From: Desulfurobacterium atlanticum
GTDB taxonomy: Bacteria; Aquificota; Aquificia; Desulfurobacteriales; Desulfurobacteriaceae
Direction of reading: 5' to 3'
Length of the DNA: 64,000 nt
NCBI RefSeq assembly: GCF_900188395.1
Contig: NZ_FZOB01000001.1
Coordinates: forward strand, 124,001 to 188,000
The notes beneath the pieces were generated by a model, which saw only the letters and a program-made list of their open reading frames with translations, searched no databases and was not told where the DNA came from. This document shows positions 1-64,000 of this stretch, one piece after another; the stretch's first letter is position 1, and every line of letters starts with the position of its first letter. Made by a program: the position numbers and the translations under genes.

Positions 1-326
1 TTTTCTGCTTGGGATGTGTAAAACTTTTTAAGAACGGTTTCTTTGATTGAAGAAAACGCCTGAGGGTCAACTTTAAATACAGGTTTCAGCTGTTTTAAAG
101 CGGTTTCAATCTTCTTTTCTGTAGCTTTTTTATCTTCAACAATAAGATTTGCCGGGGAGCGGATATCAACAGGAGATATCTCTTTAACTTTTAATTTTGG
201 AATGCTGCCAAATCCTACGGGAAGCATGATAAAAGTGATAAAAGCTGAAAGCACCACCGCCAGTATAGGTAAACTGACTTTTTCTGTTAATTCTATTAGA
301 AATTCTTTGATTCCCTTACTCTTCAT
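1..326 (-). CDS. 7TM-HD family phosphohydrolase, N-terminal part (runs off the left edge)
   Basis: This minus-strand frame starts with ATG at 326 and stays open to the window edge, about 108 codons. It begins MKSKGIKEFLIELTEK, followed by one hydrophobic segment (about residues 17-35) and then a soluble stretch with the pattern IRSPANLIVEDKKATEKK. That is the start of the 7TM-receptor-with-HD-hydrolase family (YqfF/PgpH type), whose extracytoplasmic 7TMR-HDED domain follows the first membrane helix. Known members hydrolyse cyclic di-AMP. The catalytic HD domain lies outside the window. Its start overlaps the phoH stop by 11 nt, and phoH followed by this family is a common gene order. Identification is good; the activity is by family only. 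Confidence 0.75.
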   Translation of the reverse strand, partial: MKSKGIKEFLIELTEKVSLPILAVVLSAFITFIMLPVGFGSIPKLKVKEISPVDIRSPANLIVEDKKATEKKIETALKQLKPVFKVDPQAFSSIKETVLKKFYTSQAE

Positions 327-1257
327 TTTCCTCATAAGCCTTTATGATTTCCTGAACAAGTTTATGTCTTACAACATCATCTCTTTTAAATTCAATAATC
401 TCTATGCCGTCTATTTCTCTTAAAATCTTTGTTGCTTCAACAAGCCCAGAATCTCTCTTTTTCGGAAGATCAATCTGAGTTATATCTCCTGTTATCACAA
501 CTTTTGAGTTAAATCCAAGACGTGTTAAAAACATTTTCATCTGTTCTCTTGTTGTGTTTTGAGCTTCATCAAGGATTATAAAAGCATCGTTTAAGGTTCT
601 TCCCCGCATATAGGCAAGAGGGGCTATTTCAATAATGTTTCTTTCAATCAGAAGATTGACTTTGTCAGGTTCTATCATCTCAAAAAGGGCATCGTAAAGC
701 GGTTTCAGATAAGGGTCTATCTTTTCCTGAAGAGTTCCCGGTAAAAAGCCGAGTTTTTCCCCGGCTTCAACGGCTGGTCTTGTAAGTATAAGTTTGTTCA
801 CCTGCCCTTTCTTGAAAGCTGCGACTGCTGCTGCAACTGCAAGGTAAGTTTTTCCGGTTCCAGCAGGCCCAATTCCGAAAACAATTGTGTTCTTTCTAAT
901 TGCGTTTATGTATTTTCTCTGAGTGGGTGTTTTTGCCGTTATCTTTTTTCCTCTGTATGTTGTAACTATCGTATCATCTTTAACAACAACAGAATCGGCA
1001 TCTCTTTCAAGCTGGTTGATATACATCTGAACATCGCTTTTTGAAAGGGAGTAGCCGGAGTGAAAGAGATCTTCAATATCTTTAAAGAATTTCTGCAGTT
1101 TAACTTCTTTATCTTTAGTTCCTTTAACTATTATGTCCGTTCCTCGTGAGCCGATATCAACGTTTAGAATTTTCGCTATCTTTTTAAGGTTTTCTTCACC
1201 GTGTCCTACAAGGGTGTAAAACTCTTCCGGTGTTAATTCAAGAGATATCTTTATCAA
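316..1257 (-). CDS. phoH: PhoH-like ATPase
   Basis: Cytoplasmic P-loop ATPase of the PhoH family, associated with RNA metabolism. The family-typical N-terminal region (LELTPEEFYTLVGHGEENL) is followed by Walker A GPAGTGKT and the Walker B-like stretch FIILDEAQN. I chose the TTG at 1257 because GGAGG lies about 11 nt upstream. An ATG at 1356 would add 33 residues that do not resemble the family, has no Shine-Dalgarno sequence, and would leave only about 35 bp before the divergent ychF. The length from TTG (about 313 aa) fits the family. It overlaps the downstream 7TM-HD gene by 11 nt, so the two are probably co-translated. Confidence 0.85.
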   Translation of the reverse strand: MIKISLELTPEEFYTLVGHGEENLKKIAKILNVDIGSRGTDIIVKGTKDKEVKLQKFFKDIEDLFHSGYSLSKSDVQMYINQLERDADSVVVKDDTIVTTYRGKKITAKTPTQRKYINAIRKNTIVFGIGPAGTGKTYLAVAAAVAAFKKGQVNKLILTRPAVEAGEKLGFLPGTLQEKIDPYLKPLYDALFEMIEPDKVNLLIERNIIEIAPLAYMRGRTLNDAFIILDEAQNTTREQMKMFLTRLGFNSKVVITGDITQIDLPKKRDSGLVEATKILREIDGIEIIEFKRDDVVRHKLVQEIIKAYEENEE

Positions 1258-1391
1258 GCCTTTCTGTACCTCCGTAATTTTCTTTTGAGTAATGAAGATA
1301 GGAAATATAATTCTATTTGCAATAATACCACTTTCAGGATAGTTTTTACTTTTCATTCTATTAATTTTAAACGGATTAAACGGAGGCAGAA

Positions 1392-2495
1392 ATGGGTTTT
1401 AACTGTGGAATAGTGGGACTTCCAAATGTTGGAAAATCAACTCTTTTTAACGCACTGACAAACTCTGCGAAGGCAGCTGCTGCCAATTTTCCCTTTTGCA
1501 CCATTGAACCGAACGTAGGAGTGGTTGAAGTTCCAGATGAAAGATTGCAGAAAATAGCCGAAATAGTAAATCCTAAAAGAATAGTTCCCACAACTATAGA
1601 GTTTGTGGATATTGCAGGCCTTGTAAAAGGGGCAAGTAAAGGAGAAGGGCTTGGTAATCAGTTTTTGGGGAATATAAGAAGTGTTGATGCGATAGCTCAT
1701 GTTGTTAGATGTTTTGAAGATCCGAATGTTGTTCATGTTGACGGTGGTGTTAATCCAATTAGGGATATTGAAACCATAAATATGGAGCTGATTTTTAAAG
1801 ACCTTGAAACTGTTGAGAAGAGGCTTCAAAAGGTCTCAAAGCAGGCTAAGTCGGGAGATAAGGCTGCAAGAAAAGAAGTTGAAATTTTGACGAAGCTTAA
1901 AGAGATACTTGAAAACGGAGAAAGAATTTATCCGCATATGGAAGAGTTTGGAGAGGATGAGATAAAACTTGTGAAAGAGCTTGGGCTTCTCACGGCAAAG
2001 CCGGTTCTTTACATAACAAACGTTGATGAGGAAGGTCTGCTTGAAGATAACGATTATGTTAAGCAGGTAAAAGAGTTTGCGGCAAAAGAGAAAGCTCCTG
2101 TTGTGAAGATATGTGCAAAAATTGAGTCTGAGCTTTCTGAGCTTGATGCTGAAGAAAAGGAGGAGTTTCTAAAGGAACTTGGCCTTAAAGAACCGGGGCT
2201 TAACAGTGTAATAAGAGAAGGATACAAACTTCTTGATCTTATAACCTACTTTACAGCTGGAGAGCAGGAAGTAAGGGCATGGACAATAAAAAAGGGAACA
2301 AAAGCTCCGCAAGCTGCAGGTAAGATTCACTCTGACATAGAGAGAGGTTTTATAAGGGCTGAAGTGGTGAGCTATGAAGACCTTATTAGAGAAGGTTCTA
2401 TGCAGAAATGCAAGGAGAAGGGACTTGTAAGACTTGAAGGTAAGGATTATGTGGTTCAGGACGGTGATATTATCTACTTTAGATTTAATGTGTAG
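1392..2495 (+). CDS. ychF: Ribosome-binding ATPase YchF (Obg family)
   Basis: A 367-aa Obg-like ATPase. The G1 motif [11 protein letters not shown] is at residues 8-18, G3 is [20 protein letters not shown], and TNVD sits in the G4 position, as in the ATP-preferring YchF subfamily. The C-terminal TGS-like domain ends with the usual [13 protein letters not shown]. YchF binds ribosomes and prefers ATP to GTP. A strong GGAGG precedes the ATG. It is divergent from phoH and is followed 12 nt later by thiL. Confidence 0.95.
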
Positions 2496-2507
2496 CGGAG
2501 TTTTGAT

Positions 2508-3452
2508 TTGAAAGAGTTTGAACTTATAGAAAAGATTACAGCTATCTTCCCGCAGAAGGCAGATATAGGGATAGGGGATGATACGGCGGCTGTTAAAACG
2601 GATAACGGTTATTTGCTCTTTACCGTTGATACAATTACAGCCAATACTCACTACAGGAAAAGCTGGGAAAAAAAATTTAAAAAGCTTTACTTTTCTCTTG
2701 GGTGGAAGCTTTTAGCAATTTCTGTAAGTGATGTTGCTTCAATGGGAGGTGTTCCTGAATTTGCTCTTCTGTCTTTCTGTCTGGAAAAGAATTTTTCACA
2801 GGAGAAGGTTCTGGAGCTTTCAAAAGGTCTTTCAAAAGCTGCCAGCCGTTACGGAGTGAGTATAATCGGCGGAGATACTGTAAAGGGGGATTCGGAAGTG
2901 TTTTCCCTTACGTTGACAGGAAAAGCTTATGCTTTAATGACAAGAGATTGTGCTGTGCCTGGAGACCTTGTGGGTGTGATAGGCACCCCTGGTGATGCCG
3001 CTGGTGGACTTTATCTTATTGAAAACAGAAATCCTCCATTTTCAGAAGAGGAGGAAAGACTCCTGAAAAAATTTTTCTTTCCGGAACCTTCACCTGAAAC
3101 TGGAAAACTCCTTGTTAAAATTGGAGTAAAATGCTGCATTGACAACAGTGATGGCCTTTTGTTTTCTCTTTACTTAATATCAGAAAAGAGCAAAGTGGCT
3201 TTGAATGTTGATAAAGACAAAATTCCCGTTTCCAGAGAGCTTAAAAGATTATTTGGTGAAAAAGCAGAAGTGCTTGCACTTACAGGTGGAGAGGATTACA
3301 ACCTTATATTCACGTTTCCTGAAAATCTTAAAGAGAAAGTTGAAAAAATTCCGTCAGTGAGTATAATCGGCAGGGTGGAAAGCGGAGAAGGTGTTTATCT
3401 TAACGGTGAGAAAGTTGAACCGACAGGATTTGACCATTTTGGAGGAGCTTAA
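2508..3452 (+). CDS. thiL: Thiamine-monophosphate kinase
   Basis: A 314-aa AIR-synthase-fold kinase that phosphorylates thiamine monophosphate to the diphosphate, the last step of the pathway. Family signatures are GIGDDTAAV near residue 22, FTVDTITANTHY, a Mg/ATP-binding stretch SVSDVASMGG, GGDTVKGD near residue 122 and DNSDGL near residue 205. The start is TTG, with CGGAG 7 nt upstream. The stop overlaps the uppP start (TAATG), so the two are translationally coupled. No other thiamine genes are nearby. Confidence 0.93.
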   Translation: MKEFELIEKITAIFPQKADIGIGDDTAAVKTDNGYLLFTVDTITANTHYRKSWEKKFKKLYFSLGWKLLAISVSDVASMGGVPEFALLSFCLEKNFSQEKVLELSKGLSKAASRYGVSIIGGDTVKGDSEVFSLTLTGKAYALMTRDCAVPGDLVGVIGTPGDAAGGLYLIENRNPPFSEEEERLLKKFFFPEPSPETGKLLVKIGVKCCIDNSDGLLFSLYLISEKSKVALNVDKDKIPVSRELKRLFGEKAEVLALTGGEDYNLIFTFPENLKEKVEKIPSVSIIGRVESGEGVYLNGEKVEPTGFDHFGGA

Positions 3453-4225
3453 TGACAATATTTGAAGCAATAATTCTTGGAATAATTGAAGGAATTACTG
3501 AGTTTCTTCCAATATCTTCAACAGGGCACATGATAATAGCTTCCACCTTTATGGGGCTTGAGCAGAATCAGTTTCAGCAGACTTTTGAGGTGGTGATACA
3601 GCTTGGAGCGATTCTTGCAGTTGTTCTTATCTATTTTGAGAAACTAAAAACAGATTTTGAGCTCTGGAAAAAGTTGATAGTTGCATTTATACCAACAGGC
3701 ATTCTGGGTCTTCTGTTTCATAAAATCATAGAAGAGAAACTGTTTAATCCTGTTGTTGTAAGTATCTCTCTCATTGTATGGGGTATCATTTTTATCGTTA
3801 TAGAGAAAATGTATAAAGAGAAGGAGCACTCTATCCATAAGCCGGAGGATATCAGTTATATAAAATCTATATTTATGGGGCTTTTTCAATCCCTTGCAAT
3901 GGTTCCGGGAACTTCCCGTTCAGGAGCCACCATAACAGGCGGTTTAATCCTTGGGATGGACAGGGTGACAGCTACGGAATTTTCCTTTCTTCTTGCAATT
4001 CCTACGATGGGAGCGGCTACAGGGCTTCAGCTTGTGAAAAACTATCATACTCTGAATTTTGAAAATTTAACCGTTCTTATTGTTGGATTTATCACGGCGT
4101 TTATCTTTGCGTATATCTCTGTAAAGTGGCTTTTAAGGTTTGTTAAAACTCACACCTTTGTGCCTTTTGGAATTTACAGAATAATTTTAGGCTGCATTGT
4201 GCTTGCTTTACTTGCGCTGAAGTGA
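3452..4225 (+). CDS. uppP: Undecaprenyl-diphosphatase UppP/BacA
   Basis: A 257-aa polytopic membrane enzyme that dephosphorylates undecaprenyl diphosphate to recycle the lipid carrier for peptidoglycan and polysaccharide synthesis. Both catalytic motifs are present: EGITEFLPISSTGHM near the N terminus and PGTSRSGATITGGL in the middle. Several hydrophobic helices follow. Its start overlaps the thiL stop by one base. It is functionally linked to the polyprenol-dependent glycan genes elsewhere in the window. Confidence 0.95.
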   Translation: MTIFEAIILGIIEGITEFLPISSTGHMIIASTFMGLEQNQFQQTFEVVIQLGAILAVVLIYFEKLKTDFELWKKLIVAFIPTGILGLLFHKIIEEKLFNPVVVSISLIVWGIIFIVIEKMYKEKEHSIHKPEDISYIKSIFMGLFQSLAMVPGTSRSGATITGGLILGMDRVTATEFSFLLAIPTMGAATGLQLVKNYHTLNFENLTVLIVGFITAFIFAYISVKWLLRFVKTHTFVPFGIYRIILGCIVLALLALK

Positions 4226-4228
4226 TTA

Positions 4229-4237
4229 TGGTAAAAT
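4229..4237 (+). promoter_or_regulatory. Candidate extended -10 promoter of the BMP transporter operon
   Basis: The sequence TGG-TAAAAT has the TGn extension immediately before a good -10 hexamer, 37 nt before the ATG of the BMP gene. I see no well-spaced -35 box, which fits an extended -10 promoter. The same style occurs at the polysaccharide operon promoters in this window. This is inferred from pattern only. Confidence 0.4.
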
Positions 4238-4274
4238 TTTCCCTCTAAATTTTTAATCCTATTCAGGAGGGACG

Positions 4275-5444
4275 ATGAGGCGATTTTTAATCGGCTTTAT
4301 GGTATTTATGGCAGCTTTCTTTTCATTCTCATCTGCCAAGGCTGAGTTTAGATTTGGGCTTTTGCTTGTCGGTCCTTACAACGACCACGGATGGAGTCAG
4401 GCTCACTATGAAGCTGGAAAAGAGCTTGAGAGAGAGCTTAAAGGCGTAAAGATGATTTACATTGATAAGGTTAATCCTGCTGACAGACCGGGAATTACAA
4501 TTCCTGAACTTGTTGATGACCTTGCGGATAAGGGAGTTAAGCTGATAATAGCAAACTCTGATGATATGAAAGATGGAATTAGGGAAGCTGCTCTTGAGCA
4601 TCCTGAAATCTACTTTATCCATATCTCCGGAGATGATGCTCTTACTGGGAAAGCTCCTAAAAACCTTTCAAATCTCATGGGTAAGATGATTTACGGCAAA
4701 ATGATGGCGGGATTTGTTGCTGGAATGACAACAAAAACCGGAAAAATAGGGTATCTCGGTCCACTTATTAACGATGAAACAAGAAGACTTGCAGTTGCTG
4801 CGTATCTTGGTGCAAGGTATGCGTGGGTTAATGTTCTCCATAAAGACCCTAAAAAGTTGAAGTTTAAAGTAAACTGGATAGGGTTCTGGTTTAACATTCC
4901 TGGTGTTACTGCTGACCCTACACAGGTAAGTAAAAACTTCTTTAATGAAGGATACGATGTTGTGATTTCCGGAATTGATACAACAGAAGCTCTTGTTGTA
5001 GCCGGTCAGATGAGAAAGAAGGGAAAAGAGGTATGGGCGATTCCTTATGATTACAAAGGTGCCTGCAAAATAGCTCCAGATGCGTGTCTTGGAGTCCCCT
5101 ATTTTAACTGGAAACCGGGATACAAGCATTTTATAGAGATGGCAAAAAGTGGCAAATGGAAGCAGGAGTGGCTCTGGCTTGGCCCTGACTGGAAAGACAT
5201 AAACAATCCTGAAACAAGTTCTGTTGGTTTTGTTACAGGCCCTGCTTTAAAACCTTCAGTGAAGAAGAAACTAGATAAGTTTATTAAAGGTCTTGCTGAT
5301 GGAAAAATCCAGCTTTTCAAAGGTCCTTTATACTATCAGGATGGAACTGTTTTTCTTAAGCCTGGTGAAGTGGCAACGGATAAACAGATTTGGTATATGA
5401 AAAAACTTCTCAAAGGTATGGAAGGGCAGAGCGCTGCAAAATAA
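4275..5444 (+). CDS. BMP-family ABC transporter substrate-binding protein
   Basis: A 389-aa exported binding protein with an N-terminal signal peptide (basic MRRF, hydrophobic core to about residue 20, then SSAKAEF). The body matches the BMP/Med family: GPYNDHGWSQAHYEAG, then IIANSDDMKDGIREAA and GKIGYLGPL. Characterised members bind nucleosides or purines. AGGAGGGACG precedes the ATG. It heads a four-gene transporter operon with an ATPase and two permeases. The exact ligand cannot be read from the sequence. Confidence 0.88.
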   Translation: MRRFLIGFMVFMAAFFSFSSAKAEFRFGLLLVGPYNDHGWSQAHYEAGKELERELKGVKMIYIDKVNPADRPGITIPELVDDLADKGVKLIIANSDDMKDGIREAALEHPEIYFIHISGDDALTGKAPKNLSNLMGKMIYGKMMAGFVAGMTTKTGKIGYLGPLINDETRRLAVAAYLGARYAWVNVLHKDPKKLKFKVNWIGFWFNIPGVTADPTQVSKNFFNEGYDVVISGIDTTEALVVAGQMRKKGKEVWAIPYDYKGACKIAPDACLGVPYFNWKPGYKHFIEMAKSGKWKQEWLWLGPDWKDINNPETSSVGFVTGPALKPSVKKKLDKFIKGLADGKIQLFKGPLYYQDGTVFLKPGEVATDKQIWYMKKLLKGMEGQSAAK

Positions 5445-5453
5445 AGGATAAAA

Positions 5454-6917
5454 ATGGAAATAAGATTTGAGAACGTTCATAAATACTTTGGTAAGGTTCA
5501 CGCAAATAAAGGGATAACTTTCACTGTAAAAGCTGGAACGATTCACGGATTGATAGGAGAAAACGGAGCCGGCAAGAGCACATTGATGAAGATTCTTGCC
5601 GGCTTTATTTCTAAAAGCTCAGGGAAAATATATCTTGACGGTAAAGAGGTAAACTTCTCTTCCCCAGCAGAAGCTACCGGGTTTGGTATAGGAATGCTTT
5701 ATCAGGAACCCTGCGATTTTCCTACCATGACAGTTATTGAAAACTTTATGGTAGGAGTTTCAAAAGAGTGGAAAGTTGATGAGGGAAAGTATAGAAAAAT
5801 TCTTAAAGAGAAAAGTGAAAAACTTGGATTTTCCATAGACCCTGATAAGCCGGTAGGGCTTTTAACAGTTGGAGAAAGACAGCAGCTTGAGATCATCAGG
5901 CTTTTAACTCTCGGTGTAAAGACTTTGATTCTTGACGAACCCACTACAGGAATATCAAAAAAGCAGAAAGAGACCCTGTTTAACGCTTTAAGGCAACTTG
6001 CAAAAGAAGGGAAATCTATAATCCTTATTTCTCATAAGCTTCAAGATGTGGAAGTGATATGTGATAGAGTTACCGTTTTAAGAGAGGGTAAAGTTGCAGG
6101 TGAAATGGAAAGACCCTTTAACAGGGAAAAACTTCTTGAAATGATGTTTGGTAAAAAGCCACCAGAGATTAAAGATGAAACGGTAGTTCCTGGAGAAACA
6201 ATATTAAAATTTGAGAATGTTTACGCCCACGGAGGCAGAGCTGGATTAAAAAATTTAAATCTTGAAATAAAAGAGAAGGAAATTATAGGTCTTGCCGGTC
6301 TTGAAGGGAGCGGTCAGGAGGTTTTTTTAAGGGTAGCTGCAGGTCTTATACGACCTTATAAGGGAAAAGTAAGGAAAAATAGGAAAATTTTCAGAAATAA
6401 ATTAAGTGAGAAAGTTTTTCTTCCAGCTTCAAGGCTTGAAGAGGGGCTTTTCCCATCACTAACCCTTCTTGAGCATTACGCCCTTGGATTTTTTAAAAAC
6501 TACTTTATAATCCCGTGGGCAAAAGCGAGAGAGAAAGGAAAGAAACTTATAGAAAAATTTAAAATTAAAGGAAGTCTTGAGGATAAAGCTGCTTCTTTAT
6601 CAGGCGGAAATCAGCAGAGGCTTCTTATTTCCCTTATAAAAAAAGACACAAAACTTTTATTACTTGAACAGCCGACAAGAGGGCTTGATACTGAATCATC
6701 AGTATGGATGTGGGAACATTTTAAAGAGTTTGCAAAAAAAGGTTCTGCAATAGTTTTCACATCTCCCGAGCTTGATGAGATTTTCTCTGTGGCAACGAAA
6801 ATAGTGGTTTTCTTTAACGGCAGGGTTGTTCTTTCAAAGCCTAAAGAGGAAACTTCTCAGGAAGAAGTTGCGGCGGCAATTGCAGGAAATGTTGAAGGAG
6901 CTGAAGTTGAACACTAA
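5454..6917 (+). CDS. ABC transporter ATPase with two nucleotide-binding domains (nucleoside/sugar type)
   Basis: A 487-aa fused ATPase. The first domain has a full Walker A (GENGAGKST) and Walker B (LILDEPT), but LTVGERQQ stands in the signature position. The second has a degenerate Walker A (GLEGSGQE) and a good signature LSGGNQQR followed by LLLLEQPTRGL. Asymmetric domains of this kind are normal for the RbsA/NupA-type carbohydrate and nucleoside importers. It lies 9 nt after the binding protein, and its 3' end overlaps the first permease, so it energises that importer. Confidence 0.9.
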   Translation: MEIRFENVHKYFGKVHANKGITFTVKAGTIHGLIGENGAGKSTLMKILAGFISKSSGKIYLDGKEVNFSSPAEATGFGIGMLYQEPCDFPTMTVIENFMVGVSKEWKVDEGKYRKILKEKSEKLGFSIDPDKPVGLLTVGERQQLEIIRLLTLGVKTLILDEPTTGISKKQKETLFNALRQLAKEGKSIILISHKLQDVEVICDRVTVLREGKVAGEMERPFNREKLLEMMFGKKPPEIKDETVVPGETILKFENVYAHGGRAGLKNLNLEIKEKEIIGLAGLEGSGQEVFLRVAAGLIRPYKGKVRKNRKIFRNKLSEKVFLPASRLEEGLFPSLTLLEHYALGFFKNYFIIPWAKAREKGKKLIEKFKIKGSLEDKAASLSGGNQQRLLISLIKKDTKLLLLEQPTRGLDTESSVWMWEHFKEFAKKGSAIVFTSPELDEIFSVATKIVVFFNGRVVLSKPKEETSQEEVAAAIAGNVEGAEVEH

Positions 6918-8004
6918 AATCGTTACTTCTGATGGGATAAAGCTTTATAGAAAGTTGAAAAGAAAGGAGCGGATAAAGGAACTCTTAAAGCCTATTGTAA
7001 GAATAGGTGTTGTGATTCTGTCCGTTTTTCTGATTACAACTTTGCTCCTTCTTGCTATTGGAGTTAATCCTTTTGAGGTTTACACCCTACTTTTAAAGGG
7101 GGCACTTGGCTCAAAATATAGAATTGCAAGGGTTTTAAATGTATGGATTCCTTTAACCCTGTGTGCATGCGGTCTTTTATATACCTTTTCACTTGGTTTG
7201 TGGAATATAGGCATTGAAGGGCAGATAATGCTCGGTGCTGTGGGAGCAACTGCAGCTTTTAAGTGGCTCTATCCTCAATTTCCAGCAAAATATGTTCTTA
7301 TGGCTGGGTTTTTAGCCGCTGTTCTTTTTGCAGGAATTTGGGCGCTGCTTGCCGGTATTTTAAAGACGAAAGGTGGTGTTAACGAGATTTTTGCAGGTCT
7401 TGGATTGAACTTTGTGGCTCAGGGTCTTATACTCTGGCTTATTTTTGGACCGTGGAAAAGGCCGGGTATTGCTTCTATGAGTGGAACAGAACCTTTCAGT
7501 AGAGAGCTCTGGCTCAGTGTAATAAGAGGGTTTAAAGTTGCTCCGGCTGGCTTAATTATGGCAGTGGTATTCTTTCTTTTTACTGTTTTCGTTTTTAAAT
7601 ATACAAGGCTCGGACTGTTTTTTAAAGCTATAGGGGATAATCCGACTGCTGGAACACTTTTTGGAATATCTGTTAACCGTTACAGTTTACTTGCAATGTT
7701 TTTTGCCGGTTCTGCTGCCGGTATGGCAGGTTTTTTTCAAACGGCAGGAGTTTACCACAGACTTATTCCTGCCATATCAAGTAATTACGGTTATCTTGCT
7801 CTGCTTGTTGTTATGCTTGCAAACTTTAAGTATTGGCCGGTTCCGTTTATTGCTTTCTTTTTTGCGTGTCTTAACGTAGGCAGTATTCAGCTTCCTATGG
7901 TTTTGAAGATAGATTCCTCTTTAAGTGGTATTATTCAGGGTTTGTCTGTTCTTGTGTTCCTTATAGTTTATAACTTCCAGAAATTAGGAGAAAGGAAAAA
8001 GTAA
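6907..8004 (+). CDS. ABC transporter permease 1 (BMP/nucleoside type)
   Basis: Polytopic permease of the BPD_transp_2 family, about 365 aa and about 8-10 hydrophobic helices, with the family stretch GLWNIGIEGQIMLGAVGA. I chose the TTG at 6907 because AAGGAG lies 6 nt upstream; an ATG at 6889 would add six residues. It overlaps the ATPase by 11 nt. With the second permease it would form the heterodimeric membrane channel. Confidence 0.85.
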   Translation: MNTKIVTSDGIKLYRKLKRKERIKELLKPIVRIGVVILSVFLITTLLLLAIGVNPFEVYTLLLKGALGSKYRIARVLNVWIPLTLCACGLLYTFSLGLWNIGIEGQIMLGAVGATAAFKWLYPQFPAKYVLMAGFLAAVLFAGIWALLAGILKTKGGVNEIFAGLGLNFVAQGLILWLIFGPWKRPGIASMSGTEPFSRELWLSVIRGFKVAPAGLIMAVVFFLFTVFVFKYTRLGLFFKAIGDNPTAGTLFGISVNRYSLLAMFFAGSAAGMAGFFQTAGVYHRLIPAISSNYGYLALLVVMLANFKYWPVPFIAFFFACLNVGSIQLPMVLKIDSSLSGIIQGLSVLVFLIVYNFQKLGERKK

Positions 8005-8981
8005 TGGCTGTGGATTATTCAACCGTTATGGCAACAATTGTAAGTGGAGCGGCTCCTTTAATATTTGCATCTCTTGGAGAGACAGTTACAGAAAGAGGAG
8101 GAGTTATTAACCTTTCTCTTGACGGGACGATACTGCTTTCGGCAATGACAGGATTTGCTGTTGCCTTTAAAACCGGAAATGTATTTTACGGTTTTTTAGC
8201 TGCTGGAATTGTTGGTGCAGTTGTTGCAGGAGTGGTTGCCGGGTCAACTCTGTTTTTAAGGGTATCTCAGGTTGCCGTGGGTTTTGTTCTTGCCCTTATG
8301 TGTAAGGATCTTGCATACTTTCTTGGAAATCCTTTCAGCAGGATTCAGGGTCCCCAGCTTTCTTATATGCCGATTCCTTTGCTTGAAAAGATTCCTGTAA
8401 TAGGAAAAATATTTTTTCAGCAGAACGTGATGGTTTACTTAAGTTATATTCTGATTTTTCTTGTCTGGTTTTTCCTTTATAAAACCAGATTTGGCTTAAT
8501 GTTAAGATGTAGCGGTGAAAACCCTGAAGCTGCCTTCACAAGGGGAATACCGGCAGAGAAATTAAAGTTTATATTTACTCTGGTAGGCGGTTTTTTGGTG
8601 GGGCTTGCTGGAGCTCTTTATTCTTTGAGTGTTAAACCGGGATGGGGAAGACCGCAGGGCGCTGAAGGAATAGGCTGGATTGCCCTTGCTATTGTTATTT
8701 TCGGCGGTTGGGAACCTTTCAAGGTTGCTCTTGGATGTTATCTTTTCAGTTTCCTTCAAATTGCAGGCATACTTCTTCAGGACAGATTTCCGTCTGTTCC
8801 GGCGCAGGTTTTTCAGGTGGCTCCTTTTCCGCTGATGATTTTTATGCTTCTGGTAATAAACTTTTTCAATAAAAAAGAGGTTCAAGAAAAGGCTCAGACA
8901 AATAGATTTTTGAGGATTCTTTCAAAGATATTTAAAGCCACTCCTCCAGCATCTCTTGGAAAAGTGTTTTACAGAAGCTGA
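8004..8981 (+). CDS. ABC transporter permease 2 (BMP/nucleoside type)
   Basis: A 325-aa polytopic membrane protein of the same family as its upstream partner. SLGETVTERGGVINLSLDGT near the N terminus is typical of the second permease of BMP systems. The start overlaps the previous stop (TAATG). It is the last gene of the transporter operon; repeats begin about 35 nt downstream. Confidence 0.88.
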   Translation: MAVDYSTVMATIVSGAAPLIFASLGETVTERGGVINLSLDGTILLSAMTGFAVAFKTGNVFYGFLAAGIVGAVVAGVVAGSTLFLRVSQVAVGFVLALMCKDLAYFLGNPFSRIQGPQLSYMPIPLLEKIPVIGKIFFQQNVMVYLSYILIFLVWFFLYKTRFGLMLRCSGENPEAAFTRGIPAEKLKFIFTLVGGFLVGLAGALYSLSVKPGWGRPQGAEGIGWIALAIVIFGGWEPFKVALGCYLFSFLQIAGILLQDRFPSVPAQVFQVAPFPLMIFMLLVINFFNKKEVQEKAQTNRFLRILSKIFKATPPASLGKVFYRS

Positions 8982-9017
8982 TTTTTAGTTAGTGGCTTTT
9001 TTAGTTGTTGCTTTTTT

Positions 9018-9625
9018 GTCACTCTGAGGGAGCGCAGCGACCGAAGAGTCTAAAAGGATGAGATTCTTCGGGCTTTGCCCTCAGAATGACATTTTCCCGT
9101 CACTCTGAGGCTACGTAGTAGCCGAAGAGTCTCAAATGAGAACCTTCGGGCTTTGCCCTCAGGACGGTGGATTCTTCGCTGGTGCTTAGAATGACTTCTC
9201 TCTCCTGTCACTCTGAGGGAGCGTAGCGACTGAAGAGTCTGAAAGGATGAGATTCTTCGGGCTTCGCCCTCAGAATGGCATTTTCCCGTCACTCTGAGGC
9301 TACGTAGTAGCCGAAGAGTCTCAAATGAGAACCTTCGGGCTTTGCCCTCAGGACGGTGGATTCTTCGCTGGTGCTTAGAATGACTTCTCTCTCCTGTCAC
9401 TCTGAGGGAGCGTAGCGACTGAAGAGTCTAAAAGGATGAGATTCTTCGGGCTTTGCCCTCAGAATGACATTTTCCCGTCACTCTGAGGGAGCGCAGCGAC
9501 CGAAGAGTCTAAAGTCCTGGCAAAAAAATAGACCCTTCGCCTTGCTCAGGGTGACGGGAAAAAACTCAGGATGAGGGGGAGTGAAAAGTGTTCAGGATGA
9601 CAAAAAGAAAGTGTTCAGGGTTACA
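9018..9625 (+). repeat. Hairpin-repeat array 1 (189-bp tandem composite)
   Basis: Fills the intergenic space after the ABC operon. The element beginning GTCACTCTGAGG recurs with the following C at 9020, 9209 and 9398, a period of exactly 189 bp for about 2.4 copies. Each composite holds several hairpins: an A type (CACTCTGAGG ... CCGAAGAGTC) and B types (GATTCTTCGGG ... CCCTCAGAATGAC). Degraded single elements continue to about 9625. In one frame the array is free of stops, which produces a spurious ORF. Confidence 0.9.
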
Positions 9626-9697
9626 TAAAAGCTTGAAGTTCATTTGAGTTATTTTTAATATTTTAGTAGTAGAAACCTAATTAAACAGGTGATAAGT

Positions 9698-9984
9698 GTG
9701 AAAGAAGAGATTTTGATGAAGCTCAAGGGTTTAAAAAAGAAACTCAGGGAAGTTTATGGAATAGAAGAGATAGCAGTTTTTGGTTCTGTAGCAAGGGGTG
9801 AATGCACTGAAAATAGTGATGTTGATATAGTTATTCTAAAAATGAAGAAAAAAATGGTTTTAAAATTGCTGGTGCCAGAAATTTCCTGAAAAGTGAACTA
9901 AACAGAAACGTTGATCTGGGACTTTACGATTCGCTTAATCCTTTTATAAAGGAAATTGTTAAAAAGGAAATGATCAGTGTCTAA
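9698..9984 (+). pseudogene. MNT-domain nucleotidyltransferase (MntA-like), frameshifted
   Basis: The frame from GTG 9698 carries the nucleotidyltransferase motif FGSVARGECTENSDVD, which fits GSx10DxD. It then meets a stop shortly after a run of seven A (9848-9854). Adding one base at that run restores a protein-like continuation, NFLKSELNRNVDLGLYDSL, to the stop at 9982-9984. It is therefore a one-base deletion in a poly-A tract (or a sequencing error). MNT proteins are the antitoxin/AMPylase partners of HepT-type HEPN toxins, and a broken HEPN gene overlaps the end. Confidence 0.75.
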
Positions 9985-10387
9985 AAGAAAATTTCCGGAA
10001 ATTTTCTTATTTGATGCTTAAAAAGTCACTGTGAAATTCAAAAGTCCAGAGTCTTTATTGCGCAATTTCGTATGTTGGAATAGTGTTATAAGGGAATTTG
10101 AAATTTTAGGAGAGGCAGCAAAACATCTTATCAGTTCAGGATTGATAAATGAAGATTATAGAGTTGTTTTTGACTTCAGAAATCTGTTGATTCATCATTG
10201 TTTTGGGATAGATGCAGAAGTGGTCTGGAATGTTGTGAAAAACGACCTTCCGGAATTTAAAAAAGTAATCATAGATGCAATAAATAGAATTAAGCCATCA
10301 TTGAAGATGCAACTGATAGATTCTTATACAAGGATGAACAGCCATTTAAATTTTATTCTAAAAGAGTTAGAGAAATTTAAAGTGTAA
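9977..10387 (+). pseudogene. HEPN/DUF86 (HepT-like) partner with an in-frame stop
   Basis: A frame starting with GTG 9977, overlapping the restored end of the MNT gene, gives SKRKFPEIFLFDA, the usual start of DUF86 HepT-like proteins. A TAA follows at 10019-10021, then the same frame continues as RNFVCWNSVIREFEILGEAA and onward. The HepT active-site pattern Rx4HxY is present as RNLLIHHC, with Tyr replaced by Cys. The stop and the lost Tyr both suggest decay. A GTG at 10031 could reinitiate but has no visible Shine-Dalgarno sequence. Confidence 0.65.
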
Positions 10388-10414
10388 TATGCTTTTTTTC
10401 TTCTCTCATTTTGG

Positions 10415-10535
10415 GGCTGCGCCCTCAGAATAACATTTTTCCTGTCACTCTGAGGGAACGAAGTGACCGAAGAGTCTCAGATGAGATCCTTCAGGCTTCA
10501 CCTTCAGGATGACAGGAAATACGTTTAGGGTGTCA
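10415..10535 (+). repeat. Hairpin-repeat array 2 (short)
   Basis: About 120 bp between the decayed MNT/HEPN pair and the next pair. It contains a B-type half element (GGGGCTGCGCCCTCAGAAT), one A-type element and another B-type element ending CTTCAGGATGACAGG. Orientation is the same as in array 1. Confidence 0.8.
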
Positions 10536-10612
10536 GCTCAAAACAACAGGAAAAATTGAAAAAGGATCATTTTGATATAAATTTCAAGTAAAAGTAGATG
10601 GAAAAATAGCAA

Positions 10613-11065
10613 ATGGCAATAGACAGATTGCAATTTTACTTAAAAGAAGCTCAAAACCATGTAGAAAGGTTAAATGATGTCCTTGAAAGATTAAAACCTT
10701 TATATCCTCTTAACACAAACAAATTTAATGTTTTGACATCTTCCCAGAAAGATATGCTTGATACTCTTGCTTTTAGATTTTCAAAGTTACAGGATCTTCT
10801 TGGTTCCAGAATATTTAGAGAATTTTTAAATCATACAGGATATATAACGGAAGGGAAAACATTCCTGGAGCTTCTAAGAGAAATAGAAAAGGAAGGTATA
10901 ATTGATATTGATACATGGAGTCAATTCAGGAAAATCAGAAATCTGATTGCACATGATTATCCAGATGAACTATCAGAAAAAATTGAAGCCATAAATTTTT
11001 TAATAGAAAATGCGCCAGTATTAATAAAGGTGGTGGAGAAAATTGAAGATAAGGCTTACAGATGA
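10613..11065 (+). CDS. HEPN-domain protein (HepT-like toxin candidate)
   Basis: A 150-aa, mostly helical protein. Its C-terminal half has RNLIAHDY, matching the HepT motif Rx4HxY; the Arg and His form the ribonuclease site and the Tyr is the AMPylated residue in the studied HepT/MntA pair. The start at MAIDRL was chosen because an upstream ATG (MEK) runs into a stop after three codons. The MNT gene overlaps its 3' end by 23 nt. A diverged, inverted copy of the pair lies at 16835-17549. Confidence 0.8.
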   Translation: MAIDRLQFYLKEAQNHVERLNDVLERLKPLYPLNTNKFNVLTSSQKDMLDTLAFRFSKLQDLLGSRIFREFLNHTGYITEGKTFLELLREIEKEGIIDIDTWSQFRKIRNLIAHDYPDELSEKIEAINFLIENAPVLIKVVEKIEDKAYR

Positions 11066-11327
11066 AGAAATTCACACAATAAAAAAATTAGCACAGGATA
11101 TTTTTGGTGAGTGTAAAATCTATATCTTTGGAAGCAGGTTAAAAGACAAAAAGGGGGGAGATATAGATATATATGTTGTTCCAGAAGAAAAAACGAACTT
11201 GTTTAAAAAAAAGTTGAAATTTTCATCCAAGCTTGAAAATTTACTGGGAAAGCCCGTTGATGTTGTTGTAAGCAGGGATATAAATAGGAAAATTGAAAGA
11301 GAAGCTTTAAGAGGAGTAAGATTATAG
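11043..11327 (+). CDS. MNT-domain nucleotidyltransferase (MntA-like antitoxin candidate)
   Basis: A 94-aa minimal nucleotidyltransferase starting with TTG inside the end of the HEPN gene. The active-site motif is FGSRLKDKKGGDID, a GSx8DxD variant, shorter than the canonical GSx10DxD. By analogy with MntA it would AMPylate and silence the HEPN partner. The small overlapping pair, flanked by repeat arrays, looks like a self-contained toxin-antitoxin module. The activity is inference. Confidence 0.8.
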   Translation: MKIRLTDEEIHTIKKLAQDIFGECKIYIFGSRLKDKKGGDIDIYVVPEEKTNLFKKKLKFSSKLENLLGKPVDVVVSRDINRKIEREALRGVRL

Positions 11328-11365
11328 CAACTTGGCAAGATTTTTATCTGGCAACAGGAAAGAAG

Positions 11366-11835
11366 AGATTCTTCGCTGGCGCTCAGAATGACTTCCCTCT
11401 CCTGTCACTCTGAGGGAGCGCAGCGACCGAAGAGTCTCATATCCTGGTAAAGGATGAGATCCTTCACTTCGCTCAGGATGACATTTTCCCGTCACTCTGA
11501 GGGAACGAAGTAGCCGAAGAGTCTCAAATGAGATCCTTCGGGCTGCGCCCTCAGGGCGGTGGATTCTTCGCTGGCGCTCAGAATGACTTCCCTCTCCTGT
11601 CACTCTGAGGGAGCGCAGCGACCGAAGAGTCTCATATCCTGGTAAAGGATGAGATCCTTCACTTCGCTCAGGATGACATTTTCCCGTCACTCTGAGGGAA
11701 CGAAGTAGCCGAAGAGTCTCAAATGAGATCCTTCGGGCTGCGCCCTCAGGGCGGTGGATTCTTCGCTGGCGCTCAGAATGACTTCCCTCTCCTGTCACTC
11801 TGAGGGAGCGCAGCGACCGAAGAGTCTCAAATTTC
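11366..11835 (+). repeat. Hairpin-repeat array 3 (195-bp tandem composite)
   Basis: The GTCACTCTGAGG element recurs with its C at 11406, 11601 and 11796, an exact 195-bp period. Copies appear almost identical, which suggests recent duplication. The composite is related to the 189-bp unit of array 1: A-type and B-type hairpins, then the tail GATTCTTCGCTGGCGCTCAG. The array occupies the whole interval up to the beta-CASP gene, whose start is about 40 nt beyond its end. Confidence 0.9.
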
Positions 11836-11872
11836 ATGGCAAAATCCTCCACAGAGCATAAATTACTTTTCC

Positions 11873-13114
11873 ATGGATATGATGATACCCCTTGGTGGTG
11901 GCAATGAGATAGGTGCAAGTGCCTATCTCTATTTTATAGGCGGAAGAAAGATACTTATTGACTATGGGATAAGGTTTAATAATAAAGAGTCTTTTCCTGA
12001 TCTTGAATTTTTAAAGTCTTTAGCTCCTGAAATTGATGCGATAATTATCACTCATGCACACATAGACCACTGTGGTGCGTTTCATATAGCATCTTCCCTT
12101 TATCCGGACACACCTGTTATAACAACTTTTGAAACAGCAGAACTTTTATCTTTAATGGTTGAAGATGCAATTAAGGTCAGATATATAGGAAGGGAAGAGG
12201 AAAGCTTTACAGAGTATAAGCTGTTTGATGAAGCTTTTTTAAGAATAGAAAGAAAGGATTTCTTTGAGCCGTTTACTTTTGGGGATATTGAGATAACACT
12301 TTTCCCTGCAGGACATATTCTTGGTGCTGCATCTGTTCTTTTTAAATGGGATGGAAAATCTCTCTACCACACGGGAGATATATCCTTAAAAGATCAATTC
12401 ACTGTAAAGGGAGCGGTGTTGCCTGATGAAAAGGTGAATTTTCTCGTTATGGAAAGCACCTACTACTACACAGACAGAGACGGCGGAGATGAAACCTCTC
12501 TTGTTGAAGGTGTAAAGGAAATAGTGGAAAGAAAAGGGAAAATTCTCATTCCTGTTTTTGCCCTTGGAAGGGCTCAGGAGATTATATCTATCTTAAAAGA
12601 AGGTATGATGAAAGGGGAGATTCCGCCGATAAATGTTTATGTTGATGGCCTTGCGAGAGAGGTTTGTAACATTTATGAACATAACATAGATAAAGAGTTT
12701 TTTAACTTCTACATCCAGCCTGCTCCTTTTTACGAAGGGCTTTCTTACGAGGAGGCTTGTGAGGAGAATTTAAGGGAAGCGGACTGTATAATTGCAACAT
12801 CCGGGATGCTTATGGAAAATACTCCCTCCTACATTTACGGGAAATTGATAGGTAAGAGAGCTAATAACGGGATAATATTCAGCGGTTATCTTTCTGAGGA
12901 AAGTTTTGGATACAGACTGCTTAAAGAGAAGAAAAAGCTGAAGAATTTTAAGTGCCAGATACTTAAACATCACCTTTCAGCTCACGGTAGCGGGAAAGAT
13001 TTAAGAATGATAGAAAGTGTGCTTTCTCCTGATAAAGTTATTCTTGTACACGGTTATCCGTCAAAGGAAAAGAGAATCCGTCATGCAGCCAACAGGGAGG
13101 TTGTTTATCTTTGA
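11873..13114 (+). CDS. Beta-CASP metallo-beta-lactamase RNA nuclease family protein
   Basis: A 413-aa cytoplasmic protein. Metal-binding motifs are HAHIDHCG near residue 62, GHILGAAS near 147 and HTGDIS near 165. The beta-CASP part follows: FALGRAQE, then ATSGMLMENTPSYIYGKLI and HHLSAHGSGKDL. This is the CPSF/Ysh1-like family of RNA endo/exonucleases. No clear Shine-Dalgarno precedes the ATG (MDMM), so the start could shift by two or three codons. The next gene overlaps by 4 nt, making a two-gene unit between repeat arrays. Confidence 0.85.
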   Translation: MDMMIPLGGGNEIGASAYLYFIGGRKILIDYGIRFNNKESFPDLEFLKSLAPEIDAIIITHAHIDHCGAFHIASSLYPDTPVITTFETAELLSLMVEDAIKVRYIGREEESFTEYKLFDEAFLRIERKDFFEPFTFGDIEITLFPAGHILGAASVLFKWDGKSLYHTGDISLKDQFTVKGAVLPDEKVNFLVMESTYYYTDRDGGDETSLVEGVKEIVERKGKILIPVFALGRAQEIISILKEGMMKGEIPPINVYVDGLAREVCNIYEHNIDKEFFNFYIQPAPFYEGLSYEEACEENLREADCIIATSGMLMENTPSYIYGKLIGKRANNGIIFSGYLSEESFGYRLLKEKKKLKNFKCQILKHHLSAHGSGKDLRMIESVLSPDKVILVHGYPSKEKRIRHAANREVVYL

Positions 13115-14565
13115 AAATCTACCTTGGTTATCCTGAGTCTTATATCGGAAGAGAGCATTTTAATATAAAAGATCTTTTTCTGAACGAAGTAAGAGTTGAT
13201 TATAAAACTGTTCCTGTAGAGGTGAAAAAGAAACTTCTTGGAGTTTTAAGTTTTTTGAAAGAATCGGATTACATATTTATGGATGAGATAAAGTATGATG
13301 CATCGGACATCCTTGAGTTTGCCCTTTTTAAGTTTAAAAATGAAAGTGTAGATACCGTTATTCTACCTGGATACACTTACGGAAAATCAACTTTTATAGT
13401 AAGGGAGCTTTTAAAAACTGTATTTGGCAGAAATGCAAACATATACCACGATTTTAATTTTTTCCCAAAAGATACAGTTGTTGTTAACATAGGATACCGG
13501 GAAACATCAATCTCTGTGTGCGGAGACCTTTTAACGGTTATCAATATTGGGGAGTATGATTTTGTTGATAATTTTGGAAATTATCTTTTTAATAGACTTC
13601 TTGCGGAGAAGAAAATCTCAAATGTGGAGCTTAGAAAGAGCGGAAAAAGGGGAGTTTATCTTGATAAGTTGAGAGGAAATGGTGCAAGAATTCTTTTTGG
13701 TAGAACTGATAAAGTTGATTTTCAGGAGGAAAGTTATAAGAGGACAATCTCTCAAAGTGAACTTGATCTTGCCCTTTCACCCCTTACAGGGAGAGTAAAC
13801 TTTGGAGATATCGTCACAGAGATAACAGATATTTCATCTGCTGTTGTCAGTGCACTTTACCTTTTTGAGGAGAAAGAGAAGGTAAAACCTCAGATAAGGA
13901 AAGTTGTATTGATCGGCAGGATAGCTCATCTTTATAAGCCTGTTTTTGAGAGAATATTTGGAATTTCTCCTGAAATCATTAATCCTTCTGATCTTTTGGA
14001 AAGAGAACCTGTTTTCTCTAAAAATAGAGTGTCTTTTGAGAGATTTATAAAGGGATACAAAGGATACGACTATTTTGAAGTTAAAGAAGAGAGGGAAATT
14101 TGTGAAGATAAAGAGTTCAGAGAGTTTATTGTTGATTTAAGGAAAGCTTTTAAAGATAGAAGTTTAAAAGGACTTTACCTTATTGAACTGTTGTCGGAGA
14201 AGGAGCTTGGCGGGGAGGATAGATTTAAATTTGTAAATGAACTTGTTAATATTTCAAGACTTTTAACTTTTAAGAATAGGAAAGATCTTCTCTATATGGA
14301 TTACATTATAGCGGCGCTTTCAAAAGTGGAAATTCCAGAAGCTCTTTTTTTAAAGGTGGAGAATTTCATTAAAAAGATAGCTTTCCGCTGGAATATCCCT
14401 TTAAAGACAAGGATGAACATAGTTTATTTCTGTTATAGATACCGTGAGAAGCTGAAAAGTAAAGATTGGTTCAAAGTTCTCCTGCCTTTAACTGTCACAT
14501 GGATAAGAGATAAAAAACTTTCAGAAGGGGAAAGACTGTTTATAAGGAACATCCTTTCATCCTGA
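13111..14565 (+). CDS. Unrecognised protein, possibly with an actin/Hsp70-like core
   Basis: A 484-aa protein that I cannot assign to a named family. The TTG start overlaps the beta-CASP stop. Residues about 129-150 (DTVVVNIGYRETSISVCGD) resemble the phosphate-1 loop of ASKHA ATPases, with Asn where Asp is usual. VVLIGRIAHLYKPVFERIFG near residue 270 resembles the adenosine loop. The C-terminal third is rich in Leu, Lys and Glu and probably helical. No signal peptide or membrane helix is visible. Coupling to a beta-CASP nuclease suggests a shared process. The fold suggestion is weak. Confidence 0.6.
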   Translation: MKIYLGYPESYIGREHFNIKDLFLNEVRVDYKTVPVEVKKKLLGVLSFLKESDYIFMDEIKYDASDILEFALFKFKNESVDTVILPGYTYGKSTFIVRELLKTVFGRNANIYHDFNFFPKDTVVVNIGYRETSISVCGDLLTVINIGEYDFVDNFGNYLFNRLLAEKKISNVELRKSGKRGVYLDKLRGNGARILFGRTDKVDFQEESYKRTISQSELDLALSPLTGRVNFGDIVTEITDISSAVVSALYLFEEKEKVKPQIRKVVLIGRIAHLYKPVFERIFGISPEIINPSDLLEREPVFSKNRVSFERFIKGYKGYDYFEVKEEREICEDKEFREFIVDLRKAFKDRSLKGLYLIELLSEKELGGEDRFKFVNELVNISRLLTFKNRKDLLYMDYIIAALSKVEIPEALFLKVENFIKKIAFRWNIPLKTRMNIVYFCYRYREKLKSKDWFKVLLPLTVTWIRDKKLSEGERLFIRNILSS

Positions 14566-14589
14566 CTGCCTGGTTTGTCATTCCCTGTC

Positions 14590-14800
14590 ATCCTGCGTAT
14601 TCCTCTTTTCGTCATTCTGAGGGCGTAGCCCGAAGGATCTCCAAAAACGTCATCCTGAGCGCTTTTCCATTTCGTCATCCTGAGCGCCAGCGAAGGTTCT
14701 CATCTTCCAGACTCTTCGGTCACTACGCTCCCTCAGAGTGACGAAGAAGTGAACATTCTGAGTATTCCCCTTCCGTCATTCTGAGCGATAGCGAAGAATC
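14590..14800 (-). repeat. Hairpin-repeat array 4, fused to the GIY-YIG gene end
   Basis: Single B-type hairpins (CATTCTGAGGGCGTAGCCCGAAGGAT, shortened forms with GCGCCAGC and GCGATAGC) and one A-type hairpin. The orientation is opposite to arrays 1-3. The last element, about 14776-14800, is shared with the coding end of the GIY-YIG gene. Confidence 0.85.
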
Positions 14801-15096
14801 TCACTATCTAAAATACTCTCATAGAGATCCTTCCACTCTGGATTAAAGCGATTTATCAAATCAACCTTAAACTGCCTTTTCTTTCCCTTTAAATACTTTT
14901 CTCTTTTAATTGCTTCCTCAATTGAGTCAAATACTTCATAATAAACCAATTTAGTGCAGTTATACTTACTGGTAAATCCATCAATAAGCTTATTTCTGTG
15001 CTGATAGATTCTTCTTACCAAATCACTTGTAACACCGATATATAAAACTTTGTTGTTTTTATTCGTCACAATATACACAAACCCTTGTTTGCTCAT
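14776..15096 (-). CDS. Single-domain GIY-YIG endonuclease embedded in a repeat array
   Basis: A 106-aa protein with the complete small GIY-YIG fold: VYI and LYIGVTSDLVRRIYQHR at the N terminus (Tyr, YIG and catalytic Arg), then YYEVFDSIEEAIKREKYLKG with a candidate metal-binding Glu. This is the UvrC-N-like, YhbQ-like standalone family. The last residues (EILRYRSE) and the TGA stop are encoded by a repeat hairpin, so the gene is fused to the array. Repeats also start about 30 nt upstream. It is the only gene in 14566-15768. Its role is unknown; acting on the repeats is a hypothesis. Confidence 0.85.
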   Translation of the reverse strand: MSKQGFVYIVTNKNNKVLYIGVTSDLVRRIYQHRNKLIDGFTSKYNCTKLVYYEVFDSIEEAIKREKYLKGKKRQFKVDLINRFNPEWKDLYESILDSEILRYRSE

Positions 15097-15129
15097 AACT
15101 CCATATATTTTTCTGCCGTTTGTGGATTT

Positions 15130-15760
15130 CTCCTTTCGTCATTCTTACCACTTCTATTTTTATCATCCTGAGCCCTTTTCCCTTCCTGTCATCCTGAGGG
15201 TGCAACCCGAAGGATCTCATTCTCTGAGACTCTTCGGCTACTTTGTAGCCTCAGAGTGACAGGAAACGTCATCCTGAGCGAAGCGAAGGATCTCATCCCT
15301 TGAGACTCTTCGGTCACCACGCTCCCTCAGAGTGACAAGAAAAGTGTCATCCTGAGCATTCCCCTTTCCTGTCATCCTGAGCGAAGCGAAGAATCCACCG
15401 TCCTGAGGGTCCAGCCCGAAGGATCTCATCCTTTGAGACTTTTCTGAGACTTTTCGGTCACCACGCTCCCTCAGAGTGACAAGAAAAGTGTCATCCTGAG
15501 CATTCCCCTTTCCTGTCATCCTGAGCGAAGCGAAGAATCCACCGTCCTGATCCAGCCCGAAGGATCTCATCCTTTGAGACTTTTCTGAGACTTTTCGGTC
15601 ACCACGCTCCCTCAGAGTGACAAGAAAAGTGTCATCCTGAGCATTCCCCTTTCCTGTCATCCTGAGCGTTAGCGAAGGATCTCATTCTCTGAGACTCTTC
15701 GGTCGCTGTGCTTCCTCAGAGTGACGAGAAAAGTGTCATCTTTAGGGTGAAATCCCAAGA
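15130..15760 (-). repeat. Hairpin-repeat array 5 (141-144-bp tandem composite)
   Basis: A long array upstream of the GIY-YIG gene. A unit beginning GTCATCCTGAGCATTCCCC recurs at 15346, 15490 and 15631, with periods of 144 and 141 bp (one copy lacks 3 bp). Many elements contain GCGAAGC at the hairpin tip. The orientation is opposite to arrays 1-3. A stop-free frame through it produces a spurious 140-codon ORF. Confidence 0.9.
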
Positions 15761-15768
15761 ATTTATCA

Positions 15769-16407
15769 TCAATAAGCCCCTTTTCCCGTGAGCATAACCC
15801 AAATTGTTTTTAAAATAATTTTTATATCCTTCCAGAATGAGAGATTTTCCACATACTTTAAGTCAAATTTAATTCTATCTTCAAAAGTTGCTTCATTTCT
15901 TCCTTCTACCTGCCAGAGACCTGTTACACCAGGTTTTACAGATAAAAGCTTTTTCCTAACATCTTCAGGGATTTTATAGTCGTCAAATTCTTTGTATATA
16001 TAGGGTCTTGGCCCTACAACACTCATATCGCCTTTCAAAACATTTAAAAACTGGGGGAGCTCATCAAGACTATACTTTCTCAAAAATCTACCAATAGGAG
16101 TAACTCTTGGGTCATAACTTTTAAGTTTTCTATAAAGTTCCCATTCTTTTTTAGCTTCCGGATTTTTTTCAAGATATTCTTCAAGAATCTTTTCGTTATT
16201 TGGATACATTGTTCTAAATTTATAAACAAAAAATTCTTTGCCATTTAACCCGGGTCGCTTTTGTTTAAAAAAAACACTTCCCCCATCAGTTAACTTTATT
16301 GCTGCTGCTATTGGAATCATTATTGGAAGTGTTACCAATATGGCAAACAAAGAAAAAACAACATCAAAAGGTCTCTTCCACCACGGAATTTTAAACTCTT
16401 TTTTCAA
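15769..16407 (-). CDS. Phosphoglycosyl transferase (bacterial sugar transferase, PglC/WbaP catalytic-domain type)
   Basis: A 212-aa protein with the single hydrophobic re-entrant/TM segment near residues 11-37 typical of small monotopic phosphoglycosyl transferases. Motifs include KRPFD, FFKQKRPG and FRTMYPN, then SLDELPQFLNVLKGDMSVVGPRP, which carries the catalytic Asp-Glu dyad. It transfers a phospho-sugar from a nucleotide sugar to undecaprenyl phosphate, starting a glycan. The start is TTG with GAGG upstream. It stands alone between arrays, downstream of the main polysaccharide operon and on the same strand. Confidence 0.88.
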   Translation of the reverse strand: MKKEFKIPWWKRPFDVVFSLFAILVTLPIMIPIAAAIKLTDGGSVFFKQKRPGLNGKEFFVYKFRTMYPNNEKILEEYLEKNPEAKKEWELYRKLKSYDPRVTPIGRFLRKYSLDELPQFLNVLKGDMSVVGPRPYIYKEFDDYKIPEDVRKKLLSVKPGVTGLWQVEGRNEATFEDRIKFDLKYVENLSFWKDIKIILKTIWVMLTGKGAY

Positions 16408-16439
16408 CCCAACCTCTTACTTTTTTTAATTATAAATTC

Positions 16440-16830
16440 TTCCTATTCTTCTGTTATCCTGAGCATCTTCCCTGTCATTCTGAGGGCGCAGCCCTAAGAA
16501 TCCCATTTGAGACTCTTCGGTCGCTATACTCCCTCAGAGTGACAGAGGAAGAGTCATTATGAATTTTATTTCTTTGTCATCCTGAGCAAAGCGAAGGATC
16601 TATTTTTTCACCAAGACGTGAGACTCTTCGGTCGCTGTGCTCCCTCAGAGTGACGGGAAAAGCGTCATTCTGAGTGCCTCCATTTCGTCATCCTGAGCGC
16701 AGCGAAGAATCTATCCCTTGAGACTCTTCGGTCGCTGTGCTTCCTCAGAGCGACGGTAGAGGAAAGTCATCCTGAACATTTCCCTTTCCGTCATCCTGAG
16801 GGCCCAGCCCGAAGAATCTATTCTACCGAA
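16440..16830 (-). repeat. Hairpin-repeat array 6
   Basis: About 390 bp of non-tandem A-type and B-type hairpins, for example GACTCTTCGGTCGC-type and GCAGCCCTAAGAAT forms, mixed with degraded single arms. Orientation is as in arrays 4-5. It fills the gap between the phosphoglycosyl transferase and the MNT gene. I see no other gene in it. Confidence 0.85.
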
Positions 16831-16834
16831 ATTC

Positions 16835-17119
16835 TTATAATTTCACTCCCTTTAGAGCTTCCCTTTCAATTTTTCTATCTGTATTTCTGTTTACCACAAC
16901 ATCAACAGGTTTTCCCAGTAAATTTTCAAGTTTAGATGAGAGCTTTAACTTTTTTTTGAAGAGATTTGATTTTTCCTCTGGAACAATATATATATCTATA
17001 TCTCCTCCTTTTTTTTCTTTTAATCTGCTTCCAAAAATATATACTTCACAATCTCCAAAAATATCCTGTGCTAATCTTTTTATAGCAAGTATTTCTTCAT
17101 CTGTAAGCCTTACTTTCAA
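16835..17119 (-). CDS. MNT-domain nucleotidyltransferase (second copy)
   Basis: A 94-aa paralogue of the protein at 11043-11327; by hand comparison more than 80% of residues are identical. The motif FGSRLKEKKGGDID is again the GSx8DxD form. It overlaps its HEPN partner by 23 nt, exactly as in the other copy. The pair is in inverted orientation relative to the first. Its predicted role is antitoxin/AMPylase of the neighbouring HEPN protein. Confidence 0.8.
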   Translation of the reverse strand: MKVRLTDEEILAIKRLAQDIFGDCEVYIFGSRLKEKKGGDIDIYIVPEEKSNLFKKKLKLSSKLENLLGKPVDVVVNRNTDRKIEREALKGVKL

Positions 17120-17549
17120 TTTTTTTTACCACCTTTATGAGTGTTGGTGCGTTTTCTATTAAGAAATTTATGGCTTCAATTTTCTCCAGTATTTCATCTG
17201 GATAATCATGTGCAAGTAAATTTCTTATTTTCCTGAATTGACTCCATGTATCAATATCAATTATACCTTCTTTTTCTATTTCTCTCAGGAGTTCCAGAAA
17301 TGTTTTACCTTCTGTTATGTATCCTGTATGATTTAAAAACTCTCTAAATATTCTGGAGCCAAGAAGATCCTGTAACTTTGAAAATCTAAAAGCAAGAGCG
17401 TCAAGTATATCCTTCTGAGAAGATGTTAAATTGCTAAATTTCTCTATGTTAAGTGGATACAAAGGTCTCAATCTTTCAAGAACATTATTTAACCTTTCCA
17501 CGTGGCTTTGAGCTTCTTTTAAATAAGATTGCAGTCTGTCTATCGCCAT
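17097..17549 (-). CDS. HEPN-domain protein (second copy, HepT-like)
   Basis: A 150-aa paralogue of 10613-11065, with most residues identical, including RNLLAHDY (Rx4HxY). I placed the start at MAIDRL, the position conserved in both copies; in this copy an in-frame ATG five codons upstream (17564) is open, whereas the first copy has a stop there. It is probably the ribonuclease-type toxin of the pair. Confidence 0.8.
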   Translation of the reverse strand: MAIDRLQSYLKEAQSHVERLNNVLERLRPLYPLNIEKFSNLTSSQKDILDALAFRFSKLQDLLGSRIFREFLNHTGYITEGKTFLELLREIEKEGIIDIDTWSQFRKIRNLLAHDYPDEILEKIEAINFLIENAPTLIKVVKKIESKAYR

Positions 17550-17609
17550 CTGCTGCTTTTCCATTTAATTTTATTTGAAATTTATACCAGGAAGGTTGTT
17601 TTTCAAATT

Positions 17610-18186
17610 CTCCTGTCATCCTTGGTGCCAGTAAAGAATTTCATTCATAATCCTTTAGAGACTCTTCGGTCACTACGTTCCCTCAGAGTGACAGGAAAAA
17701 CGTCATCCTGAGCATTTCCCTTTCCGTCATTCTGAGCGAAGCGAAGAATCCACCGTCCTGAGGGCGCAGCCCGAAGGATCTCATTCCTTGAGACTCTTCG
17801 GCTACTTTGTAGCCTCAGAGTGACGGGAAAGTGTCATCCTGAGTGCTCCATTTCGTCATCCTGAGCGGAGCGAAGGATCTATCCCTTGAGACTCTTCGGT
17901 CACTACGTTCCCTCAGAGTGACGAATAACAACTCATCCTGTGCATCCCTCTTTTCGTCATCCTGAGGGTGCAGCCCGAGGGATCTCATTCTTTGAGACTC
18001 TTCGGTCGCTGTGCTCCCTCAGAGTGACGAGAAAAGCGTCATCCTGAGCATTTCCCTTTCCGTCATTCTGAGCGAAGCGAAGGATCTCATCCCTTGAGAC
18101 TCTTCGGTCGCTGTGCTCCCTCAGAGTGACGAGAAAAGCGTCATCCTGAGCCCCCCCTTCCGTCATTCTGAGCGAAGCGAAGAATC
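17610..18186 (-). repeat. Hairpin-repeat array 7
   Basis: About 580 bp between the second HEPN/MNT pair and manC, containing at least five A-type hairpins (GACTCTTCGGTC ... CTCAGAGTGAC) alternating with B-type hairpins, several with GCGAAGC tips. The last element abuts the manC stop codon. Its downstream position means a transcript of the polysaccharide operon would end in this array. Confidence 0.9.
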
Positions 18187-19644
18187 TCATTCCCTACAAT
18201 ACCTATCATCAAACCTGACTATATCATCTTCTTCAACATATTCTCCGACCTGAACTTCTATCAACTCAAGAGGTATCTTCCCCGGATTTATAAGCCTGTG
18301 CTTTCTTGTTTTCGGAACAAAAATACTTTCATTCTCATGCACAAAAATTTCCTTTAAATTTCCATTATCATCTTCAAGGATAACCTTAGCTGTTCCTTTT
18401 ACCACTACCCAGTGTTCACTCCTGTGGTAGTGAAGCTGCAAACTTAAAGCCTCCCCCGGCTTTACAGTAATCCTTTTTATTCTGTATCTATCCCCCTTTT
18501 CAAGCTCAGTGAAACTTCCCCATGGACGATAAACTGTTGTATGAAATTCTGTTAAATGCTTAAACTTCTCACTTTCTTTTAACTTTCTTACAACTTCTCT
18601 AACCTTTTGACCTTCCCCTTTCTTTGCGATTAACAAAACATCATCTGTTTCAATAATCATTAAGTCTTCAATTCCAATAGTAGAAACAACTCTTTTATTA
18701 CCCAAAATCAAAGAATCTTTTGTATTAATATCGATAACATTACCAACCTTTACATTTCTATTTTCATCCTTTTCCATCACTTCATAAAAAGCATCCCATG
18801 AGCCTACATCTGACCAAGTTATGTCAAGTGGCAAAACAACACCCTTTTCTGTTTTTTCCATTACAGCGTAATCTATAGAAGTATCCGGCATAGATTCAAA
18901 GTTCTCCAAAACTTCTTCAAATGTACTATTTTCTACTTTTTCATAAATTTCAGGTGCATTTTTCTTAAATTCTTCAAAAATCGTTTTTATAGTAAAAGCA
19001 AACATTCCACTATTCCAGTAGTAATTTCCTTTTGCTAAATACTCTTTAGCAGTTTCTAAATCGGGCTTTTCGTGGAATTGCCTCACTTTGTAAATGGTAG
19101 GGTTAGTTGAGGGTGAGTTGTGGTTAGTTTCGGTTAGTGATAGAGCACTATCGGCTTCAATATAGCCGTAGCCTGTTTCTGGTTTTGTAGGTCTAATACC
19201 AAAAGTTACGATATATCCTTCTTTTGCTATTTTTTCAGCCTTCTTCATGTATTCAGCAAACTTTTCAACAGGTGAAATAATATGGTCAGAAGGAGATACA
19301 AATAAAACTTCATCTTCAGATACTTTAAGCTTTTCAAGTGCAAACTTTGCTGCAAGCGCTATTGCTGGAGCCGTGTTTCTTCCCAACGGTTCAAGAATTA
19401 GATTAAAAGACTCAACGCTTGAATCGTTAAATACTTCTGAGAGCTGGTTTTTAATGTGGAATTGGTAATCTTTATTAGTTATTATGATTAAATCTTCCGG
19501 ATTAACAGCAAGTAAACTTCTTTCAACAGTTTTTTGAAATAAGGATTTTTCATCACCGATTTTTAAGAATTGCTTGGGATATTTTTTTCTTGATATTGGA
19601 AAAAGCCGTGTACCACTTCCGCCAGCAAGAATTATTGTTTTCAT
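18187..19644 (-). CDS. manC: Mannose-1-phosphate guanylyltransferase / mannose-6-phosphate isomerase
   Basis: A type II bifunctional enzyme of about 485 aa that makes GDP-mannose. The N-terminal nucleotidyltransferase has GGSGTRLFPISRKKYPKQFLK, and the C-terminal cupin isomerase domain has QLHYHRSEHWVVVKGTA. The start at 19644 is supported by GGAGG 7 nt upstream; the open frame continues further upstream into a glycosyltransferase remnant without a stop. It is the last gene of the minus-strand polysaccharide operon. Confidence 0.93.
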   Translation of the reverse strand: MKTIILAGGSGTRLFPISRKKYPKQFLKIGDEKSLFQKTVERSLLAVNPEDLIIITNKDYQFHIKNQLSEVFNDSSVESFNLILEPLGRNTAPAIALAAKFALEKLKVSEDEVLFVSPSDHIISPVEKFAEYMKKAEKIAKEGYIVTFGIRPTKPETGYGYIEADSALSLTETNHNSPSTNPTIYKVRQFHEKPDLETAKEYLAKGNYYWNSGMFAFTIKTIFEEFKKNAPEIYEKVENSTFEEVLENFESMPDTSIDYAVMEKTEKGVVLPLDITWSDVGSWDAFYEVMEKDENRNVKVGNVIDINTKDSLILGNKRVVSTIGIEDLMIIETDDVLLIAKKGEGQKVREVVRKLKESEKFKHLTEFHTTVYRPWGSFTELEKGDRYRIKRITVKPGEALSLQLHYHRSEHWVVVKGTAKVILEDDNGNLKEIFVHENESIFVPKTRKHRLINPGKIPLELIEVQVGEYVEEDDIVRFDDRYCRE

Positions 19645-19759
19645 TAACTTTCCTCCAATTTTAACCAAAAAATTCTTCTATTTTCTTATCTACAAATTCC
19701 TTGAATTCTTTTTTAAACCTTTCTTTACTGAATTTTTCAGCGTTTTTTTGAATTTTTAT
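19645..19759 (-). pseudogene. Possible glycosyltransferase C-terminal remnant upstream of manC
   Basis: In the manC frame, between a TGA at 19760-19762 and the manC ATG, the translation reads IQKNAEKFSKERFKKEFKEF and continues with charged residues. The pattern NAExFSxERFK is what many GT4-type glycosyltransferases have at their C terminus. No start codon or enzyme body is attached. A GT N-terminal fragment lies at 24366-24671 on the same strand, so the two could be the ends of one interrupted gene. Tentative. Confidence 0.4.
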
Positions 19760-19796
19760 TCATAGATTATTCGTTATTAACATCCTATATCAAAAA

Positions 19797-20906
19797 TTAA
19801 ATATCTCTTAAAAATTTTCTTACTGCATCAAGAACAGTATCTACAGAAATTGATTCCATACATTTATTTTTATTACAACCATATTCAAATCCTAAGTTTA
19901 AACACGGAGAACACTTCAATGGGCTTTGAATAGCAACAGAGTTTTCATTTAGTGGCCCCCACCTTTTAGAAGATGTAGGGCCATGTAAAGCCACAAGATT
20001 ACAGTTTAGAGCAGAAGCTAAATGCATAATGCCGGTATTTACGCTAATTACCAAAAAACTTTTCCTTAGTAAAAGAATTACATCTTTTAGAGATAATTCA
20101 CCAGCGACAACGTTTACAAAATCTTTTCTTTTACACAAATTATAAATGTGTAAAGCACGATTTCTATCTACTTTTGCCCCAGTTAAAGTAATGAGATATC
20201 CTTTACTCGTCAAGTAATCTATAAGTTGTATCCAGTAAGTTTCAGGCCACTCCTTTAGATAACTTCTTGAACCTCCTGGAAACATATGAATAACAATTAG
20301 TTTTTTATCTTTCTTAACATTAGTATCTACTTTAATTTGCGGGAAATTGCTATCTTCTATATTTATTTGTTTAAGAATATTTTTATAATTAAATAATTCA
20401 TGAATCTTATCACTATGCTCTACGGCAGTATCATAAATGTAATGTCTATATTGATTCTTAGTTTTAAATCCTACTTTAAACTTAGCATTAGCAAAATAAG
20501 AAAATAAAGCATTCAACCTTGGCCATGGACCAAAATCAAGCCAAGCATCAAACTCATATTGTTTTATTATAGAAATTGCATTGAATGGATTCTTTATAGG
20601 TAGCTTTATAACGTTCACATTAAAGAATGCTTCAGCTATTATCTTTGCTATTTCGTAATTACTTGAACCTGTAAATAAAGTTATTTTAGCTTGAGGCATA
20701 CTTTCATTTATACCTCTTATAATAGCACTAAGTAAAACAGTATCACCTATAGCAGCTGTTTTTAATAAAGCTATCTTTTCAATTAATTGAGGTCTTTTTC
20801 TCTTTCTGTTAAAAAATCCTAATGTGAATATTACTGGAATACCAAAATATCTATCTAAAAATTTTAAAAGTTTACTGCCCCTCTCATTGTTATATTTTTT
20901 ACCCAT
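19797..20906 (-). CDS. GT9-family heptosyltransferase (WaaF/WaaC-like)
   Basis: A 369-aa glycosyltransferase family 9 protein. LLKTAAIGDTVLLSAII near residue 45, HMFPGGSRSYLKEWP near 205 and VISVNTGIMHLASALN near 290 are the usual landmarks. GT9 enzymes transfer heptose from ADP-heptose to LPS core or another glycan. The preceding genes make ADP-heptose and the spacing to hldD is zero, so heptose transfer is the natural reading. Codons are AT-rich. Confidence 0.85.
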   Translation of the reverse strand: MGKKYNNERGSKLLKFLDRYFGIPVIFTLGFFNRKRKRPQLIEKIALLKTAAIGDTVLLSAIIRGINESMPQAKITLFTGSSNYEIAKIIAEAFFNVNVIKLPIKNPFNAISIIKQYEFDAWLDFGPWPRLNALFSYFANAKFKVGFKTKNQYRHYIYDTAVEHSDKIHELFNYKNILKQINIEDSNFPQIKVDTNVKKDKKLIVIHMFPGGSRSYLKEWPETYWIQLIDYLTSKGYLITLTGAKVDRNRALHIYNLCKRKDFVNVVAGELSLKDVILLLRKSFLVISVNTGIMHLASALNCNLVALHGPTSSKRWGPLNENSVAIQSPLKCSPCLNLGFEYGCNKNKCMESISVDTVLDAVRKFLRDI

Positions 20907-21851
20907 TTAAAGATAACCTCCACTCCTTTTCAAAGTTTGAACATAGTCCTTAACTCCTATTTCTAATTCTGTGAAGGACTTCTCATATCCTGTTTTCTTT
21001 AAATTTGTTAAATCTGCCTCTGTGAAAGTTTGATATTTTCCCTTTAATTGCTCAGAAAAAGGAATAAACTCAATTTTTACATCCTTATCATATAATCGTT
21101 GCATTATCTTTGCTATATCTAAAAAACTTCTTGCTTTACCTGTACCACAATTAAATATTCCTTTTTTATCTGGATTCTCAAAGAAAAACATATTAACATT
21201 AACAACATCTTTTACATATATGAAATCCCTCTTGAAGTTCTCGCTACCTTCAAATAATTTCACCTTTCCTTCTTTTAATATTTGATTATGAAAATGAAAT
21301 ACCACAGAAGCCATTTTTTCTTTATGATTTTCCTGAGGACCATAAACGTTAAAATATCTAAGTCCTACAATTTGAACCTCTACATTGTTAATAATCCGCC
21401 TCACATAATGATCAAATAGAAACTTTGAAAAGGCATAAATATTCAGAGGATATTCGCATCCTTTTACTTCTCTAAAACCATTTTTTCCAGTCCCATAAAC
21501 AGATGCAGATGATGCATAAATAAACCTTATCTTATTATCCATAGCAAAATGCAACAACTTTTTACTATAAGCATAATTATTTTCCATCATATATCTACCA
21601 TCATACTCCATTGTATTTGAACATGCTCCCTGATGAAATATAACTTCTATGTTTAAACCTTGGAATTTAGAAAGATTCTCTATAAAGTCTCGTTTATCTA
21701 TAAAATCCAAAAATTCTAACCTATTTAGATTTCTATGCTTCTCTGAATTTTCTAAGTTATCAACGATTAATATTTCGTCAATTCCCTTCTCGTTTAGCTC
21801 CTTAACTATATTACTTCCAATGAAACCAGCTCCTCCAGTAACTATTATCAC
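20907..21851 (-). CDS. hldD: ADP-L-glycero-D-manno-heptose 6-epimerase
   Basis: A 314-aa extended short-chain dehydrogenase. The Rossmann motif GGAGFIGSN is at residues 6-14. FHQGACSNTMEYDG is specific to HldD/RfaD proteins, and the catalytic YAFSK lies near residue 139. It converts ADP-D,D-heptose to the L,D form, the last step of ADP-heptose synthesis. It abuts the heptosyltransferase and follows hldE with a 9-nt gap. Confidence 0.93.
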   Translation of the reverse strand: MIIVTGGAGFIGSNIVKELNEKGIDEILIVDNLENSEKHRNLNRLEFLDFIDKRDFIENLSKFQGLNIEVIFHQGACSNTMEYDGRYMMENNYAYSKKLLHFAMDNKIRFIYASSASVYGTGKNGFREVKGCEYPLNIYAFSKFLFDHYVRRIINNVEVQIVGLRYFNVYGPQENHKEKMASVVFHFHNQILKEGKVKLFEGSENFKRDFIYVKDVVNVNMFFFENPDKKGIFNCGTGKARSFLDIAKIMQRLYDKDVKIEFIPFSEQLKGKYQTFTEADLTNLKKTGYEKSFTELEIGVKDYVQTLKRSGGYL

Positions 21852-21860
21852 TAGTTCCTC

Positions 21861-23276
21861 CTATCTATTTCTCATTTTTTCTATTAGAAATGTTGTAGAA
21901 TAGCCTTCAATAAAAGGTAAAGTTATAGTTTTCTTCGCAAACTCTCTTCCAACAATCTCTTCTAATTTGTAATCTCCTCCCTTAACTAATACATGAGGTT
22001 TTATTTCCTTAATAAGGTTATAAGGCGTATCTTCATCAAAAATAACTACATAATCAACGAACTCTAAACTTGCAAGAAGTTCTGCTCTGTCTTCCTGCCT
22101 ATTTATAGGTCTATCTTTACCTTTTATTCTCTTTACAGAATCATCACTATTTAAACCTACAATAAGAACATCTCCCAATTCCTTAGCTTTTTTCAGATAC
22201 TCAATATGTCCTCTATGTAAAATATCAAAACACCCATTTGTAAAAACAATTTTTTTTCCTTTTTCTCTCAACATAGCTATCTCTACTATCAGGTCTTGAA
22301 GATGTCTAAGCTTTCTATTCCTATAAACTTTTAAAGCGTTCTTTAACTCATCCAAAGTAATAGGTGCCGTACCTATTTTCCTTACTACTATTCCAGCTGC
22401 TGTATTTGCTATCTTGATAGCATCTGAAATATTAATCCCTGCAGATATAGCCGTTGCCAACGTTGCAACTACAGTATCTCCAGCCCCTGAAACATCATAA
22501 ACCTCTTTTGCTTCGGATCTAATGTGATGCACCTCGTTTTCTGCAATTAAAGACATTCCTTTTTCTGAACGGGTTACCAATAAATACTTTAGGTTATACT
22601 TTTCTCTAACTTCTTGTCCATAAGTTTCTATCTCTTTATCATCATTTCTTATTTCTATTTTCAGTAAATCAGAAAGCTCTTTTAGGTTAGGTGTGATAAT
22701 TGTTGCTCCTTTATATTTGCTCCAATCGTTACCTTTAGGATCAACTATTACAGGGAGATTTTTTTCTCGAGCTTGGTTTATAACAAATTGGGATAACTCA
22801 AAGTTAACCATTCCTTTACCATAGTCGGAGATAACCAGACAATCAACTTTATTAATTAGAGTCAAAATATATTCTTTTACCCTTTCTATCTCTTCCTGTT
22901 CTAAATGTTTTATCTCCTCAAAGTCTATTCTAACTATTTGCTGATGTTCACCAACAACTCTTATCTTAGTAATTGTAGGTAAATCTCTTTCTAAAAGATG
23001 ATATTTAACTTGTTTTTCGTCTAAGAGCTGCTTGATAACGCTTTTATTAGAATCTTCTCCTACAGCTCCAATCATGTAAGCTTTAGCTTTTAAGTTGATA
23101 ATGTTGTTAACTACATTACCTGCACCACCCAGAGTATATTCTTCACGATTAACTTTAACTACAGGAACCGGAGCTTCAGGAGAAATTCTATTTACATTTC
23201 CAAAATAGTATTTATCTAACATCAAATCACCAAGGACAAGGACTGAAGCATTAGAAAAGTCCAACTTATCAAACAT
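21861..23276 (-). CDS. hldE: Bifunctional heptose-7-phosphate kinase / heptose-1-phosphate adenylyltransferase
   Basis: A 471-aa two-domain enzyme. The ribokinase-like N-terminal domain has [10 protein letters not shown] near residue 50 and the catalytic [14 protein letters not shown] near 255. The C-terminal nucleotidyltransferase has [12 protein letters not shown] near residue 350. It carries out kinase and adenylyl-transfer steps of ADP-heptose synthesis. The start overlaps the gmhA end by 8 nt. A second, stand-alone adenylyltransferase domain is encoded at 54685-55170. Confidence 0.93.
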
Positions 23277-23835
23277 CTGAAAACTCCCTATCTACAATTT
23301 CACATACTATGTGTCCGATTAATATATGACATTCCTGAATTCTCGGAGTATTATTTGAAGGAACTACTATGGCTAAGTCAACTAAATCTTTCAACTTTCC
23401 TCCGTTTTTTCCAAGCAAACCTACTGTATAACATCCAATTTCTTTAGCTTTTAAAATACCTCTTATCACATTCTCGCTATTACCAGAGGTTGATATACCT
23501 ATTACTAAGTCTCCTTTATTAGCCAGAGCTTCTATCTGTCTTGCAAAAATTTCATTAAAGGAATAATCATTTCCTACCGCTGTTAGAATAGATGTATCTG
23601 TCGTTAAAGCTATTGCTGGTAGCCCTTTTCTTTCTTTTTTAAATCTTCCTACAAGTTCAGCTGCTATATGCTGACAATCTGCTGCACTTCCTCCGTTGCC
23701 CATAAGTAAGACTTTATTGTGTTTTTTTAAAATATCACTTAGTTTCTTTCCTAAATTTTCTATTTCGTTCAGAAGATTTCGCAATTTAGTTACGGTTTCT
23801 AAATGTTCCTTAAAAGCTTTTTCCGTTATTATCAT
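23269..23835 (-). CDS. gmhA: Sedoheptulose-7-phosphate isomerase
   Basis: A 188-aa SIS-domain protein that makes D-glycero-D-manno-heptose 7-phosphate. [20 protein letters not shown] near residue 47 and [11 protein letters not shown] near 117 are characteristic of GmhA. It is the first gene of the gmhA-hldE-hldD-GT9 block. No gmhB phosphatase gene is present in the window. Confidence 0.93.
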
Positions 23836-23876
23836 TCACTACCTCCACTAGCTTATTAAATGCCTCATCTACACTG

Positions 23877-24350
23877 TCATACTCCCCTAAAAATCAAGAC
23901 CAAAAATTCAGAAAATTTGTTAAGTTCCCTATGCAACTTCTTCATCTCCTTCTTTTTCCATTCAGTCTCTGCATTTCCCTTCAGATTGTTATAGCTTGCA
24001 AATATTTGCTTTATCCCAAGTTCTGAACAGAATTTCATAAAGCTTTTACTCGTAGGTTGACTTCCATAATCACTGACAAGTTTTATCCCTTTGCCCATGG
24101 CTCCTTCAGGATAACCGTTGAAGAGTGCTTCTTGAAGAGCAGTTATCCATTGACTGCTTTTATTTCTTAGGGAAATTTCATATCCAAGTATCTCTTTTGT
24201 GTACCAGTCAATCACTATTATCAGGGTCGCCCATCCAGGCCTATCTATCCCAAACTTTGTGCCATCTATCCCAAGTATTTTCCTTGGCTTTATAACCTTC
24301 GGCTTTTTCTTTGGAGTTTTCAGTCGATTTCCTCTTCTTTCATTAGCCAT
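23877..24350 (-). pseudogene. IS3-type transposase (integrase-core) remnant
   Basis: A 157-codon rve-type DDE domain. Asp29 (GIDGTKF), Asp94 (VSDYGSQPTS) and Glu130 (GNAETE) give a DDE triad with 35 residues between the last two. Directly after Glu130 the sequence leaves the family pattern and soon stops, and the helix-turn-helix N terminus is missing. I found no terminal inverted repeats by eye. It is a dead IS fragment between a broken glycosyltransferase and gmhA. Confidence 0.8.
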
Positions 24351-24365
24351 AAATCCTCTTTCGAT

Positions 24366-24671
24366 TTATCTGATAATTTCGTGCATATTTTTACATCCAT
24401 TTTCTCTAACTTGGGATATTGTAGTTACATCTTCTGATAAATCAAACTGTTCTATTGCTAATGGAAAAAACACAAGATAATTCCTATATTTAGGTAGTTT
24501 TTGAATAAATGAAATTCTAATATCCGCTTTTTCAAAGATAGAACTTTTGAAATTCTCTTCATTTTTTACAAGAGTATAAATAGGAGAAGGATATAGTTTA
24601 TAAATAACTTCTAATACTTTCTCTGCTCCTGCTAAAGTTGTAAGCCAATCATGAACAAGCGCTATTTTCAA
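24366..24671 (-). pseudogene. Glycosyltransferase (GT4/WbaZ-like), N-terminal fragment
   Basis: 101 codons matching the start of a GT4-like transferase: [29 protein letters not shown] and FFPLAIEQFDLS. After that point the family pattern is lost, and the frame ends at a TAA just upstream of the IS remnant. The start overlaps the previous GT4 stop by 4 nt, so the gene was once a coupled member of the operon. About 250 residues are missing. Confidence 0.75.
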
Positions 24672-25723
24672 TTTTGAACAACCTCTTCTATTATTTTTGC
24701 AAGCTTTTCTGCTGATTTTTCCCAGCTAAATAATTTTACTCTTTCCAATCCTTTCTTTATTAATTCTTTTTGAAGCAGTTCATATTTTAAAACAGTTTCT
24801 ATACCTTTTGCAATATCATTCACATCATAAGGATTTACATAATAAGCAGCATCACCGCAAACTTCAGGTAAACTTGCAACATTTGAAACTACAACAGGAG
24901 TTCCGCAAGCCATAGCTTCAAGTGGCGGAAGACCAAAGCCTTCGTAGAGAGAAGGATAAACGAATAATTTTGCTCTCTGATAGAGATTAACTAATTCTTC
25001 ATCTGGAACATAGCCTGTAAACTCTATATTTGGAGTTTCCTTTATCAGTTGTTCAATTTCTTGGTTAGAAAAAACTTTATTTTTGCTTCCAACTATTAAA
25101 AGTTTATGTTCTTTTAACTTCAGTTTCTTAAAAGCTAAAATAAGATTTTTGAAATTTTTCCGTGGGTCTAAAGAAGATACTGCAAGGATAAAATTTTCTT
25201 TTTTTATAGAAGGATTAAAGGAAAACTTGTTCGAAATTCCGTTATAAATTACTTCTACTTTTTGTGATGGTATATTAAGCAAATTAATAATTTCTGTTTT
25301 TGAAAAATTGCTAACAGTTAGAATTATCTTTGCTTTTTTAGCTATTTTTGGAATTAAAGTTCTATAAAATAGGTAAAACTTTCTTGAAAACCATTCAGGA
25401 TGTTTTAAAAAAGCTAAGTCATGGATAGTGATAATTTGATTTTTGTATATTAAAGGAGCAGCATTAACTAAATTTATTAAAAGAGAATTACCAACTTTTT
25501 TTAGATACACAGGCAGATCTACTTGCTCCCATAAATGCCCAGTATTTACTCCTATAGTTTTAACATTCAATTCATTTGCAATTTTAGTATGAAGAATATT
25601 TCTTGGAGAGACAAACACTACATTTAGCATTAGTTTTTTAAGTTGAAGTGAAATTTCTATCGCAAATCTTTGAGTTCCTGTAATTTTCTGAGTTAGGAAG
25701 CGAGAGTTAATTAAAATATTCAT
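24668..25723 (-). CDS. GT4-family glycosyltransferase
   Basis: A 351-aa GT-B enzyme. The C-terminal nucleotide-sugar domain shows [19 protein letters not shown] near residue 180 and [21 protein letters not shown] near 260, with the E-x7-E motif. It probably adds mannose or a similar sugar during repeat-unit assembly; the donor is not determined. Starts and stops overlap on both sides by 4 nt. Confidence 0.88.
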
Positions 25724-27078
25724 AACTCTCCTTTACCCTTACAAAAGATAATAGAATTTAAAGAAAAGAGAAAAACATTGATTAATAAAAACACATAAAA
25801 AGACCAAAAACCAGCAGTAATAAAGAATTTTGAAACAAAACTATATATAACTGTTTTACTATAACCCTTTATTGTATCTCCATAAAGCATAACGGATTTC
25901 TTTATTTGTAAATCTACGTACCTTAAAAAATAACCAGCTATTAATCCTAAAAATATTACTCCTAAAATACCAAAGTTAAAATATGCTTCACCAAACATAC
26001 CAGGTCTTAAACCTGCATGTTCTGAAGGAGAAAAACCCACTATTTTATTTGTTACTACAGAAATAGCCCATTGGGATCTAAAATCTGAGATAAATCTTGG
26101 TATAAATGAAATTAATCCCGCAAGATAAGTTTTTCCTAAAAAGTATTCTCCATTCCAATACGATAATATCCAAGCGAAATCTCTTGTGTCTGAAAAATTA
26201 TTACCATAAAAGATTTTAATAAAACCTTTTAATAAAACATTTGAAATATTATATTGACCATGCCTTAAGGAGTCTATATAAAGTGCTAAAAAAAGAGTAA
26301 GCAAACCTACTAACGATATTTTGAAGAAATTTTCTTTACCATTTTTATCAAAAATATAAAATAGATATAAAGTAACTAATGAACCCAAAATAGCTCCTCT
26401 TGTTCCTAAAAATATCCCGCCTGCTATTAAAATATAAACTAAAAGTTTAAATTTTACTTTTTTATATTTTAAGAAAAATAAAAAAGAGTACAATAAAGAA
26501 ATGGGATATAATGAAATAGTAACATTATATAACGGTCTTAAAACATCATTTTTAAGGAAAAAGCCTCGCGGATTAAACAAATATCCAAACTTAACCTGTA
26601 TTAAAAAAACAAAAAAGAGCATAATAATAGTTATGCTTGATAAAATAGTTACAGCAACTTCTCTTCTTAGGTTTGAATAAACCACCTTTTCAATGGGTAA
26701 TATAAAAATATATAATATACTGAAAATAGTTTTAAGCTTTAAAGTATCATAGATATACCTACCAATCCATAAGCTAACATAACCAGTTACAGTAATTAAA
26801 AATGCTTTGTCAATATATTTCTCTAATTTATAATAATCATTTCCTGTCGATATAATATTCATAAAAGAAGCATTAAAAGGATACATCAGCAAAACTGGAA
26901 TAAAAAATAATAAAAATAATGTAAAATACCAGTAATCTATAACCCAACCTGTTTTCTTTTTAGTATAATGCCACGATAGTATAAAGTGTAAAATTAAAAT
27001 AATATCTAAAGTTAATAAAGGTAAAGAAAATCTTAACAAACCACTTACAAGTTCAATTTTATGGCCTATCTCAAACAT
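25720..27078 (-). CDS. O-antigen polymerase-like membrane protein (Wzy candidate)
   Basis: A 452-aa protein with about 10-12 hydrophobic segments and a large loop near residues 300-350 (including SFIPRFISDFRSQWA and FSPSEHAGLRPGMFGEAYFN). That layout and its place between GTs and a Wzx flippase point to the oligosaccharide repeat-unit polymerase. Wzy proteins are poorly conserved, so the call rests on topology and context. It is very AT-rich. Confidence 0.75.
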   Translation of the reverse strand: MFEIGHKIELVSGLLRFSLPLLTLDIILILHFILSWHYTKKKTGWVIDYWYFTLFLLFFIPVLLMYPFNASFMNIISTGNDYYKLEKYIDKAFLITVTGYVSLWIGRYIYDTLKLKTIFSILYIFILPIEKVVYSNLRREVAVTILSSITIIMLFFVFLIQVKFGYLFNPRGFFLKNDVLRPLYNVTISLYPISLLYSFLFFLKYKKVKFKLLVYILIAGGIFLGTRGAILGSLVTLYLFYIFDKNGKENFFKISLVGLLTLFLALYIDSLRHGQYNISNVLLKGFIKIFYGNNFSDTRDFAWILSYWNGEYFLGKTYLAGLISFIPRFISDFRSQWAISVVTNKIVGFSPSEHAGLRPGMFGEAYFNFGILGVIFLGLIAGYFLRYVDLQIKKSVMLYGDTIKGYSKTVIYSFVSKFFITAGFWSFYVFLLINVFLFSLNSIIFCKGKGEL

Positions 27079-27082
27079 CTGC

Positions 27083-28159
27083 TTAAATAAACAAAATCTT
27101 CAAAATTTTTGGAATAATTTTTATTTGTCCTCTCCTTACTCTATTCCAAATCACAACCACAAACCCCAAGTAAACACTCCACAAATACTTTGGATAAAAC
27201 TTCTTTGTAAAAACAATTCTATTCCTGAGTCCATAATAATCGGCAATTTCACTCTTCTTATTTCCTTTTGAACTTGAACCAATGCTTCCTCCTTCTTTAT
27301 GATAAACTTTACTTTTCCAGCAATATCCTAGTTGATAGCCTTTTTTCTTTCCTCTTAAAGTCCAATCCATTTCTTCAAAATATAAAAAATAATCCTCACA
27401 CATTACCCCAACTTCTTCTATAAACTCTTTACTAACTAACATAGATGCCCCAATGATGTAGTCTATTTTATCAATAACCTCCTCATTATCATACTGTCCT
27501 TTATCTTCTTCAAAAATTCCCAAATGCTTAGCTACTGCGAACCATTTATTATAGATTCCACCAATACCTTGGATAATTTCAGGTCTATCATAATAAAGGA
27601 GTTTAGAACCTAAAATACCAACTTTTTTTCCTTCCTTTTTGTATTTCTCAAATTTTTGAACCATTTTAGATAATGCATCTTTTTCTATAACAGTGTCGTT
27701 ATTTAGAAACCATATATATTCAAAATCGTTTTTGGTTAAAGCATATCTAATCCCTACATTATTTCCACCTGCAAAACCTAAATTTTTCCCTGCTTGAATA
27801 AAAACTAATGGATATTTTGTTGTAATTCCTTCAGGCATCTTTCTATTTAAATTTGCCTCTAATTTTGAATTGCCGCCTTTCTCAGCTTCTTCGCGAGTAT
27901 AGTAAACATAAGTAATTGGCTTTTTAATAGGCGGAAAAGATAAATGTCTTAAAGGATGATCCGGTTTTACCCAAACATTTAATTTGCCTTCAGCCCACTT
28001 CTTTATGTATTCCATTGAGTTGTTTGGAGAATTATTATCTATAACAATAACCTGATAATTTGGATAATCGTTTATTAATACACTTTCCAAACACTCAATC
28101 GTATCCGCCCAACCGTTATAGTTGAGAATGATGATATAAACTTTTGGAAATTTACTCAT
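27083..28159 (-). CDS. GT2-family glycosyltransferase (rhamnosyltransferase-like)
   Basis: A 358-aa GT-A enzyme. IIILNYNGWADTIECLESVL is at the N terminus, the donor-binding FLNNDTVIEKDAL is near residue 155 and the acceptor motif EEMDWTLRGKKKGY is near 262. Similar enzymes often transfer rhamnose or other sugars to surface glycans. The ATG overlaps the stop of the upstream MNT gene by 4 nt. Confidence 0.85.
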   Translation of the reverse strand: MSKFPKVYIIILNYNGWADTIECLESVLINDYPNYQVIVIDNNSPNNSMEYIKKWAEGKLNVWVKPDHPLRHLSFPPIKKPITYVYYTREEAEKGGNSKLEANLNRKMPEGITTKYPLVFIQAGKNLGFAGGNNVGIRYALTKNDFEYIWFLNNDTVIEKDALSKMVQKFEKYKKEGKKVGILGSKLLYYDRPEIIQGIGGIYNKWFAVAKHLGIFEEDKGQYDNEEVIDKIDYIIGASMLVSKEFIEEVGVMCEDYFLYFEEMDWTLRGKKKGYQLGYCWKSKVYHKEGGSIGSSSKGNKKSEIADYYGLRNRIVFTKKFYPKYLWSVYLGFVVVIWNRVRRGQIKIIPKILKILFI

Positions 28160-28470
28160 ATTTCCAACCCTGTTTTTAAAATATCTTTACGAATATCCTT
28201 AAGATTGGTTCCCGAAGAAATTGTAATTAAATCAACCTTTCTTTCAATGCCTTTTAATTCAAGCTTTGCCAGAAAGCTAAGTTTTTCGTCTACAGAAATT
28301 TGTCTGGAACTTTTAATCAAAATATCTATATCACCTCCCCGTTTATTAGGAACGCTTCGGCTTCCAAAAATGTAAATTTTAACTTCCTCTCCAAAAACTT
28401 CATACGCTGTCTCTTTTATCTTCTTTATTTCTTCTTCCGAGAGTCTAATTTTCTTCCAGTTACTATTCAT
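28156..28470 (-). CDS. MNT-domain nucleotidyltransferase inside the polysaccharide operon
   Basis: A 104-aa minimal nucleotidyltransferase with FGSRSVPNKRGGDIDI, a GSx9DxD form. Its 3' end overlaps the GT2 start, so it is translated as part of the operon. Unlike the other MNT genes here it has no recognisable HEPN neighbour; the upstream gene (28524-28814) is an unrelated small protein. It may be an orphan antitoxin or belong to a pair with a new partner. Confidence 0.75.
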   Translation of the reverse strand: MNSNWKKIRLSEEEIKKIKETAYEVFGEEVKIYIFGSRSVPNKRGGDIDILIKSSRQISVDEKLSFLAKLELKGIERKVDLITISSGTNLKDIRKDILKTGLEI

Positions 28471-28523
28471 TCTACCTCGTTAAGCACATATCAGTCTTTC
28501 CTTATGTGCGAATTTCTTTCTTT

Positions 28524-28814
28524 TCAACAATTAAATTTTTTCCGTAAAAATTTAATGAGTTCCTCTCTTTTGACCTTCTCACCTTTTTTATAACTTTGAA
28601 TTGCATCATAAACTTTCTTAAGATTGGAATCATTACATTTTATATAACAAATTTTAAAAAACTTATACATCAAATAAGCTATTTCGTATCCTTCCTTTCT
28701 ATTAATATACAAACTATCTATTCCCGTTGGAGGTTCATCTCCAGGAGCTCTTGTCCAGCTTAATTCTGGGTGATTATCTTTTAACCAGTCTATGATTTGA
28801 TTTTTATCACATAT
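28524..28814 (-). CDS. Unrecognised 96-aa protein, apparent AUA start
   Basis: The reading frame is open from just after the upstream GT2 stop. It begins (M)CDKNQIIDWLKDNHPELSW, continues with RAPGDEPPTGIDSLYINR, and ends in a Lys-rich helical tail with four Cys overall. AAGGAGG lies 7 nt before an ATA codon at 28814; the overlapping ATG is out of frame and stops at once. The only ATG/GTG/TTG-type start in frame is a TTG about 33 codons in, which would lose the best-looking part. I recognise no family and see no Rx4H HEPN motif. It precedes the MNT gene by 53 nt. Confidence 0.5.
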   Translation of the reverse strand: MCDKNQIIDWLKDNHPELSWTRAPGDEPPTGIDSLYINRKEGYEIAYLMYKFFKICYIKCNDSNLKKVYDAIQSYKKGEKVKREELIKFLRKKFNC

Positions 28815-28816
28815 TT

Positions 28817-29866
28817 TTAATCCTCCTTATACAAAAGTTTTTTAGGTTTTTCATTGTCAAAATGCCCTTTTAGTCCATCTAAATATGCATTAGTAAAAAA
28901 TTTAATTCTTTTAAACTTATTATCATCAAATAAAATTATACCAATAATTTTCCGCAAATAGTTTTTTACTAATCCATAGTAAAAATGAATTTTACTTGTC
29001 CCATATTTTTTTCCTAACCATGTTAAATTTCTAACACTATAGTAAGATAACCACAACTTTTCATAAGGAACTCTCAAGGACTTCTTCCAAAGAAATCTTT
29101 TATAAATACCTTTTTTAGCAGCTTCTTTATGAATTATTATACTTTTAGGAATTAAAAGAATTTCTCCAACATTACGTAATCTTATGCAATATTCCACATC
29201 ATCGTAATGGATAAAAAATTCCTTTTTAGGATAACCAATTTTTTTTATAGCTTCTCTATTAACTAAAATTCCAACAAAAGAAGCATGATCTATTTTTAAA
29301 TATCTCCTTCCTAAAGTAGCTTCATCAAAAGGTTTAACAATACCATTAAAAATATTCTTAAAGTTAAAATATCCTCTGTGAGGATGTATAACCTTTCCAT
29401 TTATATTTACCTTTAAAGAGGCTAAGGCACTGACGCAGTAGTGTTTTCGAACTTTTAACAACTTTTCCAATGCATCCTTTTTTGGTTCTGCATCATCATC
29501 CATTAACCATAACCAATCATATCCTTCTTTATACGCCCTCTTTACACCTTCATAAAAACCACCTGCTCCTCCTGTATTTTCGTGCATACGAACATAGTGG
29601 ATTTTTATAGGTTTATCATCTACTAAATTTTTTACTTCAAATTCTTTTTCCCACGGCTCAGTTAGATTTTCTGGAGGTAATTCTTTAATATAGCTTTTTT
29701 CTTTTAAGAGTTCAGGAGTTCCATCAGTTGAAGCATTATCTATTATGTAAATTCCCTCTAATGGTCTCGTTTGCTTTCTTAAAGCTTCTAAGCATTCAAT
29801 AAGCAAGTCTTTTCTATTATAAGTTACAACTACTGCACAAACTGTTTCCTTATTATTCTCTATCAT
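28817..29866 (-). CDS. GT2-family glycosyltransferase, probable galactofuranosyltransferase
   Basis: A 349-aa GT-A enzyme: AVVVTYNRKDLLIECLEAL at the N terminus, then MHENTGGAGGFYEGVKRAY followed by WLMDDDAEP with the metal-binding DDD, and later IHYDDVEYCIRL. The NTGGAGGF...DDDAEP pattern is typical of GlfT-like galactofuranosyltransferases. It overlaps glf, the enzyme that makes UDP-galactofuranose, by 4 nt. The next gene's Shine-Dalgarno lies in its last codons. Confidence 0.82.
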   Translation of the reverse strand: MIENNKETVCAVVVTYNRKDLLIECLEALRKQTRPLEGIYIIDNASTDGTPELLKEKSYIKELPPENLTEPWEKEFEVKNLVDDKPIKIHYVRMHENTGGAGGFYEGVKRAYKEGYDWLWLMDDDAEPKKDALEKLLKVRKHYCVSALASLKVNINGKVIHPHRGYFNFKNIFNGIVKPFDEATLGRRYLKIDHASFVGILVNREAIKKIGYPKKEFFIHYDDVEYCIRLRNVGEILLIPKSIIIHKEAAKKGIYKRFLWKKSLRVPYEKLWLSYYSVRNLTWLGKKYGTSKIHFYYGLVKNYLRKIIGIILFDDNKFKRIKFFTNAYLDGLKGHFDNEKPKKLLYKED

Positions 29867-31011
29867 CTTATATTTTCCTCAAAAACTTCTAATGCTCTTT
29901 TAACCACATCATCCATATCATAGTAACGATATTCCGCTAATCTTCCGACCAAAATAAGATTCTCAAACTTTTCAGCTAGTTCTTTGTATTTAAAATACAA
30001 TTCACGATTTTCCTCTGTAAATACAGGATAATAAGGTATATCTTTCTCAGGATTATAATCCTTAGGATACTCCCTTAGTATAACCGTCTTATTAACTTTT
30101 ATAGGATGAATATGTTTAAATTCCGTTATTCTTGTAAAGTCATAATCGTTAGGATAATTAACTGTTGCTACTTCCTGGAAGTATTCTGTTTCTAAAGTCT
30201 CAAACTTTAAATCAAGAGAACGATACGGAAGTTTACCAAACTTGTATTCAAAAAGTTCGTCTATCATTCCTGTAAATATTACTTTCCCTTTAAATTCCTG
30301 CTCAAAAAAGAATATTTTTTTAGTTCCTAAATCTATTTTTATAACTTCTCTAAAATCTGTATTTAACATTAACTTTATATTCGGATGGAAAAGCATTCGC
30401 TCGAAGATTTTAGTATAACCTTCTACTGGAACGGCTTGATATTTATCGTTGAAGTATCTATTATCTCTACCTATAAAAATTGGAACCCTTGCAGTAACCT
30501 CAGGATCAATTTCTTCAGGTCTTTTATTCCACTGTTTAGCTGTATAGTTTTTAAAAACTTTCTCATATATAAAATCTGCTAAAAATTTTAAATCTTTATC
30601 ATCTTCTTTTTTAAGCTCTAATATTGGAACTTTAGAACAGTAGGAATATTTAGAAAGAAGTTTATTTATTAGCCTTTCTGCCAAAATGTGAGGAAATAAC
30701 ATTTCAATAGAGTTAAAGTTAAAGGGTATAGGAACCTTCTTTCCCTCTATGAAGGCTAAAACTTTATGATGATAAAGTTGCCAATCTGTGAAGTTGGAAA
30801 GGTATTCAAAAACATCCTTATAGTTTGTATGGAACAAATGAGGACCATATCTATGAACAATTATTCCTTCCTTAGTTTTATAGTCATAACAATTTCCACC
30901 AATATGACTTCGTTTCTCTATGATCAAAACTTTTTTATTTAAAATATTTGCTATTCTCTCGGCTATTACTGATCCTGCGAAGCCTGAACCAACTACTATG
31001 TAATCAAACAA
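29863..31011 (-). CDS. glf: UDP-galactopyranose mutase
   Basis: A 382-aa FAD enzyme that converts UDP-galactopyranose to UDP-galactofuranose. The FAD-binding motif VGSGFAGSVIAERIA is near residue 7, with IEKRSHIGGNCYD and HRYGPHLFHTN following, and active-site features are YTAKQWNKRPEEID and GRLAEYRYYDMDD. The start overlaps the wzx end by 8 nt. It implies that the surface glycan contains galactofuranose. Confidence 0.94.
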   Translation of the reverse strand: MFDYIVVGSGFAGSVIAERIANILNKKVLIIEKRSHIGGNCYDYKTKEGIIVHRYGPHLFHTNYKDVFEYLSNFTDWQLYHHKVLAFIEGKKVPIPFNFNSIEMLFPHILAERLINKLLSKYSYCSKVPILELKKEDDKDLKFLADFIYEKVFKNYTAKQWNKRPEEIDPEVTARVPIFIGRDNRYFNDKYQAVPVEGYTKIFERMLFHPNIKLMLNTDFREVIKIDLGTKKIFFFEQEFKGKVIFTGMIDELFEYKFGKLPYRSLDLKFETLETEYFQEVATVNYPNDYDFTRITEFKHIHPIKVNKTVILREYPKDYNPEKDIPYYPVFTEENRELYFKYKELAEKFENLILVGRLAEYRYYDMDDVVKRALEVFEENIR

Positions 31012-32296
31012 CTTTTCCCTCCAAAACTTTTATCCCTTTTTTTTGCAAATACGAAAACATAGAAACTGTAACAAATATTTCAGATATTAACACAGCAAAA
31101 GAGATACCAATATGTTGATAAAGAGGAACTAAAACAAAAGCTAAAAAAATATTAATAATGCTTGCAGTTATCAAAATCTTTGAAAAAGCTTTTTTATAAT
31201 TAAAAGTTAACATCGTTTGAATACCAAATATATTACTTAAAGCTATTATAAATGGAAGAAAAGCTAAAATTCTCAAAACTACAATAGATGCTTCATATTT
31301 GTTTCCTAATAGGATCTTAACAATTAAATCTGCGAAGAAAAATAGAATTAATGATAAAAGAAAGCTTATTCCTCCAATTATAAAAGTTACTTTTTGTATA
31401 AATTTAAGACCTTTTTCTTCCGATTCCTTGACAAGTTTACTAATATACGGATAAATTGTTTGAGAAAGTGGAGCTAATAATCCTTGAACTGCTTTTACTA
31501 TTTTTTCAGCGGCTGAATAGTATCCAACAACTGTGTTGTTTGTAAATAAACCCAGGATGAAAGTGTTAGAAATTGTATATAAACTTATTGCAACGGTAGA
31601 AATGAATATATACCATCCTTCTTTTAATTGATATTTTATTGTTATAAATTTTGGCACCTTAAAGGAAAGATTAAAATTTCTAAAAATAATCCATAAAGCC
31701 AAAATACCAGCTATACAAAATCCTAAAGAGTTTAGTAATGGCACGTAAAAATAATCCGAAACTTTATGAACAAAAATGAAAATAGCAACTGTAAAGATCA
31801 ACTTAGCTGTAATATTCAAAAAAGTTATATACTTCATTCTTTCCATTCCCTGGAAAAACCATATAGGAAATAAAACCTGTCCAACTACCATTCCAAAAGT
31901 TAGGTAATAAACCAACCAATCTTTCCTAAACTTTTCAAAAGAAAAAACAATAATTGTCATAATTATGAAAGACAAAATAAGCAAAGCAAATTTTATAATC
32001 ATTACAGAGCTAAAAATTTCTGCAATCTTCTCTTTATTCTCCCGATGTATAGAAATTTCCCTCGTAGCTGATAAGTTAAAGCCGTAATCTGTGAGAATAT
32101 TGAAATATTGAATAAATGCTTGTGCAAACGCTATAAGGCCAAATTTTTCAGGTCCTAAAACTCTTACAAGATAAGGCAAAGTAATCAGAGGGAGAATATA
32201 GTTTGCTCCTTGTAAAAAGGATAGAGAGATGAAATTTTCTAAAAGTCTTTTTTTCTCAGGTGTATTTACAGAAAATTTTAATTTAGATATCATCAT
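31004..32296 (-). CDS. Wzx-type oligosaccharide flippase
   Basis: A 430-aa membrane protein of the MOP/PST flippase family with about 12 hydrophobic helices. The start region has FISLSFLQGANYILPLITLPYLVR and the loop RVLGPEKFGLIAFAQ typical of Wzx/RfbX. It would flip the undecaprenyl-linked repeat unit across the inner membrane. It starts 13 nt after the ugd remnant. Confidence 0.88.
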   Translation of the reverse strand: MMISKLKFSVNTPEKKRLLENFISLSFLQGANYILPLITLPYLVRVLGPEKFGLIAFAQAFIQYFNILTDYGFNLSATREISIHRENKEKIAEIFSSVMIIKFALLILSFIIMTIIVFSFEKFRKDWLVYYLTFGMVVGQVLFPIWFFQGMERMKYITFLNITAKLIFTVAIFIFVHKVSDYFYVPLLNSLGFCIAGILALWIIFRNFNLSFKVPKFITIKYQLKEGWYIFISTVAISLYTISNTFILGLFTNNTVVGYYSAAEKIVKAVQGLLAPLSQTIYPYISKLVKESEEKGLKFIQKVTFIIGGISFLLSLILFFFADLIVKILLGNKYEASIVVLRILAFLPFIIALSNIFGIQTMLTFNYKKAFSKILITASIINIFLAFVLVPLYQHIGISFAVLISEIFVTVSMFSYLQKKGIKVLEGKVV

Positions 32297-32309
32297 GGAT
32301 AGTCCTTGT

Positions 32310-33481
32310 TTAATCTCTCTTATAGATATCTCTTGTATATAGTTTTTCTTTTATATCTTCAAGATCTTTGTCCACTCTATTGGGGATGATTATATCACTT
32401 TTATCCTTTAAATTTCTAAGATCTTTTGTGAATTCAACACCGTCTATTTCATTTCCTTTTGCTAAAGGTTCATAAATTAGAATTTTAGTAAATGGTTTAA
32501 CCATTTCTATTATGTCAAAAATTGCACTGCTCCTAAAATTATCACTTCCTGCTTTCATAGTTAAACGGTAAATTCCAGCTGTTTTGGGTTTCTTTTCTAA
32601 TATTTTTTTTTTTGCAATATGCTCTTTTCTTAGAGAGTTGGATTTAACAATGGCTGACATTAGTTCTTCGGGGATATTATCTTTTTTATAATTTGCTACT
32701 AACTGTTTTGTATCTTTTGGTAAGCAATATCCGCCATATCCGAAACTTGGATTGTTATAGTGATTTCCTATTCTTGGGTCAAGACAAACCCCTTCTATTA
32801 TATCTTTGGTATTAAGTCCTTTGCTTTCGGTGAATGTATCAAGCTCGTTAAAAAAGCTACTCGCATGGCAAGGTATGTGTTGGCAAAGAGTTTTATCGCT
32901 TCAGCTTCTGTGTTGCCTGTATAAAGAATTGGGATTGTTTCTTTGAATGCTCCGTCTTTTAGAAGATTTGCAAAAATTTCAGCTTTTGTAGATTTTTCTC
33001 CAACTATAATTCTGCTTGGGTATAGGCTGTCGTATAAAGCTTTTCCTTCTCTTAAAAATTCGGGAACAAAGAATATGTTTTTATAGTTGAATTTCTCTTT
33101 TATACTTTCAGTATATCCTATAGGTATAGTTGAACGGATAACTATGGTAGCTTTGGGATTTATTTCAATCACGTCTTCTATTACAGCTTCAACTGTTTTT
33201 GTATTGAAGTAGTTGGTTGTTGGATCATAATCGGTAGGAGTGGCTATAACTACATACTCTGCGTTTTTGTAGGCTTCTTCCTTGTTAGTAGTAGCTTTAA
33301 GATTTAATTCTTTTGTTTGGAAAAAGTTTGTGATTTCTTTATCTTCTATGGGAGAAATTCTTTTATTTATCATTTCCACTTTTTCAGGGATTATATCAAG
33401 GGCTATTACTTGATTGTGCTGAGCTAATAGTACGGCATTACTTAAGCCAACATATCCCGTTCCTGCTATTGCTATTTTCAT
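32310..33481 (-). pseudogene. ugd: UDP-glucose/nucleotide-sugar 6-dehydrogenase, frameshifted
   Basis: Starts at ATG 33481 with GGAGGT just upstream. The N-terminal part is a normal Ugd: [32 protein letters not shown] and [21 protein letters not shown]. At 32850-32855 there is a run of six A (T on the coding strand). One extra base there restores [19 protein letters not shown], then GVCLDPRIG and FGYGGYCLPKDTKQL with the catalytic Cys. Restored length is about 390 aa, the usual size. As written the enzyme loses its active site. It may be a real mutation, a slippage-regulated gene or a sequencing error. Confidence 0.88.
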
Positions 33482-33625
33482 TAAACCTCCCAATGGAGTA
33501 AAGTTTTCCTTGTTTTGAAAGTTAGTGAAGGAGTTTTAATTTAAGGTTTTGAAAAGGACTTATTAAAATCTTTTTTAATTGTTTATCAATCAAGTATTTA
33601 ATTCTAATTTTTCAATTAATTTCTT

Positions 33626-33662
33626 ATGCTACCGCTGCGAATCTTCAAAAAGTATTATAACA
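33626..33662 (-). promoter_or_regulatory. Extended -10 promoter and ops-like element of the ugd-manC operon
   Basis: On the minus strand TGT-TATAAT (33662-33654) is a good extended -10. Eighteen nt later comes AGCGGTAGCAT (33636-33626), one mismatch from the ops core GGCGGTAGnnT found in JUMPstart leaders of polysaccharide operons. Paired GC steps around GGTA would form the ops hairpin. A leader of about 145 nt follows before the ugd ATG. Binding by an RfaH-like NusG paralog is inferred; no such gene is in the window. Confidence 0.6.
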
Positions 33663-33744
33663 GATTTTTCTTAACAGTAAATTATTTTTCGTAATGTTCT
33701 CTGGTTTTATTGTTGGATTTTGTAGGGAAATGGTTTTTATTTGG

Positions 33745-33990
33745 AAAGGGGAGATTCTTCGCTTTGCTCAGAATGACTTTGGTTTCAGGAGATCCTTCGG
33801 GCTACGCCCTCAGGATGACGTTTCCTTGTCACTCTGAGGGAATGTAGTGACCGAAGAGTCTAGTGTGAAGGAGAGACTTTTGCTGGTGCTCAGAATGGCT
33901 TTGGTTTTAGGAGATTCTTCGGGCTACGCCCTCAGGATGACGAAAAAGGGGGAGTGCTCAGGATGACGAAAAAAGAGGGTCAGGATGGCG
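33745..33990 (+). repeat. Hairpin-repeat array 8
   Basis: About 245 bp: B-type hairpins with CGGGCTACGCCC tips, one A-type hairpin (GTCACTCTGAGGGAATGTAG) and decayed arms. Orientation is as in arrays 1-3. The same block, with few changes, recurs at about 34890-35070. Between 33990 and the gene end at 34055 I see nothing. Confidence 0.85.
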
Positions 33991-34054
33991 TTTTTGAGGA
34001 TTTTTTGGGCTGTGTCATTAGATGATAGAGAGATGTTTTAATAAAATGTTAAAT

Positions 34055-34510
34055 TCACTCACAGTAGTTTGATTTCTGAACGTAACGGTTTATCTTGTTT
34101 GCTATTTCAAGTAATTTTTCGCTTTTTTCTATTACCTCTTCCAGTCTATTTCTCAGGCGTTCTTCAAGATACTCATGAGCAAGTTCATTTCTTAGGTCTT
34201 TCATTTCTATAAGGATGTTATAATCTTCCACGAATCCCCTTTTTTCGGCTCTTATTACGACATCAAGTTTTCTATTGATTTCTTCAAGTTCCAGATAGTC
34301 CAGGCTTCTCAATACTCTATTAATAAGTATGTCAACAGCTCTGGAATACCTATTCATTAATGCTTCTATTATTTCAAGTTGTTCTTCTGAAAGATTCTCA
34401 AAGTTTCTAACATTTTTAACTCTCTGAATAGATCTTTTCAGCCAATATATACTCTTATTGAGAAGCTTCAAGTTTTGGCAAAGTATTTCTTTCCGCTCTT
34501 CAATGTTCAC
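34055..34510 (-). CDS. HEPN-domain protein (HepT-like)
   Basis: A 151-aa helical protein with RNELAHEY near residue 108, matching Rx4HxY of HepT toxins. It differs in sequence from the 10613/17097 pair but has the same length and layout. The upstream MNT gene overlaps its start by 4 nt. Predicted ribonuclease-type toxin, by family. Confidence 0.78.
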   Translation of the reverse strand: MNIEERKEILCQNLKLLNKSIYWLKRSIQRVKNVRNFENLSEEQLEIIEALMNRYSRAVDILINRVLRSLDYLELEEINRKLDVVIRAEKRGFVEDYNILIEMKDLRNELAHEYLEERLRNRLEEVIEKSEKLLEIANKINRYVQKSNYCE

Positions 34511-34812
34511 AGTTTGACTCCGTATTTATAAGCGAGTTTAGTAAAAATATCTTTAGAAGGGTCATGGGTAATGATTAAATCTATTTTTCTATCACCCAAT
34601 TCTTTGAAAAGGTTGACTTTTATTTTTCTTCTATCTTTGTAACCGATTTTTGAAGAGATAACAAGAATATCTATATCGCCGCCTTTTTTATTCAAGTCTG
34701 TTCTGCTACCAAATAGGATAATTTCGGCGGAAGGGTCTGAAGATAAAATAGCCTCTTTTATTTTCGTAATTTCTTTTTCTGTTAACCTGACTTTTCTTTC
34801 CTTTGTTAACAT
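34507..34812 (-). CDS. MNT-domain nucleotidyltransferase (MntA-like)
   Basis: A 101-aa protein with FGSRTDLNKKGGDIDI, a GSx9DxD nucleotidyltransferase motif, and the usual N-terminal VRLTEKEITKIKEAI stretch. It overlaps the HEPN gene by 4 nt. Gene order is MNT then HEPN, the reverse of the 11-kb and 17-kb pairs. Predicted antitoxin. Confidence 0.78.
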   Translation of the reverse strand: MLTKERKVRLTEKEITKIKEAILSSDPSAEIILFGSRTDLNKKGGDIDILVISSKIGYKDRRKIKVNLFKELGDRKIDLIITHDPSKDIFTKLAYKYGVKL

Positions 34813-34889
34813 TATGATTTAGTTCCTTAATCAAGTTTTGATGAGTGGTTGTGTTATTAAATATATTCTTTGAATGGGAATTGTTCATG

Positions 34890-35200
34890 CGGAAAAGGGA
34901 TTCTTTGGACTGTGTCCTCAGGATGACGTTTCCTTGTCACTCTGAGGGAACGTAGTGACCGAAGAGTCTAGTGTGAAGGAGAGACTTTTGCTGGTGCTCA
35001 GAATGGCTTTGGTTTCAGGAGATCCTTCGGGCTACGCCCTCAGGATGACGAAAAAGGGGGAGTGCTCAGGATGGCGGAAAAGGGAGTGGTCTGGATGACT
35101 TGTTACCCGTCACTCTGAGGTGCTATGCACCGAAGAGTCTCTAAAGAATGAGATCCTTCGCTTCGCTCAGGATGACGGAATGGAGGGCGCTCAGAAGGAC
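34890..35200 (+). repeat. Hairpin-repeat array 9
   Basis: About 310 bp. The first 180 bp nearly repeat array 8. It also has an A-type variant with a shortened tip (CTGAGGTGCTATGCACCGAAGAG), in which GGTGC pairs with GCACC by plain Watson-Crick pairing, and a B-type GATCCTTCGCTTCGCTCAGG form. Confidence 0.85.
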
Positions 35201-35265
35201 AGAAGAGGAAGTTCTGTAAATAGTGTTTCTTTTAGAAACTTTTTGGTGATTTCTTAAAAAATAAA

Positions 35266-35649
35266 TTATAACTTTTCTCTCAGGTTTAAAGAAGAAAGGT
35301 AATCTACATATACGTCTTTTATTCTATTAAAGATTTTCTTGCTTTCTTCTTCGTTGTATATGTGAGAACTTAAATTTCTATCTTCTAACATGTCAAGTAT
35401 TATTTCATCATCACTTATCAAATTTGCTTTGAAAGCTTCTTTTATGCAATGCCTTGGAGAATGGCATTCAATACCATGATATGAAAGAATTGCTTTTAGC
35501 GTTTTCCATAGAAGTTCAACTGTAAACTCAAAGCGCTGGATGACTCCATCTCTATCAAGATCGTCTTTTGCCACTTTAACAGCTTCCTGTAATCTTCCTA
35601 AAGCTTTTTCGAATCTATTTATTTTCTGAATAACATCACTTTTTTTCAT
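35266..35649 (-). CDS. HI0074-type nucleotidyltransferase substrate-binding protein
   Basis: A 127-aa four-helix protein of the HI0074/KNTase C-terminal-like family. Landmarks are GVIQRFEFTVELLWKTLKAIL near residue 36 and CHSPRHCIKEAF, then EDRNLSSHIYNEE. The last contains RNLSSHIY, which fits Rx4HxY, so it belongs to the wider HEPN set. It overlaps its MNT partner by 14 nt. HI0073/HI0074-type pairs are usually listed as toxin-antitoxin modules. Confidence 0.82.
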   Translation of the reverse strand: MKKSDVIQKINRFEKALGRLQEAVKVAKDDLDRDGVIQRFEFTVELLWKTLKAILSYHGIECHSPRHCIKEAFKANLISDDEIILDMLEDRNLSSHIYNEEESKKIFNRIKDVYVDYLSSLNLREKL

Positions 35650-35959
35650 ATAGAACTTTCCCTTCTTTCAGAATTTTATTTTTAAATGATTTATTCACAT
35701 CGGGTAAGAATACAATGTCCACAGAGTAAAGGCCACTTATATTATCCAATTTTTCTTTCAGTTTTCGCTTTTCTCTGAAAGAAAGTCTTAAATCCACTGC
35801 TATGTCAATATCTGAGTTTATTCTAAAATCCCCTCTTGCTCGTGAGCCAAATAGAATGATTTTTTCTGGACCGTATGGAATGAGGGTGGTAATTATATCG
35901 TTTATTATTCGCTGGACTTTATTTTCTGTTTGTTTGCTTTTGGGAGTGATATTGGTCAT
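35636..35959 (-). CDS. MNT-domain nucleotidyltransferase (HI0073-like)
   Basis: A 107-aa protein with the canonical GSx10DxD motif, FGSRARGDFRINSDIDIAV, near residue 39. It precedes and overlaps the HI0074-type gene by 14 nt. It belongs to a different MNT branch from the KGGDID-type copies in the window. Confidence 0.82.
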   Translation of the reverse strand: MTNITPKSKQTENKVQRIINDIITTLIPYGPEKIILFGSRARGDFRINSDIDIAVDLRLSFREKRKLKEKLDNISGLYSVDIVFLPDVNKSFKNKILKEGKVLYEKK

Positions 35960-36004
35960 TTAAGTTTCCGAATAGATTTAGTTTAATTGTTTGATTATAA
36001 CATT

Positions 36005-48279: not shown

Positions 48280-50568
48280 TTGAAAAAGTTTATATTTATT
48301 GTTCTGCTTCTGCTGTCAACCTGTGGAGTTTCATTTTCCCAGACAAACAGTACAGAAATAACACTTGCTCCAGTGATAAAGGAGATAAAGATAGAGGGGA
48401 ATACCTATCTTCCGAAAGAGACGATACTTTATAAGATTTCTGTTAAGCCCGGTCAACATTTGAATCCGGAAAAGGTAGCAGAAGATATAAGGAGTATCTA
48501 TTATCTTGGATTTTATAAAACAATTAAAGTTGTTGCTGAAGAAACTCCCGAAGGACTTGTTTTAAAATACATTCTTTATGAAAAGCCAAAAGTTGAAGCA
48601 GTTGAATTTAAAGGTAATGAGGAGATATCCACAAAAACCATTAAGGAAAAAATAGGGTTTGATGAAGGTAACTTTACCGGTAAGGTTCTTGATTATGGGA
48701 AGCTTGAAGACCTGAGGTCAAAGATAGAGAAACTTTATAAGAGCAAGGGTTACTTGAATGTTAAGGTTAAGTTTGAAGTTGAGAAGATTGCTCCCAAGAA
48801 GGTGAATGTTGTTTACCAGATAGAAGAAGGTAAAAAGGCTTATGTGTGTAGAGTAGTTGTAAAAGGAAATAAAGCTTTAAAAGAGGATGAGATTAAAGAT
48901 ATGATTCTTACTAAAGAACCTTCAATCTGGCGGTTGAGATTCCATCCAGAACTTGTTGAGGAGAATCTTGAAAAGGATGTTAGAAGAATAGAGAAGCTTT
49001 ATAAAAGCAAAGGATACATTGAGATAGAGGTTGGTAAGCCTCAGGTAAAACAGCTTAAAAACTGCTATGAGGTGGTTTATACGATCAAGCATGAAGGACC
49101 TCAGTATAAGATCGGAACTGTTAATGTCTCAGGCAACAGGATAATAACCAGGAAGAAACTTCTTTCTCTTGTGCCGGATTTAACAACCGGAAAACCTTAT
49201 AACCCCGAACTTTTAACAGCTTTTGTTGTAAAGGCTTCAAGAGAATACGGAAAATACGGGTTTATATTCGTAAATATTCAGTCCGATACAAAGATAGACA
49301 GAAAAAAACACACTGTTGATATAACTTTCCTGATCCATGAGGGGAATAGGGCAAAAATAAGACGCATAAACATAAAAGGTAATTTTGATAGCAGGGATAG
49401 AACTGTTAGAAGAGAACTTGATATCTATGAAACGGGAATTTTTAAGACCGATTCTCTTGAACGTTCAATAAGAAGGCTTTACAACACAGGATACTACGAT
49501 GAGGTTAATGTGAAGCCGAAAATAGTTGGGAAAGATCTTCTTGATGTTGATATAGACCTTAAAGAGCGTCTTACTGGAATGTTTTCTATAGGTCTTGGTT
49601 ACAGCTCTGTTACCAACTTAACGGCGATGATTTCTTTAAGGAAAGGAAATCTTTTCGGTACTGGAGATACTATTTCGGTTTCCGGACAGTTTGGTTCAAA
49701 GGTTGCTTATTATGATGTGGCTTACAGTCATAAATGGTGGCTTGACAGACCTCAGACTTTAAGTTTTAGAGTTTTTAACCATAAAAACGAATATACAACC
49801 TATACAAGTCTTAAAAAAGGGTTCTCTATTAATCTTTCAAGAAGGCTTGGGAAAGACTGGAATGTTGGAGTCGGGTACACTATTTCAAGAACCACAATAA
49901 GCGATATAGATCCCAACGCTACCTCTATCATTACTGAGGAAGAGGGAACATCCACTGTTGCCTATATCTCTTCAAGGGCGATTCTTGACTTGAGGGATAA
50001 CAGGTTCCTTCCCCACAGAGGTTTTATGTTTGCAATAGCTGACAAGATTGCAGGTAAAGCTTTTGGTGGCGATGATAATTTCTACACGGTTGTTGTTGAT
50101 ATTTCAAAGCATATCTATCTTGATGACTTTTCAGAAAAGCACAAGATTCCTGTTGTTCTCTCCGGGCACTTGAAAATTGGATATGCCGGAACTTACGGAG
50201 ATACTGAAAATGTTCCAATAGATTACAGGTTTTACGTGGGTGGAGATACAACTGTTAGAGGCTTTAGATGGGGAGAAGCCGGTCCGGTAGATGAAAACGG
50301 TGATCCGATAGGTGCAAATAGGGAGCTTGTTGCTAACTTTGAAGTGGGGTATGATATTTCAAGAAATTTAAGATTTATAGGTTTCTTTGATATAGGTGCT
50401 GGTTGGTGGAATGAGATCGATCTTTCCACTTTAAGAAAGGCTGCAGGTTTTGGTATGAGAGTTTTAACCCCTGTTGGTCCTATAAGGCTTGATATAGGAT
50501 ATAAACTTGATAAGAAGCCTGGTGAAACAGCGTCAGAGTGGCACTTCGGTCTTGGAACTTACTTTTAA
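48280..50568 (+). CDS. bamA: Outer-membrane assembly factor BamA
   Basis: The frame from TTG 48280, with AGGAGG 5 nt upstream, gives a 762-aa protein with a signal peptide (MKKFIFIVLLLLS...VSFSQ). POTRA domains follow from about residue 30 to 420, for example IKEIKIEGNTYLPKETILYK. The C-terminal beta-barrel contains the conserved YRFYVGGDTTVRGF loop and ends with Phe (FGLGTYF). BamA inserts outer-membrane proteins. It forms a run with skp and lpxD, the classic envelope cluster. A longer upstream frame has no support. Confidence 0.93.
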   Translation: MKKFIFIVLLLLSTCGVSFSQTNSTEITLAPVIKEIKIEGNTYLPKETILYKISVKPGQHLNPEKVAEDIRSIYYLGFYKTIKVVAEETPEGLVLKYILYEKPKVEAVEFKGNEEISTKTIKEKIGFDEGNFTGKVLDYGKLEDLRSKIEKLYKSKGYLNVKVKFEVEKIAPKKVNVVYQIEEGKKAYVCRVVVKGNKALKEDEIKDMILTKEPSIWRLRFHPELVEENLEKDVRRIEKLYKSKGYIEIEVGKPQVKQLKNCYEVVYTIKHEGPQYKIGTVNVSGNRIITRKKLLSLVPDLTTGKPYNPELLTAFVVKASREYGKYGFIFVNIQSDTKIDRKKHTVDITFLIHEGNRAKIRRINIKGNFDSRDRTVRRELDIYETGIFKTDSLERSIRRLYNTGYYDEVNVKPKIVGKDLLDVDIDLKERLTGMFSIGLGYSSVTNLTAMISLRKGNLFGTGDTISVSGQFGSKVAYYDVAYSHKWWLDRPQTLSFRVFNHKNEYTTYTSLKKGFSINLSRRLGKDWNVGVGYTISRTTISDIDPNATSIITEEEGTSTVAYISSRAILDLRDNRFLPHRGFMFAIADKIAGKAFGGDDNFYTVVVDISKHIYLDDFSEKHKIPVVLSGHLKIGYAGTYGDTENVPIDYRFYVGGDTTVRGFRWGEAGPVDENGDPIGANRELVANFEVGYDISRNLRFIGFFDIGAGWWNEIDLSTLRKAAGFGMRVLTPVGPIRLDIGYKLDKKPGETASEWHFGLGTYF

Positions 50569-50590
50569 CTAAAACTGGAGGATAACAGAG

Positions 50591-51109
50591 ATGAGAAAGT
50601 TTTTAGCTGCGGCAACGTGTGCGGTAGTTTTCTCTTTAGGTTTTGTAAATACGGTGAGAGCTGAAAATTTTGCAGTGTATTACATAGATATGCAGAAGAT
50701 AATTAATGAGTCTCCTCAAGGGAAAAAAGCCAAGCAGGAGCTTGAATCCAAGATAAAAGCTGCAGAGTCAAAGCTTAAAAAACTTGCTGATGAGATAAAC
50801 GCTTTGAAAAAAGAACTTTCCTCTCCTCTTTTCAATGACAGTACAAAGAAAAAGAAAGAGAATGAACTTCAGATGAAGATAATGGAGTTCAGACAGCTCA
50901 AGCAGGAAAGTGAGCAGATGGTTGCAGAGCTTCAAAAGAAGCTTACTGCAAAGATAGTGGAAGATGTTTTTAAAGTTGTTGCAAAGTATAGAAAGGAGCA
51001 TCATCTTCCCATGGTTGTTGAAAGAAATGAGGGAGGAATTATAGCCGCAGATCCCAAGTATGATATTACAGATAAAATTCTTAAAGTGTTTAGTAAGCAG
51101 GGTAAGTAG
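50591..51109 (+). CDS. skp: OmpH/Skp family periplasmic chaperone
   Basis: A 172-aa protein with a signal peptide ending near VRAEN, then [21 protein letters not shown] and a long Lys/Glu-rich coiled coil (residues about 45-130), as in the Skp tentacles. It protects unfolded outer-membrane proteins in the periplasm. GGAGG precedes the ATG. It lies between bamA and lpxD, as in many diderms. Confidence 0.9.
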
Positions 51110-51111
51110 TT

Positions 51112-52116
51112 ATGAGAGTAAAAGAGATAGCGGAGATTTTAGGTTGCAAGGTTAAAGGGGATGGTGATTTAGAAATAATAGGGGTAAATGAGATTCAGAA
51201 TGCAAAAAAGGGAGATTTAACATTTCTTTCAAATCCAAAGTATGAAAAATTTTTAAAAACAACAAAGGCATCTGCCGTTATAACAGGGAAGGAGTATGAT
51301 CTTCCTTTAACCCAGCTTATATGTGATGAGCCCTATGTCGCTTTTGCAAAAGCATTATCGCTTTTTTATAAAGAAAATTTTCCTGAAGATTACATTTCTC
51401 CTGAGACAACTGTTGGTAAAGGAACCGAGATTGGAAAGAGCGTTTATATCGGGGATAACGTTGTTGTAGGTGAAAATTGCCGAATCGGAGACAGGGTTAA
51501 GATTTTTCCGGGGACGTTTATTGGTGATGGTACGGTTATAGGTGATGATACGGTTATCTTTTCCAATGTTTCCATTTACCGGCAGACAGTGATAGGGAAA
51601 AGGGTAAGAATCCACAGTGGAGCTGTCATAGGGTCTGATGGATTTGGTTACGCTTTTAGCAAAAAAGAGATGAGGATATATAAGGTTCCTCAGATAGGTA
51701 GAGTTGTGATAGAGGATGATGTTGAGATTGGAGCTAATACAACTATAGATAGGGGTACTATAGGAGAAACTGTTATAGGCAGCGGGACAAAGATTGATAA
51801 TCTTGTTCAGATAGGCCATAACGTTAAAGTAGGTAAGAACTGTTTTATCGTTTCTCAGGTTGGCATTTCCGGGTCAACTGTGATAGGTGATAATGTTACC
51901 CTTGCTGGCCAGGTTGGTGTGGCGGGACATATAAAAATAGGAAGCAATATTACAGTTGGAGCAAAGGCTGGAGTTACCAAGTCTATAGAAAAGGCCGGTG
52001 TTTATGCCGGTTTTCCAATAAAGGACTATAGAGTCTGGCGTAAGACAGAAGCTTTAATAAACCGCCTGCCAGAAATTTATGAAAAGATAAAAAAGCTACT
52101 TTCTAAAGGGGAGTAG
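51112..52116 (+). CDS. lpxD: UDP-3-O-acylglucosamine N-acyltransferase
   Basis: A 334-aa left-handed beta-helix enzyme of lipid A synthesis. The N-terminal uridine-binding domain has [16 protein letters not shown]. Hexapeptide repeats run from about residue 100 to 300, with the catalytic His in [11 protein letters not shown], followed by [20 protein letters not shown]. It starts 3 nt after skp and abuts the next gene. Confidence 0.95.
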
Positions 52117-53253
52117 ATGAAAATAGCTCATCTGTCCGATTCCCATCTTGGCTATTCTCAGTATAACCTTACCGAGAGAAGAGCAGATTTTTTTTCCGCC
52201 TTCAGGCAGGCTGTAGAGAGAATGGTTGAAGAACAGGTTGATATTGTTGTTCATTCAGGTGATCTTTTTGAGTCATCTCAGCCGGATATTAACTCTCTAT
52301 CTGTGGTTATAAACTGTTTGAAACTTCTAAAAGACAGGGGGATACCTTTTATCGCAATAATGGGAAATCACGACAGAGTATTAAGAAAGGGGAAAATGCC
52401 ACCGCATAAGATTCTTGAGGAACTTGGTCTTTTAACTTTTATAGGTGGCGGTAAGCCTTTTGGTTCAGTGGTTGTAAAAGATGTTTTTGTGGCTGGTGTT
52501 CATTTTATGCCAAGGCTTTATATGGAGCAGATTTTAAATGAGAAATTGCTGGAGAGGTTTTCTGAGCAGGCTACTTCATTTTCAGGCTCTGTGTTTCTCT
52601 TTCATCAGGGTGTTGATATCTATCTTCCTTTTGAAAACGCTTTTGAGTTAAGTTTATCTGACCTGCCCCCCGGATTTTCCTATTATGCAGGGGGACATAT
52701 TCACATATTTGCAAAGGAGAGAGTTTTTGAAGGTCTTTTCAGTTATGCAGGAGCTACCGAGTTTAGAAGTGTGAAGGAAGCTGTTCTTGACAATAGAGGA
52801 TTTAATATTTTTAACCTATCTGACGGTTCTTTAACTCGTATAAAGCTTGAAAATCTAAGAGAGTTTATGATTTTTGATATTTCTGAAGGTGAAGAGGATG
52901 CGGTTTTAAAAGAGATTTATGATAAGGTGGTTGAGAGAGACCAGCCTCCTGTTGTAACTATTCGTTACTCCTATGTGGATAAGCCGTTTTCCTTTGACAG
53001 GGAGATGTTTAAGAAGATACAGGAGAAAGCCCTTATTGTAAGGGTTATTCAAAAAGAGGTAGCTGAAAGGAAGGAGTTGGGAGGAGTTACTGAAACCGTT
53101 TCTCTTGAAAAGGTGGTTGATGACTATTTTAAGGGACAGAAAAAGGTTGTTAGGGAACTTGCAAAAGAGCTTGCCTCCTCTCCTTCGGAGCAGATTCGCG
53201 ACATTCTTTCAAACTTTATAAAGGAGAATACGGGATTGGAGATAGACTTTTAG
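52117..53253 (+). CDS. SbcD/Mre11-like metallophosphoesterase (DNA repair nuclease)
   Basis: A 378-aa calcineurin-like phosphoesterase. Metal motifs are LSDSHLG at the N terminus, HSGDLFESS near residue 47, MGNHDRV near 86 and GGHIHIF near 192. The order and spacing fit the Mre11/SbcD branch. No SbcC/Rad50 gene is adjacent. The C-terminal 120 residues are helical and would be the partner-binding part. It starts immediately after the lpxD stop. Confidence 0.83.
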   Translation: MKIAHLSDSHLGYSQYNLTERRADFFSAFRQAVERMVEEQVDIVVHSGDLFESSQPDINSLSVVINCLKLLKDRGIPFIAIMGNHDRVLRKGKMPPHKILEELGLLTFIGGGKPFGSVVVKDVFVAGVHFMPRLYMEQILNEKLLERFSEQATSFSGSVFLFHQGVDIYLPFENAFELSLSDLPPGFSYYAGGHIHIFAKERVFEGLFSYAGATEFRSVKEAVLDNRGFNIFNLSDGSLTRIKLENLREFMIFDISEGEEDAVLKEIYDKVVERDQPPVVTIRYSYVDKPFSFDREMFKKIQEKALIVRVIQKEVAERKELGGVTETVSLEKVVDDYFKGQKKVVRELAKELASSPSEQIRDILSNFIKENTGLEIDF

Positions 53254-53972
53254 GTTTCTTAAAAGATGCTCTTCTTGATATTCTTTCTCCTGAATACTGC
53301 TGTGTGTGCGGTAGATATCTTTTTGTAAATCATAAGAAAGTTGCCTGTAATTTGTGCTGGCGGCTTTACTTTAAGCCGTTTCTGGATAAAAAGTGTGAAG
53401 TTTGCGGTTATCCGTTAAGGCTTTCTCCCGGTTGTGAACCTCTGTGTGGTGAATGTTTCAGAGGAAGGAGTTTTAACTTTGATGCCGTTGATTATTTTAC
53501 CCTTTATGATGGAATAGTTGAGATTGCTATCAAAAAGTTGAAGTTTGAGTTTCGCAGGGATATTGCTGAAGTTTTGGGAGATGGGATAAAGTTACATCTG
53601 TGTAAATTTCTGAAGAAGAAAAAGGTTGATTTTGTTGTTCCTGTTCCTCTTCATCCTGATGAGCTTAAAGTAAGGGGCTTTAATCAGTGTGAGCTTATCC
53701 TTCGGGGAGCAAAAATACCGTTTGTTTCTGGTGTTGTGAGGCTTTATCCCGGAAAAAGACAGTCAACTCTCGGGAAAAAAGAGAGGAGAGAGAATGTCAG
53801 AGGACTTTTTGGTCTGGAAAAGGGGATTGATTTCAGAGGAAAAACTGTTTGTATATTTGATGATATATTTACAACAGGAAGTACCGCTGATGAGATTGCA
53901 AGGCTTTTAAAAGATTCTGGAGCAAAGAGGGTTGTGGTTTATACGCTGGCACGGGCTACAACTTTAAAATAG
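53235..53972 (+). CDS. ComF family phosphoribosyltransferase, apparent AUU start
   Basis: The C-terminal PRTase motif VCIFDDIFTTGSTADEIARLL identifies ComF/GntX. The N-terminal zinc ribbon is PEYCCVCGRYL...ACNLC...CEVCGYPL...CGECF. The first ATG/GTG/TTG-type codon in frame (GTG 53304) would cut into this zinc ribbon. The frame is open upstream, and AAGGAG lies 8 nt before an ATT at 53235, giving (M)GDRLLGFLKDALLDILSPEY, the usual ComF N terminus. I therefore place the start at ATT, overlapping the previous gene by 19 nt. ComF proteins are linked to DNA uptake and processing. Confidence 0.75.
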   Translation: MGDRLLGFLKDALLDILSPEYCCVCGRYLFVNHKKVACNLCWRLYFKPFLDKKCEVCGYPLRLSPGCEPLCGECFRGRSFNFDAVDYFTLYDGIVEIAIKKLKFEFRRDIAEVLGDGIKLHLCKFLKKKKVDFVVPVPLHPDELKVRGFNQCELILRGAKIPFVSGVVRLYPGKRQSTLGKKERRENVRGLFGLEKGIDFRGKTVCIFDDIFTTGSTADEIARLLKDSGAKRVVVYTLARATTLK

Positions 53973-54007
53973 ATTTAGATGTGTAAACCTTTTATGGAGG
54001 GGGCAGG

Positions 54008-54670
54008 ATGAAAAAAATTTTCTTTCCGATTCTACTGATTCTCTTTAGTTCCGCTTTTGCATTTTCGTCCTATACAGGGTTTAAGAAACTTAAAAAAGGG
54101 GATTGGAGTAGCTATATTCTTGTCTCAGATGACGGCAGAGAAAATAGGGTGAATTATGTTTACGGAGGAGAGAGGAAAGTAGATGGTAAAGCTGTCAGAA
54201 TTATGGAGCTTTCGGGAAATATGGATGGGAAAAAGATAGTGATTCAACTATGGTTTGATAAATACGGAAAGCCTGTAAAGTATATTACCCGTATGAGCAA
54301 CGGTCAGCTTGTGTGTATGACACAGCCGGCCATTCCAGAGGAGTATTACAAACAGTTTACTCCAAAAGATAAAACTCCTGAAGAGTTTAAACCTGAAAAG
54401 CCGGATATTCGTTACGGAACTTACAAATTGTCCGACGGGAGAAAAATTCCTGTTGCTATTTTTAAAACTGAAAGCGGGGAAACCTATGTAAGCGGTAAAG
54501 TTCCTTTTGGTATTGTAAAACAGATTAGTAAAGGTAAAGTTGTTCTTTATCTTACCGATTTTGGGGTTGGTAAAAAACTTGAAATTCCATTTGATAAGGC
54601 GAAAATGTGTAGGCCGTTTACGATGCCCTCTTTTCCTGGTGTAATAACACCACCAATTTCAATACCTTAA
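54008..54670 (+). CDS. Unrecognised exported protein
   Basis: A 220-aa protein with a clear signal peptide (MKKIFFPILLILFSSAFAFSS). The mature part has beta-rich alternating stretches, for example GDWSSYILVSDDGRENRVNY, and a Pro-rich C terminus (PSFPGVITPPISIP). Two Cys at about residues 98 and 206 could form a disulfide. I know no family for it. GGAGG precedes the ATG, and rfaE2 follows after 14 nt. Confidence 0.65.
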   Translation: MKKIFFPILLILFSSAFAFSSYTGFKKLKKGDWSSYILVSDDGRENRVNYVYGGERKVDGKAVRIMELSGNMDGKKIVIQLWFDKYGKPVKYITRMSNGQLVCMTQPAIPEEYYKQFTPKDKTPEEFKPEKPDIRYGTYKLSDGRKIPVAIFKTESGETYVSGKVPFGIVKQISKGKVVLYLTDFGVGKKLEIPFDKAKMCRPFTMPSFPGVITPPISIP

Positions 54671-54684
54671 ACAGGAGGATATGT

Positions 54685-55170
54685 GTGGCAAGGGTTTTTA
54701 GGAATTTTGAAGAGCTTGAAAGTTTTGTGAAGCAGGAGAGGGGAAAAGGCAGGAAAATTGTGTTTACCAACGGATGTTTTGATATCGTTCATGCAGGACA
54801 TGTGGATTATCTTGAGAAAGCTAAAGCTTTTGGTGATGTTTTGATTGTCGGTATTAACAGTGACAGTTCTATAAAACGGATTAAAGGTGAAAAAAGACCT
54901 GTTGTTCCTCAGGATTATAGGGTGAGAGTTCTTCTTGGTTTGAGGGCGGTTGATGGGGTTGTTGTTTTTGATGACGATACACCTTTAGAGGTTATAAAGC
55001 TGATAAAACCTGATGTTCTTGTTAAAGGAGCCGATTGGCCGGTGGAAAAGATTGTAGGGAGAGAATACGCCGGAAAAGTTGAGAGGGTGAAGTTTATTTA
55101 CGATATTTCAACTTCAAAGATAGTTAATAAAATAGTTGAAATTTATTGTGGAAAGAAGGTTGAAGATTAA
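54685..55170 (+). CDS. Stand-alone heptose-1-phosphate adenylyltransferase (RfaE2)
   Basis: A 161-aa cytidylyltransferase-fold protein equal to the C-terminal domain of HldE: TNGCFDIVHAGHVDYLEKAK near residue 28, then GINSDSSIKRIKG and KPDVLVKGADWPVEKIVG. The start is GTG with AGGAGG upstream. It transfers AMP to heptose 1-phosphate. It duplicates the function of the HldE C-terminal domain at 21861-23276. This copy sits among core genes and is probably the resident one. Confidence 0.9.
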   Translation: MARVFRNFEELESFVKQERGKGRKIVFTNGCFDIVHAGHVDYLEKAKAFGDVLIVGINSDSSIKRIKGEKRPVVPQDYRVRVLLGLRAVDGVVVFDDDTPLEVIKLIKPDVLVKGADWPVEKIVGREYAGKVERVKFIYDISTSKIVNKIVEIYCGKKVED

Positions 55171-55217
55171 CTGAAAATGATTATATTTATCAACAAACCT
55201 GGAAGGGGAGGTTGCTT

Positions 55218-55412
55218 ATGGCGGAGTTAACAGATAAGGAGAAAGTGGTTCTTGAAGCTATGAAAGGTGCTGGTAAACCTGTTCGTCCCGGTGATGTGGC
55301 AAAGGCTACAGGACTTGATAGTAAAGAGGTGTCAAAAATTATTAAATCTTTGAGAGAGAAGGGACTTGTTCATTCTCCTAAACGTTGTTACTATGCTCCT
55401 ACGGAAGGTTAA
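55218..55412 (+). CDS. Small winged-helix DNA-binding protein
   Basis: A 64-aa protein, almost only a winged helix-turn-helix: AELTDKEKVVLEAMKGAGKP, DVAKATGLDSKEVSKIIKSLR (recognition helix) and [17 protein letters not shown] (wing). GGAGG is 6 nt before ATG 55218. It resembles small MarR/ArsR-like or archaeal-type regulators. Target unknown. Its stop overlaps that of the convergent mnmD. Confidence 0.75.
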   Translation: MAELTDKEKVVLEAMKGAGKPVRPGDVAKATGLDSKEVSKIIKSLREKGLVHSPKRCYYAPTEG

Positions 55413-56260
55413 TAGATAACCTCAAGGGGAAGGGTTGTATTTAATATGTGAATACATCCTTCCCTCCTGCTTTTTATAAGTGATGGAGGGTCTTTTAGCT
55501 GAGGATCTCTGTACGGTGTTGTTGTGGTGATTTCTATGAATTTTTTAATTAATTTTTCTTGTGTAGCTTCTCCTTTTATCCCAATTGTACTTTTGCTTTT
55601 CCTTCCGATGGCTACTCCTTCCTTAACTCCGAAACCTGCCATGTGAAGTGCTTTTCTTATGTGTCCTGCACATGAGTAGGTTGCTAAAATGCCCCCTTTT
55701 CTTACCATTTTTGCAATAAGTTTGAAAAAATCGTAGCTCCATAACTCTGGATTCACTTTAGGAGAGAAAGGGTCGTGAAATACAGCATCAAAAGTTTCTC
55801 CGTAGTGTCTGTATATGGACTTTAAGATTTCTCTTCCTTCCCCAATGAAAAGTTTTATTTTTATACTGCTGTCTGTATAGTTGAGGGTTAAAAAAATGTT
55901 CTCATATTTTCTGTTTCTTAAAAGTTCTTTAAATGTAGGTTTTAGATAGTTTAACTCCTGCCAGTTTGTGGAGATGCTTTTTTTGATTACATTAAGATCC
56001 TTTTCAAAGGATAGGATGGATATCTTTCCACGACAGGTTTTTACCCGGTGGATGGCAAGAAGAGAGTTAAAACCAAGACCGAAACACACATCAAAAACTT
56101 TAACTTCCCTTTTCTTTGCTATTTCAACGATTTTTGTTGTTTTTATAAATTTTTCCTCTGCTTCTCTAAAGGCTCCTGCGCTTATGGAGTGAAAGGGCTC
56201 TCCGAACTCTTCTGAGAAGAAAGTTGGAGAGCCGTCCTGCGTTAGAATCTCTTTTATCAT
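55409..56260 (-). CDS. MnmC-like tRNA U34 methyltransferase domain protein (MnmD)
   Basis: A 283-aa SAM-dependent methyltransferase. [21 protein letters not shown] near the N terminus is typical of the MnmC methyltransferase half, the SAM motif is [15 protein letters not shown] near residue 60 and the catalytic region is [20 protein letters not shown] near 165. No FAD oxidase domain is attached, so it is the stand-alone MnmD type. It probably makes mnm5U34 in tRNA. The ATG overlaps the lon stop by 4 nt. Confidence 0.85.
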
Positions 56261-58665
56261 TTTGCAGCAGCAACTTTCTTTTTCGTTCTCTTCTTTTTCG
56301 GCTTATGTAAAGCGGTTTCAAATACCTTTTCAACTCTATCCACAAAAAGAAGGTTTAGAGCTTTTTTTGCTTCTTCCGGAAGTTCTTCCATAACTTCTGC
56401 CTTATTTTTAGCAGGAACGATAACCGTTTTTACTCCGTATCTTAATGCCGCAAGAATTTTTTCCTTCAATCCGCCGACAGGAAGAACTTTCCCACCAAGG
56501 GTTATCTCTCCGGTCATTGCAACATCTTTCTTAACTTTTCGCTCGGTTAAAGCTGACAGCATTGCAGTTGCTATTGTAATTCCTGCTGAAGGTCCATCTT
56601 TTGGAATTGCTCCTGCAGGTACATGAACATGAATATCTATTTTAGAAAAGTCTTTTTCTATTTTATACGTATCAGCATGGGCTCTTATGAAACCGAGAGC
56701 AGCCTGAGCTGATTCTTTCATTACATCTCCCAGCCTTCCTGTGAGAATAAGCTTTCCCGTTCCCGGTGTGACTATTGCTTCAACAAACAGTACATCACCA
56801 CCGGCAGCAGTCCATGCAAGTCCTGTTGCAACTCCAACTTCATCCTCTCCAAGTTCCATTTCCGGTATGAATTTTGGAGCTCCTAAAATCTCTTCAACCC
56901 GTTTCTTGGTTATCACATATTTCTTCTCTTTACCTTCACTTATCCACAAAGCGACTTTTCTGCAAACTGCGGCTATCTTTCTATCAAGTTCCCTTACTCC
57001 TGCTTCTTTCGTATAGTGTCTTATTATGTGTATTAAAGCGTCATCTCTAAACTGGATATCTTTTGATGTGAGAGCGTGGTTCTTTATCTGTTTTGGCACT
57101 ATGTATTTTTTAGCTATGTTCAGCTTTTCATCTTCAGTGTATCCTGGAATGTTTAAAACTTCAAGCCTGTCAAAGAGGGGTTCTGGTATTGTATATGGTG
57201 TATTTGCTGTTGCTATGAAAAGAACTTCTGAAAGGTCAAAAGGCTGGTTGATGTAGTTGTCAACAAATTCTTTATTTTGTTCCGGGTCAAGAACTTCAAG
57301 AAGTGCTGCCGCAGGGTCTCCTCTAAAGTCGGAAGCCATTTTATCAATTTCATCAAGCAGTATGACAGGATTTTTTGTTCCTGCTTTTCTTATAGCCTGA
57401 ATTATCTTTCCAGGCATTGCTCCCACGTAGGTTCTTCTGTGTCCCCTTATTTCAGCTTCATCCCTTACACCGCCAAGAGATATTCTTACAAATTTTCTTC
57501 CCATTGCTCTTGCGATAGAACGGGCTAATGATGTTTTACCAACTCCCGGCGGTCCTACAAAGCAAATTGTTGGTTGTTTTATTGTTTGGGATTTTTTCTG
57601 TCTCTTCTTCATAAGGGATTTAACGGCTAAAAATTCAAGTATTCTGTTTTTAACTTTTTCAAGGTCGTAGTGATCCTCATCAAGAATCTTTTTAGCTCTC
57701 TCTATGTCAAGTTTGTCTCTTGAGCGTTTTGACCAGGGAAGCTCTATCATCCACTCTATATAGGTTCTTAAAACAGCGGCTTCGGCAGATTCAGGATGCA
57801 TCTTCTCAAGGCGGGAAATCTCTTTTAAAACTGCCTCTTCAATTTCTTTGGGCATTTTTGCTTTTTTAACTTTCTCTTTATACTCTTCTATTTCTCTGCT
57901 TTTTTCCTCTTCTTCTCCAAGTTCCCTTCTTATGGCTTTTAACTGCTGTCTTAGAAAATACTCCCTCTGTTCTTTTTCCATTGATTCCCGGGCTTTTGTT
58001 CTTATAAGCTCCTGCAGTTCCAGAACTCTTATCTCGTGGTCAAGTTTTTTACTTATCTTCTTAAGTCTTTCTATAGGGTCAAGAGTGGATAAAAGGTCTA
58101 TCGCTTCTTCTGTTGTTAGTTCAATCTGAGCGGCGATAAGGTCTGCAAGTCTTCCCGGGTCTTCAATGCTTCTTAAAATGGCAACCATATCAGGGGGAAT
58201 CTGCTTGCCAAGGGCAACAATTCTTTCAATCTGGTCCTTAACAAGTTTTATAAGTGCTTCATCTTCTATCTTTTCTGTAATGGTTTCTTTTTCTTCTATG
58301 TGCTCTATTTCAGCTTCAAAGTGGTCGTCTATCTTTTCAAGTTTTTTAAGTTTTGCCCTTCCAAGTCCCTGAACAAGGATTTTAACTCTGCCGTCACTCA
58401 TTTTCATTGCTTTAAGGATAACCGCAACAGTTCCTGTATCGTAAAGATCTTCCCTTTCAGGTTCCTCTGTGTCTTTATCTTTTTGTGTTACAAGGAAAAT
58501 CAGTTTATGTTCTTTCAGTGCTTCTTCAACAGCTTTTAGTGAGAAAGGTCTTCCAACAAAGAGAGGGGCTATCATCATCGGAAAAACAACAACGTCTCTA
58601 AGAGGTAATACCGGAAGCCTATCTGGGAGCTTCGGTTCAGCTATTGGAGATAATCCTTCTACCAT
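56257..58665 (-). CDS. lon: ATP-dependent protease La
   Basis: An 802-aa Lon protease: N-terminal LON substrate domain ([20 protein letters not shown]), AAA+ domain with [16 protein letters not shown] near residue 365 and ILLDEIDKM, and the C-terminal protease with the catalytic Ser in [14 protein letters not shown] and Lys in [11 protein letters not shown] Lys-rich tail follows. It degrades misfolded and regulatory proteins, including antitoxins in other bacteria. Confidence 0.97.
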
Positions 58666-59541
58666 CTACTCACCTCTCTCTTTCAATTTTTCCTTCATAT
58701 AATTTAATATATCCTTTTTAAGTTCGTTTCTCATCAATGCAAAATCTATTGTTGCTTTAAGAAAGCCGAGTTTTGAACCTGTGTCGTATCTCTTCCCTTC
58801 CATAATTTTCGCATATACAGCTTCCCTTCTTGAAAGTCTTACTATTGCATCTGTTAACTGTATCTCATTTCCCTTTCCGGGAGGTGTTTTCTTTAGCATA
58901 TCAAAAATTGTGGGCGTCAGAATATATCTTCCTGTAATCGCTATGTTTGAAGGTGCTTCTGCTATTGACGGTTTTTCAACCAGGGTGTCAATTTTCACAA
59001 CATCATCTTCAACATTATGTCCTGCGATAATTCCGTAGCTTGAAACCTCCTCAGGTAAAACTTCCTGAACACCAAGAACAGAACACCTGTATTTATCGTA
59101 GGTTTCCATAAGCTGTTTTATTGCAGGCTTTTCTGAAACCATAATGTCATCTCCAAGTAACACCGCAAACGGTTCCTTCCCTACGGCTGGTTCTGCTGTC
59201 AGTATAGCATGACCAAGTCCAAGTGGTTCTTTCTGTCTTACATAGATAATTTCCGCAAGGTTTGTTATTTCCCTTACCATTTTAAGAAGTTCCACTTTCC
59301 CTTTTTTTTCAAGAACGGTTTCAAGTTCAAAGTTTGAATCGAAGTGGTCTTCTATGGCTCTTTTATGTTTACCTGTTACAAACACTATCTGTTTTATTCC
59401 TGCCTTTACGGCTTCTTCAACGATATACTGGATAACAGGTTTATCAACAAGGGGAAGCATCTCTTTCGGTTGTGCTTTTGTTGCGGGCAGAAATCTTGTT
59501 CCAAGTCCTGCCACAGGTATAACAGCTTTGCGAATTTCCAT
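58666..59541 (-). CDS. galU: UTP-glucose-1-phosphate uridylyltransferase
   Basis: An enzyme of about 291 aa that makes UDP-glucose. PVAGLGTRFLPATKAQPKEM is at the N terminus, and GLGHAILTAEPAVG and YDTGSKLGFLKATI follow. The start at 59541 (MEIRKAV) is preceded by GGGAGG and overlaps the upstream gene stop (TGATG). It supplies the substrate for Ugd and, after epimerisation, for Glf. Confidence 0.94.
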   Translation of the reverse strand: MEIRKAVIPVAGLGTRFLPATKAQPKEMLPLVDKPVIQYIVEEAVKAGIKQIVFVTGKHKRAIEDHFDSNFELETVLEKKGKVELLKMVREITNLAEIIYVRQKEPLGLGHAILTAEPAVGKEPFAVLLGDDIMVSEKPAIKQLMETYDKYRCSVLGVQEVLPEEVSSYGIIAGHNVEDDVVKIDTLVEKPSIAEAPSNIAITGRYILTPTIFDMLKKTPPGKGNEIQLTDAIVRLSRREAVYAKIMEGKRYDTGSKLGFLKATIDFALMRNELKKDILNYMKEKLKERGE

Positions 59542-60749
59542 CACTTTACCTCCCATTCAAACCGTCTGGCAAATATGCATTTAAGATATCTTGACTCTGG
59601 AATCTGCAGAACAAATGGATGGTCTTTTGCCTGATATGTTGTGTATAAAACCCTTAAAGGTGTTCTTGTGTCAAGTGCTGCTGAAAGGAGAATCTCCTCA
59701 AGTATTGGAGGAGTTATGTGGTGGGAGCATGAACAAACCACAATTTTTCCTCCCGGCTTCAACATTTTAAGCCCTCTTAAAAACAGCTCTTTATATCCCT
59801 TTTTCGCCTGCTCCACTACTGTTTTACTTTTTGCAAAAGCTGGAGGGTCTATCACTATGGAATCAAACTTTTCTCCTGCCTGCTGCATATTTTTAAGCAC
59901 TTTAAAACAGTCTCCTTTTATAAATTCAAATTTATCTAAGACGCCATTTATCCTTGCATTTTCTTCTGCAAGAGAGAGAGCAAGTTCTGAACTGTCAACA
60001 GCAACAACTTTTTCAGCTTTTCCTATTACTGCTGCGTGAAGTCCAAATCCACCAAGATGACAGAAGGCATCAAGCACTTTGTCTCCTTCATCAACAAACT
60101 CTTTTGCAAAAAGAAGTTTGTTCTCTCTCTGGTCAAGAAAGTATCCGGTTTTTTGACCGCCTATTATCTGGACGACGATTTTTATGCCGTTTTCAAGAAT
60201 TTCCACCTTTTCAGGTATATCACCGTAAAGTGTTTGCTCCACTAAAGGAAGCCCTTCAAGTTCTCTTGTAGGAACTGTTGATTTTTCGTAAATTCCAGCC
60301 GGCTTTACTACCTCCACAAGTGCTTTAACTATAAGGGGTTTTAAAATTTCCATTCCGAGGGTTGTAAACTGGGCAACTATGTAGCCGTTATAGTAATCGG
60401 CTATAAGTCCCGGTAAGTAGTCCGCTTCTGAATGGATTAATCTAAAGCCTGTTGTCGCTGAGGTTGATTGAAGCAGTTTTTTTCTGTAATTAAAAGCTTC
60501 CTCAATTCTTTTTACAAAAAAGTTAAGGTCTATCTCTTCCTCTTTACGAAATGTTAGTATTCTTATGGCTATGTAGGATTCTGGATTTATATACCCTTTT
60601 GCAAGAAATGCACCTTTATAGTCCCTTATTATGCATAATTCTCCCGGCTTTGGCTTTCTTGAAAAGGATAAAATTTCTTTTTTATATATCCAGGGATGAA
60701 AAGCCTTTACTCTTCTCTCTCTTCCCGGCTTTATTGACACCTGTAACAT
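59541..60749 (-). CDS. PUA-domain class I rRNA methyltransferase (RlmI/RlmK-like)
   Basis: A 402-aa protein. The PUA-like N terminus SIKPGRERRVKAFHPWIYKKE is followed by the SAM-binding DAFCHLGGFGLHAAVIG near residue 225 and the catalytic region IVIDPPAFAKSK, then VVCSCSHHI. It resembles 23S rRNA m5C methyltransferases RlmI. Its 5' end overlaps the 3' end of the upstream FAD-enzyme gene by 68 nt in another frame, which is unusually long for this genome. Confidence 0.88.
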   Translation of the reverse strand: MLQVSIKPGRERRVKAFHPWIYKKEILSFSRKPKPGELCIIRDYKGAFLAKGYINPESYIAIRILTFRKEEEIDLNFFVKRIEEAFNYRKKLLQSTSATTGFRLIHSEADYLPGLIADYYNGYIVAQFTTLGMEILKPLIVKALVEVVKPAGIYEKSTVPTRELEGLPLVEQTLYGDIPEKVEILENGIKIVVQIIGGQKTGYFLDQRENKLLFAKEFVDEGDKVLDAFCHLGGFGLHAAVIGKAEKVVAVDSSELALSLAEENARINGVLDKFEFIKGDCFKVLKNMQQAGEKFDSIVIDPPAFAKSKTVVEQAKKGYKELFLRGLKMLKPGGKIVVCSCSHHITPPILEEILLSAALDTRTPLRVLYTTYQAKDHPFVLQIPESRYLKCIFARRFEWEVK

Positions 60750-61845
60750 TTAAAAACCTCGCTGGCAGTAAAGTTGATTTTATTACAAATCTTTTAAATG
60801 CTTCTTTATAACAAACATTTCCAGAAATTATATCAGTTGCTATTTTAAGAAGGGCCTCGCTTTTTTCCATTCCTTTAAAAAATGGTTTTTTAAATGCAAA
60901 GAAAAGATGTCTTAAAAAGTTGCTCCATCTAAAATCTGACAAAAAGTTTTTGTTGAGAAACTTTTCATAGTCTGTAAGTGGTGTTTTTGAATTTAGAAGA
61001 AGTTCTGCTGCTTTTATGCCGCTTAAAGCGGCAAAATATATTCCTTCTCCTGTGAAAGGATCAACAAGGTTTGCTGCATCTCCTGCAAGAAGAATTCTTT
61101 CTTTTCCCGGAAACAGTTTTCCGTTAAATACAGGAACAAAAGCTCCCCCTTTGCTTATCTCCTTCCTGTTTAATTTAAATTTTAAATTGTATTTTCTGTT
61201 AAGCTCATAAGGATTTCTCAATTTATACTTTGAAAAGATACCAAAACCGGTGGTGTAGTAATCTCCTTTTGGGAATATCCAGTAATATCCATGTTTTAAG
61301 TTCGTAAAATCAACAACTACTGAGTTTCCGGTGTTCCCTTCAATGTCTATTTCGTAAGTTATTCCTTTCTTGATTTTAAAGCCGCAAAATCTTGAAACTA
61401 AACTGTTTACTCCGTCGCTTCCAATAATACTGTAAACTCTATACTTATCTCTATCTGTTTTTATGATGTAAAGATTTTTTTCTTTTTCTATGGATAAAAC
61501 CTTCTCACCTGTGTGAATATTGGGTGATTTTAGCGATGAAAAAATTGTGTAATCAAGGACTTTTCTGTCTGTGAGGAAAATGAACGGAACTTTTTTTGAT
61601 GTTTCAAGTATGGAATTTTCGTTTACGAAATAGACTCTGTTGCTTTTAACTTTTACACATTTTTCAACATCTGGGAAAAGGGAGGTTAAAAGGTTTAGAG
61701 ATTTTTCTGTTAAGCCACCTCCACACAGCTTCTTTCTTGGAAAGTTAAATGTTTCAAAAACGATAAAATTACATCCACTGTTTTCAAGCTTCTTAGCAGC
61801 ACAGCACCCGGCAATCCCAAGACCGATGACTGCTACATCATAAAT
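60682..61845 (-). CDS. Geranylgeranyl reductase-like FAD oxidoreductase, apparent AUU start
   Basis: One continuous frame of about 387 aa. The N-terminal FAD motif is YDVAVIGLGIAGCCAAKKL, then FPRKKLCGGGLTEKSL (the CGGGL signature of GGR-like enzymes), IIGSDGVNS near residue 165 and LLAGDAANLVDPFTGEGI. The first TTG/ATG-type start in frame falls mid-protein, so it would lose the FAD site. AGGAGGGAGGGGAG lies just upstream of ATA 61854 and ATT 61845; ATT gives (M)YDVAVIG, the usual start. It follows the carA stop by about 30 nt. It may reduce isoprenoid chains of quinones or lipids. Confidence 0.75.
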   Translation of the reverse strand: MYDVAVIGLGIAGCCAAKKLENSGCNFIVFETFNFPRKKLCGGGLTEKSLNLLTSLFPDVEKCVKVKSNRVYFVNENSILETSKKVPFIFLTDRKVLDYTIFSSLKSPNIHTGEKVLSIEKEKNLYIIKTDRDKYRVYSIIGSDGVNSLVSRFCGFKIKKGITYEIDIEGNTGNSVVVDFTNLKHGYYWIFPKGDYYTTGFGIFSKYKLRNPYELNRKYNLKFKLNRKEISKGGAFVPVFNGKLFPGKERILLAGDAANLVDPFTGEGIYFAALSGIKAAELLLNSKTPLTDYEKFLNKNFLSDFRWSNFLRHLFFAFKKPFFKGMEKSEALLKIATDIISGNVCYKEAFKRFVIKSTLLPARFLNVTGVNKAGKREKSKGFSSLDI

Positions 61846-61872
61846 CTTTTCTATCTCCCCTCCCTCCTTATT

Positions 61873-63012
61873 TTAAAAACCTCTGTAGTCTGCAATTAGT
61901 TTTGCAAATTCCCTGAAAAGGTATCTTGAATCGTGGGGTCCCGGAGAGCTTTCAGGGTGGTATTGGACGGTGAATATAGGTTTCGTTTTGTGTTTTAAAC
62001 CTTCCACTGTTTTATCGTTAAGACTTATATGTGTTATTTCAAGTTCGTCGGGTATTGTTTCTTCAGATACGGCAAAGCCGTGATTCTGGGCAGTTATTTC
62101 AACCTTTCCAGTTTTTTTGTTTAGGACCGGCTGGTTTGCCCCTCTGTGACCGAATTTTAACTTGTAAGTTTTTCCTCCGAGGGCAAGGGCTGTAAGCTGG
62201 TGTCCAAGACATATACCGAATATTGGTTTGTTAAATGTCGCTATCAAATATTTTATCGTTTCTATAGCATAATCAACGGCTGCAGGGTCTCCTGGCCCGC
62301 AGGATAGAAATACTCCGTCAGGATTGTATTTTAAAATCTCTTCCGGTGGTGTCTTTGCCGGTAGAACAACCGGTTTAATTCCAGCATCAACAAGATTTCT
62401 CAGTATATTTTTTCTTATTCCAAAATCAAGAACAGCAACGCTGTATTTGAAATCGCTCCTTTCCAGATATCCTTTGCCGAGAACCCATGTTCCTTTATTC
62501 CACTCATAAGGTTCTTTACAGGATACCTTGTCAACGAGGTTTAATCCTTCCATTTTTGGACCGGACAGCGCTTTTTCTACAAGGGATTCGGGATTTAAAT
62601 CAACAGTTGAAATTACACCCCTCATTGTTCCCGCATCTCTTAATTTTTTCACAAGAGCCCTTGTGTCTATTTCTGAAATTCCGACCACTCCATGTTTTGA
62701 TAGATACTCTTCAAAGGAGAATTCTGCTCTCCAGTTTGAGTAGATTTCAGAAATCTCTTTTACAATAAATCCTTCTGCTTGAGGCCTTTCAGATTCAACA
62801 TCTTCACTATTTGCTCCTACGTTTCCAATCAGCGGACAGGTCATTGTTACGATTTGTCCTTTAAAAGAAGGGTCTGTAACTATTTCCTGATAGCCTGTCA
62901 TACTCGTTGTAAATACAACTTCTCCAAACACTTCACCTTCTGCACCAAATGAAACACCTTCAAATACTGTGCCATCTTCAAGAGCAAGGAGTGCCTTTTT
63001 TCTATTTAGCAT
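61873..63012 (-). CDS. carA: Carbamoyl-phosphate synthase small subunit
   Basis: A glutaminase subunit of about 379 aa. LALEDGTVFEGVSFG starts the family domain, with the class I glutaminase nucleophile Cys in GICLGHQLTALALGG and the catalytic His in VQYHPESSPGP. The start at 63012 has GGAG 6 nt upstream; the longer frame adds five residues without a better signal. It provides ammonia for carbamoyl phosphate used in pyrimidine and arginine synthesis. carB is not in the window. Confidence 0.95.
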   Translation of the reverse strand: MLNRKKALLALEDGTVFEGVSFGAEGEVFGEVVFTTSMTGYQEIVTDPSFKGQIVTMTCPLIGNVGANSEDVESERPQAEGFIVKEISEIYSNWRAEFSFEEYLSKHGVVGISEIDTRALVKKLRDAGTMRGVISTVDLNPESLVEKALSGPKMEGLNLVDKVSCKEPYEWNKGTWVLGKGYLERSDFKYSVAVLDFGIRKNILRNLVDAGIKPVVLPAKTPPEEILKYNPDGVFLSCGPGDPAAVDYAIETIKYLIATFNKPIFGICLGHQLTALALGGKTYKLKFGHRGANQPVLNKKTGKVEITAQNHGFAVSEETIPDELEITHISLNDKTVEGLKHKTKPIFTVQYHPESSPGPHDSRYLFREFAKLIADYRGF

Positions 63013-63024
63013 AACTCTCTCCAT

Positions 63025-63043
63025 CAATTATGGATTATAATTG
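63025..63043. promoter_or_regulatory. 19-bp inverted repeat in the carA/ZnuA-like divergent region
   Basis: CAATTAT and ATAATTG flank GGATT, a perfect 7-bp inverted repeat. TATAAT is readable on both strands within or near it, so it may overlap both promoters. The size and AT-rich symmetry are like Fur/Zur-family operators, and the plus-strand gene encodes a metal-binding lipoprotein. The regulator is not identified. Confidence 0.4.
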
Positions 63044-63076
63044 TAACTGTTAGTTTACCAAATATTTGGAGGTGGT

Positions 63077-63928
63077 ATGAGAAATTTACTTAAAGGAATT
63101 CTGGTTTTGTTATTTATCGTTTTTGCAGGATGTAATCTCTCAGAAAACAAACCTCTTATCGTTTCATCCATTCCTGTCTGGAAGCACGTTGCAGAGTATA
63201 TAGGTGGAAGAGATTTTAGATATTACTCGGTTTTAAAAGGTGGAGAGTCACCTCACGGTTATGAGATAAAGCCTTCTGATGTGTTAAAGCTTAAAGAAGC
63301 AAAGCTTGTGATAATTCACGGGCTCGGTCTGGATGATTGGATTTTAAAAGGGATTGAGGATAAGGGGAAAGTTTTTAATATTGGAGAATTGATGGCAAGG
63401 AAGTATCCTGAGATTAAGAAGCCCGGTTACCATATATGGACAAATCCTGTGATGATGGAAGAGGTTTATTTTGAAGTTGCAAGAAAACTGTCTGAATTCT
63501 ATCCTTCAAAGGAAAAGTATTACGAAAAGAGGGCTGATGATTATGCAGCTATGATACAGCAGCTTCTCCAAAGAACAGATAACTGTTTGAAAGGTGTAAA
63601 GATTAAAAAAGTTATTGCATATCATCCTGTATGGGAACCTCTCTTTGAAACGATAGGGGTTGAATGTATCGGTTATATTACAGATAATCCTGAAAAAGAG
63701 CCCGGTCCTGAGAGGATAAGGAAACTGATAGACAGGGCAAAAGCCGAAGGTATTAAGCTTGTGATAACGGAGAAGGGAGAAGGAGAGATTCTTGCTAAAA
63801 AGGTTGCTTCTGAGATAGGTGCGAATGTTCTTGTTCTAAATCCTTTGCCCGATGATGATTATGTTGTAGCTTTAAGCAGGTGGTGTAATAAGATATGTAA
63901 AGCTTTAAAGGAGGCTTATGGGAAATGA
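63077..63928 (+). CDS. ZnuA-like metal ABC transporter substrate-binding lipoprotein
   Basis: A 283-aa protein with a lipoprotein signal peptide (FAGC, lipidated Cys near residue 19). The cluster A-1/ZnuA layout is visible: [15 protein letters not shown], the metal-ligand regions [25 protein letters not shown] and [14 protein letters not shown], and a C-terminal LPDDDYVV. It would bind Zn or Mn in the periplasm. The permease and ATPase are not adjacent; trpG/pabA overlaps its end. Confidence 0.85.
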
Positions 63929-64000
63929 TTTTGATGATAGATAATTACGATTCTTTTACCTATAATGTTGTTCAGTATTTTGGCTCGCTTGGTACTGATA
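63925..64000 (+). CDS. Anthranilate/aminodeoxychorismate synthase component II, start only
   Basis: 25 codons at the right edge: [20 protein letters not shown], the invariant beginning of TrpG/PabA class I glutaminases. The ATG overlaps the previous stop (ATGA) and GGAGG lies about 10-13 nt upstream. Whether it serves tryptophan or folate synthesis cannot be told from this fragment. Confidence 0.85.

Follow-up and report, generated by a model that had tools for sequence, protein, structure and literature searches.

Is a small nuclease gene that lies among hairpin repeats a partner of those repeats, or does it merely happen to sit there? The question is raised by a locus within a stretch of 64,000 nucleotides from Desulfurobacterium atlanticum (here called the window), in which a gene for a GIY-YIG nuclease stands inside an array of hairpin repeats. 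An earlier note on this DNA had proposed that nuclease and repeats form a new system, a parallel solution to that of the RAYT transposases and their REP elements.

The nuclease is the only non-repeat gene between 14566 and 15768, as the earlier note had it. Its reading frame is intact, with no internal stop, and matches PF01541 at 74.3 bits against a cut-off of 22.6, GIY-YIG being the sole domain detected in the 106 residues; the remaining open reading frames of at least 50 aa between the flanking genes are repeat translations or frames that overlap the nuclease or its neighbour. The GIY-YIG superfamily is defined by conserved Tyr, Tyr, Arg, Glu and Asn, and the window protein has both the domain and Y8, Y19, R29, E66 and N85. 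These five, together with G21 and H33, are invariant across 63 aligned relatives and are presumably the catalytic residues. The AlphaFold model has a mean pLDDT of 93.4, and its best Foldseek match is PDB 1zg2 (BH0048/UPF0213; E 3e-4), with weaker matches to Slx1 (E 0.006 and weaker) and UvrC (E 0.1 and weaker); the window nuclease has the GIY-YIG fold in common with 1zg2, Slx1 and the UvrC N-domain. A sequence search of the PDB at E values up to 0.01 returned 1zg2 alone (E 0.001). The C-terminal ten or so residues (...DSEILRYRSE) are encoded by the repeat at 14775-14800, so that the REILRFAQND-like tail which the earlier note gave for such proteins was right in kind.

The repeat unit is a GTCATYCTGAG...GAAGRATC hairpin, found on both sides of the nuclease. 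Seven full units lie between 14611 and 15681 (Table 1), in agreement with the claim that repeats flank the gene on either side; interspersed among them in the flanking arrays are partial units and CTCAGAGTGAC half-units, the partner half-units being present in the 5' array at 15161..15759. The 5' array also contains two identical 118-nt stretches and has therefore undergone a recent local duplication. Clustering the core matches in the window at 600 bp gives 11 clusters, so the "ten more arrays" of the earlier note can stand if small ones are counted, two of them having one or two matches.

Table 1. Positions in the window of the nuclease gene and of repeats of its hairpin family.
Feature	Position	Strand	Basis
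Single-domain GIY-YIG nuclease ORF, intact, 106 aa	14776..15096	-	PF01541 profile match and ORF translation
GTCATTCTGAGCGATAGCGAAGAATC hairpin unit, overlapping the nuclease ORF at its 3' end	14775..14800	+	
Array 3' of the nuclease (full unit 14611-14639 and partial units)	14586..14800	+	
Array 5' of the nuclease (full units at 15188, 15268, 15371, 15515, 15656)	15161..15759	+	
Full hairpin units	14611-14639, 14775-14800, 15188-15216, 15268-15292		pattern search
Full hairpin units, continued	15371-15395, 15515-15539, 15656-15681		pattern search
118-nt pair, 100% identical, starts 141 nt apart	15410-15527 and 15551-15668 (span 15410..15668)	+	
Other arrays of the same repeat family	9018..9576, 11382..11805, 16474..16802, 17682..18174	.	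core clustering
Other arrays of the same repeat family	33767..33968, 34917..35177, 36029..36181, 37115..37421	.	core clustering
Small cluster, 2 core matches	42241..42252	.	core clustering
Single half-unit	10444..10455	.	core clustering

Across the 1.74 Mb genome there are 92 copies of GTCATYCTGAG, 49 forward and 43 reverse, and none of a reversed control pattern. None of 78 cores lies wholly within any of 27 hand-listed ORFs, which span 69% of 8.0-44.6 kb; ORFs that look like translated repeats, among them 11322-11918 with the array that it spans, were left off the list. The genome has two Y1 transposase genes, at 129.6 and 137.0 kb of contig C4. The window is on C1 and therefore holds neither of them, as the earlier note's statement that no RAYT gene is present would have it; the GTCATYCTGAG copies on C4, at 53.9-56.5 kb, are over 70 kb from either Y1 gene.

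The island at 15769-42069 encodes surface polysaccharide synthesis, with the repeat arrays sitting between genes; the gene types, from 11 scanned ORFs, include a sugar transferase, a ManC-type gene, glycosyltransferases, UDP-galactopyranose mutase, a flippase and an STT3-like gene. A small nucleotidyltransferase gene and its partner gene (16835-17119 and 17097-17564) lie between repeat arrays, and the partner resembles PF08780 weakly, below that family's cut-off.

The window repeat is made up of an outer stem of 5 bp, a GA/GA internal loop, a variable inner stem and a TCTC-like tail. In 201 copies of GTCATYCTGAG..GAAGRATC pooled from the loci collected, the free pair of the outer stem is T-A in 132, C-G in 59 and mismatched in 10, and in the window units alone 25 of 32 are paired and 7 mismatched; the outer stem thus shows compensatory change. 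An inner stem can be made out by eye and in predicted folds. Its covariation shows no excess over shuffled halves, at 0.85 versus 0.82 (distinct segments) in one count and 0.74 versus 0.78 and 0.23 versus 0.27 in a second, but the regular expressions used for these counts probably mis-cut the inner segment. Where a nuclease has hairpins on both sides, the nearest ones most commonly have GTC outward (38 of 57 such loci in the first of the two locus sets described below, 51 of 68 in the second); the window locus departs from this layout, its nearest full units on the two sides having the same direction.

A protein search of 136 genomes of the window's phylum found relatives in three: the window's own genome (G000), a second genome of the genus (G125, 74% identity) and one of another family (G102, 68%). 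All three nucleases sit within repeat arrays. The repeat pattern is present in seven of the 136 genomes, namely G000 (53 copies), G125 (30), G126 (10), G100 (251), G102 (152), G104 (205) and G053 (one copy), that is, in 3 of 3 genomes with the nuclease versus 4 of 133 others. That the repeats always need the nuclease is ruled out by G100, a single contig whose sole GIY-YIG protein is of UvrC length; G104 also has no nuclease, in an assembly that is 82% complete. The G125 nuclease is at 243 kb, and the sugar transferase neighbouring the window nuclease matches contig C1 of G125 near 261 kb, among the matches listed. Over the regions compared (236-250 and 256-270 kb), the neighbours of the nuclease seem to differ between the two genomes, which fits rearrangement and movement alike.

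The G125 nuclease neighbourhood reads as a surface-polysaccharide locus from its ORFs, read without a family search, and ORF reading also gives similar nucleotidyltransferase/partner pairs in the G125 island (L223 4932-5689 and 8278-9008). A flippase-like ORF there (L223 9648-11138) contains an in-frame stretch like translated repeats (HSERSEES), which recalls Rickettsia palindromic elements.

Linkage was then considered across phyla, in a first sample made up of the best 80 of 428 confirmed candidates, picked by likeness to the window's protein; 65 of these loci are titled to 20 NCBI phyla and 15 are without phylum. The density of GTCATYCTGAG is 0.977 copies/kb within 200 bp of the nuclease and 0.015/kb at 5-10 kb, with the reversed control at zero in every distance bin, and the motif lies within 500 bp of the nuclease at 15 of the 80 loci. 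A motif-free count of enriched 8-mers found CATTGCGA near 47 of the 80 against 4.0 expected, and many of the other loci bear a sister repeat, GTCATTGCGAG..GAAGCAATCT. The label dRS3-like is used below for GTCATTCCYGC..GCRGGAATC, taken to be the dRS3 sequence.

In a generic scan for hairpins of any 3-nt tag and 5-bp stem, with the expectation taken from 1.5-10 kb away, the top class was GTC followed by AT, with 229 hairpins within 400 bp of the nucleases against 11.4 expected. Such a GTC-AT hairpin occurs within 400 bp at 74 of the 80 loci (on both sides at 57); among 715 control blocks of like shape taken elsewhere in these loci, 76 have one. Of the named phyla, 19 of 20 are represented in the 74 loci; the exception is the Planctomycetota locus, which has no hairpin. 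For 50 of the loci we also took the expectation from each genome's own density: GTCATYSYGAG..RATC is within 400 bp at 38 of them versus 0.88 expected, with 90 copies near these nucleases versus 0.90 expected. The motif occurs at least once in 49 of those 50 genomes, some of which have just 1-6 copies. Chance as the source of the linkage is ruled out by the reversed controls, the distance enrichment and the control blocks. The earlier note asked whether distance and presence correlate beyond chance; both do, in these loci and in the genomes of the window's phylum.

In a plasmid collection, 33 records have a nuclease match, and 8 of the 10 loci examined have GTC-AT hairpins within 500 bp, including those of N. 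gonorrhoeae (dRS3-like) and of Shinella and Rhizobium (GTCATCCTCGGGCTTGACCCGAGGATCCA and the like); the Novosphingobium and R. tumorigenes loci have no GTC-AT hairpin within that distance. Among viral contigs there were 221 pattern matches, one of which encodes a relative (45% identity). On a Planktothrix agardhii plasmid (L212), the nuclease and GTCATYCTGAG-type repeats have an MmeI-type restriction enzyme on one side and DISARM drmA on the other.

The second sample consisted of 245 genomes from the phylum of a Thermodesulfovibrio genome (G143, the source of locus L045). A nuclease match at 1e-12 was found in 80 of them, 61 strong and 19 weak by a split at 1e-25 that was set after the scores were seen. 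The median number of repeat copies is 14 in the strong genomes versus 3 in each of the other groups (weak match; no match), and at least ten copies are present in 37 of 61 strong genomes versus 31 of 184 others (Fisher 3e-10, ignoring relatedness). Repeat number thus goes with nuclease presence, a relation that the earlier note had asked about, but not strictly, for besides G100 there are 18 among the 165 genomes without a nuclease match that have at least 20 pattern copies, up to 258. Nineteen of the 61 strong genomes had fewer than five copies of GTCATYSYGAG, which made co-occurrence look weak at first. A GTC hairpin nevertheless adjoins 19 of the 20 nuclease loci from these low-copy genomes, mostly of another class (for example GTCATTCCCGC..GCGGGAATCCA), and class therefore matters. 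Overall, a GTC-AT hairpin lies within 400 bp at 75 of 80 second-sample loci. The 85 strong matches supplied these 80, the other five being L040, L045, L048 and L075, already in the first set, and the short G385:C102. No such hairpin is present at 6 of 80 nucleases in the first set and 5 of 80 in the second. The pairing is not obligate, as the 251 copies in G100 show.

The nuclease itself differs with the repeat that it accompanies. A tree of 83 nucleases was built from 96 columns; its resolution is low, with 15 of 78 branches starred. Placed on it, repeat class takes 15 changes over the 76 rows that carry a label (7 were dropped), versus a shuffled mean of 30.3 and a minimum of 25 in 300 shuffles, while phylum needs 36 changes (65 rows) versus 49.5 when shuffled. 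With class shuffled within phylum, 0 of 500 trials came as low as the observed count (58 rows). Nuclease sequence tracks repeat class better than it tracks host phylum.

The four residues after a REKxxK motif vary by class: they are xGSR in 39 of 43 TTGC loci and in 0 of 18 NCTGA loci, two of the latter lacking the motif. The most class-informative alignment positions are 72, 73, 71 and 76 in the first set and 16, 71, 76, 73, 72 and 14 in the second; the window nuclease has G71 K72 K73 F76 (GKKR type). Combining 163 loci, of which 145 have a class and the 18 without were dropped, the residues at 71-72 go with TTGCGAG when GG (31/31), AG (18/18) or SG (3/3), with NCTGAG when GK (8/8) or GW (17/20), with the dRS3-like class when KW (30/33) and with CYGGCTTG when NM (9/9). 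These counts use class definitions that were revised with the data in view and partly made after seeing it, and residue positions in a tree-structured family can follow class through descent alone, relatedness being partly controlled here. Trained on the first set, residues 71-73 predict the class correctly at 52 of 57 loci of the second, with 13 of 70 unpredicted, against a baseline of 14 of 70 for the first set's commonest class and 30 of 70 for the second set's own; 9 Nitrospirota loci belong to the first set, and the two sets may share close relatives.

Several genomes carry two to four nucleases of differing type, mostly beside their own class. G224 has SGSR with TTGCGAG, GWLR with NCTGAG and KWRR with dRS3-like hairpins, and G342 has KWKR with dRS3-like and NMSR with CYGGCTTG; G383 and G207 are also multi-type, the KWKR copy of G207 being without a hairpin within 400 bp. 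The same matching appears genome-wide among the 245 genomes. The dRS3-like median is 10 in 24 KW-only genomes versus 1 in 17 GSR/GW-only genomes, and the GTCATYSYGAG median is 4 versus 32 (p = 0.0003 and 0.0002 respectively, with relatedness ignored and the grouping of types chosen after the locus survey). Medians of dRS3-like and GTCATYSYGAG copies are 45 and 74 in seven genomes with both nuclease types, 0 and 3 in the 184 without a strong nuclease, and 1 and 6 in 13 with other types or an unreadable motif. Exceptions to the double dissociation are G192 (GWKR), with 11 dRS3-like and 0 GTCATYSYGAG copies, and G320 (KWRR), with 0 and 2. Each type of enzyme beside its own type of repeat recurs in about twenty bacterial groups. 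The pairing is real and general, and the window locus is a member of it with its own repeat class.

At two sites, comparison of occupied and empty forms shows that units flanked by hairpins have been gained or lost. In Azospirillum lipoferum 4B, a unit of hairpin dimer, nuclease and hairpin dimer stands between sufB and sufC and is absent in A. oryzae, A. ramasamyi, A. sp. B510 and A. argentinense, the hairpins being located at the extremities of the extra segment or no more than some tens of bases from them. In Sinorhizobium meliloti Ak57, a nuclease and a broken second copy stand between gltA and lpxB in an extra segment that starts and finishes in REPs, where strain K101 has a REP-like stretch of about 80 bp in place of about 775 bp. 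At both empty sites the alignments place the unit ends approximately and leave target duplications unreadable, and recombination between repeats accounts for both as well as transposition would. A similar comparison of Shinella WSC3-e with H4-D48 involves sequences too diverged for reading. In Shinella sp. PSBB067 (L220), a further nuclease relative lies inside the sufB-sufC match, in the same place as in A. lipoferum.

The pairing of nuclease and repeat is most likely already known in kind. Chenal and colleagues are said to have described, in Nature Communications in 2025, the Ssn family of GIY-YIG site-specific nucleases of single-stranded DNA with their NTS repeats; cognate genomic repeats, a Neisseria repeat and thousands of homologues reportedly form part of that work. 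We take the window nuclease to be a member of the Ssn family and its N. gonorrhoeae relative (53.8% identity, E 9e-25 by tblastn) to be the published ssn; the latter sits among GTCATTCCCGC..GCGGGAATC hairpins, which presumably are dRS3. The window protein is like Ssn, as the family is reported, in being a single-domain GIY-YIG protein of about 100 aa, in having repeats both genome-wide and beside the gene, where the repeat would be the enzyme's target, and in being homologous to a Neisseria protein that lies among its own repeats. It is unlike it in being a GKKR-type enzyme with GTCATYCTGAG hairpins, which by analogy may be cleaved as single-stranded DNA. The word "new" in the earlier note consequently has to be given up, if Ssn is as reported. 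No paper tying GIY-YIG nucleases to REP-like repeats was found among the literature matches listed. The present analysis adds, subject to the content of the Ssn paper, a likeness to CGTC REPs, the quantified matching of classes and an apparent residue code; it also measures how widely the pairing is spread over phyla.

RAYT-REP systems pair REP-associated tyrosine (Y1/HuH) transposases with tagged hairpin repeats. The window likewise has one small nuclease gene flanked by hairpins of a tagged class with copies scattered over the genome; unlike them, its enzyme is of the GIY-YIG and not the Y1/HuH kind, and no Y1 gene is beside its repeats. The comparison drawn in the earlier note is thus fair for anatomy, whereas spreading by the nuclease is something that we infer from that anatomy and from the empty sites.

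The repeats also resemble the CGTC-tagged REPs, which Di Nocera, De Gregorio and Rocco reported in 2013 without a dedicated transposase (PMC3733652). These have a CGTC (or TGTC, CCTC) tag and AT first stem pairs; in the four families described, stems are 8-9 bp long, loops 4-5 nt, and the tail is mostly CCA (PMC3733652). The term GIY-YIG occurs nowhere in PMC3733652. The window units, reading TGTCATCC and CGTCATYC, have the tag and the AT first stem pairs, and the two groups are further alike in clustering in some hosts. The window units, with an outer stem of just 5 bp, a GA/GA internal loop and a tail like TCTC, differ from the published stem, loop and tail; many repeats beside other nucleases do fit an 8-9 bp stem, 4-5 nt loop and CCA tail.

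The reading that we favour, and consider rather probable, makes the nuclease and the GTC-tagged hairpins cognate partners. They are physically linked in 19 of the 20 named phyla sampled, their classes match within single genomes, a few nuclease residues (71-73, 76, also 14/16) track the class, the stem shows compensation and units are gained or lost at two sites. The GIY-YIG protein likely recognises its own hairpin class (in the window, GTC with an ATYCT stem and GAG..GAAG). It may plausibly, by analogy, cut the cognate hairpin while replication, conjugation or DNA uptake exposes it as single-stranded DNA. Cutting followed by repair or recombination could possibly let the unit and its repeats spread, and the dispersed repeats would then be non-autonomous copies able to outlive the nuclease. 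A further proposal, which we advance tentatively, is that the CGTC-type repeats across Bacteria are the non-autonomous members of an element family whose autonomous form is a GTC hairpin, the nuclease and an inverted GTC hairpin, moving by way of single-stranded DNA without HuH or DDE enzymes. Each nuclease would read its class of hairpin by a short loop, with residues 71-73 and 76, and 14/16 besides, as the specificity code. If so, the nuclease would supply the missing "dedicated transposase" of the CGTC REPs.

The alternative that deserves most attention is that the nuclease cuts incoming single-stranded DNA at repeats, in defence or in control of transformation, and so modulates uptake of DNA and its recombination around variable surface genes, the spread of repeats being incidental. 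Such a role is reported for Ssn in Neisseria, and the window island is a surface-polysaccharide locus, as is, by its ORFs, the G125 nuclease neighbourhood. A ComEC-type competence domain is found in five of five genomes tested; it is there with the nuclease (G000, G125, G102) or without it (G100, G104), and so does not discriminate. We regard this alternative as conceivable and on the whole somewhat doubtful as the main role, and since one cut could serve both defence and spreading, its probability overlaps that of the cognate pair.

It is also imaginable that the nuclease gene is mobile but unrelated to the repeats, having happened to land in, or recombine into, repeat-rich intergenic hot spots. 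The REP-like stretch that K101 has where Ak57 has its nuclease would suit such hitch-hiking, as would the repeats in genomes without a nuclease. A passive rider would not be expected to match its class within single genomes, as in G224, G342, G383 and G207, nor to show the residue-class match and the double dissociation, and we think this improbable. A homing endonuclease that targets the repeats in double-stranded DNA would account for the presence and absence of the unit in Azospirillum and Sinorhizobium, and GIY-YIG homing enzymes do exist, but the 106 residues have just the GIY-YIG domain and the flanks are a repeated hairpin, not a split unique target; this too is quite improbable. As for the hairpins being terminators or mRNA stabilisers, with the nuclease incidental or acting on RNA, their avoidance of the listed ORFs and their frequent position at the 3' end of the nuclease gene fit. 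Their near-equal orientation in the genome does not, nor do stem classes that vary while the GTC tag stays constant, and the pairing with a nuclease would go unexplained, making this a very remote alternative.

If the proposed working of the cognate pair holds, there is now an enzyme for a large set of hairpin repeats in bacteria to which the 2013 survey could assign none, and a specificity code at the level of residues for a very small nuclease family. There would then be a second, RAYT-independent solution for keeping and spreading hairpin repeats, and candidate enzymes for cutting defined sites in single-stranded DNA.

The hairpin family also occurs in another form elsewhere in the genome of the window (L003-L021), as more than ten dispersed, MITE-like elements of about 165-190 bp. 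Their end motif has no match within the window, allowing up to 3 mismatches. In each, two head-to-head hairpins of the same family lie within terminal inverted repeats, GAGNSTGTTTGAAAA..TTTTTCAAACASYCTC, and eight copies are 70-92% identical to L005 in ungapped comparison.
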